The notes beneath the pieces are model-generated. The model did not search any database. It saw only the letters and a list, made by a program, of their open reading frames with translations, and was not told the DNA's origin. 64,000 nucleotides of DNA from Fibrobacter sp. UWB11 (GTDB taxonomy: Bacteria; Fibrobacterota; Fibrobacteria; Fibrobacterales; Fibrobacteraceae), in NCBI RefSeq assembly GCF_900143015.1, contig NZ_FSRT01000001.1:496001-560000 (forward strand), read 5' to 3'. Positions within the stretch are counted from its first letter, which is position 1, and the number at the start of each line of letters is the position of its first letter. Positions 1 to 64,000 of the stretch are shown one piece after another. Made by a program: the position numbers and the translations under genes.

Positions 1-492
1 ACTTCGTCCATGGTTTCTTGCAGATTTTTTGCTCCACGGAGTTTAATGCAGGTCTGCAATACAGTAGATGATGTTTTTGCCGAAATGTTCGACATAGCAT
101 CAAGGTCTTCTTCGAACGTTATTTCTTGAGAATATGTGCAATACGCCTTGTTCGGGTCTTTGATGTCTAAGGGCATCATTATCAAGTTGATGCTAAAATT
201 ATAGCGCTCTGGACGAATGTAGGCGTGAACGGGCTTTTTCTTGATGGCACATTCATAGCATAAATTTTCAAAATACAATTCCTTCTTCATGTAGCGTTCA
301 TAACTGCTACCGGGAACAAATTTTTGCTTGAAAACGACATTGCCGTCTTCATCAACTTTTTCCATGGAACGGATGTACAAGTCATTACCGACCTCGATGC
401 GGATGGTGCCGATTTTATCATCGTTGCGTTTTTCGACCGATAGGATGCTTGTCATCGTATGGAACCTGTTGACAATATCTTGTAGATTCATC
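1..492 (-). CDS. GGDEF-family signalling protein, N-terminal part (cut by window edge)
   Basis: The reading frame starts with ATG at 492 on the minus strand, runs without a stop to base 1, and continues outside the window. The visible 164 residues are clearly paralogous to the N-termini of the two complete genes next to it: they share the opening pattern (MNLQDIVNRF), the phrase SSYERYMKKEL, the HAYIRPE motif and the TCIKLRGAKNLQETMDEV region. The GGDEF catalytic domain, present in both neighbours, is not visible here, so a diguanylate cyclase role is inferred from paralogy. It is the last gene of a three-gene run, 14 bp after the stop of the middle gene. Confidence 0.85.
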
Positions 493-506
493 AGTTCCTC
501 CGTCTA

Positions 507-1916
507 TTATCTTTTTTTTAGTTCCGGATGCATGGCGTAGAATTGTTTTTTGTCTTCGTACATTTGAACGTCAGCTTCTTGCATCGCTTTTCGAATACTG
601 CCGCCCTCTTCGTTATAGTAAAAACCCAATGAAAAACTCACGTTGTTCAAGTCCATGGATTTTTCATGGATTTTTTTGACCTTAGCTTCGATTATGTCTT
701 TAGGCTGGTCTGTGATGATTACCAAAAATTCATCTCCGCCTGCACGGTACACTTCTCCTTCCGTAAATGTTTCGGTCAAAATGCAAGATGCTTTTTTCAA
801 CAGTTGGTCACCAGCATCATGCCCTTGAATATCGTTGACGGGCTTGAGTCCATTGAGGTCAGCGAATATAACAGCCAATGATTTGTATGTAATCTCTCCG
901 TTCACGAACTGCGAAATCCTGTTGTTCATGGAATTGCGGTTCAAAAGACCTGTCAGCAAATCCGTGTTGCTGAGCTCTTCAAGCTTGTTCACTAACTGGT
1001 AGTTTGCAATTTCCGAAGCTATAAAGAACGTCGAAGTTTCGAGAATTTCTTTTATTTGTAGTGCTTTGGATGTGTCGAAATTGGCAACCCAGAAAAAGCC
1101 TATGATTCTGTTATTCGCTTCAATCGGTAACAAAATAAGGCTGTCAACATCATGCTGTTGAAGAGATGCGTACCATTTTGGATTCCGTTTTTTGACGATT
1201 TCAAAATCGTCTTCGTTCTCTAGCATTAAACAGTTGCTATTGGCGAGAATATCAATCCATGTTTTGGCAAAATCGATAAAATCATGGGTCAGGTCTTCTC
1301 TAAGAGAGCGTTGGTTTGAACTATTTTTAACCGAGTCGCTAAATACGGAACAAGTATGCTCGCTAAAGTCGGTTAGCAAAATGCAACAGTAGCTTGCGTT
1401 ACAGATTTCACGAATGTCTTTAATGACTTCATCCATGGTCTTTTGCAGATTTTGTGCACCACGGAGCTTAATACATGTCTTGAGGACCGTCGATGATGTT
1501 TCTGCAGAAAGCTTAGACATGGCATCGTAGTCCACCTCGGGCGAAATACATTGTGAGTAAGAACAATATGCCTTTTTCGGGTCGTCAATATTCAGGGGCA
1601 GCATGACTAGGTTGATACAAAAGTCGAAGTGCTCCGGGCGGATGTAGGCATGAATAGGTTCTTTTTTGATGGCGCACTGGTAGCAGAAGTGTTCGAAGTT
1701 CAGTTCCTTCTTCATGTACCGTTCGTAACTGGAACCGGGTTTAAAGGGCTCGTTTGTTATGGCATACCCATCACGAACGGCTTGTTCTGTTGCTTCAATG
1801 AACGGTTTGTTGGCTACTTCATAAAGAATGCGACCAAGTCTACCGTCTTCTCGCTTTTCGACTGAAACAACACAAGTCATTGTGTTAAAGGAATCCACAA
1901 ACTTTTGCAAGTCCAT
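507..1916 (-). CDS. GAF-like plus GGDEF domain protein, probable diguanylate cyclase
   Basis: This 469-residue protein has a PAS/GAF-like sensory N-terminal region (about residues 1-300, the second half GAF-like) and a C-terminal GGDEF domain from about residue 315. The active-site loop RAGGDEF lies near residue 391 and is intact, so it should make cyclic di-GMP from two GTP. The usual upstream RxxD inhibitory site is not visible, so product inhibition through that site is not expected. No transmembrane segment or signal peptide is seen, so it is probably cytoplasmic. It sits 2 bp downstream of a paralogue of almost the same length, which indicates tandem duplication and co-transcription. The input signal is unknown. 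Confidence 0.88.
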   Translation of the reverse strand: MDLQKFVDSFNTMTCVVSVEKREDGRLGRILYEVANKPFIEATEQAVRDGYAITNEPFKPGSSYERYMKKELNFEHFCYQCAIKKEPIHAYIRPEHFDFCINLVMLPLNIDDPKKAYCSYSQCISPEVDYDAMSKLSAETSSTVLKTCIKLRGAQNLQKTMDEVIKDIREICNASYCCILLTDFSEHTCSVFSDSVKNSSNQRSLREDLTHDFIDFAKTWIDILANSNCLMLENEDDFEIVKKRNPKWYASLQQHDVDSLILLPIEANNRIIGFFWVANFDTSKALQIKEILETSTFFIASEIANYQLVNKLEELSNTDLLTGLLNRNSMNNRISQFVNGEITYKSLAVIFADLNGLKPVNDIQGHDAGDQLLKKASCILTETFTEGEVYRAGGDEFLVIITDQPKDIIEAKVKKIHEKSMDLNNVSFSLGFYYNEEGGSIRKAMQEADVQMYEDKKQFYAMHPELKKR

Positions 1917-1918
1917 AT

Positions 1919-3334
1919 TTAACGCTTCCTGTTTTCTGGATATTTTTCATAAAAGCGCTTTTTATCTTCGTACATGCGGGCGTCTGCTTCTCGCATGGCT
2001 ACACGGATATCGCCTTGTTTGTCGTCGTAATAAAATCCAATTGCAAAACTGACGGGCTCTGGGGCTTCGGCCTTTTTACGCAAAGCTTCGATTTGAGCCT
2101 CGATAGTTTCTTTGGACGTGTTTGTGGAAATGACCACGAATTCGTCGCCACCGGCACGATAAATTTCACAATCTGCGAAACAGTCCATCAAAGCTTTTGC
2201 TGCGTTTTTCAGAAGGGTGTCGCCTGCATTATGGCCATCACCATCATTTACGGTCTTGAGACCGTTCAAGTCTGCAAAAACAATTCCGTATGTATCTGGT
2301 TTACGTTCACGACCGCTTACAACCTTGAGGACGCGGTTGTTCATGGCGTTACGATTCTTGACGCCTGTCAAAAGGTCTGTGGAACTCAACATTTCGAGCT
2401 TCTGTAACAATTGATAGTTTACAATTTCAGAAGCGATAAAAAATGTTGTCAGTTCAAGGGTTTCCTTGATGTGGTCCGTATTCTTGGTGTCGAAGTTTGT
2501 TGCCCAGATAAAGCCTATTGTTTCGTTATTGTACTGGAGCGGGAACAGCACTATGCTGCGGATGTCTGCTTCTTGCATGGATTTGTACCAACGAGGATTG
2601 CGTACCTTGATGGTATCCATATCGTTTTCGTCTTTAATGATAAGACAGTTGCTCCCGCCGATTGTATCAACCCATGTTTTGACTAGATCTATAAACGAAT
2701 CGTTCAGGTAATCTAAAAGAGAATGGTGACCTATGTCTGGAGCGGTACTTTCGCTCAATAGCGAACAAGTGTTTTCCTTAAAATTAGTCAGCATGATGCA
2801 GCAGAAATTTGAACCGCAAATATTACGAATGTCACTAATGACTTCGTCCATTGTCTTTAGAAAATCTTTGGTGCTGCGGAGCTTGATACATGTTTTTAGA
2901 ACGTCTGAAGTAGTTTTTGCCGAAAGATTGGCCATTTGTTCTGCACTAGCTTCGCTCGAAAGCTCTTGCGTGTAGGTGCAGTAGCATTTGTTGGGGTCAT
3001 CGAAATCAAGAGGCAGACTGAATATGTTGAACCATACATCGAACCGGTCAGGGTGGATGTAGGCGTGCATAGGCTTTTTATTGACTGCACTGTTGAAAAT
3101 GAAATGCTCGAAGTTCAGGTCTTTGGGAATATATGTGGTGTATTCCTGACCGGGCACGAACTTTTTGCCGAAGGGCATGTCAATCGGAATGTCGTTGTTT
3201 TTTTCATAAGTCGCAACATACGCCTTATTACCGACTTCTATGCGCATTTTGCCATAGCTCCCGTCGGCATTTTTTTCAACAGACATGATACAGGTCATCG
3301 AATCAAACTGGTCTACATATTCCTGTAAATCCAT
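1919..3334 (-). CDS. GAF-like plus GGDEF domain protein, probable diguanylate cyclase (first gene of cluster)
   Basis: This 471-residue paralogue of the next gene has the same sensory N-terminal half and a C-terminal GGDEF domain with intact RAGGDEF near residue 393. It is expected to synthesise cyclic di-GMP in the cytoplasm. The start is well supported: AAGGAGT lies a few bases before the ATG. It is the first gene of the three-gene minus-strand cluster, so the cluster promoter should lie in 3335-3480. The sensory halves differ more than the GGDEF halves, as expected if the copies respond to different signals; that is an inference. Confidence 0.88.
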   Translation of the reverse strand: MDLQEYVDQFDSMTCIMSVEKNADGSYGKMRIEVGNKAYVATYEKNNDIPIDMPFGKKFVPGQEYTTYIPKDLNFEHFIFNSAVNKKPMHAYIHPDRFDVWFNIFSLPLDFDDPNKCYCTYTQELSSEASAEQMANLSAKTTSDVLKTCIKLRSTKDFLKTMDEVISDIRNICGSNFCCIMLTNFKENTCSLLSESTAPDIGHHSLLDYLNDSFIDLVKTWVDTIGGSNCLIIKDENDMDTIKVRNPRWYKSMQEADIRSIVLFPLQYNNETIGFIWATNFDTKNTDHIKETLELTTFFIASEIVNYQLLQKLEMLSSTDLLTGVKNRNAMNNRVLKVVSGRERKPDTYGIVFADLNGLKTVNDGDGHNAGDTLLKNAAKALMDCFADCEIYRAGGDEFVVISTNTSKETIEAQIEALRKKAEAPEPVSFAIGFYYDDKQGDIRVAMREADARMYEDKKRFYEKYPENRKR

Positions 3335-3467
3335 ATTAACTCCTTCTTTGGCCTAAAAGCCTTTATAAAAATAATATGAATCGTGGAAATTGGGAGTTTG
3401 TAAAATCACTTTTTTTATAATTTGGGCTCAAAATTGGGTGATTTTCCTCACTTTTTCGCAGTTTTTT

Positions 3468-3473
3468 TATATT
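3468..3473 (+). promoter_or_regulatory. -10 box (TATATT) placed 8 nt before a start codon
   Basis: TATATT is followed by 8 nt and then the ATG at 3482. Transcription from it would start at about the start codon, leaving no room for a ribosome binding site, and none is visible. The -35 region is weak. The same geometry occurs before other genes in this window (see findings). Confidence 0.45.
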
Positions 3474-3481
3474 CATCGCTA

Positions 3482-3898
3482 ATGATTCACGATACGATTT
3501 TTGACCCGATTCGCAAAAAAGAGGTTCCTGCGACCCCCGAAGAGCATGTTCGGCAGGCGACAGTGCGCTATTTGCTCGATGTGGTGAAGGTGCCAGAACA
3601 CTTGATTGCGGTGGAATTCCCGCTTTCGTCGGTAGATGCTAAGACGGCGGATCGGGCGGATATTGTGGTGCACAATTTTAGGGCGGGGGCGCCTCTCTCA
3701 AAGCCGTGGCTTTTGGTGGAGTGCAAGGCTCCGGGCGAATACACGTGGCCCGTGCTGCAACAGCAACTGAACAAGTATTTGCAGATTTTGACGCCGAACT
3801 ACGTGATGCTTGCACTAGGTGATGCGGTGCGCTATTTTGAGCTAGATCCTGTGACGCGCCGGTTCAAGAAAATCGAAAGTTTGCCGGTGTTTGGCTAG
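3482..3898 (+). CDS. HsdR N-terminal-like (HSDR_N_2 / PD-(D/E)XK) stand-alone protein
   Basis: This 138-residue protein resembles the N-terminal nuclease-fold domain of type I restriction R subunits but stands alone. Visible elements are an amphipathic helix (TPEEHVRQATVRYLL), an acidic residue in ADIVVHN and the LLVECKAP strand, matching the D...E-x-K arrangement of the fold. Proteins of this class occur widely in bacteria without a methylase or specificity partner and their role is unknown. An in-frame upstream ATG at 3422 exists, but 3482 is preferred because a TATATT box lies directly upstream and the first 20 codons encode an unlikely extension. It is not part of the hsd operon 25 kb away. 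Confidence 0.72.
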   Translation: MIHDTIFDPIRKKEVPATPEEHVRQATVRYLLDVVKVPEHLIAVEFPLSSVDAKTADRADIVVHNFRAGAPLSKPWLLVECKAPGEYTWPVLQQQLNKYLQILTPNYVMLALGDAVRYFELDPVTRRFKKIESLPVFG

Positions 3899-3914
3899 GG
3901 ACTGTGCGGAGCTT

Positions 3915-3955
3915 GTCATCCTGAGCGGAGTGCGCAGCACGAAGTCGAAGGATCT
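3915..3955. repeat. Palindromic repeat, family A (GTCATCCTGAGC...GAAGGATCT)
   Basis: An imperfect inverted repeat opens with GTCATCCTGAGC and closes with GTCGAAGGATCT. It lies between two converging genes, just after the xseA stop codon. Related copies occur at 5286-5330, 21331-21357 and 52901-52932, and inside the coding regions listed in the findings. Confidence 0.8.
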
Positions 3956-3957
3956 AG

Positions 3958-5256
3958 TTATTGTACAACAGACAAAACATCCCCGTCGGCGAGTCGTGTC
4001 TTGATGGTGTCGCCGCTCTTGAGCTGGCTTGCCTTGCGGATAAATTTCCCATTTTCATCTAGTGTGAGCGAGTAGCCCTTGGCAAGTGTCGTCTTGGGAT
4101 CTGCGTTTTTGACTTTCTCGGTTACGAGCTCGAATTGCGATTTTGCAAGGTCGAGAATTTTGCGGGACCCCTGCTTTAAACCTTCGTGGTTGCGGTCGAG
4201 GCGCTCGTGCTCAGACTTTATGTAAAAAGCGGTGTCCTTTTTGATGGATGCTGCTATGAGCACATGTTTCGATTTCTCGTTTTGGATGAGCCCGAAAACT
4301 TTTTGCTGGAGCTGGTTCCCCATCGTGCCGAGTTGCTTGTTGCTTTCGGTGAGAAGGTCGCGGGCGCCATCGGCAATGTTTGCCATTGCATCGGTTATGC
4401 GGTTCCAACTATCAGTGACGTGTTCTACGAGACGCTTGGCGCAGTCTGTGGGCGTGATGCATGAGAGGTAAGCGACTTCGTCCAAAAGGCAACGGTCGAT
4501 TTCGTGGCCGATTCCCGTAAAGACGGGGGTGGGGTAGTTTGCTACTGCTCGGCAAAGCGCTTCGCTATCAAAGAAGTTCAAGTCTGTCTTGGCGCCGCCG
4601 CCGCGCACAATGCAGACAACATCTAAATTGGGGTCGCTTTGAAGTTGGTCCAGGGCGGCGATAATACTCCCTTCGGTTTCGTTCCCTTGCATCCGCGCAT
4701 AGACCGTCGTGACTTCGAATGCAAATGGCGAAGCTTCAAGTCGCGTGGTGAAATCCTTGTACGCCGCCGTATTTTCGCCGGTGATAAGCCCCACGCGGAG
4801 CGGAACGTCGGCAAGTTCTAACTGCTTGTTCTTTTCGAGCAAGCCTTCCATCGCAAGGCGCTTCAAAATGGCGCTCTTCGTCAGTGCAAGTTCGCCAATC
4901 GTGTAAACCGGGTCGATGTCCAAGATTTGCGCTTGCAGCTTTCCGTACGGGATGTACAGTTCCGCACGCACGAGGAAATTGACCTTCAAGTCGTGCTTGA
5001 GTGTAAACGGCTGCGAAAGGCTGGAAATTTTTGCGAGAATCGCATCGTATTTGGCTGTGTAGCAATAAAGGGCAAGCGTTGCTTTCGGTTTCACGTCGCC
5101 ATCGGCGAAGTCTGCAATGCTCAGGTAAACGCCCGACGGCTTTTCCGCAATTTGCGAAATCACCCCATGCACCCAAACCGCAGGTGTTGCCTCCACGGTG
5201 TTCTTGAGCGAACGCATGTACTGCGTGACCGAAAATGTACGAACTTCTTGATCCAT
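3958..5256 (-). CDS. xseA: Exodeoxyribonuclease VII large subunit
   Basis: This 432-residue protein is the catalytic subunit of exonuclease VII, which degrades single-stranded DNA to oligonucleotides from either end. It has an N-terminal OB-fold (about residues 8-110), then the exonuclease core with the family motifs VRGGG near residue 219 and TGIGHE near residue 250, a long helical region and a C-terminal segment with KGYSLT. The length is normal for the family. No gene for the small subunit XseB is present in this window. No clear ribosome binding site precedes the ATG. A family A repeat lies right after the stop and another lies upstream at 5286-5330. Confidence 0.95.
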   Translation of the reverse strand: MDQEVRTFSVTQYMRSLKNTVEATPAVWVHGVISQIAEKPSGVYLSIADFADGDVKPKATLALYCYTAKYDAILAKISSLSQPFTLKHDLKVNFLVRAELYIPYGKLQAQILDIDPVYTIGELALTKSAILKRLAMEGLLEKNKQLELADVPLRVGLITGENTAAYKDFTTRLEASPFAFEVTTVYARMQGNETEGSIIAALDQLQSDPNLDVVCIVRGGGAKTDLNFFDSEALCRAVANYPTPVFTGIGHEIDRCLLDEVAYLSCITPTDCAKRLVEHVTDSWNRITDAMANIADGARDLLTESNKQLGTMGNQLQQKVFGLIQNEKSKHVLIAASIKKDTAFYIKSEHERLDRNHEGLKQGSRKILDLAKSQFELVTEKVKNADPKTTLAKGYSLTLDENGKFIRKASQLKSGDTIKTRLADGDVLSVVQ

Positions 5257-5285
5257 TTGATTTTAATTGAGATGTCGTTTACGTT

Positions 5286-5330
5286 GTCATCCTGAGTGAA
5301 GAACCGTTGGGTTCGAAGTCGAAGGAACTA
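5286..5330. repeat. Palindromic repeat, family A
   Basis: This copy has the form GTCATCCTGAGT...GTTCGAAGTCGAAGGAACT and sits in the divergent intergenic region between xseA and the antitoxin gene. It matches the copy at 3915-3955 in both arms and differs in the loop. Confidence 0.75.
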
Positions 5331-5394
5331 GAACGCATGAAATTGACGTTAATTATAATAATAATTAAATTGCTTAGTACAAAAAGGACTCCCC

Positions 5395-5598
5395 GTGTCG
5401 AAAGTAGTTTCTGCAATGGATATGCGTCAGAATTTTGGGACGCTCTTGAACCAGGTCGCTATCAAGGACGAAGAAATTGTCATTGAACGCGCTGGCAAGC
5501 CTTTGGCACGCCTCGTGAGCATGAATTCCGCCACAAGCGGCAAACTTGACTTTCGCGATATCGGAAAACTCCCGAACGACATCTGGAACGAACTTTAG
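5395..5598 (+). CDS. Phd/YefM-type antitoxin, no adjacent toxin
   Basis: This 67-residue protein has the Phd/YefM pattern: an N-terminal DNA-binding region (VSAMDMRQNFGTLLNQV) followed by the strand EEIVIERAGKPLARLVSM. In complete modules such proteins repress their own promoter and neutralise a toxin such as Doc, RelE or VapC. The start is GTG, supported by AAAAAGGA 7 nt upstream. The C-terminal part, which usually wraps around the toxin, is short and ends NDIWNEL. No toxin reading frame follows: only a terminator separates it from the converging nuoN gene. It may be an orphan regulator or may act on a toxin encoded elsewhere. Confidence 0.85.
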   Translation: MSKVVSAMDMRQNFGTLLNQVAIKDEEIVIERAGKPLARLVSMNSATSGKLDFRDIGKLPNDIWNEL

Positions 5599-5640
5599 TT
5601 TGTATTTATTTGCTGAAGGCTGTAAAAAAATCTTAACGAA

Positions 5641-5676
5641 AAACGCCCCCGATTAAATCGGGGGCGAAATTTTTGT
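5641..5676. terminator. Bidirectional rho-independent terminator
   Basis: CGCCCCCGAT and ATCGGGGGCG form a strong GC stem, flanked by A-rich sequence on the left and T-rich sequence on the right. It lies between the antitoxin gene (plus) and nuoN (minus) and can stop transcription from both sides. Confidence 0.9.
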
Positions 5677-5713
5677 CATTCTCCGTTAGGAGAATCCATA
5701 GTTCTCAGCTTGC

Positions 5714-7156
5714 TTAATTCGTGAATCCGGCAAAGATGTTGTTGCTCAAGAACGGCAGGAATCCGAGAACGATCACGGCTGCGCTCAAGAGAATGATAAC
5801 TTCGCGTTGACGCTTGGTGAGGCGGAGCGGAGTGAGGTGGCCGTCCGGATCATCGACCCAGGCAGCTTTGATGAGCTGCAAGTAGTAGAAGAGCGCAATG
5901 ACGTTGTTCAAGACGGCGAATGCGACGAGCGCGTAATGGCCTGTCGAAGCTCCGCTGAAGAACAGGTGGAATTTGCCAAAGAAGCCGGCGAGAGGCGGGA
6001 TGCCTGCCAAGCTGAACATCGAAATCGCAAGGGCAATGGCGAGGCTCGGGTTCTGTTTTGAAAGTCCACGGAGCGATTGGAACGTTTCTTCGCGATGATG
6101 CCCGATGATGCCGAACACGAAGAATGCAAGGTAGTTCGAAACGGCATAGACAAAGAGGTAATAGATGATTGCCGTCTTTGCGGTTGTTGCAGGGCCAAGC
6201 AAGGCGACCATGATGTAGCCTGCCTGAGCGATAGAGCTGTAAGCCATGAAACGGCGGAGGCGGCTCTGCTTTAAAGCACCGAGGTTACCGACAAAGAGCG
6301 TGACGCCAGCGAGGAGAGCGATGAGCGGAGCAATCTTGTCTTGAATCGGAGCGAGCGGGCCGTAAACGAGCACGACGAGGAACGCAATGGCGGTTGCCTT
6401 CGATGTCACGGAAAGCACGGCGGTTACCGGCGTCGGAGCGCCTTCGTAAACGTCCGGAGCCCAGGTGTAGAACGGGAACAGCGTTAGCTTGAATCCGATT
6501 CCGCAGAAGAGGAACAGCACGGCAATCCACAAGAGCGGGCTAGAACCGCTTGCAACAGCGGCCTGGATTTCGTTGAAGTGGAGGCTTCCGGAGAAACCGT
6601 AGAGGTAGCTGAAGCCAAACAGTTCAAATGCTGTGGCGACAGATCCCATCAAGATGTACTTGGTAGCGGCTTCAGAGCCGTATTGGTCGCGCTTGTTCCA
6701 GGCGGCGAGTGCGTACATCGGGATGGTCGCAATTTCGAGGCCGAGGAAGAACGTGAGCAAGTCGCAAGCGCTCACGACCGTGAATCCACCGAACGTTGCA
6801 AATGCGATGGCACCGATGAATTCGGCAATCTGGTGCATGGGCGGTTTCTTGTCGGCGCCATGTTCAAAGTAGTCCTTGGAAAGCCACATGCCAAGCAGAG
6901 CACTCACTATGAGCACTTCGCGCATGAGCACGCCGAAGTCGTCCACTTTCCAGTTGCAGATAAATAATCTTCCGTTGCCACTCGCGAGCGGGATGAAGTT
7001 CAGCAAGAAGAAAATGGCGATAAAGCCGATGTTCGCCATGCGCCAAGGGACTTTGGATTGTGTAGTCACGAAAAGGCGTATCCCAATCACGACGAATGGG
7101 AAAATCAGCAGCAAAACGTCAGGTAGAATGAAGTTTGGAATTGCAAAATTTGTCAT
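5714..7156 (-). CDS. nuoN: NADH-quinone oxidoreductase subunit N
   Basis: This 480-residue polytopic membrane protein is one of the three antiporter-like proton-pumping subunits of complex I. The proton-antiporter-family core is visible, including the KLTLFPFYTWAPDVYEGAPTP-like stretch near residue 215-235 with its conserved Lys, and a SSIAQAGY segment. Its length matches the family. It is the last gene of the nuo operon, 11 bp downstream of nuoM, and is followed by a strong terminator. Confidence 0.96.
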   Translation of the reverse strand: MTNFAIPNFILPDVLLLIFPFVVIGIRLFVTTQSKVPWRMANIGFIAIFFLLNFIPLASGNGRLFICNWKVDDFGVLMREVLIVSALLGMWLSKDYFEHGADKKPPMHQIAEFIGAIAFATFGGFTVVSACDLLTFFLGLEIATIPMYALAAWNKRDQYGSEAATKYILMGSVATAFELFGFSYLYGFSGSLHFNEIQAAVASGSSPLLWIAVLFLFCGIGFKLTLFPFYTWAPDVYEGAPTPVTAVLSVTSKATAIAFLVVLVYGPLAPIQDKIAPLIALLAGVTLFVGNLGALKQSRLRRFMAYSSIAQAGYIMVALLGPATTAKTAIIYYLFVYAVSNYLAFFVFGIIGHHREETFQSLRGLSKQNPSLAIALAISMFSLAGIPPLAGFFGKFHLFFSGASTGHYALVAFAVLNNVIALFYYLQLIKAAWVDDPDGHLTPLRLTKRQREVIILLSAAVIVLGFLPFLSNNIFAGFTN

Positions 7157-7167
7157 AATTAAACCTA

Positions 7168-8682
7168 CTATAAACCTGCCGATGAAATCTTTTCAAAGAT
7201 AGGTGCTATGCTCTGGTCCAGAAGTTCCGAAATCCAGCCGGGGCAAACACCGATAAACAATAAGCAGGCAACGAGAACGACGATGACCAACTTTTCGCGG
7301 AAGCATCCATCGGTGAGGCCTTCGTACTTTTGCGGGAGCGGGCCGTGAAGCATACGGTTCGCGGTTTGCAGAATGTAGACGGCAGTCGTTGTGATGGAGA
7401 GAATGGCGAGAATAGTCACGATGCGTGTGAGCGTAGAATCTTGCTGGAATGCGCCAATGAAGATGGTGCTTTCGGCAATGAATCCGCTAAAGCCCGGGAG
7501 ACCAAGTCCTGCGAAACCGGCAAGTACAAAGCCTACGCCGAGGAACGGCATCTTGCGCATGATACCGCCCATTTCCGTGATGTCACGGGTGTGGGTGCGT
7601 TCGTAAATCATGCCGATAGTCGCGAAGAAGAGTCCGGTCAAGAATCCGTGAGAAATCATCTGGAGGCTAGCGCCACGAAGTCCAATCGGTGTGAGGGCTG
7701 CAAGTCCGAGGAAGATGAGGCCCAAGTGGCTGATGGAGCTGTAAGCGGTGATATACTTGAGGTCCTTGTGGCGGATGGCAATAAACGGGCCGAGAACCAC
7801 GTTAAAGATGAGGAGCGCTACAACGTACGGGAGCCAAATCTTGGCGGCTTCGGGCATGAGGAACATGGCAACGCGCAAGCATCCGTAGGCACCCATTTTC
7901 ATCATCACACCGGCAGCGAGCATCGAAACTGCAGTCGGTGCGGCGGAGTGACCGTCCGGGCTCCAGAAGTGGAACGGGAAGAGCGAACTCGAAACGGCGA
8001 ATCCCATGAACATGAGCGGGAATGCCCACATCTGGAAATCCATCGGGAGTGTCGTCTTTGCAATTTCAATGAGGTTCCAGCTGGTAGCGCCACTTTCGAA
8101 GTAAAGTCCGAAGAGCGTTGCAAGAATCATCGAAGAGCCAAACGCAAGCGTCAACGTGAGCTTTTTACCACCGTAGTCGCGTTTGCCACTGCCGTAGCAG
8201 GCAATCATGAGGTACATGCAAAGTGCTTCCATTTCGTAGAACACGAAGAAAAGCACCAAGTCAAAGCTCATGTATACGCCGTAAACGCTTGTTGCTAAAA
8301 GCTGGATAAGCGCAAAGAAAATCTTCTGATTCCCTTTGATCTTGAGGCTTACAAGCACGCCTGCCCAGACGATAAATGCCGTGAGTGCAAGCAACAGCAT
8401 GTTGAGACCGTCAGCGCCAACAATGTAGTGGGCGTTGAACATCGAAAGCCACGGGATGTCCGTGAAGAATCGGAGCGCAAGCGGTGCGGCTGCCGGATCC
8501 GTCGGAGTTCCCGAGAGGGCGTAGATGGCGTAAGTCAAGTAGCAGACAATTGCAAGGACAATTGTTGCCGACGTGACGTGGATGGTTCGGAGCGTCTTTT
8601 CGTACGTGGCGGGGATCAGTACGCAGGCGAGAACTGTTAAGAGGGGGATGACCCAAATGGAGTTAAAAAGTATTGTATTCAT
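7168..8682 (-). CDS. nuoM: NADH-quinone oxidoreductase subunit M
   Basis: This 504-residue antiporter-like membrane subunit of complex I has the family features: GADGLNMLL near the start, the FPFHFWSPDGHSAAPTAVSM region, and the SSISHLG segment. It has about 14 predicted membrane segments and normal length. It belongs to the proton-translocating arm and lies between nuoL and nuoN with gaps of about 10 bp, so it is co-translated with them. Confidence 0.96.
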   Translation of the reverse strand: MNTILFNSIWVIPLLTVLACVLIPATYEKTLRTIHVTSATIVLAIVCYLTYAIYALSGTPTDPAAAPLALRFFTDIPWLSMFNAHYIVGADGLNMLLLALTAFIVWAGVLVSLKIKGNQKIFFALIQLLATSVYGVYMSFDLVLFFVFYEMEALCMYLMIACYGSGKRDYGGKKLTLTLAFGSSMILATLFGLYFESGATSWNLIEIAKTTLPMDFQMWAFPLMFMGFAVSSSLFPFHFWSPDGHSAAPTAVSMLAAGVMMKMGAYGCLRVAMFLMPEAAKIWLPYVVALLIFNVVLGPFIAIRHKDLKYITAYSSISHLGLIFLGLAALTPIGLRGASLQMISHGFLTGLFFATIGMIYERTHTRDITEMGGIMRKMPFLGVGFVLAGFAGLGLPGFSGFIAESTIFIGAFQQDSTLTRIVTILAILSITTTAVYILQTANRMLHGPLPQKYEGLTDGCFREKLVIVVLVACLLFIGVCPGWISELLDQSIAPIFEKISSAGL

Positions 8683-8691
8683 GGGTGCGCC

Positions 8692-10647
8692 TTACAGGGG
8701 AAGCTGGCCGAAGAATCGCCAAAGGAGAACGCCAACAATCAAAGTACCCAAGTAGAACGGCAAGTAGCCGGCTTGGGCAAAACGGACCAAGTCACCGAGC
8801 TTGTGGACAAACCAGACCGTAAAGGCGAGGAGTCCTTCAATCACGTAATCGTTGAATGCGCGGGCAACGCGGGCGATACCGCCAAAGATGAACTGGCGGA
8901 CGACGGCGTAGTACATTTCATCGAAGTAGAACTTGTGGTAAATGACTTTGTAGATGCCGCTGCGGTTGGTTTCGTCGAGAGCGCGTTGGACTTTTGCCCA
9001 CGGGCTTGCATAAAGCAACCAAGCAATTACAAGTGCGACAACCGCAATGCCCACAGCTACAAACGGAATCCATTCGGCATGATCGAATCTCACCAACTGC
9101 GGAACATGCAACGCACCCGGCTCAAAGAACTTCTCGAAAAGTCCCTTGCCTAAAACACCGCTCAAGAGAGCCGGAATCGCAAGGATTACAATCGGGAGCG
9201 TCATGGCGAAATCTTCATGAACATGGCCTGCCTTTACGCCTTCGTGGCGCGGAGCGCCGTGGAATGCGAGGAAGAACAGACGGAACATGTAGAATGTCGT
9301 GAGGCCGCTCGTGAGGAGTGCAAGTCCGAATACAACGTAATGATGTCCCTGGAATGCGGCGAGGATGATTTCATCCTTGGAGAAGAATCCGGAGAACGGC
9401 GGAATGCCCGAAATCGCGAGAATCGAAATGAGCGTGCAAACGTAGGTGAGCTTCATCTTCTTGCCGAGACCGCCCATCGCATCGAGATCGTTCGTACCGA
9501 CCTGATGAATAAGGCTACCGGCGATGAGGAACAAGCTGCACTTGAAGAAGGCGTGCGTAAAAATGTGGAATGTCGAGGCTGTCCAACCGGTAACGGCGAC
9601 AACCTGACCAATCTTGCAAGCGCCAAGCGCAAACATCATGTAACCGAGCTGCGAAAGCGTGGAGTAGGCGAGAATGCGCTTGATGTCTTTTTGCGTACAA
9701 GCGATGACTGCGGCAAAGACCATCGTGAATGCGCCCACCCACATGATGAGCGTGAGGGCGTTATCGCAAATGGCAAAGAATGGGAACAGACGAGCGACCA
9801 AATAAACGCCTGCGACGACCATCGTTGCACTGTGAATGATAGAGCTGACGGGTGTCGGACCTTCCATGGCGTTCGGGAGCCAAATATGCATCGGGAACAT
9901 GGCGGACTTGCCCCAGCCACCGGTGAAAATCAAGATGGAACCGAGAACGAGCGCTTCGGACTTCGGGATTGTCACAAGACCTAGGTTGATGAACTGCTTC
10001 TGGAAATCGATGAGGCTGAGCGAATTGAGCGTCGAAAAGTCGAAACTGCCGACGACGTAGCTCACGAGCACAATGCCGAGCAAGAAGAAGCTATCGGCAA
10101 AGCGGGTGAGGATGAACGCTTGCTTGGAGGCGCTCACAGCACTTGGCTTGTGGTACCAGAAACCGATGAGCAAGTAACTCGAAACGCCGACGAGTTCCCA
10201 GAAAATGAACATCTGGAAAAGGTTTGTCGCAATGACGAGCCCGAGCATGCTAAAGCTGAACAGCGAGAGCAGTGCAAAGAAACGCCCAGCGGCACGGTCT
10301 TCGCGCATGTAGCCGATGCTGTAGATGTTCACCATGAAGCTGATGAACGTGACAACCACGAGCATCATTACGGAAAGTGGGTCTACGAGCATGCCGATTC
10401 TTGCGACCAAATCCCCGATGAAGGGGATGAATGTGTGGTCAAAGAGAATCGCCTTTTGCGGTGCAAAGTCCGAGCTGAAGTAATGGAAGGCGAGTGTGCC
10501 TGCGGCGGCAAATGCAAGGCCGTTGCAGATGACTGCTAAAATCGCAGCTGCTTTGGCGCACTTGTTTCCGAGGAAAAGCCCGTTCACGACGAACGTGAGG
10601 AGCGGGAGCAAAAGAATCAAATAACCGAGAGTGATATCATTAATCAT
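8692..10647 (-). CDS. nuoL: NADH-quinone oxidoreductase subunit L
   Basis: This 651-residue protein is the largest antiporter-like subunit, at the distal end of the membrane arm. The proton-pump core shows KSAMFPMHIWLPNAMEGPTP and STLSQLGYM, and FWELVGVSSYLLIGFW is a NuoL hallmark. The C-terminal extension (about residues 500-651) fits the long lateral helix and last membrane segment of the family. The start overlaps the end of nuoK by 8 bp. Confidence 0.96.
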   Translation of the reverse strand: MINDITLGYLILLLPLLTFVVNGLFLGNKCAKAAAILAVICNGLAFAAAGTLAFHYFSSDFAPQKAILFDHTFIPFIGDLVARIGMLVDPLSVMMLVVVTFISFMVNIYSIGYMREDRAAGRFFALLSLFSFSMLGLVIATNLFQMFIFWELVGVSSYLLIGFWYHKPSAVSASKQAFILTRFADSFFLLGIVLVSYVVGSFDFSTLNSLSLIDFQKQFINLGLVTIPKSEALVLGSILIFTGGWGKSAMFPMHIWLPNAMEGPTPVSSIIHSATMVVAGVYLVARLFPFFAICDNALTLIMWVGAFTMVFAAVIACTQKDIKRILAYSTLSQLGYMMFALGACKIGQVVAVTGWTASTFHIFTHAFFKCSLFLIAGSLIHQVGTNDLDAMGGLGKKMKLTYVCTLISILAISGIPPFSGFFSKDEIILAAFQGHHYVVFGLALLTSGLTTFYMFRLFFLAFHGAPRHEGVKAGHVHEDFAMTLPIVILAIPALLSGVLGKGLFEKFFEPGALHVPQLVRFDHAEWIPFVAVGIAVVALVIAWLLYASPWAKVQRALDETNRSGIYKVIYHKFYFDEMYYAVVRQFIFGGIARVARAFNDYVIEGLLAFTVWFVHKLGDLVRFAQAGYLPFYLGTLIVGVLLWRFFGQLPL

Positions 10648-10945
10648 GGAGATCCCTCAACTGGTCAACGTCAAGACTCTTGTGGCGGCGGTACATGGTC
10701 ACGATAATCGCAAGGGCGATGGCCATTTCGCAAGCCGTCACGGCAATGACAAAGATACTGAACAGAGCGCCTGCGGTCGCGTCGTGTGCGGTGAAGTAGG
10801 CAAAACTGATAAAGTTGATGTTTGCTGCATTCAGCATGAGCTCAATGGAAATGAGCATGCCGATGAGATGACGGCGGCGCATCAGGCCCCAAACGCCAAT
10901 CCCGAACAGCAAAAATGCGAGAATCAAGCAATTCAGAAGGTTCAT
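10640..10945 (-). CDS. nuoK: NADH-quinone oxidoreductase subunit K
   Basis: This 101-residue subunit with three membrane segments has the typical NuoK pattern: a MRRRHLIGMLISIELMLNA-like loop and helix with the conserved Glu, then the second conserved acidic residue in CEMAIALAI. It couples quinone reduction to proton movement in the membrane arm. It overlaps nuoJ by 4 bp and nuoL by 8 bp, which points to tight translational coupling. Confidence 0.96.
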   Translation of the reverse strand: MNLLNCLILAFLLFGIGVWGLMRRRHLIGMLISIELMLNAANINFISFAYFTAHDATAGALFSIFVIAVTACEMAIALAIIVTMYRRHKSLDVDQLRDLHD

Positions 10946-11514
10946 TTGCTAGCCTCCTCTTCGATATCTTCCTTGGTGCGGCGGGCGACCGTGATAGCGC
11001 AAATAAGCGTCATCAAGAGGAGCACGCTCACGATTTCAAACGGGATGATGAATCCGTTCGGATCGTTACCGAGCAAGCGCAAGGCGAAGTTTTGGAGTGA
11101 AGAATAGTCGGCGGGGGAGTTCACGATGCCACTTGCCAAGTCCGGAGTCGGCAGCACGCATTTGACCATCACGAATACAAACGCGATGGAGAGCGCAAAT
11201 GCGGTGAAAATTCGCGGCATCTTTGTCGTGAAAGCGTCTTCTCCCAAGTGGCTTGTGAGGAGAATCGTAAACACCACGAAGATCACGACACCGCCCACGT
11301 AAACCATCACCTGGGCAAGCGCAATGAATTCCGCGTGCATGAGCATGTAGAGGATGGCGGTCGTGACAAAGCTAAAGATGAGGAACACGGCACTCTGCAA
11401 AATGTTCTTGACGGCGACGCAGCAGACTGCGGTCAAGAGAATCACGAGTGCAACGACATAGAACGCAATGTCCATGCCTCCTATCGGGAATGATAAAGGC
11501 AAATCCGGGAACAT
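10942..11514 (-). CDS. nuoJ: NADH-quinone oxidoreductase subunit J
   Basis: This 190-residue protein with five membrane segments shows the conserved YVGGVVIFVVFTILL stretch that forms the pi-bulge helix near the E-channel of complex I. The C-terminus (RRTKEDIEEEASK) is cytoplasmic and charged. The gene sits between nuoI and nuoK with a 1 bp and a 4 bp overlap, in canonical nuo order. Confidence 0.95.
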   Translation of the reverse strand: MFPDLPLSFPIGGMDIAFYVVALVILLTAVCCVAVKNILQSAVFLIFSFVTTAILYMLMHAEFIALAQVMVYVGGVVIFVVFTILLTSHLGEDAFTTKMPRIFTAFALSIAFVFVMVKCVLPTPDLASGIVNSPADYSSLQNFALRLLGNDPNGFIIPFEIVSVLLLMTLICAITVARRTKEDIEEEASK

Positions 11515-11987
11515 TAACCTTGTCCCTCCTTCTTATTTAAAATCATTTCGAGATCGTTCGGGTCGGTTGTCGCGACTTCGAAAGCGGGGCTCATGCGGAT
11601 GGCTCCAAACGGGCAGGCTTCCACGCAGAGGCCACACTGGGTGCAACTGGCGAAGTGGTACACGTAACGTCCGAGAACCTTCTTGCCCGCAATGTTCTTT
11701 GTGGCAAGCACGTTGATGGAGGCGTTCGGGCAGGCACGTTCGCACATGCCGCAAGCGGTGCAGTGGTTGTTGCCGTCTGCATCTTCGATCATCTCGAGGC
11801 GGCCGCGGTAGCGGTCGTGCATTTTGAGCGTTTTGCGGTTTTCGGGGTACTGTTCCGTAACGATGCGCTTAGGATTGAAAAAGTACTTGAGCGTCACGGA
11901 TAATCCGCAAATAAGGCTCCACGGACCCGTAATGCAACGCTTTAGGTAGCGTTTAATATATTGGATTGTTGAAATTTTTTCGTTCAT
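11514..11987 (-). CDS. nuoI: NADH-quinone oxidoreductase subunit I (2x[4Fe-4S])
   Basis: This 157-residue iron-sulfur subunit carries two CxxCxxCxxxCP motifs, CTACGMCERACP and CTQCGLCVEACP, that bind clusters N6a and N6b on the electron path to N2 and quinone. The start at 11987 (MNEKISTIQ) is chosen because it follows the nuoH stop by 1 nt; an upstream in-frame ATG at 12017 would lie inside nuoH and add ten unlikely residues. The length is normal for the family. Confidence 0.95.
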   Translation of the reverse strand: MNEKISTIQYIKRYLKRCITGPWSLICGLSVTLKYFFNPKRIVTEQYPENRKTLKMHDRYRGRLEMIEDADGNNHCTACGMCERACPNASINVLATKNIAGKKVLGRYVYHFASCTQCGLCVEACPFGAIRMSPAFEVATTDPNDLEMILNKKEGQG

Positions 11988-11988
11988 A

Positions 11989-13110
11989 CTAACCACCGAT
12001 GGCGATAAATGCTGCACCGGCCACTAGCAAAACCAGGTTGACGGGCAGTAAAAACTTCCATTCAAAGTCCATGAGTTGGTCAACACGCGGGCGCACGAAC
12101 GTCCAACGGACCATCATGTAGCACCAGACCATAAAATAAATCTTTGCGAAGAACCATACAACGCCAGGCACCATGTTCAAAACGTTGTCCACAGCGGCGA
12201 TGCCGATGCACGGCGGGAAGAATCCCCCGAGGAAGCATGTGGTTGCAAGTGCGGAGTTCGTGATGAGGGCGATGTATTCGGCGAGGTAGAACATGGCAAA
12301 CGGGGTGCCATTGTATTCCGTGTGGTAACCACCCGTGAGTTCCTGTTCTGCTTCGGCAATGTCGAACGGAGCGCGGTTCATTTCGGCAGTACTGGAAATG
12401 AAGAACAAGATGAAGGCGATGAAACCGAGGACCGGGATCTTGAAAATCCACCAGTCAAAAATGGTTCCTTCCTGGCCCATTGTAATGTTCATGAGGTTTG
12501 TGGAACCCGAAATCATGACGACGAACAGGAGAATCATCGCAAACGAAATTTCGTAGCTGATCATCTGGGCGCCACTGCGGAGTGCACCGAGCAAGGAATA
12601 CTTATTGTTACTGCTCCAGCCGCCAAGCAAAATGCCGAGCACGCCAAAGCCGTTCACTGCGATGATGAGCGGGATGCCCATTGAGACGTCGGCGACCACG
12701 AGATTCTTGTCGAATGGAATCAAGGCGCAGACGATAAACGGTGCAATCAAGACGATTAGCGGAGCCAAGTAGAACATGAGCTTGTCAGCGCCACTCGGAG
12801 CGTACACTTCCTTGAAGAGCATCTTGATCACGTCCGCGATGGTCTGGATTGTGCCATGCCAGCCAAGACGCATCGGGCCCAAGCGGCATTGCACGTGAGC
12901 GCACACCTTGCGTTCCATGTAAATGAGAATCGGGGCAGAGCCGATGTTCACCACGCAAACAGCGATAATGCAAATCACAGCGTTGATGAGGAAGGCGACG
13001 ACGCTGTTGAGGTCTTCGGACTGGATGTTTGCGGGCAGATATTCTGCCAAGCGCGGAACCCATTCACGGACAAAGTCGCCAATAGGATGTGTTACTGAAG
13101 GTACAAACAT
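11989..13110 (-). CDS. nuoH: NADH-quinone oxidoreductase subunit H
   Basis: This 373-residue membrane subunit forms the quinone chamber at the interface of the two complex I arms. The family signatures are present: ERKVCAHVQCRLGPMR, the AEMNRAPFDIAEAEQELTGG-type loop and EYIALI. It follows nuoD by only 3 bp. In complete operons nuoE, nuoF and nuoG lie between nuoD and nuoH, so their absence here is structural and not a matter of annotation. Confidence 0.96.
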   Translation of the reverse strand: MFVPSVTHPIGDFVREWVPRLAEYLPANIQSEDLNSVVAFLINAVICIIAVCVVNIGSAPILIYMERKVCAHVQCRLGPMRLGWHGTIQTIADVIKMLFKEVYAPSGADKLMFYLAPLIVLIAPFIVCALIPFDKNLVVADVSMGIPLIIAVNGFGVLGILLGGWSSNNKYSLLGALRSGAQMISYEISFAMILLFVVMISGSTNLMNITMGQEGTIFDWWIFKIPVLGFIAFILFFISSTAEMNRAPFDIAEAEQELTGGYHTEYNGTPFAMFYLAEYIALITNSALATTCFLGGFFPPCIGIAAVDNVLNMVPGVVWFFAKIYFMVWCYMMVRWTFVRPRVDQLMDFEWKFLLPVNLVLLVAGAAFIAIGG

Positions 13111-13113
13111 ATA

Positions 13114-14250
13114 TTACCTGTCAATTTCCGGAATCACGGGGTCAAGAGTTGCCATGATGGTCACGAGGTCCGAAATCTTGTGACCTTGAGCCATCTTGTT
13201 AATCGCTCCAATATGCGGGAAGCTTGGACCGCGTGTGTGGATGCGGTACGGCTTTTCACCGGTCGTTGCGGCGACAACGTAAGTTGCGTAAAGACCTTTA
13301 GCTGTTTCAATTTCGCTGTAGTAGCGACCCACGGGGAGTCGCACCGGCTTTTCCTTGGAACGCCACGGACCTTCTGGGAACTTTTCGACGCACTGGCGCA
13401 GAATTTTCAGCGATTGATGGATTTCTGCAATGCGGATTTGGTAACGGTCATAGCAGTCGCCGTTATGGAATACGGGCACGTCAAAATCGAACTGGTCGTA
13501 AATGCTGTACGGGTTTGCACGGCGCACGTCAAAGTTCACGCCGCTAGCACGGAGCACAGGGCCAGAGCATCCGTAAGCAATCGCATCTTCTTTGCTCAAA
13601 ACGCCAATGCCGATGCTACGTTCCAACACGATGATGTTTTTCGAAAGGAATCTTTCGTAGTCCTTCATCGTATCTTCCATGTGGTCGAGGAATGCTTTCA
13701 CGCGCGGGATAAATGTATCCGGCACGTCATAGCGGCTTCCGCCTGGTCTAAAGAAGTTTGTCGTAAGGCGTGAACCAGTCACTTCTTCGAGCATGTCGTG
13801 AATCATTTCACGTTCTTTAAAGCCGAACAAGAGGCAAGTTTGTCCGCCAAGGTCACCGCCAAAGCAACCGTAGAACACCAAGTGCGAGGCAATGCGGCCA
13901 AGTTCCTGGAGCATCACGCGGATGTATTCGCCACGGAGCGGAACGCCCACGTTCATGCCCTTTTCAAGAGCGATGACAACGCCCAAGTTGTTTTGGATAG
14001 CTGTCAAATAGTCCTGACGGTCCGACATCGCGATGTATTGCAAGTAGCTCATCGATTCCGCTTGCTTTTCCATACCGCGGTGGATATAGCCAAAGTGCGG
14101 GACAACTTCTACAATGGTCTCACCGTCCATGCGGAGCGTGAGTCGCAAAGCACCGTGAGTACTCGGGTGCTGCGGGCCCATGTTGATAAAAAATTCTTCA
14201 GTATTCGATTTGCGTTCGAGGCGAAATCCCGGAGGTAACTGATGACTCAT
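13114..14250 (-). CDS. nuoD: NADH-quinone oxidoreductase subunit D
   Basis: This 378-residue 49-kDa-type subunit contributes to the quinone site beside cluster N2. The loop [13 protein letters not shown] near residue 25 carries the conserved His, and the C-terminal [16 protein letters not shown] stretch is typical. It is a separate gene here and is not fused to nuoC as in E. coli. It overlaps the upstream nuoBC gene by 4 bp. Confidence 0.96.
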
Positions 14251-15506
14251 ATAGGCCTCCTAATCATTTCCGGGTGAGTAAAGTCTTTACGGAGCGGGTA
14301 ACCCACGAAGTCCTTGTCCAAGAAAATGCGACGAAGGTCGGGGTGATTTTCAAACTTGATGCCGAACATGTCGTAAACTTCGCGTTCCTTGATTTCTGCA
14401 CCGGGGTAAAGGTGCGAAATGGTCGGGACACTGGCCAAAAGCGATGTTGGGCGCTTTTCTTCTTCAATGGAAAAGTCTTTTTTGACTTGCACACAAAGGA
14501 AAATCTTGTGGCCGATTTCAAGGCTTCTGAGCATTGTGACCATATCAAAGTGGTCATCGTAGTCAATCGCGGTCACGTCAATGAGGTAATCCATCTTGAA
14601 TTCGGGATCGTTCTTGACAAATTCAACAACGTTCAAGTAGTCCTCTTTTTCGAGCATGACTTCGAGCGGGCAGTCAGCAGGCATCTTGGCGACGACATCT
14701 TCTGGAGTGTCTTCACCGCGCGTATGCACAGTCACGTTCGGGAATTTGGCGCGGAGCTTTGCAAAAAGTTCTTGCTGTGTAAGGCCCAAACGCTTGAACG
14801 GCACGCGTTCCACTTCCGGAAAATCCGGCTTCTTGACGCGAATTGGCTTGAAGGCGCTCTTGTAGTCCGGATTTTCTTCCTTGAATTTTGCGCGGGCTTC
14901 TGCCATTTGCTCGTCTTTCATTTCTTCGAGGGCTGCCCAGGTCTTTGCGGCTTCGCGATAGCGGTCCATCGTCGAAACGTCTTTCGGTTCGCCTTCGTGC
15001 CACGGATTGCGGCAAGTTTCTTTGAGAATCTTTTCGCGGAGCGTCAAAAGTCCATGGAACAATGCTTCGGGGCGCGGCGGGCAGCCGGGAACGAACACAT
15101 CGACCGGAATCAAGTTCTGTGCACCACGGACAACAGAATAGTTGTCGTAGATGAACGGGCCACCGCTAATCGTGCAGGCACCCATAGCAATGACGTACTT
15201 GGGACCGGGAATTTGTTCCCAAAGCATCTGGATGGCGGGTGCCATGCGGCGGGTAATTGTACCTGCCAAAATAAACAAGTCCGCTTGTCGCGGGGACGAG
15301 CGGAACACTTCAGAACCAAAGCGGGCGATATCGTAGCGAGCCATGGAACTCGACATCATTTCGATAGCGCAGCAACTTGTACCGTATGTAAGCGGCCAAA
15401 TAGAATTAGCACGAGCCCAGTTGACTACGTAGTCGATTGCATTGACAACGTATTTTCCACCGGGAATCGGGTCAAGAATCTTCGGAGCTAAATTAATTAT
15501 TCCCAT
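14247..15506 (-). CDS. nuoBC: Fused NADH-quinone oxidoreductase subunits B and C
   Basis: A single uninterrupted 419-residue frame encodes NuoB (about residues 1-170) followed by NuoC (about 225-419). The NuoB part has all ligands of cluster N2: the CC pair in [10 protein letters not shown], the Cys of GACTISGG and the Cys of PGCPPRPEA. The NuoC part has the family signature [11 protein letters not shown] with NHPDLRRI. A charged linker (about 170-225, rich in Glu, Lys and Ala) joins them. Both halves look functional, so this is a fusion and not a frameshift artefact. It overlaps nuoA by 10 bp. Confidence 0.95.
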
Positions 15507-15877
15507 TTGAGAATTCCTTTCTTCCAGGCGTAGGCGAGACCTGAAACGAGAATTGCTATAAAGATGACGAGGTCGATAACGACGACTGATGGCGGGAGCG
15601 CCGTGTGGCCAGCCATGATTTCCCTGAAGTTCATCATGACGGGGAAGAGGAACAGCGCTTCGATATCAAACACGAGGAAGAGCAAGGCGAACAGATAGTA
15701 GCCCACCTTGAACTGAATTCTTGCGTTGCCGATGGTTTCCATACCGCATTCGTACGGTGCCATCTTGTTCTTTGTATTCTTGGTGCGGTAGCCTAGCAAT
15801 AGGCCTGTGACGGTTGCCGCCGCCGCGATAAACGCGCCCAGAAAAAGGAAGATTGATAGAATGATGTATTCAGACAT
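15497..15877 (-). CDS. nuoA: NADH-quinone oxidoreductase subunit A
   Basis: This 126-residue protein with three membrane segments has the NuoA pattern: a first helix, a polar loop with [19 protein letters not shown] containing the conserved Glu-Cys-Gly, then two helices with a DIEALFLFP segment. It is the first gene of the nuo operon. Only 26 bp separate it from the stop of the upstream gene on the same strand, and part of that is heptad repeat, so either transcription continues from rel or the promoter lies inside the upstream gene. Confidence 0.96.
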
Positions 15878-15882
15878 AGTCG

Positions 15883-15908
15883 TTAGTTTTTAGTCAATGG
15901 TCATTAGT
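15883..15908. repeat. Heptad repeat (TTRGTYR)n, short copy
   Basis: About four 7-nt units of the form TTAGTYA follow each other between nuoA and the unknown gene upstream, overlapping the end of the latter. It is the shortest member of the heptad family seen at 20501-20591, 21268-21302 and 49852-49949. Confidence 0.6.
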
Positions 15909-16497
15909 AGAAATTCTGCAAGTCCTGAACGGTTCCGAACAGCGTATTGCCAATCTGGAAGCGGTCCAGAACGTGTTTCAGCAAGTCCTTAAATTCATCG
16001 ATAGTGCCTGCATTCATGGTATTCAATTTACCTTGAATGTCACTCACGAAACCATAAACCACCGGGCTCGATTTCATGCCTTGCATTTCCCCACTCCATT
16101 GCTGCAACACTTTATCTGTATCAATCCTTGCAATCACGTAGCGCGTTGTCGAAAGCAGTTCCTGCAAAAAATGCACGAGGAAGATTTCTTCTTGCAAAAT
16201 ACCCCAGCGTTTGTCTTTAGAGTAAAGCGAAGAATTTTCTGCCTTGCCGTAGAAAATGGCAGCCTGCGCATATTCAAGACAAGTCATCAAGAGTCGTTCG
16301 TAACGCTTGATGTCCTTGCTCAAGTGCTGGTACCAGGCATTGTTCTCTTCGGGTGAGGAGTCCTTTGCTTCTGCGATTTCGTTCGGGAACAGCGCACGGA
16401 AAGCGTAATAAACTTCCTCGTAATAGCGGTTCCTCATACGGCAGTTGAACGCGCGATTTTTTTGTGTGTAGTCGCAATGGTGTAGGGACGATATCAT
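15904..16497 (-). CDS. Unrecognised protein coupled to rel
   Basis: This 197-residue protein matches no family I recognise. It is mostly helical and charged, with aromatic residues (RNRYYEEVYYAFRALF near residue 22-37), and has no signal peptide or membrane segment. The start codon overlaps the rel stop codon in an ATGA arrangement, which indicates translational coupling and expression with rel. An alternative start is the Met at 16437. Its place between rel and nuoA could reflect a role in stress or energy regulation, but that is only context. Confidence 0.75.
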   Translation of the reverse strand: MISSLHHCDYTQKNRAFNCRMRNRYYEEVYYAFRALFPNEIAEAKDSSPEENNAWYQHLSKDIKRYERLLMTCLEYAQAAIFYGKAENSSLYSKDKRWGILQEEIFLVHFLQELLSTTRYVIARIDTDKVLQQWSGEMQGMKSSPVVYGFVSDIQGKLNTMNAGTIDEFKDLLKHVLDRFQIGNTLFGTVQDLQNFY

Positions 16498-18641
16498 GCT
16501 TTTTCAACCCCTCTGACGCCTTCGACTTGCCTTATCTTGGTCACAATGGCATCGACCTGGTCTTTACGGAACGCTTTGAATTCCATGCGGATGCGACCTG
16601 TGTATTGGGCGCTCGCAATGCTCAAGCGGTCAAGAGCCAAGTTTTCGTCTTTCAAGACCATCAAAATGCTGAGTGGCAAGTTCTTTCGGTTGTCTGTTTC
16701 AATCGTGAGGTGCGTTGTAAATGGCTTTGTAACGTCTGCGCTCCAATCGACCGGAATGAGCTGGCTTTCCGGAAAATCCTTGAGGCAAGGGCAGTCGCTC
16801 TTGTGCACTTCGATACCGATTTGCGGACGCATGACGCCGACAATTCTATCGCCTGGAACAGGGCCGCAGCAACTGGAGAAATGGATGAGGAGACTGGTTT
16901 CTTGGCCAATCATCAACGGCATTTCGTCGGTAAGAGGATTTCCTTTGTCTTTTCCGAATAACGGATAAAAGCGCAGTGCCGCCGTTTCTTTTGTAATGTC
17001 GTTTCCGCCATTCAAGAAACGGTGGATGTCCTGGAGTGGGAGTTCGCCCTGACCAATCTTTTCGAAAAATTCATTAAGGCTTGTCATGCCAAAGTGCTTG
17101 AGGATGTCCTCGTCTTTGGGACGTTTGTCTTTTTCGATTTTGAGGAGGCGAAGTTCGCGAGTCCAAATTTCTTTACCGAGGCTGCGCGATTGGATGATGA
17201 TACTTGTCTTCATCCACTTGCGGAGTTCCTGCTTGGCCTTGATGGTCTTGACCATTTCTAGCCATTCTGGGCTCGGCTCTTGGTTCGGGCTCTTTAAAAT
17301 CTGGATGGTGGCTCCATGCGGCACCGGTTCGTCAAGGCTTACGACCTTGTCGTTGATGCGGGCGCCAATGCAATGCAGGCCGAGTTCCGAGTGGACGGCG
17401 AACGCAAAGTCCAAAACGATGGCGCCTTCGGGGAGTTCAATAGATGCGCCCTTCGGGGTAAACACAGTCATGCCTTCGGGCTTCAAGTCCACCTTCAAGA
17501 AGTCGAGGTATTCCTTGGAGTCCGAAATTTCGGATTGCAACTTTACCATGTGGTCGAGCCAGGCGAGTTCTTCGCCTTCGTGTTGCGTTTCCATCTTGTA
17601 CGCCCAGTGCGCGGCGAATCCCTTTTCGGCGGTTAAGTCCATGTCCTTTGTGCGGATCTGGACTTCGACCATCTTGTTTTCGGGACCGATGACTGTGGTG
17701 TGGATGCTCTGGTAAAGGTTCGGCTTCGGGGTGGCGATGTAGTCTTTGAAGCGGCTTTGAAGCGGCGTCCAAAGGTTGTGTACGTAACCTAGAGCGAGGT
17801 AGCATTCCGGAATTGTCTCGACGATAATGCGGATGGCGAAAATATCGAAGATGTCTTCGAATCCGCAACCGCGCGCAAGCATCTTGTTGTAAATGCTGTA
17901 AATGTTCTTGGTGCGCCCCTGAATGGTGCAGTCGAAATCTTCGAGAGCCATCTTGATTTGCAGAGGGCCAATCACGGATTGCACGTACTTTTCGCGTTTT
18001 TCCTTGTTCTCGATAAGCGCATCGACAAGCTTTTGGTATTCGTCCGGGTTTACGTACTTAAAGCTCAAATCTTCGAGTTCGGTTTTCAGCTTGTATAGAC
18101 CGAACCTATGGGTGAGCGGCACGTAAATGTCGAGTGTTTCTTGTGCAATAATTTTTCGCTTTTCGGGCTTCATGTATCGCATGGTGCGCATGTTGTGGAT
18201 GCGGTCTGCGATTTTAATCATGATGACGCGCGGGTCTTTAGCCATAGCCGTAATGAGCTTACGGTAGGTGCTTGCCTTTTGCGCTGTCTTACTCGCTTCC
18301 TGAACGGCGGTAATCTTTGTTACCGCATCGACCATGAAAGCTGTGTCTTCGCCAAAAAGTTCAGAAATTTCGTTGAGGGTATGCGGGGTGTCTTCCACCA
18401 CGTCGTGCAATAAGCCTGCTAGTACCGTTGCCTGGTCTTGCTTTAAGTCGGCAAGAATCTTGGCCACTTCGTAAGGGTGTTCTGTGTAGGGCATGCCGCT
18501 CTTGCGGTATTGACCATCATGGGCATCGGCGATAAAGGCTATAGCTTTTCTAAGAATCCCTTCGTCTAGTTTTGGATTCTTCTTAAGGAGCACACTTACA
18601 ATGTGCTCTTGGTTCGTTGTAAATTTAGCCTGATCCATCAT
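16494..18641 (-). CDS. rel: Bifunctional (p)ppGpp synthetase/hydrolase
   Basis: This protein of about 715 residues is a long RelA/SpoT homologue. The hydrolase domain is intact (HD pair in LLHDVVEDTP near residue 80), the synthetase domain has the YQSIHT motif near residue 310, and TGS (about 385-450) and ACT (about 645-715) regulatory domains follow. Both catalytic domains look active, so it should make and break the starvation alarmone. The longest frame starts with TTG at 18647, but the ATG at 18641 or 18638 is more likely. It is followed by the unknown 197-residue gene and then the nuo operon on the same strand. Confidence 0.94.
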   Translation of the reverse strand: MMDQAKFTTNQEHIVSVLLKKNPKLDEGILRKAIAFIADAHDGQYRKSGMPYTEHPYEVAKILADLKQDQATVLAGLLHDVVEDTPHTLNEISELFGEDTAFMVDAVTKITAVQEASKTAQKASTYRKLITAMAKDPRVIMIKIADRIHNMRTMRYMKPEKRKIIAQETLDIYVPLTHRFGLYKLKTELEDLSFKYVNPDEYQKLVDALIENKEKREKYVQSVIGPLQIKMALEDFDCTIQGRTKNIYSIYNKMLARGCGFEDIFDIFAIRIIVETIPECYLALGYVHNLWTPLQSRFKDYIATPKPNLYQSIHTTVIGPENKMVEVQIRTKDMDLTAEKGFAAHWAYKMETQHEGEELAWLDHMVKLQSEISDSKEYLDFLKVDLKPEGMTVFTPKGASIELPEGAIVLDFAFAVHSELGLHCIGARINDKVVSLDEPVPHGATIQILKSPNQEPSPEWLEMVKTIKAKQELRKWMKTSIIIQSRSLGKEIWTRELRLLKIEKDKRPKDEDILKHFGMTSLNEFFEKIGQGELPLQDIHRFLNGGNDITKETAALRFYPLFGKDKGNPLTDEMPLMIGQETSLLIHFSSCCGPVPGDRIVGVMRPQIGIEVHKSDCPCLKDFPESQLIPVDWSADVTKPFTTHLTIETDNRKNLPLSILMVLKDENLALDRLSIASAQYTGRIRMEFKAFRKDQVDAIVTKIRQVEGVRGVEKA

Positions 18642-18784
18642 TCTCAATTTATCTAATAATTTGATACTTATGCGGCTTTTTTTCGAAAATATGCCAAAAA
18701 TAAGACGAAAAAAGCATCGACTTGACTAGAAAAAAGGAAAAATGGAAAATTTCCAGTTTGCGGGTAGATGCATCTGAATGAGTC

Positions 18785-18803
18785 TGTTGTAACTCTTACA
18801 ACA
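18785..18803. promoter_or_regulatory. Operator-like inverted repeat upstream of the CE15 gene
   Basis: TGTTGTAA and TTACAACA form a perfect 8-bp inverted repeat around the 3-nt centre CTC. It overlaps a possible -35 (TTGTAA) followed by a TATTAT-like -10, about 100 bp before the esterase gene. A regulator binding here is possible; no regulator gene is adjacent. Confidence 0.35.
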
Positions 18804-18900
18804 AAAATATTATTACACCGAGTCTTGTTTTTTTTGAATAGATTAGTTTTAAGGACAACAATTTCGCCGAATTCACGGCTGTTGTTGGGGTTGGTATACA

Positions 18901-20496
18901 ATGAATAAGTGGATAAAAGTAATGCCAGTGGCAGTTGCTGCCTTTGGGTTATGGGCGTGTGGCGATGAAGCTATGTCTTCTGCCGCGCAATGTACAACAA
19001 AAGAATGCTTGGAACAGGTCGGTCAGTCCGCTGGAATTATTTCTGGTGGAGAATCGAGTTCTAGTTCGTACGCCGAAAACAGCGTAGGATCCAGTTCAGA
19101 TAAAGTGCCTGATTCTTCTGCAGATGTGCAATCTCCGACGAGTAGCTCTGATGCCGCGGTTTCTAGTGGTGCATCTAGTAGCAGTGTCGCGGGGCCTGTG
19201 CTATCATCGAGCAGTGAGGCTTTGCCAGAAAGCAGCAGCAATGCCGTCTCTAGTTCTAGCCGTGGGCATCAACATTCTAGTTCGTCTGCAACAAAGCCGG
19301 AAGTCTCTAGTTCCAGTGAAACGACGCCTCCGTCTCCGGTGAATGAATTTGTCGAAGACCATCGCAGTGAATGCCAGATTGGCAATATCCCTTCAAGCGT
19401 GAACAACGCAAAACTGCCGGACCCGTTTATGGGTCTTGATGGCAAGCGTATTTCTAGCAAGGCTGATTGGAAATGCCGTCGCGAAGAAATCGGTGCCATG
19501 TACGAAAAGCTCATGTTCGGTACAAAGCCGCGCAATCCAGAAAAGGTCGAAGGCAGCTACTCCGGTGGAAAGCTCACCATCAAGGTGACTGACAAGGGCA
19601 AATCCGGCAGTTTCTCCGTGAAAATCAGCAACGCCGGTACGAAGGACAAGCCGAAGCCTGCGATGATCGGTTTTGGCGGTGGCATGATGGGCGGTTGCGG
19701 AAGCCTCGGCAACGCAACGAACGGTCTTGACATCGCTCAGATTACGTTTAACCCGGATGACGTCGCTCCAGAAAGCGGTGGCGGTATGTTCTTCCAGCTT
19801 TATAACCAGGGACAGGGCACCATCATTGCATGGGCTTGGGGCGTAAGCCGCATTATCGACGCTCTCGAAAAGACTCCTGAAGCGGGTATCGATGTGAAGC
19901 ACCTCGCTATGACGGGTTGCTCTCGCTGGGGTAAGGGTACTCTTGCCGTGGGTGCATTCGATGAACGTATTGCCCTCACGATTCCGCAGGAATCCGGTTC
20001 CGGTGGCGCATCGCTTTGGCGTGTGGGCGCTCAGGTGAACAAGCAGAAGGGTAAGCAGTTCGTTCAGGGCTTGAGCAGTGCCGGTACCGAAGGCAAGTGG
20101 ATGATTTCTAGTTTCAAGAACTACGATGGCAAGGAAAATACGCTCCCGTTTGACCAGCACATGTTGGTGGCTATGGTGGCTCCGCGTGCGCTCCTCATTC
20201 TCGACAATGCAGGTCAGGAATGGTTGGGCGAAGTTCCGTCGAACTATTGCGGACAAGCTTCTAAGGAAGTTTATGACGCTCTCGGTGCAACGGAAAATTA
20301 CACCTACAGCCAGGAAGGCGGTCATGGTCACTGCCAGCTTCCGAACGGGCAGTTTGACGAAGTCAAGGACTTTATGAACAAGTTCTTGCTCGGCAAGGAT
20401 GCCAAGACGGGTAAGATTGACTACACCAAGAATACTCAAACCATCAACTTCAAAAAGTCTGAATGGATTGATTGGGAAACGCCTAGCTTGAAGTAG
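18901..20496 (+). CDS. CE15 glucuronoyl esterase, lipoprotein-type export signal, Ser-rich linker
   Basis: This 531-residue secreted enzyme is predicted to cleave ester bonds between lignin alcohols and 4-O-methyl-glucuronic acid on xylan. It has an N-terminal signal ending in a lipobox-like LWACG, a Ser-rich low-complexity linker (about residues 45-150), and a CE15 alpha/beta-hydrolase domain. The nucleophile motif GCSRWGKG places Ser341, the acidic residue is in PQESGSGG (Glu364), and the His is in GGHGHCQ (His475 or His477). GGGGTTGG precedes the ATG. The linker type is shared with the pectate lyase and GH5 enzymes of this window. Heptad repeats follow directly after the stop. Confidence 0.92.
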   Translation: MNKWIKVMPVAVAAFGLWACGDEAMSSAAQCTTKECLEQVGQSAGIISGGESSSSSYAENSVGSSSDKVPDSSADVQSPTSSSDAAVSSGASSSSVAGPVLSSSSEALPESSSNAVSSSSRGHQHSSSSATKPEVSSSSETTPPSPVNEFVEDHRSECQIGNIPSSVNNAKLPDPFMGLDGKRISSKADWKCRREEIGAMYEKLMFGTKPRNPEKVEGSYSGGKLTIKVTDKGKSGSFSVKISNAGTKDKPKPAMIGFGGGMMGGCGSLGNATNGLDIAQITFNPDDVAPESGGGMFFQLYNQGQGTIIAWAWGVSRIIDALEKTPEAGIDVKHLAMTGCSRWGKGTLAVGAFDERIALTIPQESGSGGASLWRVGAQVNKQKGKQFVQGLSSAGTEGKWMISSFKNYDGKENTLPFDQHMLVAMVAPRALLILDNAGQEWLGEVPSNYCGQASKEVYDALGATENYTYSQEGGHGHCQLPNGQFDEVKDFMNKFLLGKDAKTGKIDYTKNTQTINFKKSEWIDWETPSLK

Positions 20497-20500
20497 TTTT

Positions 20501-20591
20501 TTAGTCGTTAGTTGTTAGTCATTGGTTATTAGTTATTGGTTGTTTTTTCTAATGACTATTGACCATTGACTAATGACCGTTGACTGATTAT
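20501..20591. repeat. Facing heptad-repeat arms (TTRGTYR)n
   Basis: Six 7-nt units of TTRGTYR (20501-20542) are followed after a short T-rich spacer by six units in the opposite sense (20549-20591, such as CTAATGA, CTATTGA, CCATTGA). The arms can pair imperfectly into a long hairpin. It starts 5 nt after the stop codon of the esterase gene. Confidence 0.75.
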
Positions 20592-20593
20592 AA

Positions 20594-20628
20594 AAAATAA
20601 CCGCCGACATTGTGTCGACGGTTTTTGT
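20594..20628. terminator. Bidirectional rho-independent terminator
   Basis: ACCGCCGACA and TGTCGACGGT form the stem around TTG, with A-rich sequence on the left and TTTTT on the right. It separates the esterase gene (plus) from thrH (minus) and can serve both. Confidence 0.85.
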
Positions 20629-20644
20629 ATACGTTGTGCTTTTT

Positions 20645-21262
20645 TTACAGCGAATCCTGGAACTTGTGGAATTTGTCCAAAAGTTCTGCGTAGGTCTTTG
20701 TGGCTTCGAGCTGCGGGAACTGTGCCACGATGGAATCCGGAGCGCAGAAGAAACAGCCCTTGTCGGCCTGCTTGAGCATGCCCGTGTCGTTGAAGGAATC
20801 GCCCGAGGCAAACACTTTGAAGTTGAGTTCCTGCAAATGCTTTACGACCTTCGTCTTCTGGTCGCTCATGCGCAAGTGGTAACCCTTGATCATGTCGTTT
20901 TCGACTACGAGATTGTGGCAGAAAATCGTCGGGAATCCGAGATTCTTCATGATGGGATAGGCGAATTCCTGGAACGTATCCGAGAGGATGATTACCTGGG
21001 CTTCGTCACGGAGCGTGTCCATAAAGTCGCGGGCGCCGTCGAGGAGTCCGAGATTTGCAATCACGTTCTGGATGTCAGAGAGCTTGATGTTCTCGCGTTC
21101 GAGAATCTTGATGCGGCCCTTCATGAGCACATCGTAGTCGGGGATGTCGCGAGTGGTGAGGCGGAGGTCCTTGATGCCCGTCTTTTCGGCGACGGCAATC
21201 CAGATTTCTGGCGCAAGAACGCCTTCCAGGTCAAGAGTGACAACACATTGCTTAGTAAACAT
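20645..21262 (-). CDS. thrH: ThrH-type phosphoserine phosphatase / homoserine phosphotransferase
   Basis: This 205-residue haloacid-dehalogenase-family enzyme closely follows the ThrH pattern known from Pseudomonas: LDLEGVLAPEIWIAVAEKTG at the start (Asp11 nucleophile, Glu13), TTRDIPDYDVLM, VIILSDTFQEF (motif II) and ASGDSFNDTGML (motif IV). ThrH dephosphorylates phosphoserine and can pass the phosphate to homoserine, linking serine and threonine synthesis. The length fits. The gene stands alone, bounded by a terminator downstream and heptad repeats upstream of its ATG; the repeat fills the place where a promoter would be expected. Confidence 0.93.
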   Translation of the reverse strand: MFTKQCVVTLDLEGVLAPEIWIAVAEKTGIKDLRLTTRDIPDYDVLMKGRIKILERENIKLSDIQNVIANLGLLDGARDFMDTLRDEAQVIILSDTFQEFAYPIMKNLGFPTIFCHNLVVENDMIKGYHLRMSDQKTKVVKHLQELNFKVFASGDSFNDTGMLKQADKGCFFCAPDSIVAQFPQLEATKTYAELLDKFHKFQDSL

Positions 21263-21267
21263 AGTGA

Positions 21268-21302
21268 TTAGTTATTAGTTGATAGTTACTAGTTAATAGT
21301 TT
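21268..21302. repeat. Heptad repeat (TTRGTYR)n upstream of thrH
   Basis: Five 7-nt units (TTAGTTA, TTAGTTG, ATAGTTA, CTAGTTA, ATAGTTT) lie directly before the thrH start codon on the minus strand. There is no facing arm here, unlike at 20501-20591. Confidence 0.65.
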
Positions 21303-21330
21303 TATTGTTTGTCAGAGAACTAGTTGCTGT

Positions 21331-21357
21331 GTCATCCTGAGCGAAGTCGAAGGATCT
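21331..21357. repeat. Palindromic repeat, family A (compact form)
   Basis: This is the shortest complete copy: GTCATCCTGAGCGAAG followed by TCGAAGGATCT. It lies between hslO and thrH and gives a clean reference for the copies embedded in coding regions. Confidence 0.8.
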
Positions 21358-21378
21358 CTAGTAACTAGTAACTTCGGA

Positions 21379-22266
21379 CTAGGAACTTTTTTTCCTCTCT
21401 GCAATAATTTCTTGCATGTCGGCAGGTGTAATCGTATAGTTTGTGCGGCAGAAGTCGCAGACAACGTTCAAATCCTTGTTTTCGCTGCTGAGTTCCTGCA
21501 AGTCCTTGAGTGGGAGCGTTGCAAGTGTAGCAAGCATGCGGTCCTTGCTGCACGGGCAGAACGGCTTTGGGTCAATTTCGCGCACCACTTCGATGTCGTA
21601 CGGGCCGCGGAGCTGGTCTAAAAGTTCGTCAAGATCGAATCCCTTGTCTGCCTTGTACATGTCGCAGAACTTCGGGAGGTTTTGCACGATGACTTCGATA
21701 AGGTTGATATCCTTGTCTTCGAGGTCCGGGAACGCTTCGATGTAGAAGCCTGCTGCATAGTCGAGCTTGCTCGGGTCTTGCTTGTTGTATTGAGCTTCGA
21801 TACCCACGGCAGAGCGGATTTGTTCGGACTGCAAGAGGTATGTGGCGAGGTTTTGGCCCATCGAAACGGAGGGCGCTTCGATAATACTTTCGTGAACTCG
21901 CTTGCCCAGTTCGTTCAACTTGACAACGCTTACATGTTGCGGAACAAGCGCAGGTTCGTTTGCTCCTATGGCTTGGAGTTCTGCCTGCGGAATCATGGCG
22001 CGGACAAGGCCCATTGGCGTGGAATCGGTCTGGATCTTTGTGATTTCTCCACCGAATGAGGTTATGTAAGAAACTGTTCCCGCGAATTTGAGGCCTGCGC
22101 TAAGGAAAATACTTGCAATGGAGTTTTCGGCAAGCAGCTTGAGGGCGAAACCTTTGGCGTCGTGATGACGGCCGATATCATTCATGGTCTCCGTTAAATC
22201 GACCACAATAAGGCGGAAAGGCGTTTTTTTGCCTGTGGCGCGGATGATTCTATCTTTGAAATTCAT
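21379..22266 (-). CDS. hslO: Hsp33 redox-regulated chaperone
   Basis: This 295-residue protein is an Hsp33 family holdase, activated by oxidation to protect unfolding proteins in the cytoplasm. The C-terminal zinc-binding redox switch is present as CPC near residue 237 and CDFC near residue 269, in the usual CxC...CxxC arrangement, followed by YTITPADMQEII. The N-terminal domain has the typical VVDLTETMNDIGRHH start region. No ribosome binding site precedes the ATG; instead a TATATT box ends 6 nt before it, which suggests a leaderless mRNA. Confidence 0.93.
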   Translation of the reverse strand: MNFKDRIIRATGKKTPFRLIVVDLTETMNDIGRHHDAKGFALKLLAENSIASIFLSAGLKFAGTVSYITSFGGEITKIQTDSTPMGLVRAMIPQAELQAIGANEPALVPQHVSVVKLNELGKRVHESIIEAPSVSMGQNLATYLLQSEQIRSAVGIEAQYNKQDPSKLDYAAGFYIEAFPDLEDKDINLIEVIVQNLPKFCDMYKADKGFDLDELLDQLRGPYDIEVVREIDPKPFCPCSKDRMLATLATLPLKDLQELSSENKDLNVVCDFCRTNYTITPADMQEIIAERKKSS

Positions 22267-22272
22267 GTCGCA

Positions 22273-22300
22273 AATATAGAATTTAACTAGGGACTTGCCA
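22273..22300 (-). promoter_or_regulatory. Promoter of hslO (TGGCAA-N16-TATATT), start codon 6 nt after -10
   Basis: On the minus strand TGGCAA (22300-22295) is followed after 16 nt by TATATT (22278-22273), then TGCGAC and the ATG. The -10 context TTCTATATTTGC is identical to that of the SRP RNA promoter at the right end of the window. Transcription should begin at about the first base of the start codon. Confidence 0.55.
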
Positions 22301-22392
22301 TAGGGGGTGGCTATAAACGTAATATTTTCAACAAAAAGCGATAATTATAGGTGAAAAAAGCTATAATAACTAAGTAATTAATTGGAGGTTAT

Positions 22393-22938
22393 ATGCAGAT
22401 TCTTGTGTTGCTTGCAGATGGATTTGAAGAAACGGAATTCGTGGTTCCTGTAGATTTGTGGCGTCGTGCTGGCTTTAAGGTGACAATTGCATCCGTTTCG
22501 GGGGCTGACATCGTTGATGGTCTTCATGGACTTAAAATTCAGGCCGATGTGGCGTTGAGCAAACTTGAACCGACCGACTTTGATGCCGTTTTCTTGCCGG
22601 GTGGCGGTGTTGGCGTGCGGAATCTCAAGGCAAGTGCCGCTGTTGAAAATACCGTTTGCAGCTTAAATGACGATAACAAGTGGGTCCTTGCTATTTGTGC
22701 TGCTCCGACCATTTTGAGCAAAGCTCGAATCCTCGTAGACCGCAAGGCAACTTGCTATCCAGGATGTGAAGCTGAACTTGTATGTCGTGAATTCTCTGAG
22801 GAACGCGTGGTTGTTGACGGAAACATCATTACGAGCCGTGGCCCGGGTACGGCCGAAGAATTTGCTCTAAAGTGCATTGCTGTAATTGGTAGCACCGATT
22901 TGTACGAACAAATCAGAAAGCAAATTGTTGCTCGCTAG
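22393..22938 (+). CDS. DJ-1/PfpI family protein
   Basis: This 181-residue protein has the DJ-1/ThiJ fold pattern: MQILVLLADGFEETE with the conserved acidic residue (Glu12/13), the FLPGGGVGVRNL loop, the reactive Cys102 in LAICAAP, and SRGPGTAEEFAL near the end. Family members include YajL-type chaperones and glyoxalase-like or deglycase enzymes; which activity applies cannot be told from sequence alone. TTGGAGG lies at a good distance before the ATG. It is a single gene followed by terminator-like hairpins. Confidence 0.9.
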   Translation: MQILVLLADGFEETEFVVPVDLWRRAGFKVTIASVSGADIVDGLHGLKIQADVALSKLEPTDFDAVFLPGGGVGVRNLKASAAVENTVCSLNDDNKWVLAICAAPTILSKARILVDRKATCYPGCEAELVCREFSEERVVVDGNIITSRGPGTAEEFALKCIAVIGSTDLYEQIRKQIVAR

Positions 22939-23394
22939 GTTGTTTGTACCATAATTATAGACTTTGTTGTTATTCGAAATCCCCTACAGTTCTGTGGGGG
23001 ATTTTCATATATGGTTAATATTTTGTTTATTCGTTGAGGTGTTCGTCTGTTTATAAGGACAATGTTTGTTTGAGATAATATTTTTTTATTAAAAATAGGG
23101 TTCACATGACACTTTGTATTGTAAAAAATGCTATATATAAAGTACTCCATATACACCAATAAGGGTCGGAAACTAAAATTTCCGGCCCTTTCCTTTTTTT
23201 TGAATAAAAAGTCAACAGTTTTGAGGTGATTTAGGGGTAAGTTTTTCGATTTGATTGTTGAATTGGAACTAAAGGTTCCGGTCTACAATTCGATTTTCGC
23301 CAATAAACACAAAAAACGCGTTGCATTGGTTGTTGCAGCGCGCTTTTGATAGTTTCTATGCACTTTGGCTATAGTTTATAAAGGCTAATGGTCA
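22939..23394. other. Intergenic region with hairpins and no gene seen
   Basis: These 456 bases contain no convincing coding region. A hairpin at 22981-23003 (CCCCTACAG with CTGTGGGGG, then T-rich) terminates the DJ-1 gene. A hairpin at 23163-23190 (AGGGTCGGAAA with TTTCCGGCCCT, then T-run) may end a short transcript starting in this region. GCGTTGCA/TGCAGCGC at 23315-23343 is terminator-like for sufB on the minus strand. A short palindrome GGCTAATG/CATTAGCC overlaps the sufB end. Confidence 0.6.
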
Positions 23395-24810
23395 TTAGCC
23401 TACGCTATGTTCGAGTTTTAAAGTCAACAGTTGGCGGGCCTCTGTGGCGAACTCGCCAGGGAGTTCCTTGAACACATCTTTGCAGAATCCGCCCACCATC
23501 GCTTGGATGGCGTCTTCGCGCTTGATGCCGCGGCTCTCGAAGTAGAACAGCTGGTCTTCGCTGATGCGGCTGGTCGTAGCTTCGTGCTCGGTCTGGGCGC
23601 TTGCGTTTGCGACGGTGATGTAGGGGAACGTGTGGGCGGCGCTCTTGGTACCGACAAGCATGCTGTCGCACTGGGTGTAGTTGCGGGCGCCTGTAGCGGA
23701 CTTGCGGATGCTCACTTCGCCGCGGTAGGCGTTGCTGGAGCAATCGGCGCTGATGCCCTTAGAAATAATCGTGCTCTTGGTGTTCTTGCCGATGTGGATC
23801 ATCTTCGTGCCGGTGTCTGCCTGCATGTGGCCGTTCGTGAGGGCCACGCTGTAGAATTCACCGACGGAATTGTCGCCTTGCAAGATGCAGCTCGGGTACT
23901 TCCACGTGATGGCAGAACCCGTTTCGACTTGGGTCCAGCTGATGCGGCTGTTTTTGCCGGCACACTTGCCGCGCTTTGTAACAAAGTTATAGACACCGCC
24001 GGCTCCCGTCTCGCGGTCGCCCGCGTACCAGTTCTGCACGGTAGAATATTTGATTTTGGCGTTTTCTTTGGCCACGAGTTCCACAATGGCGCTATGGAGT
24101 TGCTTGCTCGAAAATTCCGGAGCGGTACAGCCTTCGAGGTAGCTCACGCTCGCGTCGTCATCGGCGATAATCAGCGTGCGTTCGAACTGGCCTGCTTCCT
24201 TGTTGTTGATGCGGAAGTAGGTGGAAAGGTCCATTGGGCACTTGACTCCAGGCGGAATGTAGACGAAGCTTCCGTCGCCAAAGACTGCGCTGTTGAGAGC
24301 TGCAAAGTAGTTGTCGCCAGCGGGGACCACGCTACCTAGATATTCCTCGATGAGTTCCGGGTATTCCTTGATGGCGTCGCTGATGGAGCAGAAGATGATG
24401 CCCATTTCCATGAGCTTCTTCTTGTGGCTTGTGTAAATGCTGACGGAATCGAACACGGCATCGACGGCAACGTTTGCAAGACGCTTCTGTTCGTCGAGCG
24501 GGATGCCGAGCTTTTCAAAAGTCGCCAAGAGTTCCGGATCGACATCTTCGATCTTTTCGTGGCTCTTCTTGGTCTTCGGTGCGGAGTAATAGACGATGTC
24601 CTGCAAATCGACAGGATTGAAGTGGAGCTCGCCCCAGTTGGGCTGTTCCATCGTCTTGAGCTTTTCGTAAGCCTTCAAGCGGAAATCGAGCATGAACTGC
24701 GGTTCGCCACGGAGCGCTGACGCCCTGCGGATGATATCCTCGTTAAGACCTTTTTCGAAGGCTTCGTTTTCAATATCAGTGACAAATCCGTATTTGTAAT
24801 TTTCGCTCAT
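23395..24810 (-). CDS. sufB: Fe-S cluster assembly scaffold SufB
   Basis: This 471-residue protein is full-length SufB, the scaffold on which iron-sulfur clusters are built together with SufC and SufD. Typical segments are [34 protein letters not shown], the VQNWYAGD region and the C-terminal [15 protein letters not shown] with the conserved Cys in GGFCKDVF. It stands alone: sufC, sufD, sufS and sufU are not in the neighbouring genes, although in most genomes sufB is next to sufC. SufB is needed for the many Fe-S clusters in this organism, including those of complex I. Confidence 0.95.
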
Positions 24811-25109
24811 CTTTAACCCGCTTTAAACGAGTGCAAAGATAGTAAAATGTGGGAGCAGTTCAAAATGTGATAACGCTATTTCCATATTAACCTATAAATA
24901 ATGTAGGCTAGTCGTAGCGATTATATGTTGATTGAATCAATAGAATAAAAAACGGTATATAGCGAGAAGATTTGTTTTTATAAAGGATTGAAATTCAGTG
25001 TTGGAAGAATGGAAGCGTCGGCCAAGGATGGGGAGGGTGCAGGGAGGGGCCCGTGCGGCCTTCGCAACTCTGAGCTGGGGCCCCGCCCGCATAATGCGGG
25101 TCTAAGGGT
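24811..25109. other. Intergenic region with G-quadruplex motif and terminator-like stem
   Basis: No gene is seen. 25030-25049 holds four G-runs (GGGG, GGG, GGG, GGGG) separated by loops of 1, 4 and 1 nt, which fits a two- or three-layer G-quadruplex on the plus strand. CCCGCATAATGCGGG near 25085-25100 is a hairpin just after the topB stop and probably acts as its terminator on the minus strand. Confidence 0.55.
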
Positions 25110-28100
25110 TTACCCTTTCTTAATCACTTCTACGGTGAGCTTGTTGAACGCAATCTTGCCGCCTTCGCGGAGTTCTAGTGCTGCCCTGAACGTTGTGTCA
25201 TTTTTCTTGAACGGTTCAAGGATGGGTGTGGATTTGTTCTTTAAAAGCGTTTCGACTTCTTCGTCTTTGAATTCACGCTGGAAGAACGTCTTGGGAATCC
25301 CGTAATTGCAGGCGGGGTTCATGCACACGTATGCCGCAAGCGTTTGCACTTCGCCGTTTGGCGTTTGCGTGGTCGTGCCGCTACGGAATCGCAGCTGGTC
25401 GCCGCAACAAGGGCAGGGGAGGTCTCTATGGACAAATTCAAAATTCGTGCGACCGTCTTCGCCGAGCTTTAAGTAGGCATCGAATTCAGTCCCTTTCTTG
25501 CTCTTGAATCCGGTTAAAAGTTCGGTCTTGCCGCCGGTGAGGAGAGCCTTGATGTCTGCTACGCGGAGCTTTTTGCCCGCAACGGATTTGAACAAGGTGA
25601 AGTTACAAGCGGGGCAGAAAATGGCGTTCTTGTTTTCTTCGAGTTTCTTTTTGCAGAGCGGACAGTTGAACTTAGTTTCGGTGCCGTGGAAATGTCCATC
25701 GTTTTCGAAAGCGAATGTCGTCTTGAAATCCTTGTCCCAGACGACTTTGGCGTTGAAAGTCGTGCCTTTCTTGGTCAAGAATCCGCTGATGATTTCGGTT
25801 GTACCATTGCTGAAAAGTTCTGCAATTTCCGTATCGCTCATGACGTGCCCGGCAATCGTTTTGTAGAAAACGAAGTCGCAAGTCGGGGCTGTGTCCGGCG
25901 TAAGCGTCGGGTCGCCATTTTCGTTATTCGATGTGGTGATGTCGCTCCCTTCGCAGATGAGGCGGTTCCCGGAATCCAAAAGCGTCTTGCCGCACTTGGG
26001 ACACTTGTAATTGGTCGGCGTTTTGGCGCGGGCGTCATCGGAAAATTCAAAGCCGATGTTGCCGTCATCGCCTAATGTGAGCGTGGCGCTGAATGTTGTT
26101 CCTTTTTTGCTCTTGAATCCGCTGAGCAAATCGGACTTGCCTGTTTTGAGGAGTGTCGCCATTTCGGCGTGGCTCAGTGTGCGGCCTGCAATGGTGTGGC
26201 CCGCCTTGAAACCGCATTCTTCGTTTTTGCAGACATAGCCCCACGGCGCAATTTCGAGTGGGCTAGAACATTTCGGGCAGGGAATCGCATCAGTGACGGT
26301 TTCTCGTTCAAACTGGCTGCCGTATTTTTGACGCAGATGTTCGAAGAGTTCCTTGACGTAATTCACGATGCCGTCGCGGAATTCTATTGGCGTGAGTTTG
26401 CCTTTTTCGACTTGCGAAAGCTTGAATTCCCATTCGCCAGTCATTTCGGGCGATTTGACTTTCTCGTCCATAAGCGCGATGACTTCGCGTCCGCGCTGGG
26501 TGCTGACAAGGTAATTCTTTTGCGCTTCGATGAATCCGCGCTTTTTGAGCGTCTCGATGATGCCTGCTTGCGTGGCTGGCGTTCCGAGACCGCGTTCTTT
26601 CATGGCTTCGGCAAGTTCTTCGTTTTCGATTTGCTTGCCAGCCGTTTTCATTGCGGCGAGGAGTGTTGCTTCGGTGAAGTACTTGGGCTTGCTCTTCTTT
26701 TTCTTTTGCAGTTCCAAGCTGTCAAATGGCGCATGGTCCCCAAGATTCCATTCCGGGAATGTCTCGACGATATTCGTGATATCATCGCCATCGCCTTTGC
26801 CTTCGGCATCTGCTCCCTTCGCTTCACTTGTCATGCCGGACTCTGTTCCGGCATCGCCTTTTTTCTTTTTCGACGGTTTCTTCTTTTCTTCCTTGACCAG
26901 TGCGCGGAATCCCAAATCTTCATTCCGCTTGAGCTTTAAACGGAACAGTTCTGGCGAGACTCTCGCCTCAGCTGTCATTCCGGCCTCAGTGCCGGAATCG
27001 CCTTTCTCGTTGCCAGCCTCTAACAGCACCTCCATTTCACTCCAGACATACGGCTTGAGCCATGCCTGCACAAAGCGTTCCTTTGCGAGCTTGTAGATGT
27101 TCTCTTCCATTTCAGGGAGATTTTGCGGCTCTTCCCCCGTAGGGATGATGGCAAAGTGGTCCGTGACTTTACTAGAGTTGATGAAGACAAAGTTTTCGTT
27201 GCCGCTACGCATGACGGATTTTTCTTGCGGTGTGGCTAGTCTTTGTGCAAGAGCGTAAGCTTCTTGCTGCATCGTGTCTGGCAGATATTGCGAGTCTGTA
27301 CGCGGGTAGGTGAGCAACTTCTTTTCGTACAAGTTTTGTGCGCAATCCAGAACTTGTTGGGCGCTGTATTTAAAACGCTTGTTGCCCTCTTTTTGCAGTT
27401 CCGTCAAGTCGAACGGTTTTTGCGGGAACTGCTTTTTCTGCTGGATGTCGATCTTTGCAATCGTCGCTTCTTCCGGTGGTGAGCATTTGTCTATAACTGC
27501 TTGCGCCGGCTCTTCTTTCTCGAAAATCGCAACTTTGAGATTGCTTTGCTTGTCCGATGGGGCTGATTTGTCATTGCGAGGGGGCGTGTCCCCCGAAGCA
27601 ATCTCTTGCATTGTCATTCCGGCCTCCGAGCCGGAATCGCCTTTTACTTCTTTCTTTTCATATCTTACATACTGCGCCTGGAACCCTTTCCACGTTCCTA
27701 CAACGCTGTAATAAAACAGTTCCTTGAACTGCTCGACAATCGCATCGCGTTCCACGACTAGGTTGAGCGTCGGTGTCTGCACGCGCCCCACAGAAATCAT
27801 CTTTCCGCGCCCGGCAGTGAGCGTGTATGCACGAGTTGCATTCAGCCCGACCATCCAGTCGGCACGCTGGCGGAGCCTTGCCGCATAGCTCAAGTTCAAA
27901 CGCTCTGTAGCGTCTTCCAGATTCTTCCAAGCCTTGTCCAAATCTTTCGCCACATAGCTGTTCACCCACAAGCGCTTGATCTGCTTTTTGCGAAAGTCCG
28001 GCGTGTAGTCGAGAATCAAGTCGAAAATCAAATTACCTTCACGGCCCGCGTCCGCGCCGTTCACAAGCACGTCTGCCTTCGACATCATGTCGCGCACCAC

Positions 28101-28370
28101 AGCAAGCTGCTTTCGCGTGCTCTCGATTTCCATCAACTTGAATTTTTCGGGCAAAAGCGGCAAGTTCGAAAGTCGCCAACCGCCCTCGAAACCGGGATAG
28201 GCGTCCAGCGGAGCAAGCGTAATCAAGTGACCCACGCACCACGTGATGCAATGGTTCTTGCCGATCAGGCATCCGTCGCCTTGTGTAAACTTTTCACCCT
28301 CAATACGCTCCAACATTGGCTTGTAATGCTGATTGGCAACAGAAGGTTTTTCGGCGACGAGTAAAATCAT
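25110..28370 (-). CDS. topB: DNA topoisomerase III with four zinc-ribbon/C-repeat modules and inserted repeat peptides
   Basis: This 1086-residue type IA topoisomerase relaxes and decatenates DNA through a transient break. The Toprim domain is N-terminal (LLVAEKPSVA; GADAGREGNLI near residue 105) and the catalytic Tyr lies in LTYPRTDSQYLP near residue 353. After the core, four CxxC zinc ribbons alternate with four repeats of the GxxLS...LLxGKSxLLxGFKSKKG type. The usual family length is about 650-700, so the tail is unusually long. Four extra peptides are read from palindromic DNA repeats: GDSGSEAGMT and a neighbouring stretch (about residues 243-268), GDSGTEAGMT (about 456-466) and GDAGTESGMT (about 504-514). 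Confidence 0.94.
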   Translation of the reverse strand: MILLVAEKPSVANQHYKPMLERIEGEKFTQGDGCLIGKNHCITWCVGHLITLAPLDAYPGFEGGWRLSNLPLLPEKFKLMEIESTRKQLAVVRDMMSKADVLVNGADAGREGNLIFDLILDYTPDFRKKQIKRLWVNSYVAKDLDKAWKNLEDATERLNLSYAARLRQRADWMVGLNATRAYTLTAGRGKMISVGRVQTPTLNLVVERDAIVEQFKELFYYSVVGTWKGFQAQYVRYEKKEVKGDSGSEAGMTMQEIASGDTPPRNDKSAPSDKQSNLKVAIFEKEEPAQAVIDKCSPPEEATIAKIDIQQKKQFPQKPFDLTELQKEGNKRFKYSAQQVLDCAQNLYEKKLLTYPRTDSQYLPDTMQQEAYALAQRLATPQEKSVMRSGNENFVFINSSKVTDHFAIIPTGEEPQNLPEMEENIYKLAKERFVQAWLKPYVWSEMEVLLEAGNEKGDSGTEAGMTAEARVSPELFRLKLKRNEDLGFRALVKEEKKKPSKKKKGDAGTESGMTSEAKGADAEGKGDGDDITNIVETFPEWNLGDHAPFDSLELQKKKKSKPKYFTEATLLAAMKTAGKQIENEELAEAMKERGLGTPATQAGIIETLKKRGFIEAQKNYLVSTQRGREVIALMDEKVKSPEMTGEWEFKLSQVEKGKLTPIEFRDGIVNYVKELFEHLRQKYGSQFERETVTDAIPCPKCSSPLEIAPWGYVCKNEECGFKAGHTIAGRTLSHAEMATLLKTGKSDLLSGFKSKKGTTFSATLTLGDDGNIGFEFSDDARAKTPTNYKCPKCGKTLLDSGNRLICEGSDITTSNNENGDPTLTPDTAPTCDFVFYKTIAGHVMSDTEIAELFSNGTTEIISGFLTKKGTTFNAKVVWDKDFKTTFAFENDGHFHGTETKFNCPLCKKKLEENKNAIFCPACNFTLFKSVAGKKLRVADIKALLTGGKTELLTGFKSKKGTEFDAYLKLGEDGRTNFEFVHRDLPCPCCGDQLRFRSGTTTQTPNGEVQTLAAYVCMNPACNYGIPKTFFQREFKDEEVETLLKNKSTPILEPFKKNDTTFRAALELREGGKIAFNKLTVEVIKKG
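26830..26858. repeat. Palindromic repeat, family B, inside topB
   Basis: GTCATGCCGGA and TCCGGCATCGCC face each other. The copy is in frame and encodes GDAGTESGMT on the minus strand. It belongs to the same family as the intergenic copies at 52935, 54363, 57552, 61741 and 63032. Confidence 0.85.
26974..27002. repeat. Palindromic repeat, family B, inside topB
   Basis: GTCATTCCGGCC and GCCGGAATCGCC form the arms. The in-frame product is GDSGTEAGMT. The element is 29 nt and is accommodated without disrupting the frame. Confidence 0.85.
27570..27641. repeat. Adjacent family C and family B palindromic repeats inside topB
   Basis: A family C element (27570-27605, GTCATTGCGAG...CCCGAAGCAATCTCT) is followed 7 nt later by a family B element (27613-27641, GTCATTCCGGCC...GCCGGAATCGCC). 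Both are read through by topB. Two different repeat families side by side suggest repeated insertion at the same permissive loop of the protein. Confidence 0.82.
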
Positions 28371-28436
28371 AATTGCCGAAAAGATATAAAATTTTTGAGT
28401 TTTTAGGGATTTTAGTCTATTTACTTACTAGATGCT

Positions 28437-29117
28437 TTATATCACCATTTTCACGCCGTTTCTCAATAACCAATCCTTAGCCATTTCAAAATCTGGGATG
28501 ATAAATCCTACTGTCTGCCAAAAATCGTTGTTGTGCCTATGGTATTTTAAGTGCACTAATTCATGCACCAAAATATAGTCGAATACAAATTGAGGCGCCA
28601 TTACGCAGTTCCAATTAATATTGACATTACCACTCGGTGTGCAAGATCCCCATCTCGTAGACATTTGTCTTACTCCGATTTTTTGTGGCTGAACAGGAAT
28701 CTTGTTTTTGTAAACTTCAAACCGCTCTGTTAAAAACTTTCTGCATTCGGATTTATAGAATTTCTCAAAAGCAGCGTGAGGGTCTTTTACACTTGAATTC
28801 ATAAGAAACGAATCATCTACAAATTCAACTTCTGCAGAGGCTTTGTCTTTATAAATCAAAGCATAATTCTGCCCTTTAAACATAAATGTCTGTCCATTTA
28901 CAAATGGATGGGTTTCTTTACCATCATTTGCAATATGCCAAAGTGTTTGATTCTTGATAATTGAATATTCTTTTGAATCAAGAATTTCAATTATCAAGTT
29001 TTCATTCATATTTTCGGGCACAAGAACGGAAATAGAACCATCTCGTTCTATCATTATTGAAGCAGTTTTTTTTCTTTTTGAGCGAACTACTGCTACTTGC
29101 TGGCCTTTCCAGTTCAA
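28437..29117 (-). CDS. YgjP-like (DUF45) zinc metallopeptidase of the type I R-M operon
   Basis: This 226-residue protein belongs to the YgjP/WLM metallopeptidase class. The zinc motif HELVH is at about residues 184-188, followed by the YHRHNNDFW stretch typical of the class, and RWGSCTPSGNVNINW is the second family signature. The start is TTG and overlaps the hsdR stop codon in TTGA, so translation is coupled. Such genes often accompany hsdR, but their role in restriction is not established. It is the last gene of the operon. Confidence 0.85.
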   Translation of the reverse strand: MNWKGQQVAVVRSKRKKTASIMIERDGSISVLVPENMNENLIIEILDSKEYSIIKNQTLWHIANDGKETHPFVNGQTFMFKGQNYALIYKDKASAEVEFVDDSFLMNSSVKDPHAAFEKFYKSECRKFLTERFEVYKNKIPVQPQKIGVRQMSTRWGSCTPSGNVNINWNCVMAPQFVFDYILVHELVHLKYHRHNNDFWQTVGFIIPDFEMAKDWLLRNGVKMVI

Positions 29118-32100
29118 TTTGCTACCTTGGTTTTAACAAATTTTAGAAGTTCATTGTAGTTACTCTTACAAAGATTCTGGAATTGTAATGAAATTTCTTT
29201 GTTTTGGTCTTTAAGTTCCTTAAATCCGCTCATACGCAGCTCCTTAGCCATTGCATCCTGCAATTTTTGGGTTTCTGCGGGCTTTTTCCATAGATGGTCG
29301 ATTTTTATATACTCACATACTTTAGGCCAAATATTTTCTATAACAAGTTTTGCGAGTTTATCATCTATTTCTTTATTCTTTTCCGCTTCAGGAACAAAAC
29401 TAGTCAGAATGTTATGGAATGCGGGTTGTACAGATTTAAAACGGGTGTCCTTTTTTTCTCCAGAAGCTAATTCTTTTTGGAGCTCTTCAAATTCAGAAAT
29501 TTGGGCTTCCCAGTTGTCTTTGTATGTTTGAAGAATACTGTTAATACTCGTATTAAACTTTTGATAAAGTCCCGGATCCTTTGAACCGAGGATTACTTTA
29601 ATATGATATCGTAAAGCGTATTCGATAGCTGAAGCTTGCGACTTTTGATTTTTGTAGTCACTCTTTATTTTAACAAAGTCGTCACTCATAATTTCCATCT
29701 GAGAAAATTTGGTGTCAACTCCTGTACTTTTCACGTATTTATCAATCAACTGACGAACTTTACGGCTTGCAAATTTCAAGTCCATTGTTTTATCATGGAA
29801 GAAATAGCCGATACGATAAACAAGGTATCCAAGGCGTTTTGCTCGAATCCAATGAGCCTGCTGAACATCAACTTCGGAGAACAATAAATCAATTTGACTT
29901 AAATATCTTCCCAAAAGTGTATCAAACTTTGCTCGATATTCCACCTTTTTCATGGCCTCAAGAACTTCATTCACGAATTTAGTATCGTCTTCTGAGGACA
30001 AAGTCTGGTCAAAATATCCAGTTGCATTTGCAATTTTTAAAGTATCAGAAAAAAACTGAATTAACGCATTGTAGCGAAGTTCAAGCTCTGGCTTTTCCTT
30101 TGCAATATTTGAGAAGTATTTATCAAAATCATCAAGTTCGAGTTTTGCTTCTTCCTTATCTTGGTCTGTATAAATTCCAAGTGCTTTTTGTAGGTTTTTA
30201 AGGACACCAAAGTAATCAACCACAATACCATGGTCTTTATGCTTTTTCGTTCTGTTTACACGGGCTATCGCTTGCATGAGATTCTGTTCTCGTAGATTTT
30301 TATCAAGATACATAACCTGCAAGATAGGTGCATCAAAACCTGTTAGCAAACGGTCACAAACACAGAGAATGCCAATGTTTGAGTCTTCTTTACCTATTTC
30401 GTCCGAATAATTTTTACAGAACGATTCCAAAACGCCCTTTGAACACCCTTCCTTGTATTCTTTAAGGATATAAGCTTCTGCATTATTTCCAGGACTTGAA
30501 ATAACCGTTTTTACCTGAAGCTTGTTCAATCTGTTGATGACGTATTCATCCTGTTCGTCTATAGGTTTAGCCTGTTCAATTTCCAATTGCTTTGTGATAA
30601 GTTTACGAAGTTGAACACTGTAGCGACAGGCTGCGGTGATGCTTGAACTTACGACCATTGCCTTGAAGCCATTTGGAAGAACTTCTGTAACGTAATGCGC
30701 GAATAAATCTTCACTGATTCGTTTTACTCGATCGTTACTTTCAAGATAGGCTTCCATTCCACCATATCGTTTCATGATTTCAAGTCGTTCTTTTTCGGTA
30801 CGAGCATTGAATATTTCTTCAAAAGCCTGAGCAAAGCCTTCGCTGTCATCAAGATCAGAAGTGACAACTTTGCCAATGTATTTGATATCTACTGTTTCAT
30901 GATCGCTTACAGCGTCATTCATTTTGTAAGTGTCGATGTACCGTTCATCAGGTTGTCCAAAACGCTGACTTGTAGAAAGCCTGTCCGTTTTTTTCATTAA
31001 CGGCGTGCCAGTAAAACCAATACGGCTAGCATTAGGGAATGCCTGGAACAAGGCTGCATTCATATCACCACCTTGCGTACGATGAGCCTCGTCGATGAGA
31101 ATAAGTATCTTGTCACTTGAATTTATGAGTTCCAGTTTTTCATAAACGGGAACTAAATCGTGCTTTGCAAGGTACTCCGGTGTATATTGCTGATTGTCTC
31201 CAAATTTATGAATCATGACCAGATTTAGGTCTGGCGTGTTATCGGCCAAATCGGCAAGAATTGGATAATTATCGTTTGCACCTCTAGATTTTGTTGCAAT
31301 CGGTTTTTCAGGAGCTTCGCCTGTAAGTTTGGCATTTGCTAAAAGTTGGCCTTCCAAATCAAGGCGGTCAACAACCATAAGAATTTTGAATCCTTTGAGT
31401 TCAAAGGTTGAGCGCATCTTTTTTACAAGGAAAACCATTGTAAGACTTTTTCCAGAACCCTGTGTATGCCAGATAACGCCACTTCGCTCTTGCCATGTCT
31501 TACCAGCTTTCAATCGTTCAATCATCTTTCCTGTTGCACGATATTGGTTGTAACGGGCAAGAACCTTTATCTTGTTCCCGGCTTTTAAAGTCATGAAGAG
31601 TGTAAAGTTCTGAAGCAAGTCAATTAAGATTTCCTTATTGAACATGCCACGGATTATTACTTCTTGGCGAACGCTTTGTTCGTCATCGCCGATATCTATG
31701 GTTCTGTATTCTTCTGGGAAAATGTCTCGCCAGTTATAGTAAAAATCGAAGTCAGAAGAGATAGTTCCAAATCGAGCTTCTTTACCATGTGTAATTACAC
31801 TAAAAAGATTCGGATAGTAAAGCTGTTCTTTTCCCTCTACTTCAGCGTATTCATCTTCTTCGTCATTTCTAAGATTTGCATATCGCTGAATCTGGTCAAA
31901 TGCTTCGCTCATTGGTTCCGCGACATCTTCGTCTTTACATTCAATTACGATCCAAGGGAGTCCATTGACAAAGCAGACGATGTCAGGAATAATGAACGGT
32001 TTTGCAGTTCCTGGTGTATTGATTCTAAATTGGTTGATTGCGGTAAAGTCATTCTTCTCATAGTCTTTACCAAAGGCGACTAGTTGAACTGTAGGATTTT

Positions 32101-32422
32101 CTTCTCCTGTTGCTTCGTTTTTCCCTTCAAGGGGTATACCTTTGCGAAGCATTGTGAAGGTAGATTCGTTGACTTCCAAAAGCTTTCCATGCTGGGTTAT
32201 GATTTTGTCCCAACACTGTTCAACCTGTTCGTCAGTAATCCAATTATTCAGGTCTTTTACTTTTTCTGAGAAGACGGATTTTAAAGCCCAATCATTGAAA
32301 TTAGTTCGGAGTGATACAGTGGGGTCTTGAGGAATGCCGTTATTGCCATGGTCAATAACTCTCCAGCCAATTTCTCTTAGTTTTTCTAAAAACGGTTTTT
32401 CGACGCTTAAATACTCTGACAT
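29114..32422 (-). CDS. hsdR: Type I restriction enzyme, R subunit
   Basis: This 1102-residue motor and nuclease subunit cuts unmethylated foreign DNA after ATP-driven translocation. It has an N-terminal PD-(D/E)XK nuclease region (PDIVCFV...VIECKDED, about residues 148-166), a Walker A motif HTQGSGKS near residue 320, a DEAH box (IDEAHRTQGG near residue 441) and SF2 helicase motifs further on (ARVNRT). The length is normal for the family. AGAGGAG precedes the ATG. It follows hsdS by 3 bp. Confidence 0.95.
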   Translation of the reverse strand: MSEYLSVEKPFLEKLREIGWRVIDHGNNGIPQDPTVSLRTNFNDWALKSVFSEKVKDLNNWITDEQVEQCWDKIITQHGKLLEVNESTFTMLRKGIPLEGKNEATGEENPTVQLVAFGKDYEKNDFTAINQFRINTPGTAKPFIIPDIVCFVNGLPWIVIECKDEDVAEPMSEAFDQIQRYANLRNDEEDEYAEVEGKEQLYYPNLFSVITHGKEARFGTISSDFDFYYNWRDIFPEEYRTIDIGDDEQSVRQEVIIRGMFNKEILIDLLQNFTLFMTLKAGNKIKVLARYNQYRATGKMIERLKAGKTWQERSGVIWHTQGSGKSLTMVFLVKKMRSTFELKGFKILMVVDRLDLEGQLLANAKLTGEAPEKPIATKSRGANDNYPILADLADNTPDLNLVMIHKFGDNQQYTPEYLAKHDLVPVYEKLELINSSDKILILIDEAHRTQGGDMNAALFQAFPNASRIGFTGTPLMKKTDRLSTSQRFGQPDERYIDTYKMNDAVSDHETVDIKYIGKVVTSDLDDSEGFAQAFEEIFNARTEKERLEIMKRYGGMEAYLESNDRVKRISEDLFAHYVTEVLPNGFKAMVVSSSITAACRYSVQLRKLITKQLEIEQAKPIDEQDEYVINRLNKLQVKTVISSPGNNAEAYILKEYKEGCSKGVLESFCKNYSDEIGKEDSNIGILCVCDRLLTGFDAPILQVMYLDKNLREQNLMQAIARVNRTKKHKDHGIVVDYFGVLKNLQKALGIYTDQDKEEAKLELDDFDKYFSNIAKEKPELELRYNALIQFFSDTLKIANATGYFDQTLSSEDDTKFVNEVLEAMKKVEYRAKFDTLLGRYLSQIDLLFSEVDVQQAHWIRAKRLGYLVYRIGYFFHDKTMDLKFASRKVRQLIDKYVKSTGVDTKFSQMEIMSDDFVKIKSDYKNQKSQASAIEYALRYHIKVILGSKDPGLYQKFNTSINSILQTYKDNWEAQISEFEELQKELASGEKKDTRFKSVQPAFHNILTSFVPEAEKNKEIDDKLAKLVIENIWPKVCEYIKIDHLWKKPAETQKLQDAMAKELRMSGFKELKDQNKEISLQFQNLCKSNYNELLKFVKTKVAN

Positions 32423-32425
32423 ACA

Positions 32426-33700
32426 TTACTCCTCTGTTTCATCAATAATTACCGCATCTTTTGGCGGAGTCAAAAGACGTGCCATAAGTCCTGTTTTAAT
32501 GTTTTTGTATTTTTCGAGAATAGCATCTTCCTTTTGGATTGCTAAATCTATGGATGATAGACGTTTTGCGATTTCGTCTTGTTCTAATTTATCCTTTGGA
32601 AAAGACACTTTTATTTTCTTAAAATTATCTGTATATAATCTCTTTATTGTTGAACCTTCTAGATTCCAAGTTATAGTTTTATAAAGATAATACAAATAAT
32701 TATTTAAAATTCTTCTCTCATCGTGAGCCAACCACATTATATTCGAATCTTGAAAATAAGCAGGTTTACCGTCAAAAATAACAGTTCTGCCGATTGTCCC
32801 AGATGCAGAAATGAGAATATCTCCTTTATTTGGATAAGAAAAGAGATTCCTATATGATTCATATAATGTTTTAGAAATATATGCGTCAGGATTAGCTCCA
32901 AAAGTCCCAATTTTATAAAAAGGAATTTCTCCTTCATCTGTCGTTTCGTATTGAAAAACTCGTTTGCACATTGCCAATGAGCCGATATCTCCAAAGTCAC
33001 TTATATCCCAATCTTTCGGAATAATTCCTAATTCACTTTCTTTATAAAGCTCTGGTGCTTCTTTGTAGGATGGGCGTAGTTTTCCGTCTTTTGTGAGACC
33101 GCGGGTAAACAAATCCAGCATCATGCCTTGCTTTATGGCTTTGTGTTTGTCAATCGTCTTTTGTGTGTTTTGAATTACAGTGTCGCAGGTTGAGAGAATG
33201 TCGGCGATGTGTTTTTGTTCTTCTATATCTTTGGGTGAAATAACTGGGAATTTTATTAAGACATTCTGATTAAGGTGTTTAATGGTACCACCTGTTGATT
33301 TTATTGTAGCATAATTCATTAATGCCGGTGATTTCAACAGATGAAATAAATATTTTTTTTCTGTTTGCTCATCTTTGACAACAACATTAAAAACACCCGC
33401 ATTTAATGTTGCTGGCTTATTTAATTTATCAATGTATGCAACTTTACCTAAAGTTCCATCTTTAGTTATAAGAATGCTTCCTATTTGCAGTTGAATATTC
33501 GCATCCTGATTGAATCTCTTCTTTTCAACATAATGACATGTATCAAAATTTACATGTCCATCTTCAAAATCAGTTCCTGTTATTAAATAGTAATCACCTG
33601 AATCAAGAAATTCTGTTGTTCTAAGGTTTTGCCATCCAATACGTGCGTGCAATGAGGCTATTGTTCCTAATTTTCTTATTTTCCAAACACTAGCACTCAT
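32426..33700 (-). CDS. hsdS: Type I restriction-modification specificity subunit
   Basis: This 424-residue protein has two target-recognition domains, each followed by a conserved helical spacer. The first ends with EEQKHIADILSTCDTVI and the second with KLEQDEIAKRLSSIDLAI, the family's repeat signature. It sets the bipartite DNA site recognised by the complex. AAGGAAT lies upstream and the start overlaps the end of hsdM by 11 bp. The region is more AT-rich than the flanking housekeeping genes, in keeping with horizontal movement of R-M systems. Confidence 0.93.
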   Translation of the reverse strand: MSASVWKIRKLGTIASLHARIGWQNLRTTEFLDSGDYYLITGTDFEDGHVNFDTCHYVEKKRFNQDANIQLQIGSILITKDGTLGKVAYIDKLNKPATLNAGVFNVVVKDEQTEKKYLFHLLKSPALMNYATIKSTGGTIKHLNQNVLIKFPVISPKDIEEQKHIADILSTCDTVIQNTQKTIDKHKAIKQGMMLDLFTRGLTKDGKLRPSYKEAPELYKESELGIIPKDWDISDFGDIGSLAMCKRVFQYETTDEGEIPFYKIGTFGANPDAYISKTLYESYRNLFSYPNKGDILISASGTIGRTVIFDGKPAYFQDSNIMWLAHDERRILNNYLYYLYKTITWNLEGSTIKRLYTDNFKKIKVSFPKDKLEQDEIAKRLSSIDLAIQKEDAILEKYKNIKTGLMARLLTPPKDAVIIDETEE

Positions 33701-36638
33701 ATCCCAATTCCTTCATAAATGAATCGAGCTCGGCAACAGCCTTGTCTCTTTTGCTAATCATTGTTCCGAGAGTAACGGTGTATTTGTCGTAAATACCTTC
33801 AATGAGGTGCTGAAGTTTGCGGATATGAGAATCAAGATATTCATTGATTGTGTCCGAAAGACGCTTATAACCAATAGAAAGAATCAGTTCTTTTGCGTTC
33901 TCTGCACTAATCTTTTCTCGGGCGTTTTGGGCGATTTCAGCAAGGTTCTTTTCTATTGCATTAATGTCTTTTGTAAGCTGCTTTTGTTCTGCATCAAGTT
34001 CATCATTATGCTTTAGCCTTGTATCAATAGCATCAATCTGGCTTTTTAATTCTATTATTTTATCATTGTTCGATGAAATAAGTTTTTTAATAGTTTCAAT
34101 TTCTGACAGGACCTTTGTTGCTTCTGCTTCAGACTTAGTTATCTTTATTGCGTCTAAAGACAACGTTTCTCTTTTTTTATGCTCATCAATATCTGCGATA
34201 ATTTTATTCAACTTATCAATTTCAATCTTACTTGAATCTGATTTGTCTTTTTTGAGTTGTTTAATCTTATTGTTCAGTTCTTTTTTGTATTCTTTATTAT
34301 CGGAATCTACATTTTTCTTATAGGCTTTAAGAATTCCTTCTTTATTCTTAACTTCTTTAGAAAGAGAATCTAACTGCATTTTTAAATTACATTTAGAATC
34401 CTTGTATTCTTTGGCGATTTTCTTAGGGAATACATCATATGTATCTTCGTCAAATTCTTCGTCACACTCGTCGTCATCGAACTTGGCGACTTCTTCAAAC
34501 TTTTCGATTATTTCGTCACGACGGGCCTTCTTTTCTTTTAATTGTTCAAGAATATCGCCTGCCTGGCTCTGAAGAATTACTTCATCTGGAATTAATGTTG
34601 CATTCCATCCGCTTGCCGCTATGGATTTAAAATCAGATTTTAAGTCTTCGATATACTGGGCAAATGCTCCTCGGCTCTGATATTCATCGAGTACAGGATT
34701 GTTTTTGGCAGATAGATATTCACTGAACAACGATGAGAGCGTTTTTTGCAAATCGTAAACGTCCTTTGTTTCAGGAAGTTTGCTGATTTCTTTGCAAGCA
34801 GATTTCCAAAAATTTTTAAGGATTGCATCGTATTCGGCTCTTGTGTTTTTATAGCCTATATAATTGAATAGTTTTGTTTTAATATCATCCCTAGTCGAAA
34901 TGTCTCCTGCAAAATTCATATAGGACTCTTCGCCGTGCTCAGAATGATTTGCTTCGAAAATCACTTCCTCAATATTTCCATAGCAATTCGTAAGTGTGCC
35001 TAACTCTTCAATTTCTTTTGCTGGAACACCTCCATGCAAATGAGCATAAACATCCTGATTCTCTGCAGGAGGAGTATTATCTATATAACGGCGAATGTTG
35101 CAATTGTAGTTCTCTTTTTCAAGTTCTTCTTTTGAAACAAAGCGACTGTATTTTTCAATTTCGCACTTGTTCAAATAGACGTAACTGATTTTTTCTACAT
35201 CTTCGGGACGAAGAACATTCTGATTTTTGCCTTCCTTATATTCTCGATCCGCATTTATGAAGAATACCCCATTACGTCCAGATGCACCCTTTTTATTGAT
35301 AATAAGAATGCAAGCTGGAATTCCGGTTCCATAGAAAAGCCCTTCTGGAAGGCCGATAATACATTCAAGCAGGCCTTCGTTAATAAGGTGAGTGCGATAA
35401 CGCATTTCTTCGCCACCACGGAATAAAACTCCATGAGGCATGACTACCGCCATCCGTCCATCGTCTTTAAGGATTGCAACCATGTGCTGGACAAACATAA
35501 AGTCCGCCTGCTTTTTGGTATTCATCCAAAAAGAAGAGAAACGTTCTGTGAATTCCATGTCCTTTTTGGTGTAGTTCTGGCTGAACGGCGGATTTGCTAC
35601 AACGATATCAAACTTTTCAAGTTCACCATTTATAACGTGCTTTGGATGCAAAAGCGTATCGCCAAGCTGAATGTTGGCGTCAGTAATGCCATGGAATAGC
35701 ATGTTCATCTTGCACATCTTGTATGTGCCATCGATTACTTCCTGTCCGCAAATATGAAGATTTTTGGCAGAGCCATAGCGCGCTTCCACAAAATTCTTCA
35801 TATTGATAAGAAGTCCACCGGAACCAACCGTCGGGTCGCAAATAGAAGCGTTTTGGGCAGGCTGCAAAATCTTTCCCATCAGCTCCACGACAGGGGCCGG
35901 TGTATAAAACTCGCCGCCTTTTTTACCAGCACTTTCGGCAAAAAACTTCAAAAGGTATTCATAGGCCGCACCTAGCAAATCAGGAAACTCAAAATTATCC
36001 TCAGTAAACGTATACTTATTGAAGTCCTTAATCATGTTAGAAAGAAGTTCATCCGAAAGAATGCGTTCTCCCTTGCCATTAAGTTTGTTAAAGTTGATAG
36101 ACTTTAATACACCGTCCAAAGTTTTAGTATTTGCCAATTCGAGTTGCCTTAAAGCACGCGTCAATGCTGCACCTATATTTTCTGTGCAGACAAGAAGACC
36201 TCTCCATTCAAGTAGATTCTCGCACTCGCGAATTTTCTCTTTCGCCTCTTTTATTTCTGCCGAATTTTTTGTTGGATCATTTACAATTTGTTGCGCTTTT
36301 TCACGTTCATTTAATACATTATTGGTGTATTGTACTGGCATTATTTCAATATTCCATCTAGCTTCTACAGGAACATAGAAACTATAAATGTCAGTATTGT
36401 TTTCTTCGATTTCCGAAGCAATTGAAATGTCGGGTAAGTCCTTGTAATCGGAACGCAGCTTTTCTGCATATGCCTTTTGTTGAATTGCAAAATTATCATT
36501 TGCCCATTTTATAAAAATCATCGCAATGATGTAGTCTTTATATTCTGCCGCATCCATACTTGTGCGGAGTGCGTCACATTGCTGTTTAAGAAAGGTCTCT
36601 AATGCAGAAAGTGAAAGTTTCAATTTTTGGTTCTCCAA
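33690..36638 (-). CDS. hsdM: Type I restriction-modification methyltransferase subunit, very long
   Basis: This 982-residue adenine methyltransferase is almost twice the usual 500-550. It has the N-terminal HsdM domain (about 1-130), the N6-methyltransferase core with DPTVGSGG near residue 267 (SAM binding) and NPPF near residue 348 (catalysis), and then about 450 extra residues: a Glu/Asp-rich stretch (DDDECDEEFDED) and a long Lys/Glu-rich coiled coil. The start codon is TTG: either the first codon here or the TTG five codons later, which has GGAG at a good distance. A sequence like the family A repeat lies inside at 34921-34949. Confidence 0.92.
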   Translation of the reverse strand: MENQKLKLSLSALETFLKQQCDALRTSMDAAEYKDYIIAMIFIKWANDNFAIQQKAYAEKLRSDYKDLPDISIASEIEENNTDIYSFYVPVEARWNIEIMPVQYTNNVLNEREKAQQIVNDPTKNSAEIKEAKEKIRECENLLEWRGLLVCTENIGAALTRALRQLELANTKTLDGVLKSINFNKLNGKGERILSDELLSNMIKDFNKYTFTEDNFEFPDLLGAAYEYLLKFFAESAGKKGGEFYTPAPVVELMGKILQPAQNASICDPTVGSGGLLINMKNFVEARYGSAKNLHICGQEVIDGTYKMCKMNMLFHGITDANIQLGDTLLHPKHVINGELEKFDIVVANPPFSQNYTKKDMEFTERFSSFWMNTKKQADFMFVQHMVAILKDDGRMAVVMPHGVLFRGGEEMRYRTHLINEGLLECIIGLPEGLFYGTGIPACILIINKKGASGRNGVFFINADREYKEGKNQNVLRPEDVEKISYVYLNKCEIEKYSRFVSKEELEKENYNCNIRRYIDNTPPAENQDVYAHLHGGVPAKEIEELGTLTNCYGNIEEVIFEANHSEHGEESYMNFAGDISTRDDIKTKLFNYIGYKNTRAEYDAILKNFWKSACKEISKLPETKDVYDLQKTLSSLFSEYLSAKNNPVLDEYQSRGAFAQYIEDLKSDFKSIAASGWNATLIPDEVILQSQAGDILEQLKEKKARRDEIIEKFEEVAKFDDDECDEEFDEDTYDVFPKKIAKEYKDSKCNLKMQLDSLSKEVKNKEGILKAYKKNVDSDNKEYKKELNNKIKQLKKDKSDSSKIEIDKLNKIIADIDEHKKRETLSLDAIKITKSEAEATKVLSEIETIKKLISSNNDKIIELKSQIDAIDTRLKHNDELDAEQKQLTKDINAIEKNLAEIAQNAREKISAENAKELILSIGYKRLSDTINEYLDSHIRKLQHLIEGIYDKYTVTLGTMISKRDKAVAELDSFMKELGYEC
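34921..34949. repeat. Possible diverged family A repeat inside hsdM
   Basis: On the minus strand the sequence AATCATTCTGAGC, then GGCGAAGAGTCCTA, resembles the family A consensus and encodes NHSEHGEESY. The match is weaker than for other copies and could be chance. Confidence 0.4.
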
Positions 36639-36745
36639 AATTAATTTTAGGGCTGTCCTAAAGTATATAAAACTGCGCTGTTTGTGCCAACCAATACTCT
36701 ACGGAAAGGCTTGAAAAAAATCCATAGTTTTTATGCTAGCTATAG

Positions 36746-36810
36746 TTTGCAATCTTTCAATTTTTGCAAACGGTAGATTGCAAAATTTGCAAACTTTCAC
36801 TTTTTCAAAA
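36746..36810. promoter_or_regulatory. Operator-like direct and inverted repeats between hsdM and the Rpn gene
   Basis: A roughly 25-nt sequence (36746-36770, beginning TTTGCAATCTTTCA) recurs with changes at 36786-36810. In addition TTTGCAATCT (36746-36755) and AGATTGCAAA (36775-36784) are perfect 10-bp inverted repeats with a 19-nt spacer. The block lies in the divergent intergenic region and could control both transcription units. Confidence 0.45.
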
Positions 36811-36856
36811 ATATTTGATGTATTTTGTTTGCCCTAAACCAAATAGGGGAATGATT

Positions 36857-37771
36857 ATGAATCGCAATGAATTTTTCGCCATGGTAAAAGACGTCCATGA
36901 GCATCCTGAACATTTGGCAGAATATCGCAAAACGTATAGGAACGTTTATCCTTTTAGCGACGGCATTTTCAAAATGCTTATAGCGAACGAGGCAAAACCC
37001 GAACGTACAGTAAAATTTTTGAATGCTATGCTTGAACTTACAGGAGGAAACGCCATCAAATCGTTTACTTTAGGTGTTCAAGAAAATCCTGGTGTTCTAA
37101 ACGATAAAACAGCCATTTTTGACATATACGGCACTACGGAAGCAGGCGCACCCATCCTTATCGAAGTTCAGCAGAATTACAATAAATTTTTCGTTGATCG
37201 TCTTATTTATTACACATCTCGGGTTTTTACCCGCACCGTTAAAAAATCGCAAACCTACAAATTGCCACACATTTATGTGCTCTCAATCTTGACCGAAAAC
37301 CAATTTCCTCTAGAAAGAAACACCTATCTTCATCACTCACAACTCGTACGCAATCGGCGTCACTTTTATGACAAGTTGGATGTCTATTTGATAGAACTCG
37401 AAAAGTTTTTCGCAATAGAAGATAGAACACCCCTAGAAGTTCGAGAACAGTCTACCCGAGCTGATATGTTACGCATTTTCCGCGATGTCCTTGAAGAAAA
37501 AGATATTCCCGAAGAAAAGTTAAAAAGCCTACTTGACAAGGATTTCATCAAAGATGTATCTTTGACAGGGTACACCGACGAAATTCTTTTGAACGAGGTT
37601 GACGGTATGACAGACTTGCTTTACGAGAGACAAGGGGCCTATGCTCAAGGACATGACGATGCCCATAAAGAAGATGCTCAGTTAATGGTCGATGCCGGAA
37701 TATTGACCCCAGAGAAAGCGGCTGAACTTTTCAAGGTTCCTAAAAAGGAAATCTTACCAAGAAATCGGTGA
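36857..37771 (+). CDS. Rpn family PD-(D/E)XK nuclease / putative transposase
   Basis: This 304-residue protein belongs to the Rpn/YhgA-like group of recombination-promoting nucleases (TIGR01784-type). Visible features are the FSDGIFKMLIANEAKPERTVKFLN opening, the nuclease core FDIYGTTEAGAPILIEVQQ with Asp and Glu, and a DRLIYYTSRVF helix. The C-terminal part is helical and ends in an ILTPEKAAELFKV segment. The start at 36857 is chosen for the AGGGGA 6 nt upstream; the frame is open back to 36764. It faces the hsd operon, a combination suited to a defence or mobile locus, though the cellular role of the family is debated. Confidence 0.85.
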   Translation: MNRNEFFAMVKDVHEHPEHLAEYRKTYRNVYPFSDGIFKMLIANEAKPERTVKFLNAMLELTGGNAIKSFTLGVQENPGVLNDKTAIFDIYGTTEAGAPILIEVQQNYNKFFVDRLIYYTSRVFTRTVKKSQTYKLPHIYVLSILTENQFPLERNTYLHHSQLVRNRRHFYDKLDVYLIELEKFFAIEDRTPLEVREQSTRADMLRIFRDVLEEKDIPEEKLKSLLDKDFIKDVSLTGYTDEILLNEVDGMTDLLYERQGAYAQGHDDAHKEDAQLMVDAGILTPEKAAELFKVPKKEILPRNR

Positions 37772-37796
37772 TTGCTTTTCTTATTAAGTGAAAAAT

Positions 37797-37824
37797 CTAG
37801 CCCGACTTAGTCGGGTTTTCTTTT
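37797..37824 (+). terminator. Rho-independent terminator
   Basis: GCCCGACT and AGTCGGGT pair around TA and are followed by TTTCTTTTTTTT. It ends the Rpn transcript. Confidence 0.88.
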
Positions 37825-37980
37825 TTTTGCATTCCAATAGAAAGACAAGCATAAAAAAGCAAGAATTTTATTCGAGGCTGCGAAAATGAGCTTTTGACTA
37901 TGAAGACCAAGATTGCCTTTTGTATATATTGGTTAGATGATGTTATATTGCCATACAACTATTAGAACTGTAAGATAAAA

Positions 37981-38133
37981 ATGAAAAGATTACGACTCGG
38001 AGCCGTGCTCCACTTCCTTATAGCCATTGGTCATATTACTTGGCTACAATGTATCTCGTCCCTCATTCCCGCCATTATCGCATTGTGCTACTGGCCTGGA
38101 GTTGTGAAAAATTTCTGGAAACTTTTGGCATAA
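37981..38133 (+). CDS. Small hydrophobic protein (50 residues), candidate
   Basis: A 50-codon frame opens with MKRLRLGAVLHFLIAIGHIT, and two hydrophobic stretches (about residues 6-25 and 26-40) are separated by a short polar turn. It ends GVVKNFWKLLA. The positive N-terminus and two possible membrane spans fit a small inner-membrane protein. TTGTAT-N18-TATATT at 37920-37949 could be its promoter. Only a weak ribosome binding site is seen (GTAAGAT). The frame is too short to exclude chance, but the composition is protein-like. I recognise no family. Confidence 0.45.
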   Translation: MKRLRLGAVLHFLIAIGHITWLQCISSLIPAIIALCYWPGVVKNFWKLLA

Positions 38134-38278
38134 AAAAAGAACTCTCAGAAAAGACTTTTTATTCGGAAATGGACGGCAGAAGCACGAAAAGAATATGGTA
38201 AAAGATACTGACAAATGAGAAATAATATATATTTCACTAAAAAGGATTTTGTCTTTAATGAAGTCTAGGGGGGCTTTC

Positions 38279-40048
38279 ATGAAAAATACACTTAAATATT
38301 TTTGGGGGGTATTTCTCCTATTTTCTGTTTGTGCATGGAGTAGAGCATCTGACATCCTCATTGTCGTTGACGACGAAATGATAAAAGACAACGAAATCAG
38401 GAATGCCATAAACACCTATACAGATGACATTTGGAATACTTATCAAGTAAATGCCTCTGTCATATCTTTCAAATCCCAGAAGAACGGCGGGAAAGCGACC
38501 GACCTAAAAAAAATGCTCGTCAGCAAGAAGGATTCCATCACGGGAGCCCTTTTTGTTGGAGATATTCCGCGAGCTCAATTTGAATTTTACCAGAAAACAG
38601 AAGAAGGATTCCGATACCAACGTTGGGTAACAGACTTATACTTCATGGATCTTGACGGTGTTTGGAAAGACACGGCCGCCGGAGGCCCCGAAGCCTATGG
38701 CGGAAAGTTGTTTGATACCACCACGACAACATTAAACTTTAATGTACGCAACGGTTCTCCGATACCAGGGAAGGTGCCGGCGGATAGTTTTTCAATTGCC
38801 TATTCCGGATACCTCAAATCTCCAGTCACCGCACTTTGTTCCCTGCAACTTACTACGGACAACGACAGACGCCTTTGGATTAACGATTCCCTGCTCATTG
38901 ACGCATGGTTCAACAACTGGGACATTCCCTATTACAGCGCTTTTCAATTCAAGAAAGACAGTCTCTACAAATTCAAACTAAACTATGCAGAAGAATTTGG
39001 CGACGCTTATCTTACCCTAAAATGGAAATGCGGGAATAATGCCTCCTATGAACCAATCCCTGATTCCGTTTGGCGTCAAAATGACAAGAGCACACGCGGT
39101 CTCAACCAAACCTATTACGGAAATATTTTCATGATAGATTCGCTCCCCGAAGAGGACATAAAGCACCTTTGGATTTCTGGAAAATCCAATGGAGTTTTTG
39201 ACGGGCACTATTCCAAAAGTGGCGCAGTTTCTGATTCCTTTGAAATATGGGTCTCTCGAATTGACCCCAACACGGCTGGTTTCTACGGTAACCCCAAAAT
39301 ACTTTTATTGAGATATTTCGAGAAAATCCACAACTACTATCTCGGTTTGTTCAAGAAAGCTACGCGTAGTGCCATGTTCCTAACTGAGGAAGGAGGCTTA
39401 AACAATCCTCTAGACCAGAAATTCGTTGATGGTTTGAGCCTTCTTTATTCCCCAGACTCCCTTGATAAGTCTATCGCTGACGGGCAGGAATATCTAGACA
39501 ACATAAAATCAGATAAGTATGATTGGGCCCTTTACGGTGGGCACGGAGGCCAAACTGGCCTTGGAAACGGGCTGGATATAACACAAGTGGAAAGAAACAT
39601 GTGCGTCTCACCGAGATTTTTCCACTTTGCTTGCTGTGGTCCACTTACCTGCTATGATTTCTACGGCAACGCCAATAGTGCCTCTGTTGGAAGCGAGCAT
39701 ATCTTTAACACGATTAACGGCGGTTTTGTAAGTATCGGTTCGTCCAAAACCAGTGGAAGCGACCAAATGGATGGTTTCATGTATTACGCCTTTGAGCGCA
39801 AATTCATTGGCGAATCGTTCCGGGAATGGGTGAACGAAAGGGTGAAAAGAAACCAGTACGGCCATAAGGAAGACCTTTACGATTGGTTCTATGGAGAATC
39901 GATTATCGGAGATCCGATGCAAAAATTGGAAGTGCCAGAACAAAAAACGATTCGCATCCACAAAGTCAAAGCACAACAGAAACCACAAAAAAACGGCAAG
40001 CTGTACGACCTTTTGGGAAGAATCAAAGGCTTTTTCAACATCCAGTAA
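38279..40048 (+). CDS. Secreted caspase-fold (gingipain-like, C25) peptidase with PA14-type insert
   Basis: This 589-residue exported protein starts with a signal peptide (MKNTLKYFWGVFLLFSVCAW, cut near ASD). The body resembles clan CD cysteine peptidases of the gingipain type: strand ILIVVDDEM, then His422 in YGGHGG and Cys452/Cys453 in HFACCG as the likely catalytic dyad. Between strands, about residues 145-260 look like a PA14 carbohydrate-binding domain (LTTDNDRRLWINDSLLIDAW). The start is set by AGGGGGG 6 nt before the ATG; two in-frame upstream starts are less likely. Substrate and role are unknown. Confidence 0.78.
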   Translation: MKNTLKYFWGVFLLFSVCAWSRASDILIVVDDEMIKDNEIRNAINTYTDDIWNTYQVNASVISFKSQKNGGKATDLKKMLVSKKDSITGALFVGDIPRAQFEFYQKTEEGFRYQRWVTDLYFMDLDGVWKDTAAGGPEAYGGKLFDTTTTTLNFNVRNGSPIPGKVPADSFSIAYSGYLKSPVTALCSLQLTTDNDRRLWINDSLLIDAWFNNWDIPYYSAFQFKKDSLYKFKLNYAEEFGDAYLTLKWKCGNNASYEPIPDSVWRQNDKSTRGLNQTYYGNIFMIDSLPEEDIKHLWISGKSNGVFDGHYSKSGAVSDSFEIWVSRIDPNTAGFYGNPKILLLRYFEKIHNYYLGLFKKATRSAMFLTEEGGLNNPLDQKFVDGLSLLYSPDSLDKSIADGQEYLDNIKSDKYDWALYGGHGGQTGLGNGLDITQVERNMCVSPRFFHFACCGPLTCYDFYGNANSASVGSEHIFNTINGGFVSIGSSKTSGSDQMDGFMYYAFERKFIGESFREWVNERVKRNQYGHKEDLYDWFYGESIIGDPMQKLEVPEQKTIRIHKVKAQQKPQKNGKLYDLLGRIKGFFNIQ

Positions 40049-40177
40049 TCAACGAACCGAAAACCCAAAGATTTTCGGCTCTGTCGGGCTTATCCGTACT
40101 TTTGGGGCGAAACAAACAGTTTTGGAGGGGCTTACGAAACGATTTTTTTGCTATGGCTCTGGAATCGCAAAAAAGGC

Positions 40178-40320
40178 TTGACAAATTTATAAAATAGTGT
40201 ACATTTGTGTATGCTGTGAAAGAAGACTTTGCAATGAAATTAGAAGGCTTTGGACTTTTTGTCGATGACGTGGCGACTATGACTTTTCTGATGCGTGCAA
40301 GGTTGCCTCGGAAAAATTGA
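40178..40320 (+). pseudogene. Possible remnant of a glyoxalase/VOC-family gene
   Basis: A TTGACA box at 40178 is followed by an ATG at 40231. The first 16 codons (MKLEGFGLFVDDVATM) are a typical start of VOC-superfamily proteins, but the frame stops after 28 codons. In another frame it continues as DACKVASEKLKTVIRHPIRKKQ before a stop. This looks like a gene truncated by deletion; chance similarity cannot be ruled out. The rest of 40049-40427 holds no gene. Confidence 0.35.
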
Positions 40321-40391
40321 AAACCGTCATTCGCCACCCGATTCGTAAAAAGCAGTAGTTTCCAAAATGGAAACAACTACTCCGTGCCCCC

Positions 40392-40420
40392 TTGCCATTC
40401 CCCTCGAAACTTTGTATATT
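40392..40420 (+). promoter_or_regulatory. Promoter of the leu leader (TTGCCA-N17-TATATT)
   Basis: TTGCCA (40392-40397) and TATATT (40415-40420) are 17 nt apart, the ideal distance. The predicted transcription start is about 40427, directly at the start codon of the leader peptide. The pattern matches the promoters of the pectate lyase and the SRP RNA in this window. Confidence 0.7.
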
Positions 40421-40427
40421 CATGCAC

Positions 40428-40487
40428 ATGAGAAAAATCTTGAACCTTCTACTTCTACTTAGCATCGCTACCGAAGCGAGGTTTTAG
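40428..40487 (+). CDS. leuL: Leucine leader peptide (attenuator)
   Basis: This 19-codon frame (MRKILNLLLLLSIATEARF) has six Leu codons, five of them consecutive (CTT CTA CTT CTA CTT). It lies about 150 nt before leuA, and a terminator follows. Leu-rich leader peptides of this kind control leu operons by ribosome stalling in other bacteria; here the function is inferred from codon content, position and the RNA structures that follow. It may be translated without a ribosome binding site, because its ATG is almost at the predicted transcription start. Confidence 0.72.
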   Translation: MRKILNLLLLLSIATEARF

Positions 40488-40538
40488 GGATTTTTCAAAG
40501 ATTTTCAAACGAATTTCAACCTAAAAGCGCCCGCTTCG
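40472..40538 (+). promoter_or_regulatory. Antiterminator structure of the leu attenuator
   Basis: CGAAGCG (40472-40478) can pair with CGCTTCG (40532-40538), and TTTTAGG (40482-40488) with CCTAAAA (40520-40526), giving a two-part stem. It uses the same bases as the left arm of the terminator, so the two exclude each other. A ribosome stalled in the Leu codons leaves the left strand free, whereas one reaching the TAG at 40485 covers it. Confidence 0.65.
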
Positions 40539-40560
40539 AGAACGAAGCGGGTTCTTTTTT
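40530..40560 (+). terminator. Attenuator terminator before leuA
   Basis: CCCGCTTCG and CGAAGCGGG form a perfect 9-bp stem with loop AGAA, followed by TTCTTTTTT. It lies between the leader peptide and leuA, so it would stop transcription before leuA when leucine is sufficient. Confidence 0.88.
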
Positions 40561-40633
40561 ATGGCGAAATTCTATTTTTGGAATTGAAAAATTAAAGGAA
40601 CTTTGCGGTCTTGAAGCCGGCAAGGAGATAAAA

Positions 40634-42190
40634 ATGACTGAAACGAGAAAACCATTCTTCTATGACGTAACACTGCGTGATGGTAACCAGGCTCTTCCGA
40701 AGCCCTGGAACAACGCCCAGAAAAAAGATGTTTATCTGTTGCTCTTGAAGCTCGGTGTGCAAGGTGCCGAAGTCGGTTTCCCTGCGTCTAGCGAAATGGA
40801 TTTTGAATCGGTCATGGAACTTGCAAAGCTCACCGCACAGATGGCGGAAGAAGGCGACGAAACTGCAAAGAACGTCGTGGTTTCTGGCCTCGCTCGCTGC
40901 ATCGAAAGCGATATCCAGCGCTGCTGGGAAGCTGTCCAGTACGCTCCGCATCCGCGTATCCATACGTTCCTCGCCACAAGCCCCTTGTCCATGGAAAACG
41001 TGCTGCACATGACGCCCGAACAGGTCAAGGAAAAGGCTGTGAAGTGCGTTAAGTTTGCAAAGTCGCTCGTCGGCGACAAGGGCGATGTGGAATTCAGCGC
41101 CGAACATTTTGGCGACTGCCTCGAAAACATGGATTTTGTGATTGACGTTCTGAAGGCTGTTGTCGAAGCCGGTGCGACAACGATTAACCTGCCGAATACG
41201 GTGGAACGCTATCGTCCGAAGCTCTATGTGGATCAGGTCAAGCAGGTTTACGAAGCTCTGCCCAAGAACATCACGATTTCTGTGCACTGCCATAACGACC
41301 TCGGCATGGCAACGGCTGCTACCGTTGAAAGTTTCTTTGTCGGTGCCACTCAGCTGGAAGTCGCTTTGAACGGCCTCGGCGAACGTTGCGGCAACACGAA
41401 CTTCTACGAAGTGGCTATTGGCCTGCATAACTCCGGTGTCGAAACGGGACTGCATCTCGAACGCATTTACGAAACCGCAATTCTCGTGAGCCACTGGAGC
41501 GGCGTGCCTATATACATCCGCGCTCCGTTGATCGGTACTGAAGCTATCGTCCATCGCAGTGGCATCCACCAGGATGGCGCATCCAAGACGAAGGACATGA
41601 AGAAAGGCGCTTACCGTCCGATTGATTACTCTATCATCGGTCGTAACCAGAACGATACGCTCAGCTTTACAAGCCAGAGCGGTCGCACCGCCGTGTACGA
41701 AATCATCACGAAGTTCGGCTACAAGATGACCTTGCAGGAAGCTTCCAAGTTGCAGCCGGTGCTGAAGCGCTTGAGCGAAGCCGAAGGCGAACTCAGTGCC
41801 GAACGCGTGCTCGACGTGTTCCGCGAACAGTTCGTCAACGTGAACGGTCGCCTGGTGTTCAACAACATCGAAGTCATTCCGGACGAAAACCGCTTCATTT
41901 TCCACTTCAAGAAGGATGGCGAAGCGCTTGTGAAGTCCGTGACTGCCGAAGGTCCGATTGAGGCTGCTTTGATGCTCATGCGTGAAATCGGCATGCCGGT
42001 GGAACTCGTGAAGTACCGCCAACTCGTTGTTCCTGAAAAGGACAAGTTGTGGGCCGGTCGTGGCTTAAGCCGCATTGTCTTGAAGGCGAACAACGAAGAA
42101 GTCGAAGGTCGCGGTGTTTCGAGTGATACGCTCAAGGCCAACATGCGTGCTCTCTTCGGCGGCGTGAACCTGATTTACAAGAAAGCGTAA
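40634..42190 (+). CDS. leuA: 2-isopropylmalate synthase
   Basis: This 518-residue enzyme condenses 2-ketoisovalerate and acetyl-CoA in the first step of leucine synthesis. It has an HMGL-like TIM-barrel domain with FYDVTLRDGNQ near the start and the metal-binding HCHND near residue 222, followed by a C-terminal LeuA regulatory region (about 390-518). Related citramalate synthases are similar, but the leucine attenuator upstream supports LeuA. AAGGAG lies 6 nt before the ATG. No other leu gene follows. Confidence 0.9.
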   Translation: MTETRKPFFYDVTLRDGNQALPKPWNNAQKKDVYLLLLKLGVQGAEVGFPASSEMDFESVMELAKLTAQMAEEGDETAKNVVVSGLARCIESDIQRCWEAVQYAPHPRIHTFLATSPLSMENVLHMTPEQVKEKAVKCVKFAKSLVGDKGDVEFSAEHFGDCLENMDFVIDVLKAVVEAGATTINLPNTVERYRPKLYVDQVKQVYEALPKNITISVHCHNDLGMATAATVESFFVGATQLEVALNGLGERCGNTNFYEVAIGLHNSGVETGLHLERIYETAILVSHWSGVPIYIRAPLIGTEAIVHRSGIHQDGASKTKDMKKGAYRPIDYSIIGRNQNDTLSFTSQSGRTAVYEIITKFGYKMTLQEASKLQPVLKRLSEAEGELSAERVLDVFREQFVNVNGRLVFNNIEVIPDENRFIFHFKKDGEALVKSVTAEGPIEAALMLMREIGMPVELVKYRQLVVPEKDKLWAGRGLSRIVLKANNEEVEGRGVSSDTLKANMRALFGGVNLIYKKA

Positions 42191-42237
42191 ACGTCGTTGC
42201 ACGTCATCGCGAGTGAAGCAGTCCATAGGAGAAAATA

Positions 42238-42600
42238 ATGTTAGAACAACTTAAGACGCCATTCAAAAAAGTCTATGGTAAGGTTCGTTCGCGTGCGGAC
42301 GGATTTGTGGGGCCTGTTAAGGAATCGGCGTCCAAGTTGTTGGCGCTTTTCCCGAACATCAGGGCTTTTGCCGGTTCCGAAGAGTTGGCGAACAATGGTG
42401 ACGTTGATGGCGAAAATGTCGAAGGTTCCGAAGAAGTCGCAAAGCCTGGTCTGCGTGCTCGCTTCAAAAATTTCAAAAAATCGCTCAAGGGATTAAGCGA
42501 CCTTCAAAAGCTTATTCTCTTGACGATTGCTGTCGTGCTCCCGGCAGGCATCTTGATTGCCGTTGCGCTTGCAAGTTTCTTGAAAAAACGTAAGAAGTAG
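42238..42600 (+). CDS. Small protein with a C-terminal membrane anchor, unrecognised
   Basis: This 120-residue protein has a basic N-terminal half, an acidic middle and one strong hydrophobic segment near the C-terminus (LILLTIAVVLPAGILIAVAL) closed by KKRKK. The layout fits a tail-anchored inner-membrane protein with the bulk in the cytoplasm. ATAGGAG precedes the ATG. It lies 47 nt after leuA and 29 nt before the first FISUMP gene and may be co-transcribed. I recognise no family. Confidence 0.7.
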   Translation: MLEQLKTPFKKVYGKVRSRADGFVGPVKESASKLLALFPNIRAFAGSEELANNGDVDGENVEGSEEVAKPGLRARFKNFKKSLKGLSDLQKLILLTIAVVLPAGILIAVALASFLKKRKK

Positions 42601-42629
42601 TTTTAAGTTTTTATAGGAATAAAATAGAT

Positions 42630-43448
42630 ATGCAACGCATTTGGATAATACTTGCATTTGTTGCGGTGTTCCTTTCAATGGCGTATAACCTTACTTTCCA
42701 AAATCAAAAGAACGGAAAGAGATCGGCTGAAGATACTATGGAGCTTATCTTTAAAATTGAAGATAAGATTACGGCCTTTGGTAAAATAAGAGATAGAAAA
42801 GCTGCTGAAAAATTGTTGGAAAAAGTTGCGCCCTCAAAAATTATCGAGGAATTTTTTGAGGATAGCCGAGACAGCGTAAAGTACAAGGCCGTTAAAATTG
42901 GTGACCAGTGGTGGATGGCTGAAAATCTGAAGTATAAACAGGGGGAGGCCGCCTGCTATAAAAATGATTCTACCATTTGTAAAGAGTACGGTCGCCTCTA
43001 CTCATGGGACGAGGCTGAAGAAGCGTGCCCTCCGGGTTGGCATTTGCCACAGGTGAGCGAGGTCGAAACGCTTTTGAAAAATGTTGGTGGCGTACAAGAT
43101 GAAGAAAAAAAGTTTATATGGCATAATGCGGGTTATTTCTTGAAGTCCAAGACGGGATGGCAAGATTATGATGAGGGGGTGAGTGGAAATGGTTTTGATG
43201 CATTTGGTTTTTCGGCTCTAGCGGCAGGCAGGTTTGGTGATGATGTCCTTGGCTTCTATTATTTGAATGTTGGAGCCTGTTTTATTGTGTCGCGTAAAAA
43301 TGCGCCAAATCGTTTCAATATGTTGTCGATGGGCTATGATTCGGGCAATGCGACTTTATTCAGTGATGACGGAAGTTCTAGAAATGGTGGTGGTGTTTTG
43401 GGCCATATGGACAAGGATCGATATTCCATCCGTTGCGTGAAAGATTAA
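42630..43448 (+). CDS. FISUMP-domain protein with N-terminal membrane anchor
   Basis: This 272-residue protein has an N-terminal hydrophobic segment (IWIILAFVAVFLSMAY) and, from about residue 88, the Fibrobacter succinogenes major paralogous domain: VKIGDQWWMAENL, YGRLYSWDEA, CPPGWHLP and the closing SIRCVKD. The domain is widespread in Fibrobacter and Bacteroidota, often on exported proteins, and its function is unknown. AGGAAT precedes the ATG. It is next to a second FISUMP gene with the same domain. Confidence 0.88.
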   Translation: MQRIWIILAFVAVFLSMAYNLTFQNQKNGKRSAEDTMELIFKIEDKITAFGKIRDRKAAEKLLEKVAPSKIIEEFFEDSRDSVKYKAVKIGDQWWMAENLKYKQGEAACYKNDSTICKEYGRLYSWDEAEEACPPGWHLPQVSEVETLLKNVGGVQDEEKKFIWHNAGYFLKSKTGWQDYDEGVSGNGFDAFGFSALAAGRFGDDVLGFYYLNVGACFIVSRKNAPNRFNMLSMGYDSGNATLFSDDGSSRNGGGVLGHMDKDRYSIRCVKD

Positions 43449-43509
43449 ACTAAGCTCTCTTTTATTCAAATATATTTTGTATATTATACAAAATAAAGAA
43501 GGAGGGTTT

Positions 43510-44298
43510 ATGAATAAACGTATTGCATTCTTTTCACTCGTTTGTATTCTTTTGTCTAGTTTCATCGCTTGCGGTGACGATGCGTCAAATAATTCTGTTG
43601 TAACGGAGACTCCCATAGATTTGTCTTCGGTTCCGCAGGCGACACCGTGCAAAACGGATAGTACAGATACATGCGAATACGGAACGTTGACGGATGACCG
43701 AGATGGTCAAACCTATAAGACCGTGAAAATTGGTGACCAGTGGTGGATGGCTGAAAACTTGAATCTGGAAACGTCCAATAGTTTCTGTTGGGGCAATAAT
43801 CCCGAGAAGTGTGAACAATATGGCCGCCTTTATCCATGGTCTGCTGTGATGGATAGTGCTGCCGTGTGGAGCGCCAATGGTGTGAATTGTGGCTATGGCC
43901 ATGATTGCAATCCGGTATATCCTGTGTCTGGATTGTGCCCGGCGGGTTGGCATTTGCCTACGTTTAATGAATGGCGAACATTGTTTGGTGCGGTAGGTGG
44001 TACTCAAAATGCAACTTACTTGTACGATACCGATAATGCGGGAAAAAAGCTCAGGTCTAGTGGTAACTGGCTTTATTTTGCAGGAACGGATTCGTACGGA
44101 TTTAATGTGGTTCCTGCAGGCTATAAAGGTGATCAGGGCGCTTATTATAATGAGGGCCGTGAAGCGTGTTTTTGGACATCTTCAGAAGAACGGTGGTATC
44201 ATGCATTTTCTGTGAATTTGAGAGAATTTGAGGATGGTGTTGGTACGGGTCTCTGGAGTAAAGTTTATGGCTCATCCGTCCGCTGTGTGAAAGATTAA
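43510..44298 (+). CDS. FISUMP-domain lipoprotein
   Basis: This 262-residue protein has a lipoprotein signal (LLSSFIACGDD) and the FISUMP domain from about residue 72 (VKIGDQWWMAENL, YGRLYPW, CPAGWHLP, SVRCVKD). The start at 43510 is set by GAAGGAGGG directly upstream; the frame is open further. It follows the anchored FISUMP gene by about 60 bp and differs from it mainly in the export signal and an extra Cys-rich insert (CGYGHDCNP). It is probably on the cell surface or in the periplasm; the function is unknown. Confidence 0.88.
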   Translation: MNKRIAFFSLVCILLSSFIACGDDASNNSVVTETPIDLSSVPQATPCKTDSTDTCEYGTLTDDRDGQTYKTVKIGDQWWMAENLNLETSNSFCWGNNPEKCEQYGRLYPWSAVMDSAAVWSANGVNCGYGHDCNPVYPVSGLCPAGWHLPTFNEWRTLFGAVGGTQNATYLYDTDNAGKKLRSSGNWLYFAGTDSYGFNVVPAGYKGDQGAYYNEGREACFWTSSEERWYHAFSVNLREFEDGVGTGLWSKVYGSSVRCVKD

Positions 44299-44343
44299 TG
44301 TCATTGCACTACTTGGTGAACTGTTTTCTAAATTTGAGCTATC

Positions 44344-45660
44344 ATGCTTTCTTCACGTTTGCCTAAAGATCTTTCTCCGTCTCCATTTTTTGCTGAATTG
44401 GAACGCGCAAAAGCCGATGTGCTTGCTGCGTGCGCGAATTCAGATGCACTTCCGTTTATCGACATGACGGTGAGCTCGCCTGTGAAGGCTGGCTTGCCGG
44501 TGGATTTAGATGATGCGGTTGATGAAGGTCGTAAAGCTTTTGGCAACTGGAGTCCAGATGCGGCGGGTTGGAAATCGGCACGCGAGGCGGTGGTGGAGTA
44601 TTACCGCGAACGTGGTGGCAATTTTACTGCTGGGCAGATAATCCTAACCGCAAGCACGAGCGAAGCTTATTCCGTTTTGTTCAAGACGTTCTGCGATCCG
44701 GGCGATGTGATTTTGACGCCGATGCCAGGCTATCCGCTTTTGGATACGCTTGCGCAGCTCGAGCATTTGGAATGTGCTCCGTACTTTTTGAAACTTGTAC
44801 GGCAACCGGTTAAGGCGAAAAAAAACGTCATTCTGAGCGAAGTGAAGAATCCAGTAAAATCCACCTTCCGTTTTGTCCTGGATTCCGACAGCCTCTTGGC
44901 GGCGCCGGAACATGCAAAAATCTTGTTGCTTGTCTCGCCACATAATCCGACTGGTCATTGCATCTCTCGTGAAGAATGGAACGCTGCGGTCAGTTTCTGC
45001 GAAGAGAACAACATGATTCTCGTCGTCGACGAAGTATTCGGCGATTATGCTTTCTCGGATAAAGTCTCGCGCACTTGGCAATATGTTTTCGCGCCTTGTC
45101 ATCCTGAGCGAAACGAAGTGGAGTCGAAGGATCTCTGGGATGCGGGCGGGGGAGACTTTATTAACCTTCCCGAAAACGGTCCGAAGTGCCCGATTTTCTG
45201 GCTGAATGGTCTCAGCAAAGCTGTGGGCTCGCCGCAGCTAAAGCTCGGCTGGATGGCTTTCTACGCCCCGCGCGAAAATTTCGAAGAAATTCGCGCGGCT
45301 CTCGAGTTCGTCGAAGACGCATACTTGAGCGTTTCTGCACCTGCGCAGGCTCTCGGCATTTCGCTTTTACCCAAGGCTTCTGCTTATGAATCGCGTGTCC
45401 GCGAGCGACTCCTAACTAATTGGCAGATGCTTCGCGAAGCGTTCCCGTCCAAGTATTGTCCCGAAGTTCTCGGTGGCTGGTACGCTGTTGTGCGTCTTGG
45501 CGAAGATGACGAAGAACTCACGCTTCGCTTGCTTCGAGAAAAGCATGTGCTTGTACAGCCGGGCTTCTTCTTTGATTTTGACGAAGATGGCTGGGTGGTC
45601 ATTAGCCTGCTGCAAGACCCTGCGGTTTTCAAAGAAGCGATTTCTCGCATTAAACTGTAA
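44344..45660 (+). CDS. PLP-dependent class I/II aminotransferase with two repeat-derived inserts
   Basis: This 438-residue fold-type I aminotransferase has HNPTGH near residue 202, an Asp in VVDEVFGDYAF and the PLP Lys in GLSKAVG, with KLGW following. The substrate cannot be assigned. Two stretches do not fit the family: NVILSEVKNPVKS (about residues 161-173) and CHPERNEVESKDL (about 252-264). Both are translations of family A palindromic repeats, read in two different frames. No ribosome binding site is visible before the ATG; a TAAATT box lies 9 nt upstream. Confidence 0.87.
   Translation: MLSSRLPKDLSPSPFFAELERAKADVLAACANSDALPFIDMTVSSPVKAGLPVDLDDAVDEGRKAFGNWSPDAAGWKSAREAVVEYYRERGGNFTAGQIILTASTSEAYSVLFKTFCDPGDVILTPMPGYPLLDTLAQLEHLECAPYFLKLVRQPVKAKKNVILSEVKNPVKSTFRFVLDSDSLLAAPEHAKILLLVSPHNPTGHCISREEWNAAVSFCEENNMILVVDEVFGDYAFSDKVSRTWQYVFAPCHPERNEVESKDLWDAGGGDFINLPENGPKCPIFWLNGLSKAVGSPQLKLGWMAFYAPRENFEEIRAALEFVEDAYLSVSAPAQALGISLLPKASAYESRVRERLLTNWQMLREAFPSKYCPEVLGGWYAVVRLGEDDEELTLRLLREKHVLVQPGFFFDFDEDGWVVISLLQDPAVFKEAISRIKL
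44827..44855. repeat. Palindromic repeat, family A, inside the aminotransferase gene
   Basis: GTCATTCTGAGCGAAG followed by TGAAGAATCCAGT matches the family. It is in frame and encodes VILSEVKNPV. Confidence 0.85.
45098..45134. repeat. Palindromic repeat, family A, inside the aminotransferase gene (second copy)
   Basis: GTCATCCTGAGCGAAACGAA followed by GTGGAGTCGAAGGATCT is in frame but shifted by one base relative to the first copy, so it encodes CHPERNEVESKDL instead of VILSE. Confidence 0.87.
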
Positions 45661-45664
45661 ATAA

Positions 45665-45745
45665 AAAGTCCGCGAATTACATCGCGAACTTGATAAAATT
45701 GTTTGAGATTGCTTCGAGTGCTGCGCACTCTCGCAATGACGATTC
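45665..45745. terminator. Bidirectional terminator and family C palindromic repeat
   Basis: AAGTCCGCGA and TCGCGAACTT form a terminator stem at 45667-45692 between the converging aminotransferase and GH9 genes. A family C repeat (GATTGCTTCGAG...CTCGCAATGAC, 45708-45740) follows. Confidence 0.75.
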
Positions 45746-45752
45746 CTAATTT

Positions 45753-47525
45753 CTAGTAATTATTCACCTTGAACGTCTTGGTTGCATTCTTGGAAGAAAC
45801 CTTGATGATCTTCAGGCCCTTGTTCTGGATGCTGATATTCAGGCTGTGTCCATCACTGATAAGTTCTTGTTCGAGCTTGCCGGAGACTCCGAAGACCTGA
45901 ACAGCGAATGGAGCATTGTTTGCGCTGTTTATTGTAATGGATGAGGTACTGCGAACGAGGCTGAATGTGTTTGTATTCAGGATGCGGCCTGCAACAATAC
46001 CTTCTTCAGGTTTCTTTTCTTCTTCCGGTTCTTCAACATCGCTTGCGATCTTTTCGACTGGGGCTTTCTTGCTCAAGATGTAACCGAGTGCGCCAACGAG
46101 CGGAGCGTTCAAGTCGAGGCAGACTTCGTTCACCTGCCATTGGGCTGTGCTATTGCTGTGGCTTCCGCTTGTGAAGTCGCCTGCAATCATACCGCCCAAA
46201 AGTTTGTTCTTTTCAGGTGCGCCACCCATGCTGTTGACATCGCGACCTGCGTCTTCGTTGCCATAGTAGCCACGATGATGCGGATGCGTCGGAGCGTTGG
46301 CTCCGTTGCGGGTAAAGCCAACAACGTAAGATTTCTTATTGCTGTTGTCACCAAGAAGATAAGCGACGTTCTTTTCGATAGCTTCGTCGTAGGAATTGTC
46401 CTTTGCAAATTTGGAGTAAAGTGAATAGAGGAATGCGCCGCCTGCCGGAGTGCGGGTCGGGAACTTTCCTGCGCCACCAGTTTCTTTATTGTAAATACCC
46501 TTGCTGTCTACCTGATCGAGGTACATCTTGTCGAGGTAGTTTTGCACACCGGCGTAGTCGCCTAGCGGGTTGAAACCAAAGATGAATTCACCGAGGATGT
46601 AAGAGAGCGGGCTTGCGTCAGAATAGCTAAAGCGGGTGAAGCTGTTCTTGTCGAAGTCAATCTTGTCCCAGTATTTTTGTGCTTCGGATTTGTAGGATTC
46701 ATCCTTGGTCGTACGGTAAAGTTCTGTTGCGGCAAGGAATGGACCATCTTCCCAAATGCCGTTCCACCAACTGGATTCATAGAAACCTTGGGAGTTCGTA
46801 ACGCCTTTGTGCTTCTTGGCGTATGCAAATGCGGTCTTTGCTGCCTTCAAGTATTTTTCGCGAGCACTTTCATCGGGGTCGATACGAGCCATAACGGCAA
46901 GCATAGCGGCTGCCATGCCCGGTGTATAGGCGTCGTCCGCATTGCCTTTGATTTCGCGCGGTTCACCGCCATCGCCGGTTCCGAGCTTGGTCATGACACC
47001 TGCGGTAACCCATTTGTTATGGTCCTGATTGCCGTTACCCTTCACGGTCACAAAGTTGTTTTCGTCGATGGCTGCCTTAACCCAAAAGTCTGCTTCGTAG
47101 CGGAGTTCTTCCAAAAGGTCGCGCACGTCATTCGGTTTACCGCCTTTGCGGGTGTAATCCTTGCTTGCCTTGTAGTCGGTGTAGTCACCGGTATAAAGGT
47201 CGTAGTAACCCTTGGTGAATTCTGCAAAGCTGAGTGCCAAAACGTAAGAGGAATAGCCTTGGGTTTGACCGTACATCACGTGGTCACCGCAGTCGAACCA
47301 ACCACCACTGACATCCTTGCCATTGTATTTTTCGTTCGTGAAACTGGTGGGGTTGTTTGTTCCGTCGAGAACCCAGTTCGGACCTTGGCCAGAACGCTGG
47401 GCGCCAAAGAATCGTGTGGTCATCCATGCGGCTTCGATGTAATCGTCGTCGCTCAATGCAGCCTGGGCGTCGGTGAATGCGAGGCCAAATACAGCAAGGC
47501 CTGCTAAAAAAGTCTTTTTTAACAT
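45753..47525 (-). CDS. GH9 endoglucanase with C-terminal sorting-type domain
   Basis: This 590-residue secreted cellulase hydrolyses beta-1,4-glucan. It has a signal peptide (about residues 1-22, ending ADAQA-like TDAQA), then a GH9 catalytic domain with SGGWFDCGDHV (catalytic Asp pair), HPHHRG and the acid residue in NEVCLDLNAP near residue 465. A short Glu/Pro-rich linker (EEPEEEKKPEE) leads to a beta-rich C-terminal module of about 75 residues resembling type IX secretion sorting domains. The start at 47525 is preferred over 47531 because AGAGG then lies 6 nt upstream. It is divergent from the pectate lyase gene. Confidence 0.93.
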   Translation of the reverse strand: MLKKTFLAGLAVFGLAFTDAQAALSDDDYIEAAWMTTRFFGAQRSGQGPNWVLDGTNNPTSFTNEKYNGKDVSGGWFDCGDHVMYGQTQGYSSYVLALSFAEFTKGYYDLYTGDYTDYKASKDYTRKGGKPNDVRDLLEELRYEADFWVKAAIDENNFVTVKGNGNQDHNKWVTAGVMTKLGTGDGGEPREIKGNADDAYTPGMAAAMLAVMARIDPDESAREKYLKAAKTAFAYAKKHKGVTNSQGFYESSWWNGIWEDGPFLAATELYRTTKDESYKSEAQKYWDKIDFDKNSFTRFSYSDASPLSYILGEFIFGFNPLGDYAGVQNYLDKMYLDQVDSKGIYNKETGGAGKFPTRTPAGGAFLYSLYSKFAKDNSYDEAIEKNVAYLLGDNSNKKSYVVGFTRNGANAPTHPHHRGYYGNEDAGRDVNSMGGAPEKNKLLGGMIAGDFTSGSHSNSTAQWQVNEVCLDLNAPLVGALGYILSKKAPVEKIASDVEEPEEEKKPEEGIVAGRILNTNTFSLVRSTSSITINSANNAPFAVQVFGVSGKLEQELISDGHSLNISIQNKGLKIIKVSSKNATKTFKVNNY

Positions 47526-47678
47526 ACTCATCCTCTAAGGTTTCCCATCCACACTGTAGCGACCACAATATAATTGTTTTAATGTGATTTTTCACGAAAA
47601 ATAAAATTCATATTTATGAAACCGCTCTAAATCGGGCTTCTTCATATGTAATTTTTTTATTGCATTTGCTTTGCGCTA

Positions 47679-47707
47679 TTGCTAAAAATTGACAAAGGGG
47701 GTATATT
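47679..47707 (+). promoter_or_regulatory. Promoter of the pectate lyase gene (TTGCTA-N17-TATATT)
   Basis: TTGCTA (47679-47684) and TATATT (47702-47707) are 17 nt apart. The predicted start is about 47714, leaving a leader of about 47 nt that contains a hairpin. Confidence 0.65.
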
Positions 47708-47720
47708 GATTACCGGTGTG

Positions 47721-47752
47721 GGGCTAATTTTATTAGCCCATTTTTGGGTTGG
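47721..47752 (+). promoter_or_regulatory. Competing hairpins in the pectate lyase leader
   Basis: GGGCTAA and TTAGCCC (47721-47739) form a stem. Alternatively GCCCA and TGGGT around the TTTT that follows can pair and reach toward the ribosome binding region. The stems share bases. It could be a translational switch or only a stabilising 5' stem. Confidence 0.4.
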
Positions 47753-47760
47753 GATGTTTT

Positions 47761-49851
47761 ATGAAACAAATTGTTTCTATTTTCGCATGTGCTGGCTTTT
47801 TTGCTGTGGCCAACGCACAGGTTTCTCTTCAGATAGCCTCTGGTGCTTTAGAATCGGCCTATGCCGAATGGGCATCTGACGGTTCCGATAGCTACAACGT
47901 CTATTATTCGGGCGCTGGAGCTAGCGATGTCAAGGTAGATGCTCCGCTCATCCGCAAATACGGTTCCAAGTTCCGTGTCGACGTGGTCGGCCTCAAGGCG
48001 GGTAGTTACACGCTCAAGGTGGCGTCTGTAAAAGGCGGCAAAGAGACTGCTTCGACCACATCCAAATCGTTAGAAGTCAAGGCGCATGACCGTGCTGGAT
48101 TCGCGTTTAGCAACGGACATGTTCCGGGCGCCTATAACGCAGACGGTACGCTCAAATCGGGAGCTGTCGTCCTCTACATTTCGGAATCGACGAAGAACAC
48201 GGTCAAGCTGGATGTCGTCACGAGCAACAAGGGCGCCGTTACGGAAAGTGTGGGCCTCCAAAATATCTTAACTTCGTTCAAGAAGGGCTATGATAAGCGC
48301 CCGCTGGTGATTCGTCTCCTGGGAAATGTGACGGACCCCGAAGTGACCGACAAGGGCGACATCACCATCGATATGGGCAAAAAAGAGGGCCTTTCGATGA
48401 CTGTTGAAGGCATCGGTAATGATGCGACTGCAAATGGCTGGGGTTTCCGCGTCAAAGGAACCCAGGATTTGGAAATCCGAAACATCGGCATTATGAATGT
48501 TGATTCCGACGAAGGCGACAACATCACGCTCCAGCAGGATAACCAGTATATCTGGGTCCACAACAATGACTTTTTCTACGGCCATGCGGGTAGCGACAAG
48601 GACCAGGTCAAGGGCGATGGCGCCTTGGATTGCAAGCTATCGACTTATGTGACCTTTAGCTACAACCATTTCTGGGATAATGGCAAGTCCAATTTGCTCG
48701 GCCTTAAGGAAGGTGCCAATGGGGGCTATTACATCACGTATCACCATAACTGGTACGATCACTCCGATAGCCGTCATCCGCGTGTGCGTTACTACAGCGC
48801 TCATGTGTACAACAACTATTACGATGGCAATGCCAAGTACGGCGCAGGCTCTACGCTGGGCTCTTCCGTGTTCATGGAAGCAAACTACTTCCGCAATTGC
48901 AAATATCCGATGATGACCTCGTTGCAGGGAACCGACGTCTATGCGAGCGGCACCAAGCGCGATCCGACCAATAACGGTACGTTCAGCAAGGAAGCGGGCG
49001 GTACAATCAAGGCTTACAATAACCACATGGAAGGCTCTTACACGTTTATTCCGTATGGCGCAAGCAAATACATTTTGAAGGGTAAAGAAACTGCAATTGG
49101 CGATATTGATTCTAAGGTCGATTTTGACGCTTATGTTGTAAGCAGTCGCGAAGCTCAGGTGCCGTCTAGCGTTAAGTCTTACGATGGCGCAAATACGTAT
49201 AACAACTTCGATACGGACAAGTCTATCATGTACAGCTACACGGCTGATTCTCCGGAACAGGCTGTTGCGAATGTGCGTGCCTACGCTGGCCGTTTGCAGG
49301 GTGGCGATTTCAAGTGGACCTTTGACAATTCTGTTGACGATGCCTCTTCGGACGTGAACCAAGCGCTCAAAGATGCGCTCATGGCATACAAGGGTAGCAA
49401 TGGGGAAGTGATGGAATATTCTTCCTCTTCTAGCGTCATACAGAGTTCATCCTCTTCTAACGTCATCCTGAGCTCATCGAGCGAAGGATCCAGTAACAGT
49501 TCTTCTTCCAACGTCATTCTGAGTTCCTCGAGCGAAGAATCCAGTGACAGTTCCAGCAACGAAAAGGTCGAAAGTTCGAGTTCAGAAGGGACGATGGGCT
49601 TTGCGAAAGTTATGATGACGAAGCCTCGCGAAATTTATTATGATGCCCGTTCTGCAAGCCTTGTTATAGGTGCCGCAGACATCACCCGTTTGGATATCAT
49701 CGGTGTTGATGGCCGCCGAGTCAATATTACAGACATCAAGAGCGTAGGCGATGCCCGTGTGCTTGACATGAGCTCGCTCCGTGCAGGGGTCTACATCGTC
49801 CGATTCTTGACGCCTCTTGGATTGCAGACCATGAAGTTCGTGAAGAACTAG
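47761..49851 (+). CDS. PL1 pectate lyase with Ser-rich linker and C-terminal sorting-type domain
   Basis: This 696-residue secreted polysaccharide lyase cleaves polygalacturonate by beta-elimination. It has a signal peptide (to about residue 19, VANAQ), a fibronectin-III-like module (about 20-110), a right-handed beta-helix PL1 domain (about 115-520) with the signature WYDHSDSRHPRVR, a Ser-rich linker (about 550-610), and a final beta-rich sorting-type module ending LQTMKFVKN. The linker contains two copies of NVILSSSSE, which correspond to family A palindromic repeats in the DNA. The start at 47761 begins the signal peptide directly. Confidence 0.92.
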   Translation: MKQIVSIFACAGFFAVANAQVSLQIASGALESAYAEWASDGSDSYNVYYSGAGASDVKVDAPLIRKYGSKFRVDVVGLKAGSYTLKVASVKGGKETASTTSKSLEVKAHDRAGFAFSNGHVPGAYNADGTLKSGAVVLYISESTKNTVKLDVVTSNKGAVTESVGLQNILTSFKKGYDKRPLVIRLLGNVTDPEVTDKGDITIDMGKKEGLSMTVEGIGNDATANGWGFRVKGTQDLEIRNIGIMNVDSDEGDNITLQQDNQYIWVHNNDFFYGHAGSDKDQVKGDGALDCKLSTYVTFSYNHFWDNGKSNLLGLKEGANGGYYITYHHNWYDHSDSRHPRVRYYSAHVYNNYYDGNAKYGAGSTLGSSVFMEANYFRNCKYPMMTSLQGTDVYASGTKRDPTNNGTFSKEAGGTIKAYNNHMEGSYTFIPYGASKYILKGKETAIGDIDSKVDFDAYVVSSREAQVPSSVKSYDGANTYNNFDTDKSIMYSYTADSPEQAVANVRAYAGRLQGGDFKWTFDNSVDDASSDVNQALKDALMAYKGSNGEVMEYSSSSSVIQSSSSSNVILSSSSEGSSNSSSSNVILSSSSEESSDSSSNEKVESSSSEGTMGFAKVMMTKPREIYYDARSASLVIGAADITRLDIIGVDGRRVNITDIKSVGDARVLDMSSLRAGVYIVRFLTPLGLQTMKFVKN
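49434..49545. repeat. Family A palindromic repeats forming the pectate lyase linker
   Basis: Two clear copies lie at 49462-49494 (GTCATCCTGAGC, then AGCGAAGGATCCAGT) and 49513-49545 (GTCATTCTGAGT, then AGCGAAGAATCCAGT), spaced by 51 nt. A diverged third begins at 49434 (GTCATACAGAG). All are in the same frame. Confidence 0.82.
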
Positions 49852-49949
49852 TTATTGGTCATTGGTTGTTAGTCATTAGTCTTTGGTTGAAGGATCTTTT
49901 GGGGGCTTTAAAAAAACTATTGACCATTGACTGATGACTACTGACTTTA
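49852..49949. repeat. Facing heptad-repeat arms (TTRGTYR)n
   Basis: Five 7-nt units (TTGGTCA, TTGGTTG, TTAGTCA, TTAGTCT, TTGGTTG) start 1 nt after the pectate lyase stop codon. Opposite-sense units (CTATTGA, CCATTGA, CTGATGA, CTACTGA) follow at 49917-49949. The arms can form a long imperfect hairpin, which may also act as a transcript end. Confidence 0.72.
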
Positions 49950-50007
49950 GTAAACATTTTTAATCAAAATGCCGTTTTTTGAGCGTTTTTGAATGTTTCC
50001 AAATTAA

Positions 50008-50036
50008 TTACAACTATAGTAACCCCATATTATATA
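50008..50036 (+). promoter_or_regulatory. Promoter of the GH5 gene (TTACAA-N17-TATATA)
   Basis: TTACAA (50008-50013) and TATATA (50031-50036) are 17 nt apart. The predicted start near 50043 gives a leader of about 49 nt with AAAAGG before the start codon. Confidence 0.55.
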
Positions 50037-50091
50037 TCTTTCGCTTGGGATTTGTGATTGCGGAGATTGGGTGTAAACCAAAAGGATGTTT

Positions 50092-52818
50092 ATGAAAAAA
50101 GTCTTCGCATTATTGACGTGCGCTGCCGTGACCTCTGCTATGGCAGTGACTGCAAGCCGTGTTGGCCCCGTAAGCACGTACGGTGAACTTAAGGCTAATG
50201 GTGGCAAGCTTTCGGGTTCCTGCCCTGAATACGCAAACAAGGCTGTCCAGGTGAAGGGCATGAGCCTCTTCTGGAGCTCGGGCAATACCTATTCTACCGA
50301 CTTCTACTCTGAAAAGGGCATCAACCGCTTGGTTGACGACATGGGTATCGAAGTTGTGCGTTTTGCTCTTGGTGCCGCTGACGAAAAGTTCAACAGCTCG
50401 GGCCGTTCTTACACGACGGGTGGCGAAGGCTTCCAGAAGGCTTTGCTCAAGTCCGTAGTGAACGCTGCTGTCGATAAGGACATTTACGTCATCATTGACT
50501 GGCACATCGAATCTTCTGATGGCTTTACTAACGATGCTGTCAAGTTCTTCGAATATGCAGCCCAGGAATACGGCAAGTACAACAACGTGATTTTCGAAAT
50601 TTGGAACGAACCGACCGGTAGCATGGATGCCGTGAAGCAGCATGCCGATCAGGTGATTCCGGTTATCCGTAAGTATTCCGACAACCTCATCCTCGTGGGT
50701 AGCCCGGGATGGTCTAGCCAGCCGGATAACTGCGCTAACGCAGGTATCAACGACAAGAACTATGGCTGCACGCTCCACTTCTACGCAGCAACGCACAGAA
50801 TGGGCGATGGCGGCTATAACAAGGCTGCGGAATCTGCAATGGGTAAGGGCGTTCCCGTGTTCGCTACCGAATGGGGTACCGTCAATGCCAATGGTGATGG
50901 CCAGCCGGATGAAGGCTCCAGTAACCAGTGGGTAGAATGGATGGCTCAGAAGGGCGTGTCCTGGACGAACTGGAACGCTTCTGCTATGAACGAAACTTCT
51001 GCTGCATTTGCTAATGCCGTGTTCGAAAACGGTTTCACCTACACCAATTCTGGTAAGTACGTCAAGAGCAAGCTCGGTGGCGCATCTTATAAGGATTGCG
51101 GCCTCCAGAATGGTGATGCCGAAGAACAGTCTGGCTTCTCTACGGGTGTCGCAAACGGTGCTTCGACTTCTATCCTCGATGACTTGGAAGATGGCGACCG
51201 TTATGGTTACCTCGGTGGCGCTTGGGCTGCTGTTGAAGACCAGGAAAATGGCGGTGCAAGCTCCATTTCTAACGAAAAGATTGAAGATGACTTTGGCAAC
51301 ACGACCTATAAGGTTGTCTACCCGGTCAGCGGCGACAACAAGAATACGTCCAAGTATGTTGCAGCCCTTAAGGATGTAAAGATTGGTAAGGGTTCCCTTA
51401 CTTACGGTCCGTACATCAAGATGTTCCTCACGCTTTTGAAGGAACCGGCAAAGGATTCTCCGAAGGCTTATGCAGACTTCTCCAAGTGCAAGACCATCAA
51501 GTACAAGTACAAGGGAGCAAGCCATAACTTCGCTATCGAAACGACCGATGTTACTGACTACAACTATCATCGCGTGAACAAGGACGCTTCTGAAGGTTGG
51601 AAGGAAGTCGAAATTACGACGGACATGTTGAAGCAGGAAACTTGGGGTGATGATTCTCGCTCTAAGCCGATCAAGATGGAAAATGCAACTCGTCTTTCTT
51701 GGGAAATCAAGGGCCTCGAAAAGGTTCCGGACGATATGAACCAACCCAAGTATCCGTACCTCTATGTGGATGACGTGAAGTGCGACGGTCTTTCCTTCAC
51801 TGCCGTTAGCGGTGGTGCTAGCGAAAATCCGAAGTCCTCTTCTAGTGCTGCAGTTGGTCAGAGCTCTTCTTCTGTTGTTGCTGGTTCTTCTAGCAGCGCA
51901 AAGGCAACTTCTTCTTCTAGCGCAATCGTTCCGGGTTCTTCTGCTACGATTACCTACAAGACTGTTGTCGATATCGACGACGTCGAAGATCTTGATGAAG
52001 TTCTCAAGACAAAGGGTACCTGGTATGCTTACACGGATAAGGAACCGGGTGGAAAGTCCTCTATTTCTAACGTCTATGACCAACAGCTTGGCGGTTATGT
52101 GGTTGCCTTCCCGGGTACACAAGATCCGACGAATGGTACCAAGGGCTTTGTTGGCTTGAAGGACATCAGTTGGGATCAGGGAACCTACACGGAAGCTCCG
52201 TTCGTGGCTCTCGGCCTCAATACCAATGCTGATACCTCCAAGGGTATTGACTTGAGCAAGTGCGGTGCTATCAGCTACCGTTACAAGGGATCCGCTCATA
52301 CCTTCAAGGTTCAGGATGGTTCTGTGACGGACTACGCTTACCACGAATATCCACTTGATGATTCCCAGGATTGGAAGACCATGGTCATCAATGTCGAAGA
52401 CATTGCTCAGCCGAACTGGACTCAAGATCCGAAGGACCTCAATTGGGGTGCTATCAAGAAGATGGCTTGGGAAGTCATTGGCTACAAGGGCATTGTTTAT
52501 CAGCCGACAATCAACTACCTCTATGTGGACGACCTCAAGTGCGTCGAAGTCCCGAAGGTCGGCTTCAAGACGGTTGCACGCGCTGCTAGCGGCATCAAGG
52601 TTGGCATCAAGGGCAACATGCTCAATGTGAACTTCAAGCAGGCTGGTGAAGCTCGTATCCAGGTGTTCGATATGATGGGTCATGTTGTCGAAAGCCATGT
52701 TGATTATATGAGCGCTGGCGTTCATCAGGTTTCTCTCAAGAACCTGAGCAACGGCAACTATGTCGTGCGTGTCATGATGAATGGCTCTGCAAAGACTGCT
52801 CGTATCTCTATCAAGTAA
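50092..52818 (+). CDS. GH5 endoglucanase with two CBM11-like modules and sorting-type domain
   Basis: This 908-residue secreted cellulase has a signal peptide (MKKVFALLTCAAVTSAMA), a GH5 catalytic domain (about residues 30-325) with acid/base Glu173 in IWNEP and nucleophile Glu260 in FATEWGT, and then two CBM11-like beta-sandwich modules (about 360-570 and 625-820). Both modules contain the pattern DLEDGD/DVEDLD...KYKYKG or RYKGSAHTF...YLYVDD. A Ser-rich linker separates them (SSSSAAVGQSSSS type). A sorting-type C-terminal module follows (RIQVFDMMGH...YVVRVMMNGS). The start at 50092 has AAAAGG 7 nt upstream. Confidence 0.93.
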   Translation: MKKVFALLTCAAVTSAMAVTASRVGPVSTYGELKANGGKLSGSCPEYANKAVQVKGMSLFWSSGNTYSTDFYSEKGINRLVDDMGIEVVRFALGAADEKFNSSGRSYTTGGEGFQKALLKSVVNAAVDKDIYVIIDWHIESSDGFTNDAVKFFEYAAQEYGKYNNVIFEIWNEPTGSMDAVKQHADQVIPVIRKYSDNLILVGSPGWSSQPDNCANAGINDKNYGCTLHFYAATHRMGDGGYNKAAESAMGKGVPVFATEWGTVNANGDGQPDEGSSNQWVEWMAQKGVSWTNWNASAMNETSAAFANAVFENGFTYTNSGKYVKSKLGGASYKDCGLQNGDAEEQSGFSTGVANGASTSILDDLEDGDRYGYLGGAWAAVEDQENGGASSISNEKIEDDFGNTTYKVVYPVSGDNKNTSKYVAALKDVKIGKGSLTYGPYIKMFLTLLKEPAKDSPKAYADFSKCKTIKYKYKGASHNFAIETTDVTDYNYHRVNKDASEGWKEVEITTDMLKQETWGDDSRSKPIKMENATRLSWEIKGLEKVPDDMNQPKYPYLYVDDVKCDGLSFTAVSGGASENPKSSSSAAVGQSSSSVVAGSSSSAKATSSSSAIVPGSSATITYKTVVDIDDVEDLDEVLKTKGTWYAYTDKEPGGKSSISNVYDQQLGGYVVAFPGTQDPTNGTKGFVGLKDISWDQGTYTEAPFVALGLNTNADTSKGIDLSKCGAISYRYKGSAHTFKVQDGSVTDYAYHEYPLDDSQDWKTMVINVEDIAQPNWTQDPKDLNWGAIKKMAWEVIGYKGIVYQPTINYLYVDDLKCVEVPKVGFKTVARAASGIKVGIKGNMLNVNFKQAGEARIQVFDMMGHVVESHVDYMSAGVHQVSLKNLSNGNYVVRVMMNGSAKTARISIK

Positions 52819-52858
52819 GACTGATTGCGCTCCCCGCGGAGCGCTTAAGTAACCATCA

Positions 52859-52895
52859 AAAACGCCCCGGACAAACTGTCCGAGGCGTTTTTGCA
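52859..52895 (+). terminator. Rho-independent terminator after GH5 gene
   Basis: AACGCCCCGGACA and TGTCCGAGGCGTT form a strong stem, followed by TTTTTGC. A-rich sequence on the left side may allow action in both directions. Confidence 0.9.
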
Positions 52896-52900
52896 GTCTC

Positions 52901-52962
52901 GTCATCCTGACGCCGAAGGCGGAAGACACAGGCTGTCACCCCGGATTTATTCCGGGGTCGCC
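52901..52962. repeat. Family A-like and family B palindromic repeats
   Basis: A diverged family A element (GTCATCCTGACGCCGAAGG..., 52901-52932) is followed by a family B element (52935-52962, GTCACCCCGGA and TCCGGGGTCGCC). Both are intergenic, just after the tgt stop. Confidence 0.75.
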
Positions 52963-52964
52963 TT

Positions 52965-54122
<1,158 letters not shown>

Positions 54123-54157
54123 TTATGGGATGGTGGGAAAGGGCGCCAATGCAAATA

Positions 54158-54188
54158 AAAAAGACTCGATTTTCATCGAGTCTTTTTC
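54158..54188 (-). terminator. Terminator of first tRNA-Leu gene
   Basis: AAAGACTCGAT and ATCGAGTCTTT pair with a short loop (GAAA), followed on the minus strand by TTTTTT. It begins right after the tRNA 3' end. An almost identical stem follows the second copy at 54446-54476. Confidence 0.88.
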
Positions 54189-54272
54189 TGCGGTCGGACA
54201 GACTTGAACTGTCATGAGATTGCTCCCACTAGCACCTCAAGCTAGCGTGTCTACCAATTCCACCACGACCGC
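54189..54272 (-). tRNA. tRNA-Leu(GAG)
   Basis: The minus strand reads GCGGTCGTGGTGGAATTGG..., with acceptor stem GCGGTCG/CGACCGC, a D-arm with AATTGGTAGACACG, and anticodon stem CTAGC/GCTAG with loop TTGAGGT (anticodon GAG). A long variable arm (GTGGGAGCAATCTCAT) and a T-arm with GTTCAAGTC follow, then discriminator A. CCA is not encoded. It is a class II tRNA reading CUU/CUC codons. Confidence 0.93.
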
Positions 54273-54362
54273 GTGGTCCTTAGCGGAACGAACACAAAGA
54301 TAGTATAATTTTTTGATTTTGGAAACTCTTGTTGAAAAATAATTGAATTTTTTTTTGACAAT

Positions 54363-54430
54363 GTCTCCCCGGCCTCTGTGCCGGGGTCGGCATTTTATTT
54401 GTTATTCCCGCCTCCGAGCGGGAATCTCCC
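54363..54430. repeat. Two family B palindromic repeats between the tRNA-Leu copies
   Basis: One copy at 54363-54390 (GTCTCCCCGGCC...GCCGGGGTCGG) and one at 54401-54430 (GTTATTCCCGCC...GCGGGAATCTCC) lie in the spacer between the duplicated tRNA genes. Confidence 0.8.
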
Positions 54431-54445
54431 TTCGTGCAAAAATGA

Positions 54446-54476
54446 AAAAAGACTCGATTTACATCGAGTCTTTTTC
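54446..54476 (-). terminator. Terminator of second tRNA-Leu gene
   Basis: AAAGACTCGAT and ATCGAGTCTTT form the stem with loop GTAA on the minus strand, followed by TTTTTT. It is nearly identical to the terminator at 54158-54188. Confidence 0.88.
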
Positions 54477-54560
54477 TGCGGTCGGACAGACTTGAACTGT
54501 CATGAGATTGCTCCCACTAGCACCTCAAGCTAGCGTGTCTACCAATTCCACCACGACCGC
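54477..54560 (-). tRNA. tRNA-Leu(GAG), second copy
   Basis: The tRNA sequence is identical to the copy at 54189-54272 over all 84 nt, and the flanks (terminator stem downstream, CGTGGTCCTTAGCGGAACG upstream) are also shared. The repeat unit is 288 bp, so this is a tandem duplication of the whole gene with its terminator. Confidence 0.93.
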
Positions 54561-54642
54561 GTGGTCCTTAGCGGAACGGCACAAATTTAGTATAAAACTT
54601 TTAGCTTGTAAAGGGGGTTGCGCGCTTTTTTATCAAAAATTT

Positions 54643-56004
54643 TTACACCTCCGCAACAAGCTTGTCGAAAACCTGTCCGCGGACTTTGTAGTTCTTGAAC
54701 AGTCCAAAGCTTGCACAGGCGGGGCTCATGATGACCGTGCCGCCTTTGCCGATGTTGAGGCTATCTGCAAAAGCTTCTTCGAGCGTGGGGAAGATTGCTG
54801 TCTTGATTCCCGCTTCGTTGATACCGGCCTTCTTCAAGTCGGCGAGCATGCGTTCGGCGGTGGCGCCAATAAGTGCAATACGCTTCAAGTTCGGGCGTTC
54901 CTTCACCAAGATGTTCGAAAGTTCCGTGAAGTCGGCATTCTTTTCGGAACCACCCAAAATCAACGCAAACGGGCGCGTCATGCTTGCGGTGGCTGCGATC
55001 GTTGCGTCCGGGCGTGTTGCGTAACTATCGTTGTAAAATTCAATGCCGTTCTTTTCGCCTTTGAATTCCATGCGGAAGGGGAGCGTCTCGTAGCTCTTGA
55101 GGGCTTCGAATGCATCGGCGATGTTAACGCCTAATGCCTTGCATGCAAGTGTTGCTGCAGCCATGTTTTCGAGCTGATAAATACCACGAACCTTGCAATC
55201 AGCGAGGTACAAAGTTACACCATCAATTGTAAGTGTTGCTCCGTCAATTACGGCATCGCCGTCACCTGCACTTTCGCCATCCTTAAGGCTTACCGCATAC
55301 TTTGTCTTGGCCGGGCTTTCCGATGCAATCTTTGCAGTCGGTTCTGCATCTTTCAGATAAACGCATGCTGCATCACGCTTTTGCCAACGCACTAAATTAG
55401 CCTTTGCATCGCGGTATTCTTCGACTGTCTTGTGCCAATCCAAGTGCTCCGTCGAAACGCGCAACACAACGCCTACATCCGGCGATACGGACAAAGTCAT
55501 TAGCTGAAAACTTGAAAGTTCCAAAATGCTGATGCGGTCCGGAGTCTCGTCTTCAAGTAAGTCCAATGCCGGTACGCCAAAGTTTCCGCCAATAGCGTTC
55601 GCCTTGCCGCATTTGTCCAAAATGTGGCTAATCATGCTCACGGTTGAGCCCTTACCGAGTGTACCCGTGACGCCAACCACCTTTGCAGAACGAGTTTGTT
55701 CTAAGAACAGTTGAATTTGACTCGTCATGAGGCCGCCGTTCATCTGGAAATGGAACAGCTCCTTGCTCATCGGATAAACGCCCGCTGAACGCACAACGGT
55801 CACGCAGTCCTTGAGTCCGTCCAAATAGTTTTCGCCGCTGCTAACCTTGACGTTTACGCCTGCGGGCACATCCGGAAGTGTCACTGGGTTCTTGTCCATC
55901 ACGACAATGTCCTTGATGCCTTCGCGGAAAAGATAACGCAACGTGCTCTGGCCTTCGACGCCAAAGCCTAAAATACCAACAGGAGAAACGAGTGAGTTTT
56001 GCAT
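54643..56004 (-). CDS. murD: UDP-N-acetylmuramoyl-L-alanine:D-glutamate ligase
   Basis: This 453-residue Mur ligase adds D-glutamate to UDP-MurNAc-L-Ala in peptidoglycan synthesis. The N-terminal Rossmann-like domain (GILGFGVEGQSTLRYL), the ATP-binding loop VTGTLGKGSTV, the ELSSFQL segment, HLDWH, and the C-terminal domain (NDSYATRPDATIAA, LILGGSEKNADF) are in order. The P-loop reads GTLGKGST where GTNGKS/T is common, a modest difference. The other mur/dcw genes are not adjacent, so murD stands outside the usual cluster. AAGGAT precedes the ATG. Confidence 0.93.
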   Translation of the reverse strand: MQNSLVSPVGILGFGVEGQSTLRYLFREGIKDIVVMDKNPVTLPDVPAGVNVKVSSGENYLDGLKDCVTVVRSAGVYPMSKELFHFQMNGGLMTSQIQLFLEQTRSAKVVGVTGTLGKGSTVSMISHILDKCGKANAIGGNFGVPALDLLEDETPDRISILELSSFQLMTLSVSPDVGVVLRVSTEHLDWHKTVEEYRDAKANLVRWQKRDAACVYLKDAEPTAKIASESPAKTKYAVSLKDGESAGDGDAVIDGATLTIDGVTLYLADCKVRGIYQLENMAAATLACKALGVNIADAFEALKSYETLPFRMEFKGEKNGIEFYNDSYATRPDATIAATASMTRPFALILGGSEKNADFTELSNILVKERPNLKRIALIGATAERMLADLKKAGINEAGIKTAIFPTLEEAFADSLNIGKGGTVIMSPACASFGLFKNYKVRGQVFDKLVAEV

Positions 56005-56134
56005 AAAAATCCTTGATGTAATTCCAATTAAAATTTAGCAACCCTTACCAGCAATGGGCTCTCTGACCAATCATTAAATGGGTATTGGGAGCTCGTACTT
56101 TTTTATACTAAAGTATGTTACTTTATTTATAAAA

Positions 56135-56160
56135 AATCCGCTCTCTTTCGAGAACGGACT
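56135..56160 (-). terminator. Terminator downstream of secG
   Basis: On the minus strand TCCGTTCTC and GAGAGCGGA pair around GAAA, followed by TTTTTT. It lies beyond the tRNA-like fragment at 56167-56185. Confidence 0.85.
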
Positions 56161-56166
56161 TCTGAA

Positions 56167-56185
56167 TGCGGTCGGACAGACTTGA
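56167..56185 (-). other. Fragment identical to the tRNA-Leu 3' end
   Basis: TGCGGTCGGACAGACTTGA is identical to the 3' acceptor and T-arm bases of the two tRNA-Leu genes 1.6-2 kb away. Beyond it the sequence diverges, so no tRNA can form. A terminator stem is placed directly after it, as in the intact copies. It could be a degraded third copy or an old attachment-type site. Confidence 0.65.
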
Positions 56186-56204
56186 TTCAAGTCAATCTAA
56201 TCTT

Positions 56205-56702
56205 TTACTTGGCTTTCTTCTTGCCTTTCTTGGCCTTCGGGGCTTCTGTCGGAGCAGCAGCTTCAGGAGCCGGAGCGGCTTCAGCCTTTACTTCGGCTGC
56301 AGGTGCGGCCGGAACTTCAGCCTTCACTTCAGCGGCAGCCGGTGCAGCAGGAGCTGCTTCAGCCGGAGCGTTGAACGTTGCCGGGAGAACCGGTATTTCC
56401 GGAGCCTGTTCGGCTGCGTTTTCACGAGTAGCCTTCTGCATGGTCGATTCTTCAACAGCCTGATCCTGCTTAGCCGTGATGAGGCTGAGTGCGAAAACCA
56501 CGATGAAGAAAATCACAGCAACGACACGGGTCAACTTCTGGATGAAGGTCGCTGCGCCGGCGGTAGAAAATGCAGATTGCGAAGTCATGCCACCGAGACC
56601 TGCCAAACCGCCCATCTTGTCGTTCTGAACGAGAACGAGGAGAGCAAGGAAAAAGCAGAGAAACACGTGGAGGACGATCAATACCCAAAAGAGAGTTGTC
56701 AT
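56205..56702 (-). CDS. secG: Protein-export membrane protein SecG with long Ala/Glu/Pro tail
   Basis: This 165-residue protein has the two membrane helices of SecG (about residues 5-25 and 57-77) around the MGGLAGLGG loop and the FIQKLTRV segment. It is an accessory subunit of the SecYEG translocon. Bacterial SecG is usually 70-130 residues; here about 80 extra residues are rich in Ala, Pro, Glu and Lys with repeats of AEVKAE and APAAE and end GKKKAK. AAGGA lies before the ATG. It follows tpiA on the same strand. Confidence 0.9.
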   Translation of the reverse strand: MTTLFWVLIVLHVFLCFFLALLVLVQNDKMGGLAGLGGMTSQSAFSTAGAATFIQKLTRVVAVIFFIVVFALSLITAKQDQAVEESTMQKATRENAAEQAPEIPVLPATFNAPAEAAPAAPAAAEVKAEVPAAPAAEVKAEAAPAPEAAAPTEAPKAKKGKKKAK

Positions 56703-56726
56703 TTGTGACGATCCTTTCGTTAAAAG

Positions 56727-57488
56727 TTACTTGGCTTCAGCTGCGTCGATGATTTCCTTGAAGGTGTTGGCCTTGAGACCTGCACCACCAATCAAGCCAC
56801 CGTCGATATCCTTCTGAGCGAGGAGGCCAGCAGCGTTTGCACCCTTCATGGAGCCACCGTACTGGATGCGCATGCCTTCAGCAACAGCTTCGCCGTAGAT
56901 TTCCTTAACAACAGAGCGGACATAAGCCTGAGTTTCTTCAGCCTGTTCGTCGGTAGCGGTAACGCCAGTACCGATTGCCCAAACCGGTTCGTATGCGAGA
57001 ACGCACTTTGCAGCGTCTTCAGCAGAAACGTCCTTGAATGCGCCCTTGACCTGGAGGCCGAGAACTTCCTTCAAGATGCCGCCGTTGCGCTGGTCGAGAG
57101 TTTCACCAATGCAGATGATCGGCTTGAGGCCTGCTTCGAGAGTCTTCTTGACCTTGAGGTTCACAGTTTCTTCCGTTTCGTGGAAGTACTGGCGCTGTTC
57201 GGAGTGACCGATAATCACGTATTCTGCACCGATTTCCTTGACCATGTCGATGGAAACCTTACCGGTGTATGCGCCCTGGTCCTTCCAGTGGATGTCCTGG
57301 ATAGCGAGCTTCACGTTCGTGCCCTTCACGACGTCTGCAACCTTAGCAGCAGCGAGGTAGGTCGGAGCGATAACGACTTCAGTCTTCTTCACGTCCTTGA
57401 CAGCTTCAACGATGTCCTTAGCGAGCTGAACGGATTCGCTAACGGTCTTGTTCATCTTCCAGTTACCAGCAATAATATACTGACGCAT
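56727..57488 (-). CDS. tpiA: Triosephosphate isomerase
   Basis: This 253-residue TIM-barrel enzyme interconverts dihydroxyacetone phosphate and glyceraldehyde 3-phosphate. The active-site residues are all seen: Asn and Lys in AGNWKMNK, His in IIGHSEQR near residue 95, and Glu in AYEPVWAIGTG near residue 167. The phosphate loop GGSMKGANA is also intact. AAGGAG precedes the ATG; a TACATT -10 lies about 40 nt further upstream. It is followed by secG 24 bp downstream. Confidence 0.97.
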   Translation of the reverse strand: MRQYIIAGNWKMNKTVSESVQLAKDIVEAVKDVKKTEVVIAPTYLAAAKVADVVKGTNVKLAIQDIHWKDQGAYTGKVSIDMVKEIGAEYVIIGHSEQRQYFHETEETVNLKVKKTLEAGLKPIICIGETLDQRNGGILKEVLGLQVKGAFKDVSAEDAAKCVLAYEPVWAIGTGVTATDEQAEETQAYVRSVVKEIYGEAVAEGMRIQYGGSMKGANAAGLLAQKDIDGGLIGGAGLKANTFKEIIDAAEAK

Positions 57489-57551
57489 GATATAACTCCT
57501 TGAGAGGTTTAAAATTTAACGCGCGTAAATGTAGAAAAACCTCTTTCTGCT

Positions 57552-57622
57552 GTCACCCCGGACTCAGTTCCGGGGCCGCCTTTTTTATAAAAAAAGCCCC
57601 TCGGCGGTTAAACCAAGGGGTG
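57552..57622. repeat. Family B palindromic repeat and adjacent terminator
   Basis: A family B element (57552-57580, GTCACCCCGGA and TTCCGGGGCCGCC) is followed by a terminator stem on the minus strand (CCCCTTGG and CCGAGGGG, then TTTTTTT, about 57593-57613). The terminator ends the lipoprotein gene to the right. Confidence 0.8.
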
Positions 57623-57638
57623 CAGTTTTGTTTAAGTA

Positions 57639-58082
57639 CTAGTGTTCGTAGTTGCTCGAACGGCTAGATGTTGGCGGAGGAGATCCACCATAGCGGTCGC
57701 CTTCGATCTTGTCGAGAACCTTTTCGCCTTCGTAGCCTTTCAGACGAGCCTGTTCCGGATATTTCCAGAACAAACGAGTGATAAGCTTACCTTCGCGTGT
57801 GAAATATTCCCAGACCATGCCATCTGCAGTTTCATGATCGGGAGGTCCCCACAGGAGGTTCACCATGTCGGTTGTCATGCCTTCTTCGATGTAGCCTTGC
57901 TTGAAGGTGTTCTGCAAGTGCTTGTCGATGCCCATGCTTTCCTTGGAAATGAAGTACTCGCGTTCGTATTCGTTCTGGCCTACGCCGCGTTCAATCAGCA
58001 CAGGGGAGGAATACTTGTTGTTTGTACATCCAAAGAGCATGAGTGCACCGAAGGAAATAGCGCACAGATGTGAAAATTTCAT
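57639..58082 (-). CDS. Lipoprotein resembling BamE/SmpA-type domains
   Basis: This 147-residue protein has a lipoprotein signal (LMLFGCTNN, lipobox Cys near residue 18). The following region contains KQGYIEEGMTTDMVNLLWGPPD-like spacing and WEYF...LFWKYP, a pattern seen in BamE/SmpA-like outer-membrane lipoproteins. The assignment is tentative. The start at 58082 has AAGGAG 6 nt upstream; an in-frame ATG at 58130 is unlikely. It is transcribed divergently from the neighbouring beta-barrel-like protein gene. Confidence 0.75.
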   Translation of the reverse strand: MKFSHLCAISFGALMLFGCTNNKYSSPVLIERGVGQNEYEREYFISKESMGIDKHLQNTFKQGYIEEGMTTDMVNLLWGPPDHETADGMVWEYFTREGKLITRLFWKYPEQARLKGYEGEKVLDKIEGDRYGGSPPPTSSRSSNYEH

Positions 58083-58162
58083 TGGATCTCCTTGTAATAG
58101 ATGACCACAAAATAAGAATTTATTGCGCAAGTAGCTAAATAATTTTTAGATTTTACACTGAA

Positions 58163-59146
58163 ATGAATAAGATTAACGCTTTGTTTAAAATTATTTTACT
58201 TAATGTGGCTGTTTTAAGCTCCTTGAGCTTTGGCGCAATTGGGCGTGACCAGTCCAATTTAGTCGGGCTCCGTTACGGACCGAACCTTTCTTGGGGTGGA
58301 ATGGTGAATACTCCGATTGTGTGGGGGCAGTGGGTTCCGCAAGCTGCGGTCGGGATGCGTTATACCTGGCTTGAGCCTTTGGCGCCTCTGAACTATGGAG
58401 ACCCTATTGGCTTTGCTTCTGCTTATCTCAGAATGGACGCCTCTATTGAAGTGACTCCGTTCTATGGCGGGTATCGTGCCGGGCTTGGTCTTCGTCCTTT
58501 CAGAATCAACCCGCAGATTGAATTCAATTTTGTCTATGAAAGCTATTTCTATTTCAAGTCCAATTTGGAAATGGTCAATGCCGATGTGAAGGGCGGTGGC
58601 CATATTGCTGAAACATGGAACTCCGATTACATTTTGGACAATGTTGGCAAATCGAATTCTGACTTTGACTACGCCCAGCTTTTCGATATGAGTATCGATT
58701 TTAGCTATACATTCCCGCATGGTGGCATTATTGGCATTGGCGCCCATTATGTTCTATCCGATATCAGCACCGATTTCGAGGGCAAAAGCTACGACTATGA
58801 ACGCAATATTCCTGTGTTCAGCCGTGATTACATCATTGAATTGCAATCATTCGGACGTTTCCCCGTCAATGATCTTGTATCCGTCGTTTACGATGGCATG
58901 TATATAAAAACAGGGCTTTTGCGCAGCGGTGGTAGCGTTAAAAAAGAATCCCTGAGCTATCGCATGATGCTTCTGGGAGCGCATTTCTCTTGGAAAGAGG
59001 GTCTTCGCAATGTTGTCGTTAAGGCCGGTATGTGGAGCCGTGACAAAAAAAGATTCTATAACGGATCATTCGCTCAGCAGCTTTTGGTTCAGCTTGAGTA
59101 TGAGGGGTATTTTTCGTTCCCCTTCCACAGTAATTTTTCCAAATAA
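58163..59146 (+). CDS. Predicted outer-membrane beta-barrel-like protein, unrecognised
   Basis: This 327-residue exported protein has a signal peptide (about residues 1-24, LSSLSFGA). The mature part has alternating aromatic and polar residues and many Gly/Tyr-rich strands (GMRYTWLEPL, FYGGYRAGLGLR), typical of outer-membrane barrels. It ends with a Phe-rich stretch (GYFSFPFHSNFSK), although the last residue is not the usual Phe. Its 3' end overlaps the convergent gene on the other strand by 81 bp. No ribosome binding site is visible and the family is unknown. Confidence 0.75.
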   Translation: MNKINALFKIILLNVAVLSSLSFGAIGRDQSNLVGLRYGPNLSWGGMVNTPIVWGQWVPQAAVGMRYTWLEPLAPLNYGDPIGFASAYLRMDASIEVTPFYGGYRAGLGLRPFRINPQIEFNFVYESYFYFKSNLEMVNADVKGGGHIAETWNSDYILDNVGKSNSDFDYAQLFDMSIDFSYTFPHGGIIGIGAHYVLSDISTDFEGKSYDYERNIPVFSRDYIIELQSFGRFPVNDLVSVVYDGMYIKTGLLRSGGSVKKESLSYRMMLLGAHFSWKEGLRNVVVKAGMWSRDKKRFYNGSFAQQLLVQLEYEGYFSFPFHSNFSK

Positions 59147-59854
59147 CTTGGGAACAGGCAAGAGAATCTTGGGCTTGACCGGTTTTTGCAACGGATCGGC
59201 CTCAAGAGCTTTTTTAGGATAAGCGGACTGGATCCAGAGGCTTCCGCTGTAGTCTTCACTCGATATGCTTGCCAATGTTGGGAGCATTTCGCCAGCGTAG
59301 GCTTTCCAGTTAGCAAGGGAAAAGTAACGGGGCTTCTTGGTGACTCCGCGCATTACGACCTTTTCGGGGGTGGGGAGGGAATCTACGACTACGCTCCACC
59401 AGGTGTTTGATGCTGCTGTAGCAAGGACGTTGTTGTTGATTTCTTGCTTTGTGGAGTCCGGACACTTGAAGTAGCCGTTCGCCAAAAGTTCCAGGTCGTC
59501 TAGCTTTAAGGGTGTTTTGCCGATATTTTCTCTGAGGTGGTGGAGGCCGAGTTGCCTCTTTACTTTCCCCTCTTCGAATTCCATGTAGCGGAATTTGCCT
59601 GCGGTAATGTAGCTGAACGACGGGCTGTCGTTTAAGTTGACAAAGAACGTGTCTAAGGCGTCGCTATGATGGCGCCATTCGATGGAAACGCTCGTCCTGT
59701 TTCTTTCTTCGTTGACGAACTTTCCGTTGATGTTGACGATTATAGACGAATTGGTCAAAAGCCGCGGACAGACTGTTTGTTTGGCGTTTTGAGCCAAAAT
59801 AGGGATGGTCGATATACAAATTGCAAGTATCGTCTGTTTTGCGCCTTTTATCAT
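59066..59854 (-). CDS. Exported protein of unknown function
   Basis: This 262-residue protein has an N-terminal signal (TILAICISTIPILAQ) and no membrane segment afterwards. It is mostly polar with a lysine- and proline-rich C-terminal third (KPVKPKILLPVPKLF). I recognise no family. It converges with, and overlaps, the 3' end of the beta-barrel-like gene by 81 bp. The overlap involves the last 27 codons of each and both frames stay open. Confidence 0.7.
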   Translation of the reverse strand: MIKGAKQTILAICISTIPILAQNAKQTVCPRLLTNSSIIVNINGKFVNEERNRTSVSIEWRHHSDALDTFFVNLNDSPSFSYITAGKFRYMEFEEGKVKRQLGLHHLRENIGKTPLKLDDLELLANGYFKCPDSTKQEINNNVLATAASNTWWSVVVDSLPTPEKVVMRGVTKKPRYFSLANWKAYAGEMLPTLASISSEDYSGSLWIQSAYPKKALEADPLQKPVKPKILLPVPKLFGKITVEGERKIPLILKLNQKLLSE

Positions 59855-59929
59855 ACAATTAATATAAGTAAATGTTATTGCATCCTGTTAAGCAAGAATG
59901 GTTAATAATACGTAAATTTAGTATAAAAG

Positions 59930-59976
59930 AAAACCCCAGCGCTTCCAAAATGGCTAAAAAAGGAAGAACCGGGGTT
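59930..59976. terminator. Terminator-like stem downstream of recA
   Basis: AAACCCC and GGGGTTT pair around a longer loop, with A-rich and T-rich flanks. It lies between recA and the converging upstream region. Confidence 0.65.
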
Positions 59977-59998
59977 TGTTTTTTTTCAGGAAGAAATG

Positions 59999-61099
59999 TT
60001 ATGCTTCGTCCGGCATGCTTTCGCCTTCGCCATCGTCACCGATGTCTACGGAATCGTTTTCGCCAAGCTTGAAGAGTTCCACGTCCTTCATGCTTTCACG
60101 AATCTTCTGTTCGATTTCGTTGCAGAGGTCGGTGTTGTCCTTCAAGAACAGGCGGGTGTTTTCGCGACCCTGGCCAATGCGTTCGTTGTTGTAGCTGAAC
60201 CAGGAGCCGCTCTTCTGGATGATATCCAGTTCGCAGGCGAGGTCGAGGATGGAGGCTTCGCGAGAAATGCCAACGCCGTAAAGGATGTCGAATTCGCACT
60301 GGGTAAACGGAGCAGCGACCTTGTTCTTCACGATCTTCACGCGGGTGCGGTTCCCGATGACTTCTTCGCCGTTCTTGATGGCGGCGATGCGACGGATGTC
60401 GATACGCTGGGTGGCGTAGAACTTGAGTGCATTACCACCGGTAGTCGTTTCCGGGTTGCCGAACATCACGCCAATCTTCATACGGAGCTGGTTGATGAAC
60501 AACATGCAGGTGTTCGACTTCGAGAGAATGCCGGTGAGCTTGCGGAGCGCCTGAGACATGAGGCGGGCCTGGAGGCCCACGTGGTTGTCGCCCATTTCAC
60601 CATTGATTTCTGCTTGCGGGACGAGGGCAGCCACAGAGTCTACGACGATGATGTCGATGGCGCCAGAACGTACGAGCGTTTCGGCAATATCAAGAGCCTG
60701 CTCGCCGGTATCCGGCTGGGAAACGAGGAGCGATTCGATATCCACGCCGAGCTTGCGGGCATAGACCGCGTCAAAGGCGTGTTCAGCGTCGATGAATGCT
60801 GCAACGCCGCCGAGCTTTTGCGCTTCGGCAATGGCATGCAATGCAAGCGTTGTCTTACCGGAAGATTCCGGTCCATAAATTTCGATGATACGTCCGCGGG
60901 GGAATCCGCCTACGCCGAGAGCCATGTCCAACTGGATGCAGCCCGTCGGAATGACCGGGATGTCTTCGACCGGTTGCTGTCCGAGAGCCATGATAGAACC
61001 TTTACCGTAATTCTTTTCAATCTGGGCAATTGCTGCTTCGACTGCTTTTGCTTTTTCGCTGGAAAGGTTGCTGGTGGGTGTAGTAGTTTTCTTAGCCAT
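59999..61099 (-). CDS. recA: Recombinase RecA
   Basis: This 366-residue protein catalyses strand exchange and triggers the SOS response. The family motifs are clear: [25 protein letters not shown] with Walker A near residue 75, the DAEHAFD segment, the L2 loop [17 protein letters not shown], and an acidic C-terminal tail ([18 protein letters not shown]). GGAGT precedes the ATG. It follows the pncC/cinA-like gene by 42 nt on the same strand, an arrangement seen in several bacterial groups. No LexA-type box is obvious upstream, but the motif in this phylum is not known to me. Confidence 0.97.
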
Positions 61100-61141
61100 T
61101 GTAGACTCCGTTTTTATCCTTGTTTTTTGTTAATATACTAA

Positions 61142-61672
61142 TTAGTGAACTTTTGTGCAAGTGCTTTTTTGGCTATTCAGTAAAAAAAGAAGCTTGCTCA
61201 TTATCTTATACACGCTTTTTTCACGGATTTGTCCACGATTTCCTGCAAAAATTTCGCAAAAGGCTTCATTTTGCAAACTATTGGCGACACACATCCATAC
61301 TGTACCGACGGGTTTTCCCGGTTCTGCACCGGTTGGTCCCGCAATTCCCGAAGTGGCAACCGCCCATTCGCAATGGAATGTTTTGCGGGCGCCTTCGGCC
61401 ATGGCTTTTACGGTCTGTTCGCTGACAGCGCCGTATTTCTCAAGAATTTCGTTGCTTACCCCAAGCATTTCGTGCTTGACTTCGTTCTGGTAGGCTACGA
61501 TTCCACCCTTGAGAATCGCAGAGGAACCAGGCTCGTTGACGATGCTCGATGCGATAAGCCCGCCCGTGCAGGATTCCGCCGTTGCCATCATTTCTCCGCG
61601 CTTGATCAGTTCTTCCTTGATCTTCATGGCCAGTTCGTGAATTTCGTGTTCGATATTGATTGGTTCGTTCAT
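61142..61672 (-). CDS. pncC: Nicotinamide-nucleotide amidase, CinA C-terminal family
   Basis: This protein of about 176 residues matches the C-terminal CinA domain: MMATAESCTGGLIASSI near residue 30, GGIVAYQNEVKHEMLGV, and ATSGIAGPTGAEPGKPVGTV. The family deamidates nicotinamide mononucleotide in NAD recycling. The N-terminal half of full CinA is absent, as in stand-alone PncC. The start could be 61684, 61675 or 61672. It lies upstream of recA on the same strand. Confidence 0.88.
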   Translation of the reverse strand: MNEPINIEHEIHELAMKIKEELIKRGEMMATAESCTGGLIASSIVNEPGSSAILKGGIVAYQNEVKHEMLGVSNEILEKYGAVSEQTVKAMAEGARKTFHCEWAVATSGIAGPTGAEPGKPVGTVWMCVANSLQNEAFCEIFAGNRGQIREKSVYKIMSKLLFLLNSQKSTCTKVH

Positions 61673-61740
61673 CATTACACCCATAAGTTAAAAACATTAA
61701 GTGTCAAAAACAGACATTTTAATAAAATTTTTAAAAAATT

Positions 61741-61815
61741 GTCATTCCCGGCTCCGACCGGGAATCTCTAACGTGTGTTCTCATTTTGTCATTCCCGGCT
61801 CCGACCGGGAATCTC
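61741..61815. repeat. Tandem pair of family B palindromic repeats
   Basis: Two identical 28-nt elements (61741-61768 and 61788-61815, GTCATTCCCGGC and GACCGGGAATCTC) are 19 nt apart between two divergent genes. Perfect identity points to recent duplication. Confidence 0.85.
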
Positions 61816-61893
61816 CATCATGTGACGCAAAAATTAAATAAATTCCAGCCTTTGCATCTCTTTGCTCTAGCGTTGCACGTATAAACTTTTTTC

Positions 61894-61899
61894 TATATT
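61894..61899 (+). promoter_or_regulatory. -10 box (TATATT) 8 nt before start codon
   Basis: TTCTATATTCGC precedes the ATG at 61908, with 8 nt between box and start. A TTGCAC at 61873-61878 could be the -35 (15-nt spacer). A leaderless transcript is inferred. Confidence 0.5.
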
Positions 61900-61907
61900 C
61901 GCCCTCA

Positions 61908-63011
61908 ATGATAGCGAAAACCTTCATAATGGCGCTTTTGGTGCTTTGTTCGTCTCTTTTTGCAGAGGCGACTGCTCCGGTTGCTGTCTCCGACTCGGTT
62001 CAGCGGAGTGCGCCCGATTCTACCCGCAGCCCAGTGGAGGTTGCCGCAGAGGCCGATGACGAGTCCGACGATGAAGATGTCCCGGAAGCGCCCGCCGATG
62101 AAAGTTTCGAAGTCTCCACAACTCCTCTATTGAGGGGCAAAACAGGCATCGAAGCTATCGACACGCTTCCCGTGAACGAATGGGATATCCCGACCAAGCG
62201 CAATTCGCTTAAATACGCCATGCTTTTTAGCCTGCTTCCTGGTGGCGGTCAATATTATACGGAACATTATGTCCGTGGTGGATTCTTGACAGGAATTGAA
62301 GGCTTGCTAATCTACGATGTTTTTTTCAACAGGTCGTACCAGCGCGATAGACTTTTAGATCGTGCTCGTCCCTTCCAAGATTCTGTCCGTTACTTTACTT
62401 CGAAGATTATGGAAGGTCCTCGTGATAGTGTCGCTAAATTCCATGCAAAACGCCTTGAGTTCCTTGAACGCGTTCGTGCGCAGAGCGATAAAAAGATGGA
62501 ACAGGAAGATGTCTGTAAAGCCGAAGTCGCATGGCTTATAGGCGTTCATCTTTACGGAATGTTCGATACGTTCGGCATTTGGTACAACAACAATTATCGA
62601 AGTACGGAATATCGCGATATGAAAACGGCGCTTCTTTGGGCAATCTTGCCGGGCGGTGGTCAAATTTTCAATCGTGATTTTGGCAAGGCCGGTCTAGTTT
62701 ACATGGGTATCCTTGGTGCAATTGCAAGTGTTTCTACGTCCCAGAACATGGTCAATTATTACCTTGATCGTAAACACTTGGTCGAAAAAGAAAACCCGAA
62801 GTCTGAGGAATTCGATCGCATTAAGGAACGTGTAACGTACTACCGCAAAAACCGCAATACGTACATTTGGGGTGGTGTGTTAATTTACTTGTACTCTATC
62901 GCCGATGCCGCTGTAGATGCGCTTCTAAGCGATTTCGACAGCCCCTTGCACATGGCTCTTCTCCCGAATTTCGAAGGCGGCGCCCAAGCCATCATGACGC
63001 TCGATTTTTAA
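61908..63011 (+). CDS. Membrane protein with duplicated LLPGGGQ motif (DUF5683-like)
   Basis: This 367-residue protein has an N-terminal signal (IMALLVLCSSLFAEA), an acidic low-complexity part (about residues 40-75, DDESDDEDVPE), and two homologous halves, each with (L/I)LPGGGQ, YYTEHYVRGGFLTGIEG in the first and IFNRDFGKAGLVYMGILG in the second, plus hydrophobic segments. The motif resembles DUF5683-type membrane proteins of Bacteroidota; the function is unknown. A TATATT box 8 nt upstream and no ribosome binding site suggest leaderless translation. Confidence 0.75.
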   Translation: MIAKTFIMALLVLCSSLFAEATAPVAVSDSVQRSAPDSTRSPVEVAAEADDESDDEDVPEAPADESFEVSTTPLLRGKTGIEAIDTLPVNEWDIPTKRNSLKYAMLFSLLPGGGQYYTEHYVRGGFLTGIEGLLIYDVFFNRSYQRDRLLDRARPFQDSVRYFTSKIMEGPRDSVAKFHAKRLEFLERVRAQSDKKMEQEDVCKAEVAWLIGVHLYGMFDTFGIWYNNNYRSTEYRDMKTALLWAILPGGGQIFNRDFGKAGLVYMGILGAIASVSTSQNMVNYYLDRKHLVEKENPKSEEFDRIKERVTYYRKNRNTYIWGGVLIYLYSIADAAVDALLSDFDSPLHMALLPNFEGGAQAIMTLDF

Positions 63012-63031
63012 CGTCTCGTTTTCACACTTTG

Positions 63032-63060
63032 TCACCCCGGACACGGTTCCGGGGTCGCCA
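63032..63060. repeat. Palindromic repeat, family B
   Basis: GTCACCCCGGACAC and GGTTCCGGGGTCGCC form the arms. It lies between two converging genes and may act as a terminator for both. Confidence 0.8.
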
Positions 63061-63071
63061 TACACAATCGT

Positions 63072-63695
63072 CTACGCTTTTTCCATATTGAGCGTTGGCA
63101 TTGGTATGCCATCGTGAATCTTCGTAAACGTTCCGTGGTACTTCCCGTCCTCGTTACGAGTAAATTCAAAACGAGTGACCATGGCATAAGAGAACATTCC
63201 CTCAACAAAGACCTCATCTGGCAGTCCGCAACGGGAATGTTGTAATGCGGCGATTACGCCTGCATGCGTAATGCAAAGGAATTCTCCATCATCGGGGAGA
63301 GTATCCAAGAACTTTCCGGCGCGTTCGTCAATGTCGTAAAAGTTCTCGCCTTCAGGGAATCTGAATCCGCGAAGGTTGCTTGTCCAGGCATGCATCTCCG
63401 AACGGGGCACCGCGGTTAGCTTTTGCCCTTCCCATGTGCCAAAGTTGAGCTCTATAATAGCCGGTTCCTTTTCGACAGGCAAGCCCAGTAGCTTTGATGC
63501 TTTGTCTGCAAACTTGGTGCAGCGGATGAGCGGGCTCGAAAATAAGCGAGTCGGCTTGGCGTCCGCTTCGGTAAGAGCCTTGAGTGCTTTGTCGGATTCG
63601 TCATCAAATGTAGGGGAGACGTCGAAGTCCAGTCTTCCGTAGCAAACGTCATTGGGGTTGTAAGGCTTGGTATGTCGAATCGTCCAAAGAATCAT
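63072..63695 (-). CDS. Histidine phosphatase family protein
   Basis: This 207-residue protein has the histidine phosphatase (phosphoglycerate mutase-like) pattern: the catalytic His in IRHTKP at residue 8, a conserved Arg in LIRCTKFA, Glu in ELNFGTWEGQ near residue 90, and the second His in CITHAGV. Short members of this class include alpha-ribazole phosphatases (CobC) and phosphoglycerate mutases; the substrate is not determined. The gene stands alone between repeats and the SRP RNA. Confidence 0.85.
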   Translation of the reverse strand: MILWTIRHTKPYNPNDVCYGRLDFDVSPTFDDESDKALKALTEADAKPTRLFSSPLIRCTKFADKASKLLGLPVEKEPAIIELNFGTWEGQKLTAVPRSEMHAWTSNLRGFRFPEGENFYDIDERAGKFLDTLPDDGEFLCITHAGVIAALQHSRCGLPDEVFVEGMFSYAMVTRFEFTRNEDGKYHGTFTKIHDGIPMPTLNMEKA

Positions 63696-63750
63696 GATAT
63701 TAGTTGGTTATTAAATAAAAAACGCCCTTGGCGGGCGCAATATAAAAAAA

Positions 63751-63846
63751 TCCTAGGCTACCTGAGCACATAAAGATCCGCAAGTCCGTTGCTGCTTTCG
63801 CCCTGGCGAGTTGCCCGCAAATAATCATTGCGCAGGGCCTAGGACC
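63751..63846 (-). ncRNA. ffs: Signal recognition particle RNA (4.5S type)
   Basis: The ends TCCTAGGC and GCCTAGGA pair perfectly. On the minus strand the apical part reads CCAGGGCGAAAGCAGCAACGG, the conserved SRP helix 8 with CAGG and AGCA sides and a GAAA tetraloop. The transcript ends in a T-run (TTTTTTT) after the closing stem. A promoter lies directly upstream. It is a short bacterial type lacking the Alu domain. The closing stem of the tip is two G-C pairs where E. coli has three. Confidence 0.88.
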
Positions 63847-63850
63847 CGCA

Positions 63851-63879
63851 AATATAGAATCAAAGTATTCATTTTGCAA
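63851..63879 (-). promoter_or_regulatory. Promoter of the SRP RNA gene (TTGCAA-N17-TATATT)
   Basis: On the minus strand TTGCAA (63879-63874) is followed after 17 nt by TATATT (63856-63851). The predicted start is about 63845, matching the 5' end of the RNA stem. It is the clearest promoter in the window and serves as the reference for the others. Confidence 0.8.
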
Positions 63880-64000
63880 GGGCTTGGCGTTTTATGTGCA
63901 ACAAATTATCCCATATAATACGTTCCTTTCAAGTCACTTCTCAAAAAGTGGTCAAAATTACCCCATTTTTCGTATTTTCTTCGTAACGAATGTTTTACTG
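63880..64000. other. Right end of window, no gene seen
   Basis: No coding region is visible in the last 121 bases. A TATAAT-like box at 63914-63919 (plus) may belong to a gene starting beyond the window. Confidence 0.4.

Follow-up and report, generated by a model that had tools for sequence, protein, structure and literature searches.

GTAG REPs, which occur with RAYT transposases, are short dispersed palindromes that are sometimes found within genes. The best-known palindromic repeats carried in frame are those of Rickettsia and Wolbachia. The rickettsial RPE-4, RPE-6, and RPE-7 are small palindromic repeats located within genes, the reading frame of which they leave unbroken; their characteristic motif, ATGAC, is the reverse complement of GTCAT, and RPE-4 and RPE-6 are CGTC-tagged (PMC3767692; PMC3733652). 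Every ortholog had the insertion at the same place, and the study left undecided whether such places are insertion hotspots or reflect one old insertion that has diverged (PMC3767692). RPE-1 (Ogata et al. 2000), likewise from Rickettsia, measures approximately 100–150 bp and is described as encoding a conserved peptide; it is tolerated in conserved enzymes, of which one that was tested, Gmk, remained active (PMC2229807, PMC10969869). The CGTC-tagged REP super-family is characterized by an unpaired terminal CGTC or TGTC tag, a stem of 8-9 bp starting with AT, a loop of 4-5 nt, and a short unpaired tail with the consensus CCA (Di Nocera et al. 2013, PMC3733652). These REPs have no dedicated transposase and include intragenic copies in repair genes; their mode of dispersal is left unexplained, and the paper makes no mention of Fibrobacter (PMC3733652).

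The stretch of DNA analysed here (the window; 64,000 nucleotides of Fibrobacter sp. UWB11) contains a repeat of comparable kind twice within a single aminotransferase gene. It is highly probable that this gene is an example of small dispersed palindromic repeats being tolerated in frame in permissive loops, where they are turned over and partly exchanged by short-tract recombination. No published account of such repeats in Fibrobacter was found in a search outside of which most subscription papers lay, which is weak evidence of novelty.

The Aminotransferase and Its Two Repeats

The host gene (44344–45660, plus strand) is intact and encodes a class I/II aminotransferase of 438 amino acids, as seen from the list of open reading frames, a Pfam search (PF00155, E=4e-34), and a search of its own genome (3.76 Mb, 9 contigs, 100% complete), where it is the sole full-length match and, thus, present in single copy. 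Among solved structures, the nearest folds are those of alanine and tyrosine aminotransferases. The codons of Asp229 (45028–45030) and Lys292 (45217–45219), both on the plus strand, fall into invariant columns among the orthologues; as expected for fold-type I aminotransferases, Asp229 would contact N1 of PLP, and Lys292 would be the lysine in Schiff-base linkage with PLP. According to the orthologue alignment, the frame is unbroken and every active-site position is retained. Since the core shows a pN/pS of 0.116 in comparison with the nearest relative, the gene is considered to be under selection as an enzyme. The open frame, the invariant active-site residues, and this ratio suggest that the aminotransferase is still functional with both inserts; the enzyme would stay active and the inserts would be nearly neutral.

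Both repeats belong to family A and match the consensus core GTCATYCTGAGCGRARYGAAG with 0 mismatches. The first copy (44827–44856, plus strand), recognized by its sequence and by arm and tail statistics, starts as GTC ATT CTG AGC in frame 0 relative to the gene start at 44344 and is read VILSEVKNPV. Together with the preceding C at 44826, it displays a CGTC tag, followed by the left arm ATTCT (44830–44834), the right arm AGAAT (44846–44850), and a CCA tail at 44851–44853. The second copy (45097–45135, plus strand), recognized by sequence and arm statistics, is a long-loop form that begins TGT CAT CCT GAG; GTCAT starts there at codon position 2, and the repeat is translated in frame +1 as CHPERNEVESKDL. 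It has a TGTC tag, the arms ATCCT (45101–45105) and AGGAT (45128–45132), and the tail CTC. The loop between the ATyCT and AGrAT arms comprises 11 nt in the first copy and 22 nt in the second. Strong hairpins were not found in these two copies, which fold no better than shuffled sequences (z -1.06 and +0.59).

The preliminary description had claimed that one aminotransferase contains the same repeat twice in two different frames, that the conserved unit is the nucleotide sequence, the DNA being alike and the peptides unlike, and that both copies leave the enzyme frame open; all of this was borne out, and the locations given for the two repeats were confirmed. As the sense orientation of the element is free of TGA in just two of three frames, chance alone would place two insertions in different frames about half of the time.

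AlphaFold was applied to the aminotransferase of the window together with 36 relatives. The resulting mean pLDDT is 86.9, and residues 159-169 and 251-260, which coincide almost exactly with the repeat-encoded stretches, are the sole segments of at least three residues with a pLDDT below 50. By this measure, the inserted peptides are predicted to lie in flexible loops.

Anatomy and Abundance of the Repeat

The core GTCATYCTGAGCGRARYGAAG is present in 72 copies in the 3.76-Mb genome (up to 3 mismatches, both strands) versus 0 for the reversed pattern. Both aminotransferase segments are short (approximately 30-40 nt), as would befit a chance resemblance between two loop sequences, but the exact match of both to the consensus and the 72 versus 0 control lead to rejection of this explanation, the probability of which is negligible. 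Among 61 Fibrobacter genomes, 58 contain the repeat, with up to 93 copies per genome at 2 mismatches, versus 2 matches in all for a control pattern over the same genomes. Phylum-wide, 64 of 121 genomes match the repeat core; outside the genus the distribution is patchy and, among the places listed, the GTCATTGCGAG form prevails. In the 64-kb window, no Rfam family was found for the repeat.

Anatomy was derived from 70 of the 72 genomic copies. An exact inverted partner of the five bases following GTC is found downstream in 54 of them (shuffles: mean 3.7, maximum 11), the arm pairs being ATCCT/AGGAT (32), ATTGC/GCAAT (14), and ATTCT/AGAAT (7). The arm types covary, with the partner of a different type encountered in 3 of 145 tests. 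GTCAT is preceded by C or T in 68 of the 70 copies, and the tails of the 54 paired copies include CCA (21), CTA (14), and CTC (8). Copies of families A and B have a terminal stem of 5 bp and loops of 11-12 or of 22 or more nucleotides (11-30 nt); the length of the element is approximately 25-45 bp. One of the three sense frames has TGA within GTCATyCTGA and one antisense frame has TGA at ATGAC; therefore, four of the six frames of the element can be read through.

Further repeats were noticed in the window. A scan for paired arms detected TGTCA-tagged, near-perfect palindromes with stems of 7-8 bp and short loops at 26829, 26973, 27612, 52934, 61740, 61787, and 63030 (plus strand); these palindromes, for example, TGTCATTCCGGCCTCAGTGCCGGAATCGCC, approach canonical CGTC REPs. 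Family B elements (GTCATTGCGAG type) with an additional loop hairpin are located at 27565-27605 and, just downstream of the aminotransferase gene, at 45705-45745. Units resembling TTAGTCATTGGTTATTAG and their inverted counterparts form another dispersed repeat (20484-20585, 21258-21306, 49838-49946), which is apparently distinct from the GTCAT-tagged palindromes. Finally, a direct duplication of 134 nt, 99% identical, covers 54157-54290 and 54445-54578, each copy containing one minus-strand tRNA.

Variable Loops in Aminotransferase Orthologues

In a comparison of 61 distinct orthologues, length varies at three loops only, after residues 25, 155, and 250, and elsewhere by at most 4 residues. 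The loop near the N-terminus (residues 26-36; 44419–44451, plus strand), with 0-33 extra residues in orthologues, is without a repeat in the UWB11 window copy. The two hypervariable loops that contain the repeats are defined by the orthologues and by pLDDT. Site 1 (residues 153-175; 44800–44868, plus strand) accommodates 0-59 extra residues in 22 distinct lengths after residue 155. Site 2 (residues 249-265; 45088–45138, plus strand), located after the PLP-binding Asp motif and ahead of the PLP lysine, accommodates 0-146 extra residues in 31 distinct lengths after residue 250. The density of GTCAT/ATGAC is 9.35 per kb in the loops versus 1.76 per kb in the core.

Site 1 is empty, reading PYFLQLKREKSS, in three orthologues from largely complete genomes (L005, L007, L010); site 2 is likewise empty, reading VFGDYAFSDKVSRTWQYVGDNG, in L017. 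Both segments are absent from Fibrobacter-like orthologues that are more remote (L105-L108) as well as from the related families L025-L030. The preliminary description did not cover two further aspects: in other species, the same two sites are occupied by other repeat families, and the phenomenon extends throughout the genome. At filled sites, families A, B (GTCATTGCGAG), C (CCCCG...CGGGGATGAC), and E (GACGAGAGAACGCTCGCAGGCTCGCTACAGACGAGAG) are encountered; among the orthologues, site 1 contains A, B, C, or E or is empty. Family E is dispersed in 15 of 41 relatives, and one orthologue (L004) carries it at both sites in different frames, which is the same pattern produced from other DNA. Family C is tandemly arranged in both L019 and L020; L002 has an extra insertion within its site 2 repeat. 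On a core-protein tree of 60 rows, in which many branches are weak so that the count is rough, family content changes state at least 23 times per site. As a separate observation, site 2 of a Fibrobacter from horse gut (L020/L109) contains an insert of 146 residues, in which family C elements of the two orientations alternate and are all read through in one open frame.

The argument for insertion as an event is the comparison of empty with filled orthologues, and it is in line with the proposal of the preliminary description that a DNA element had been inserted. Sites with a recognized element are longer than those without, with median lengths of 22 versus 15 residues at site 1 (p=6e-4) and 22 versus 9 at site 2 (p=3e-6). 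Repeat-free orthologues that are equally long at both places, which would speak against the proposal, are mostly not found, but a minority of orthologues without a recognized element is still long there.

These data also bear on the view that the ancestor had one ancient long segment per site, and that the present variety arose by divergence and partial loss, with no repeated insertion. A relationship between the families would be conceivable from the GTCAT/ATGAC tag common to all elements, and most main-clade members have some additional residues at site 2. Against this, the segments are missing from the distant orthologues and related families mentioned above, and unrelated families are found in different species. 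In addition, inserts common to two species are too alike at silent sites for ancient, neutral sequence, with a pooled pS of 0.19 versus 0.53 for the core (from non-independent pairs that were picked for similarity and are thereby biased). An ancient segment is quite improbable, and purely vertical inheritance of neutral inserts was rejected, since similarity among the shared inserts exceeds that of the core.

Other Genes with In-Frame Repeats

At least 14 of the 70 genomic copies are strictly intragenic, as judged by the coding score on both flanks, and additional intragenic copies are probable. Host genes according to Pfam include cobA-hemD, ligA, coaBC, trpCF, yidC, secA, and uvrB, as well as those for an RlmL-like methyltransferase, a helicase, and a GT4 glycosyltransferase; in many of them, Pfam domains flank the insert on both sides. 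With reading frames of the VILS, CHPER, LRFAQDD, and SFAALRMT types, all four stop-free frames are in use. Hypervariable regions are found in orthologues of three of these enzymes, too, namely, a linker in coaBC (0-56), a loop in ligA (0-55, including the empty form GERATWI), and three loops in trpCF. Peptides such as VILSEAKNP, CHPERSE, and VIASEAK, when encountered in predicted proteins, represent repeat DNA that has been translated; this bears on how Fibrobacter enzymes are annotated and expressed and on the prediction of their structures.

Several individual cases were noted. The GT4 glycosyltransferase of the same genome (L047:873-2141 / L147:1167-2435) is a second example of what the preliminary description had noticed: it carries CHPEQNEV and VIANEVK as in-frame inserts, the repeat being read differently in each. 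The uvrB gene of the same genome (L044, L141) contains two elements: one separates the UvrB domain from the UVR domain, and the other, which is close to the predicted N-terminus, may be ahead of the true start. A ligA match in one draft genome (L197) contains an internal TGA, possibly because the assembly is in error or the gene is split.

Would the inserted peptides carry a selected function, for instance, in regulation of the enzyme or its partners? The inserts last in many species, and pN/pS, pooled over the shared inserts, amounts to 0.31 instead of 1, a value based on few changes in non-independent pairs and confounded by exchange. Yet one DNA is read in different frames, unrelated peptides occupy one site, close relatives have empty sites, predicted order is low, and like inserts are found in many unrelated enzymes, so that a function of this kind is very improbable. 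The converse assumption of the preliminary description, namely, selection only for staying in frame, holds insofar as the frame is open, but is overstated, because position and lack of stops count too. Insertions are limited to three loops in the aminotransferase and to linkers or loops in the other enzymes, the frames in use are all stop-free, and shared inserts are over-similar for simple vertical descent.

Probable Exchange and Proposed Dispersal of the Inserts

An identical 57-nt site 1 segment is shared by three orthologues (L077, L102, L110), neighbouring third positions of which agree to 38-85%. Identical runs of 60-132 nt extend across a site in pairs of species with core third positions approximately 50-65% alike. 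Such exact segments in diverged genes suggest that short-tract recombination between species probably moves inserts, next to new insertion. Long identical runs are also present elsewhere in the aminotransferase gene; therefore, short-tract exchange is regarded as general. Among orthologues, the frame of family A is fixed per site, frame 0 at site 1 and frame 1 at site 2, which would be expected if insertions had been shared or exchanged and less so if there had been numerous independent hits.

Taken further, the loops could be cassettes swapped by homologous recombination between species, with new insertion being rare and patchiness resulting mostly from exchange. The long runs that span a site despite the diverged cores would accord with such cassettes, but exchange neither creates elements nor places the same families in coaBC, ligA, and trpCF. 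As a full account it is a tentative possibility on the doubtful side; it complements, and does not replace, insertion of repeats into tolerant loops.

For insertion and tolerance, the following course is proposed. The element, which has a C/T-GTCAT tag, a 5-bp terminal inverted repeat with 11-12 or 22+ nt in its loop, and a CCA-like tail, is scattered in Fibrobacter genomes, mostly outside genes. A minority of copies would have become inserted into genes, in surface loops or linkers accepting additional residues, and these intragenic copies would persist only with the frame left open. The repeat-encoded peptide would be without conserved meaning, one DNA being read in any of four stop-free frames. 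In permissive loops, elements of several families would pile up, expand in tandem, and get lost, and would in part pass between species with short tracts of the flanking gene.

The repeats would be mobile and dispersed by a mechanism other than an obvious RAYT. Neither a target-site duplication nor a transposase was found with the repeats, and a profile search did not detect PF01797 (Y1 transposase; RAYT or IS200-type) in the UWB11 genome. Y1 enzymes occur in 20 of 61 members of the genus, without relation to repeat copy number (p=0.34), and in the three loci that were read in relatives, no paired GTCAT elements flank the Y1 genes. Mobilization by RAYTs was rejected on the grounds that Y1 is lacking here, that the Y1 enzymes of the relatives resemble IS200 TnpA and are without flanking paired elements in those three loci, and that their occurrence does not follow the repeat copy number. 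A more far-reaching scenario is a genus-wide standing set of permissive loops in housekeeping enzymes, into which unrelated families insert, where they expand and from which they cross species, with dispersal using no known transposase. This is rather unlikely as a whole; if true, new loop sequence would continually arise from this set.

Comparison with Known Repeat Systems

The Fibrobacter repeat resembles GTAG REPs as a short dispersed palindrome with some intragenic copies; it differs from them in having no GTAG tag and no Y1 transposase in the UWB11 genome. With CGTC REPs it shares the C/TGTC tag, the AT start of the stem, the CCA-like tail, the lack of a dedicated transposase, and intragenic copies, repair genes included, and near-canonical CGTC-like forms with stems of 7-8 bp are present in the window (e.g., at 26973 and 61740). 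In families A and B, however, a 5-bp terminal stem and a loop of 11-30 nt replace the 8-9 bp and 4-5 nt of the CGTC REPs. Tag, tail, and absence of a transposase agree with the super-family, while stem and loop sizes do not; the repeat is related to the four described families, CGTC-1 to -4, but is not a member, because its stem length is outside their definition.

Like RPE-1, the repeat is a protein-coding palindromic repeat tolerated by conserved enzymes, but its elements are shorter (approximately 25-45 bp) and their frames vary. The resemblance to RPE-4, RPE-6, and RPE-7 includes in-frame location in genes, the ATGAC/GTCAT motif, and different groups at the same orthologue site; these RPEs are solvent-exposed in models, to which the Fibrobacter inserts may be likened by their low pLDDT. 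Differences lie in the host, a free-living gut bacterium of the Fibrobacterota, in the shorter terminal stem of 5 bp, in a larger number of families, and in the presence of tandem arrays and of sites that are clearly empty. Because of the empty sites and the unrelated families, hotspots would be favoured over one old insertion in Fibrobacter, and dozens of species with empty, filled, or differently filled loops make the question of hotspot versus ancient insertion testable. With in-frame insertion, paired arms, and a predicted flexible region all found, the Fibrobacter repeat works in the manner of the RPEs.
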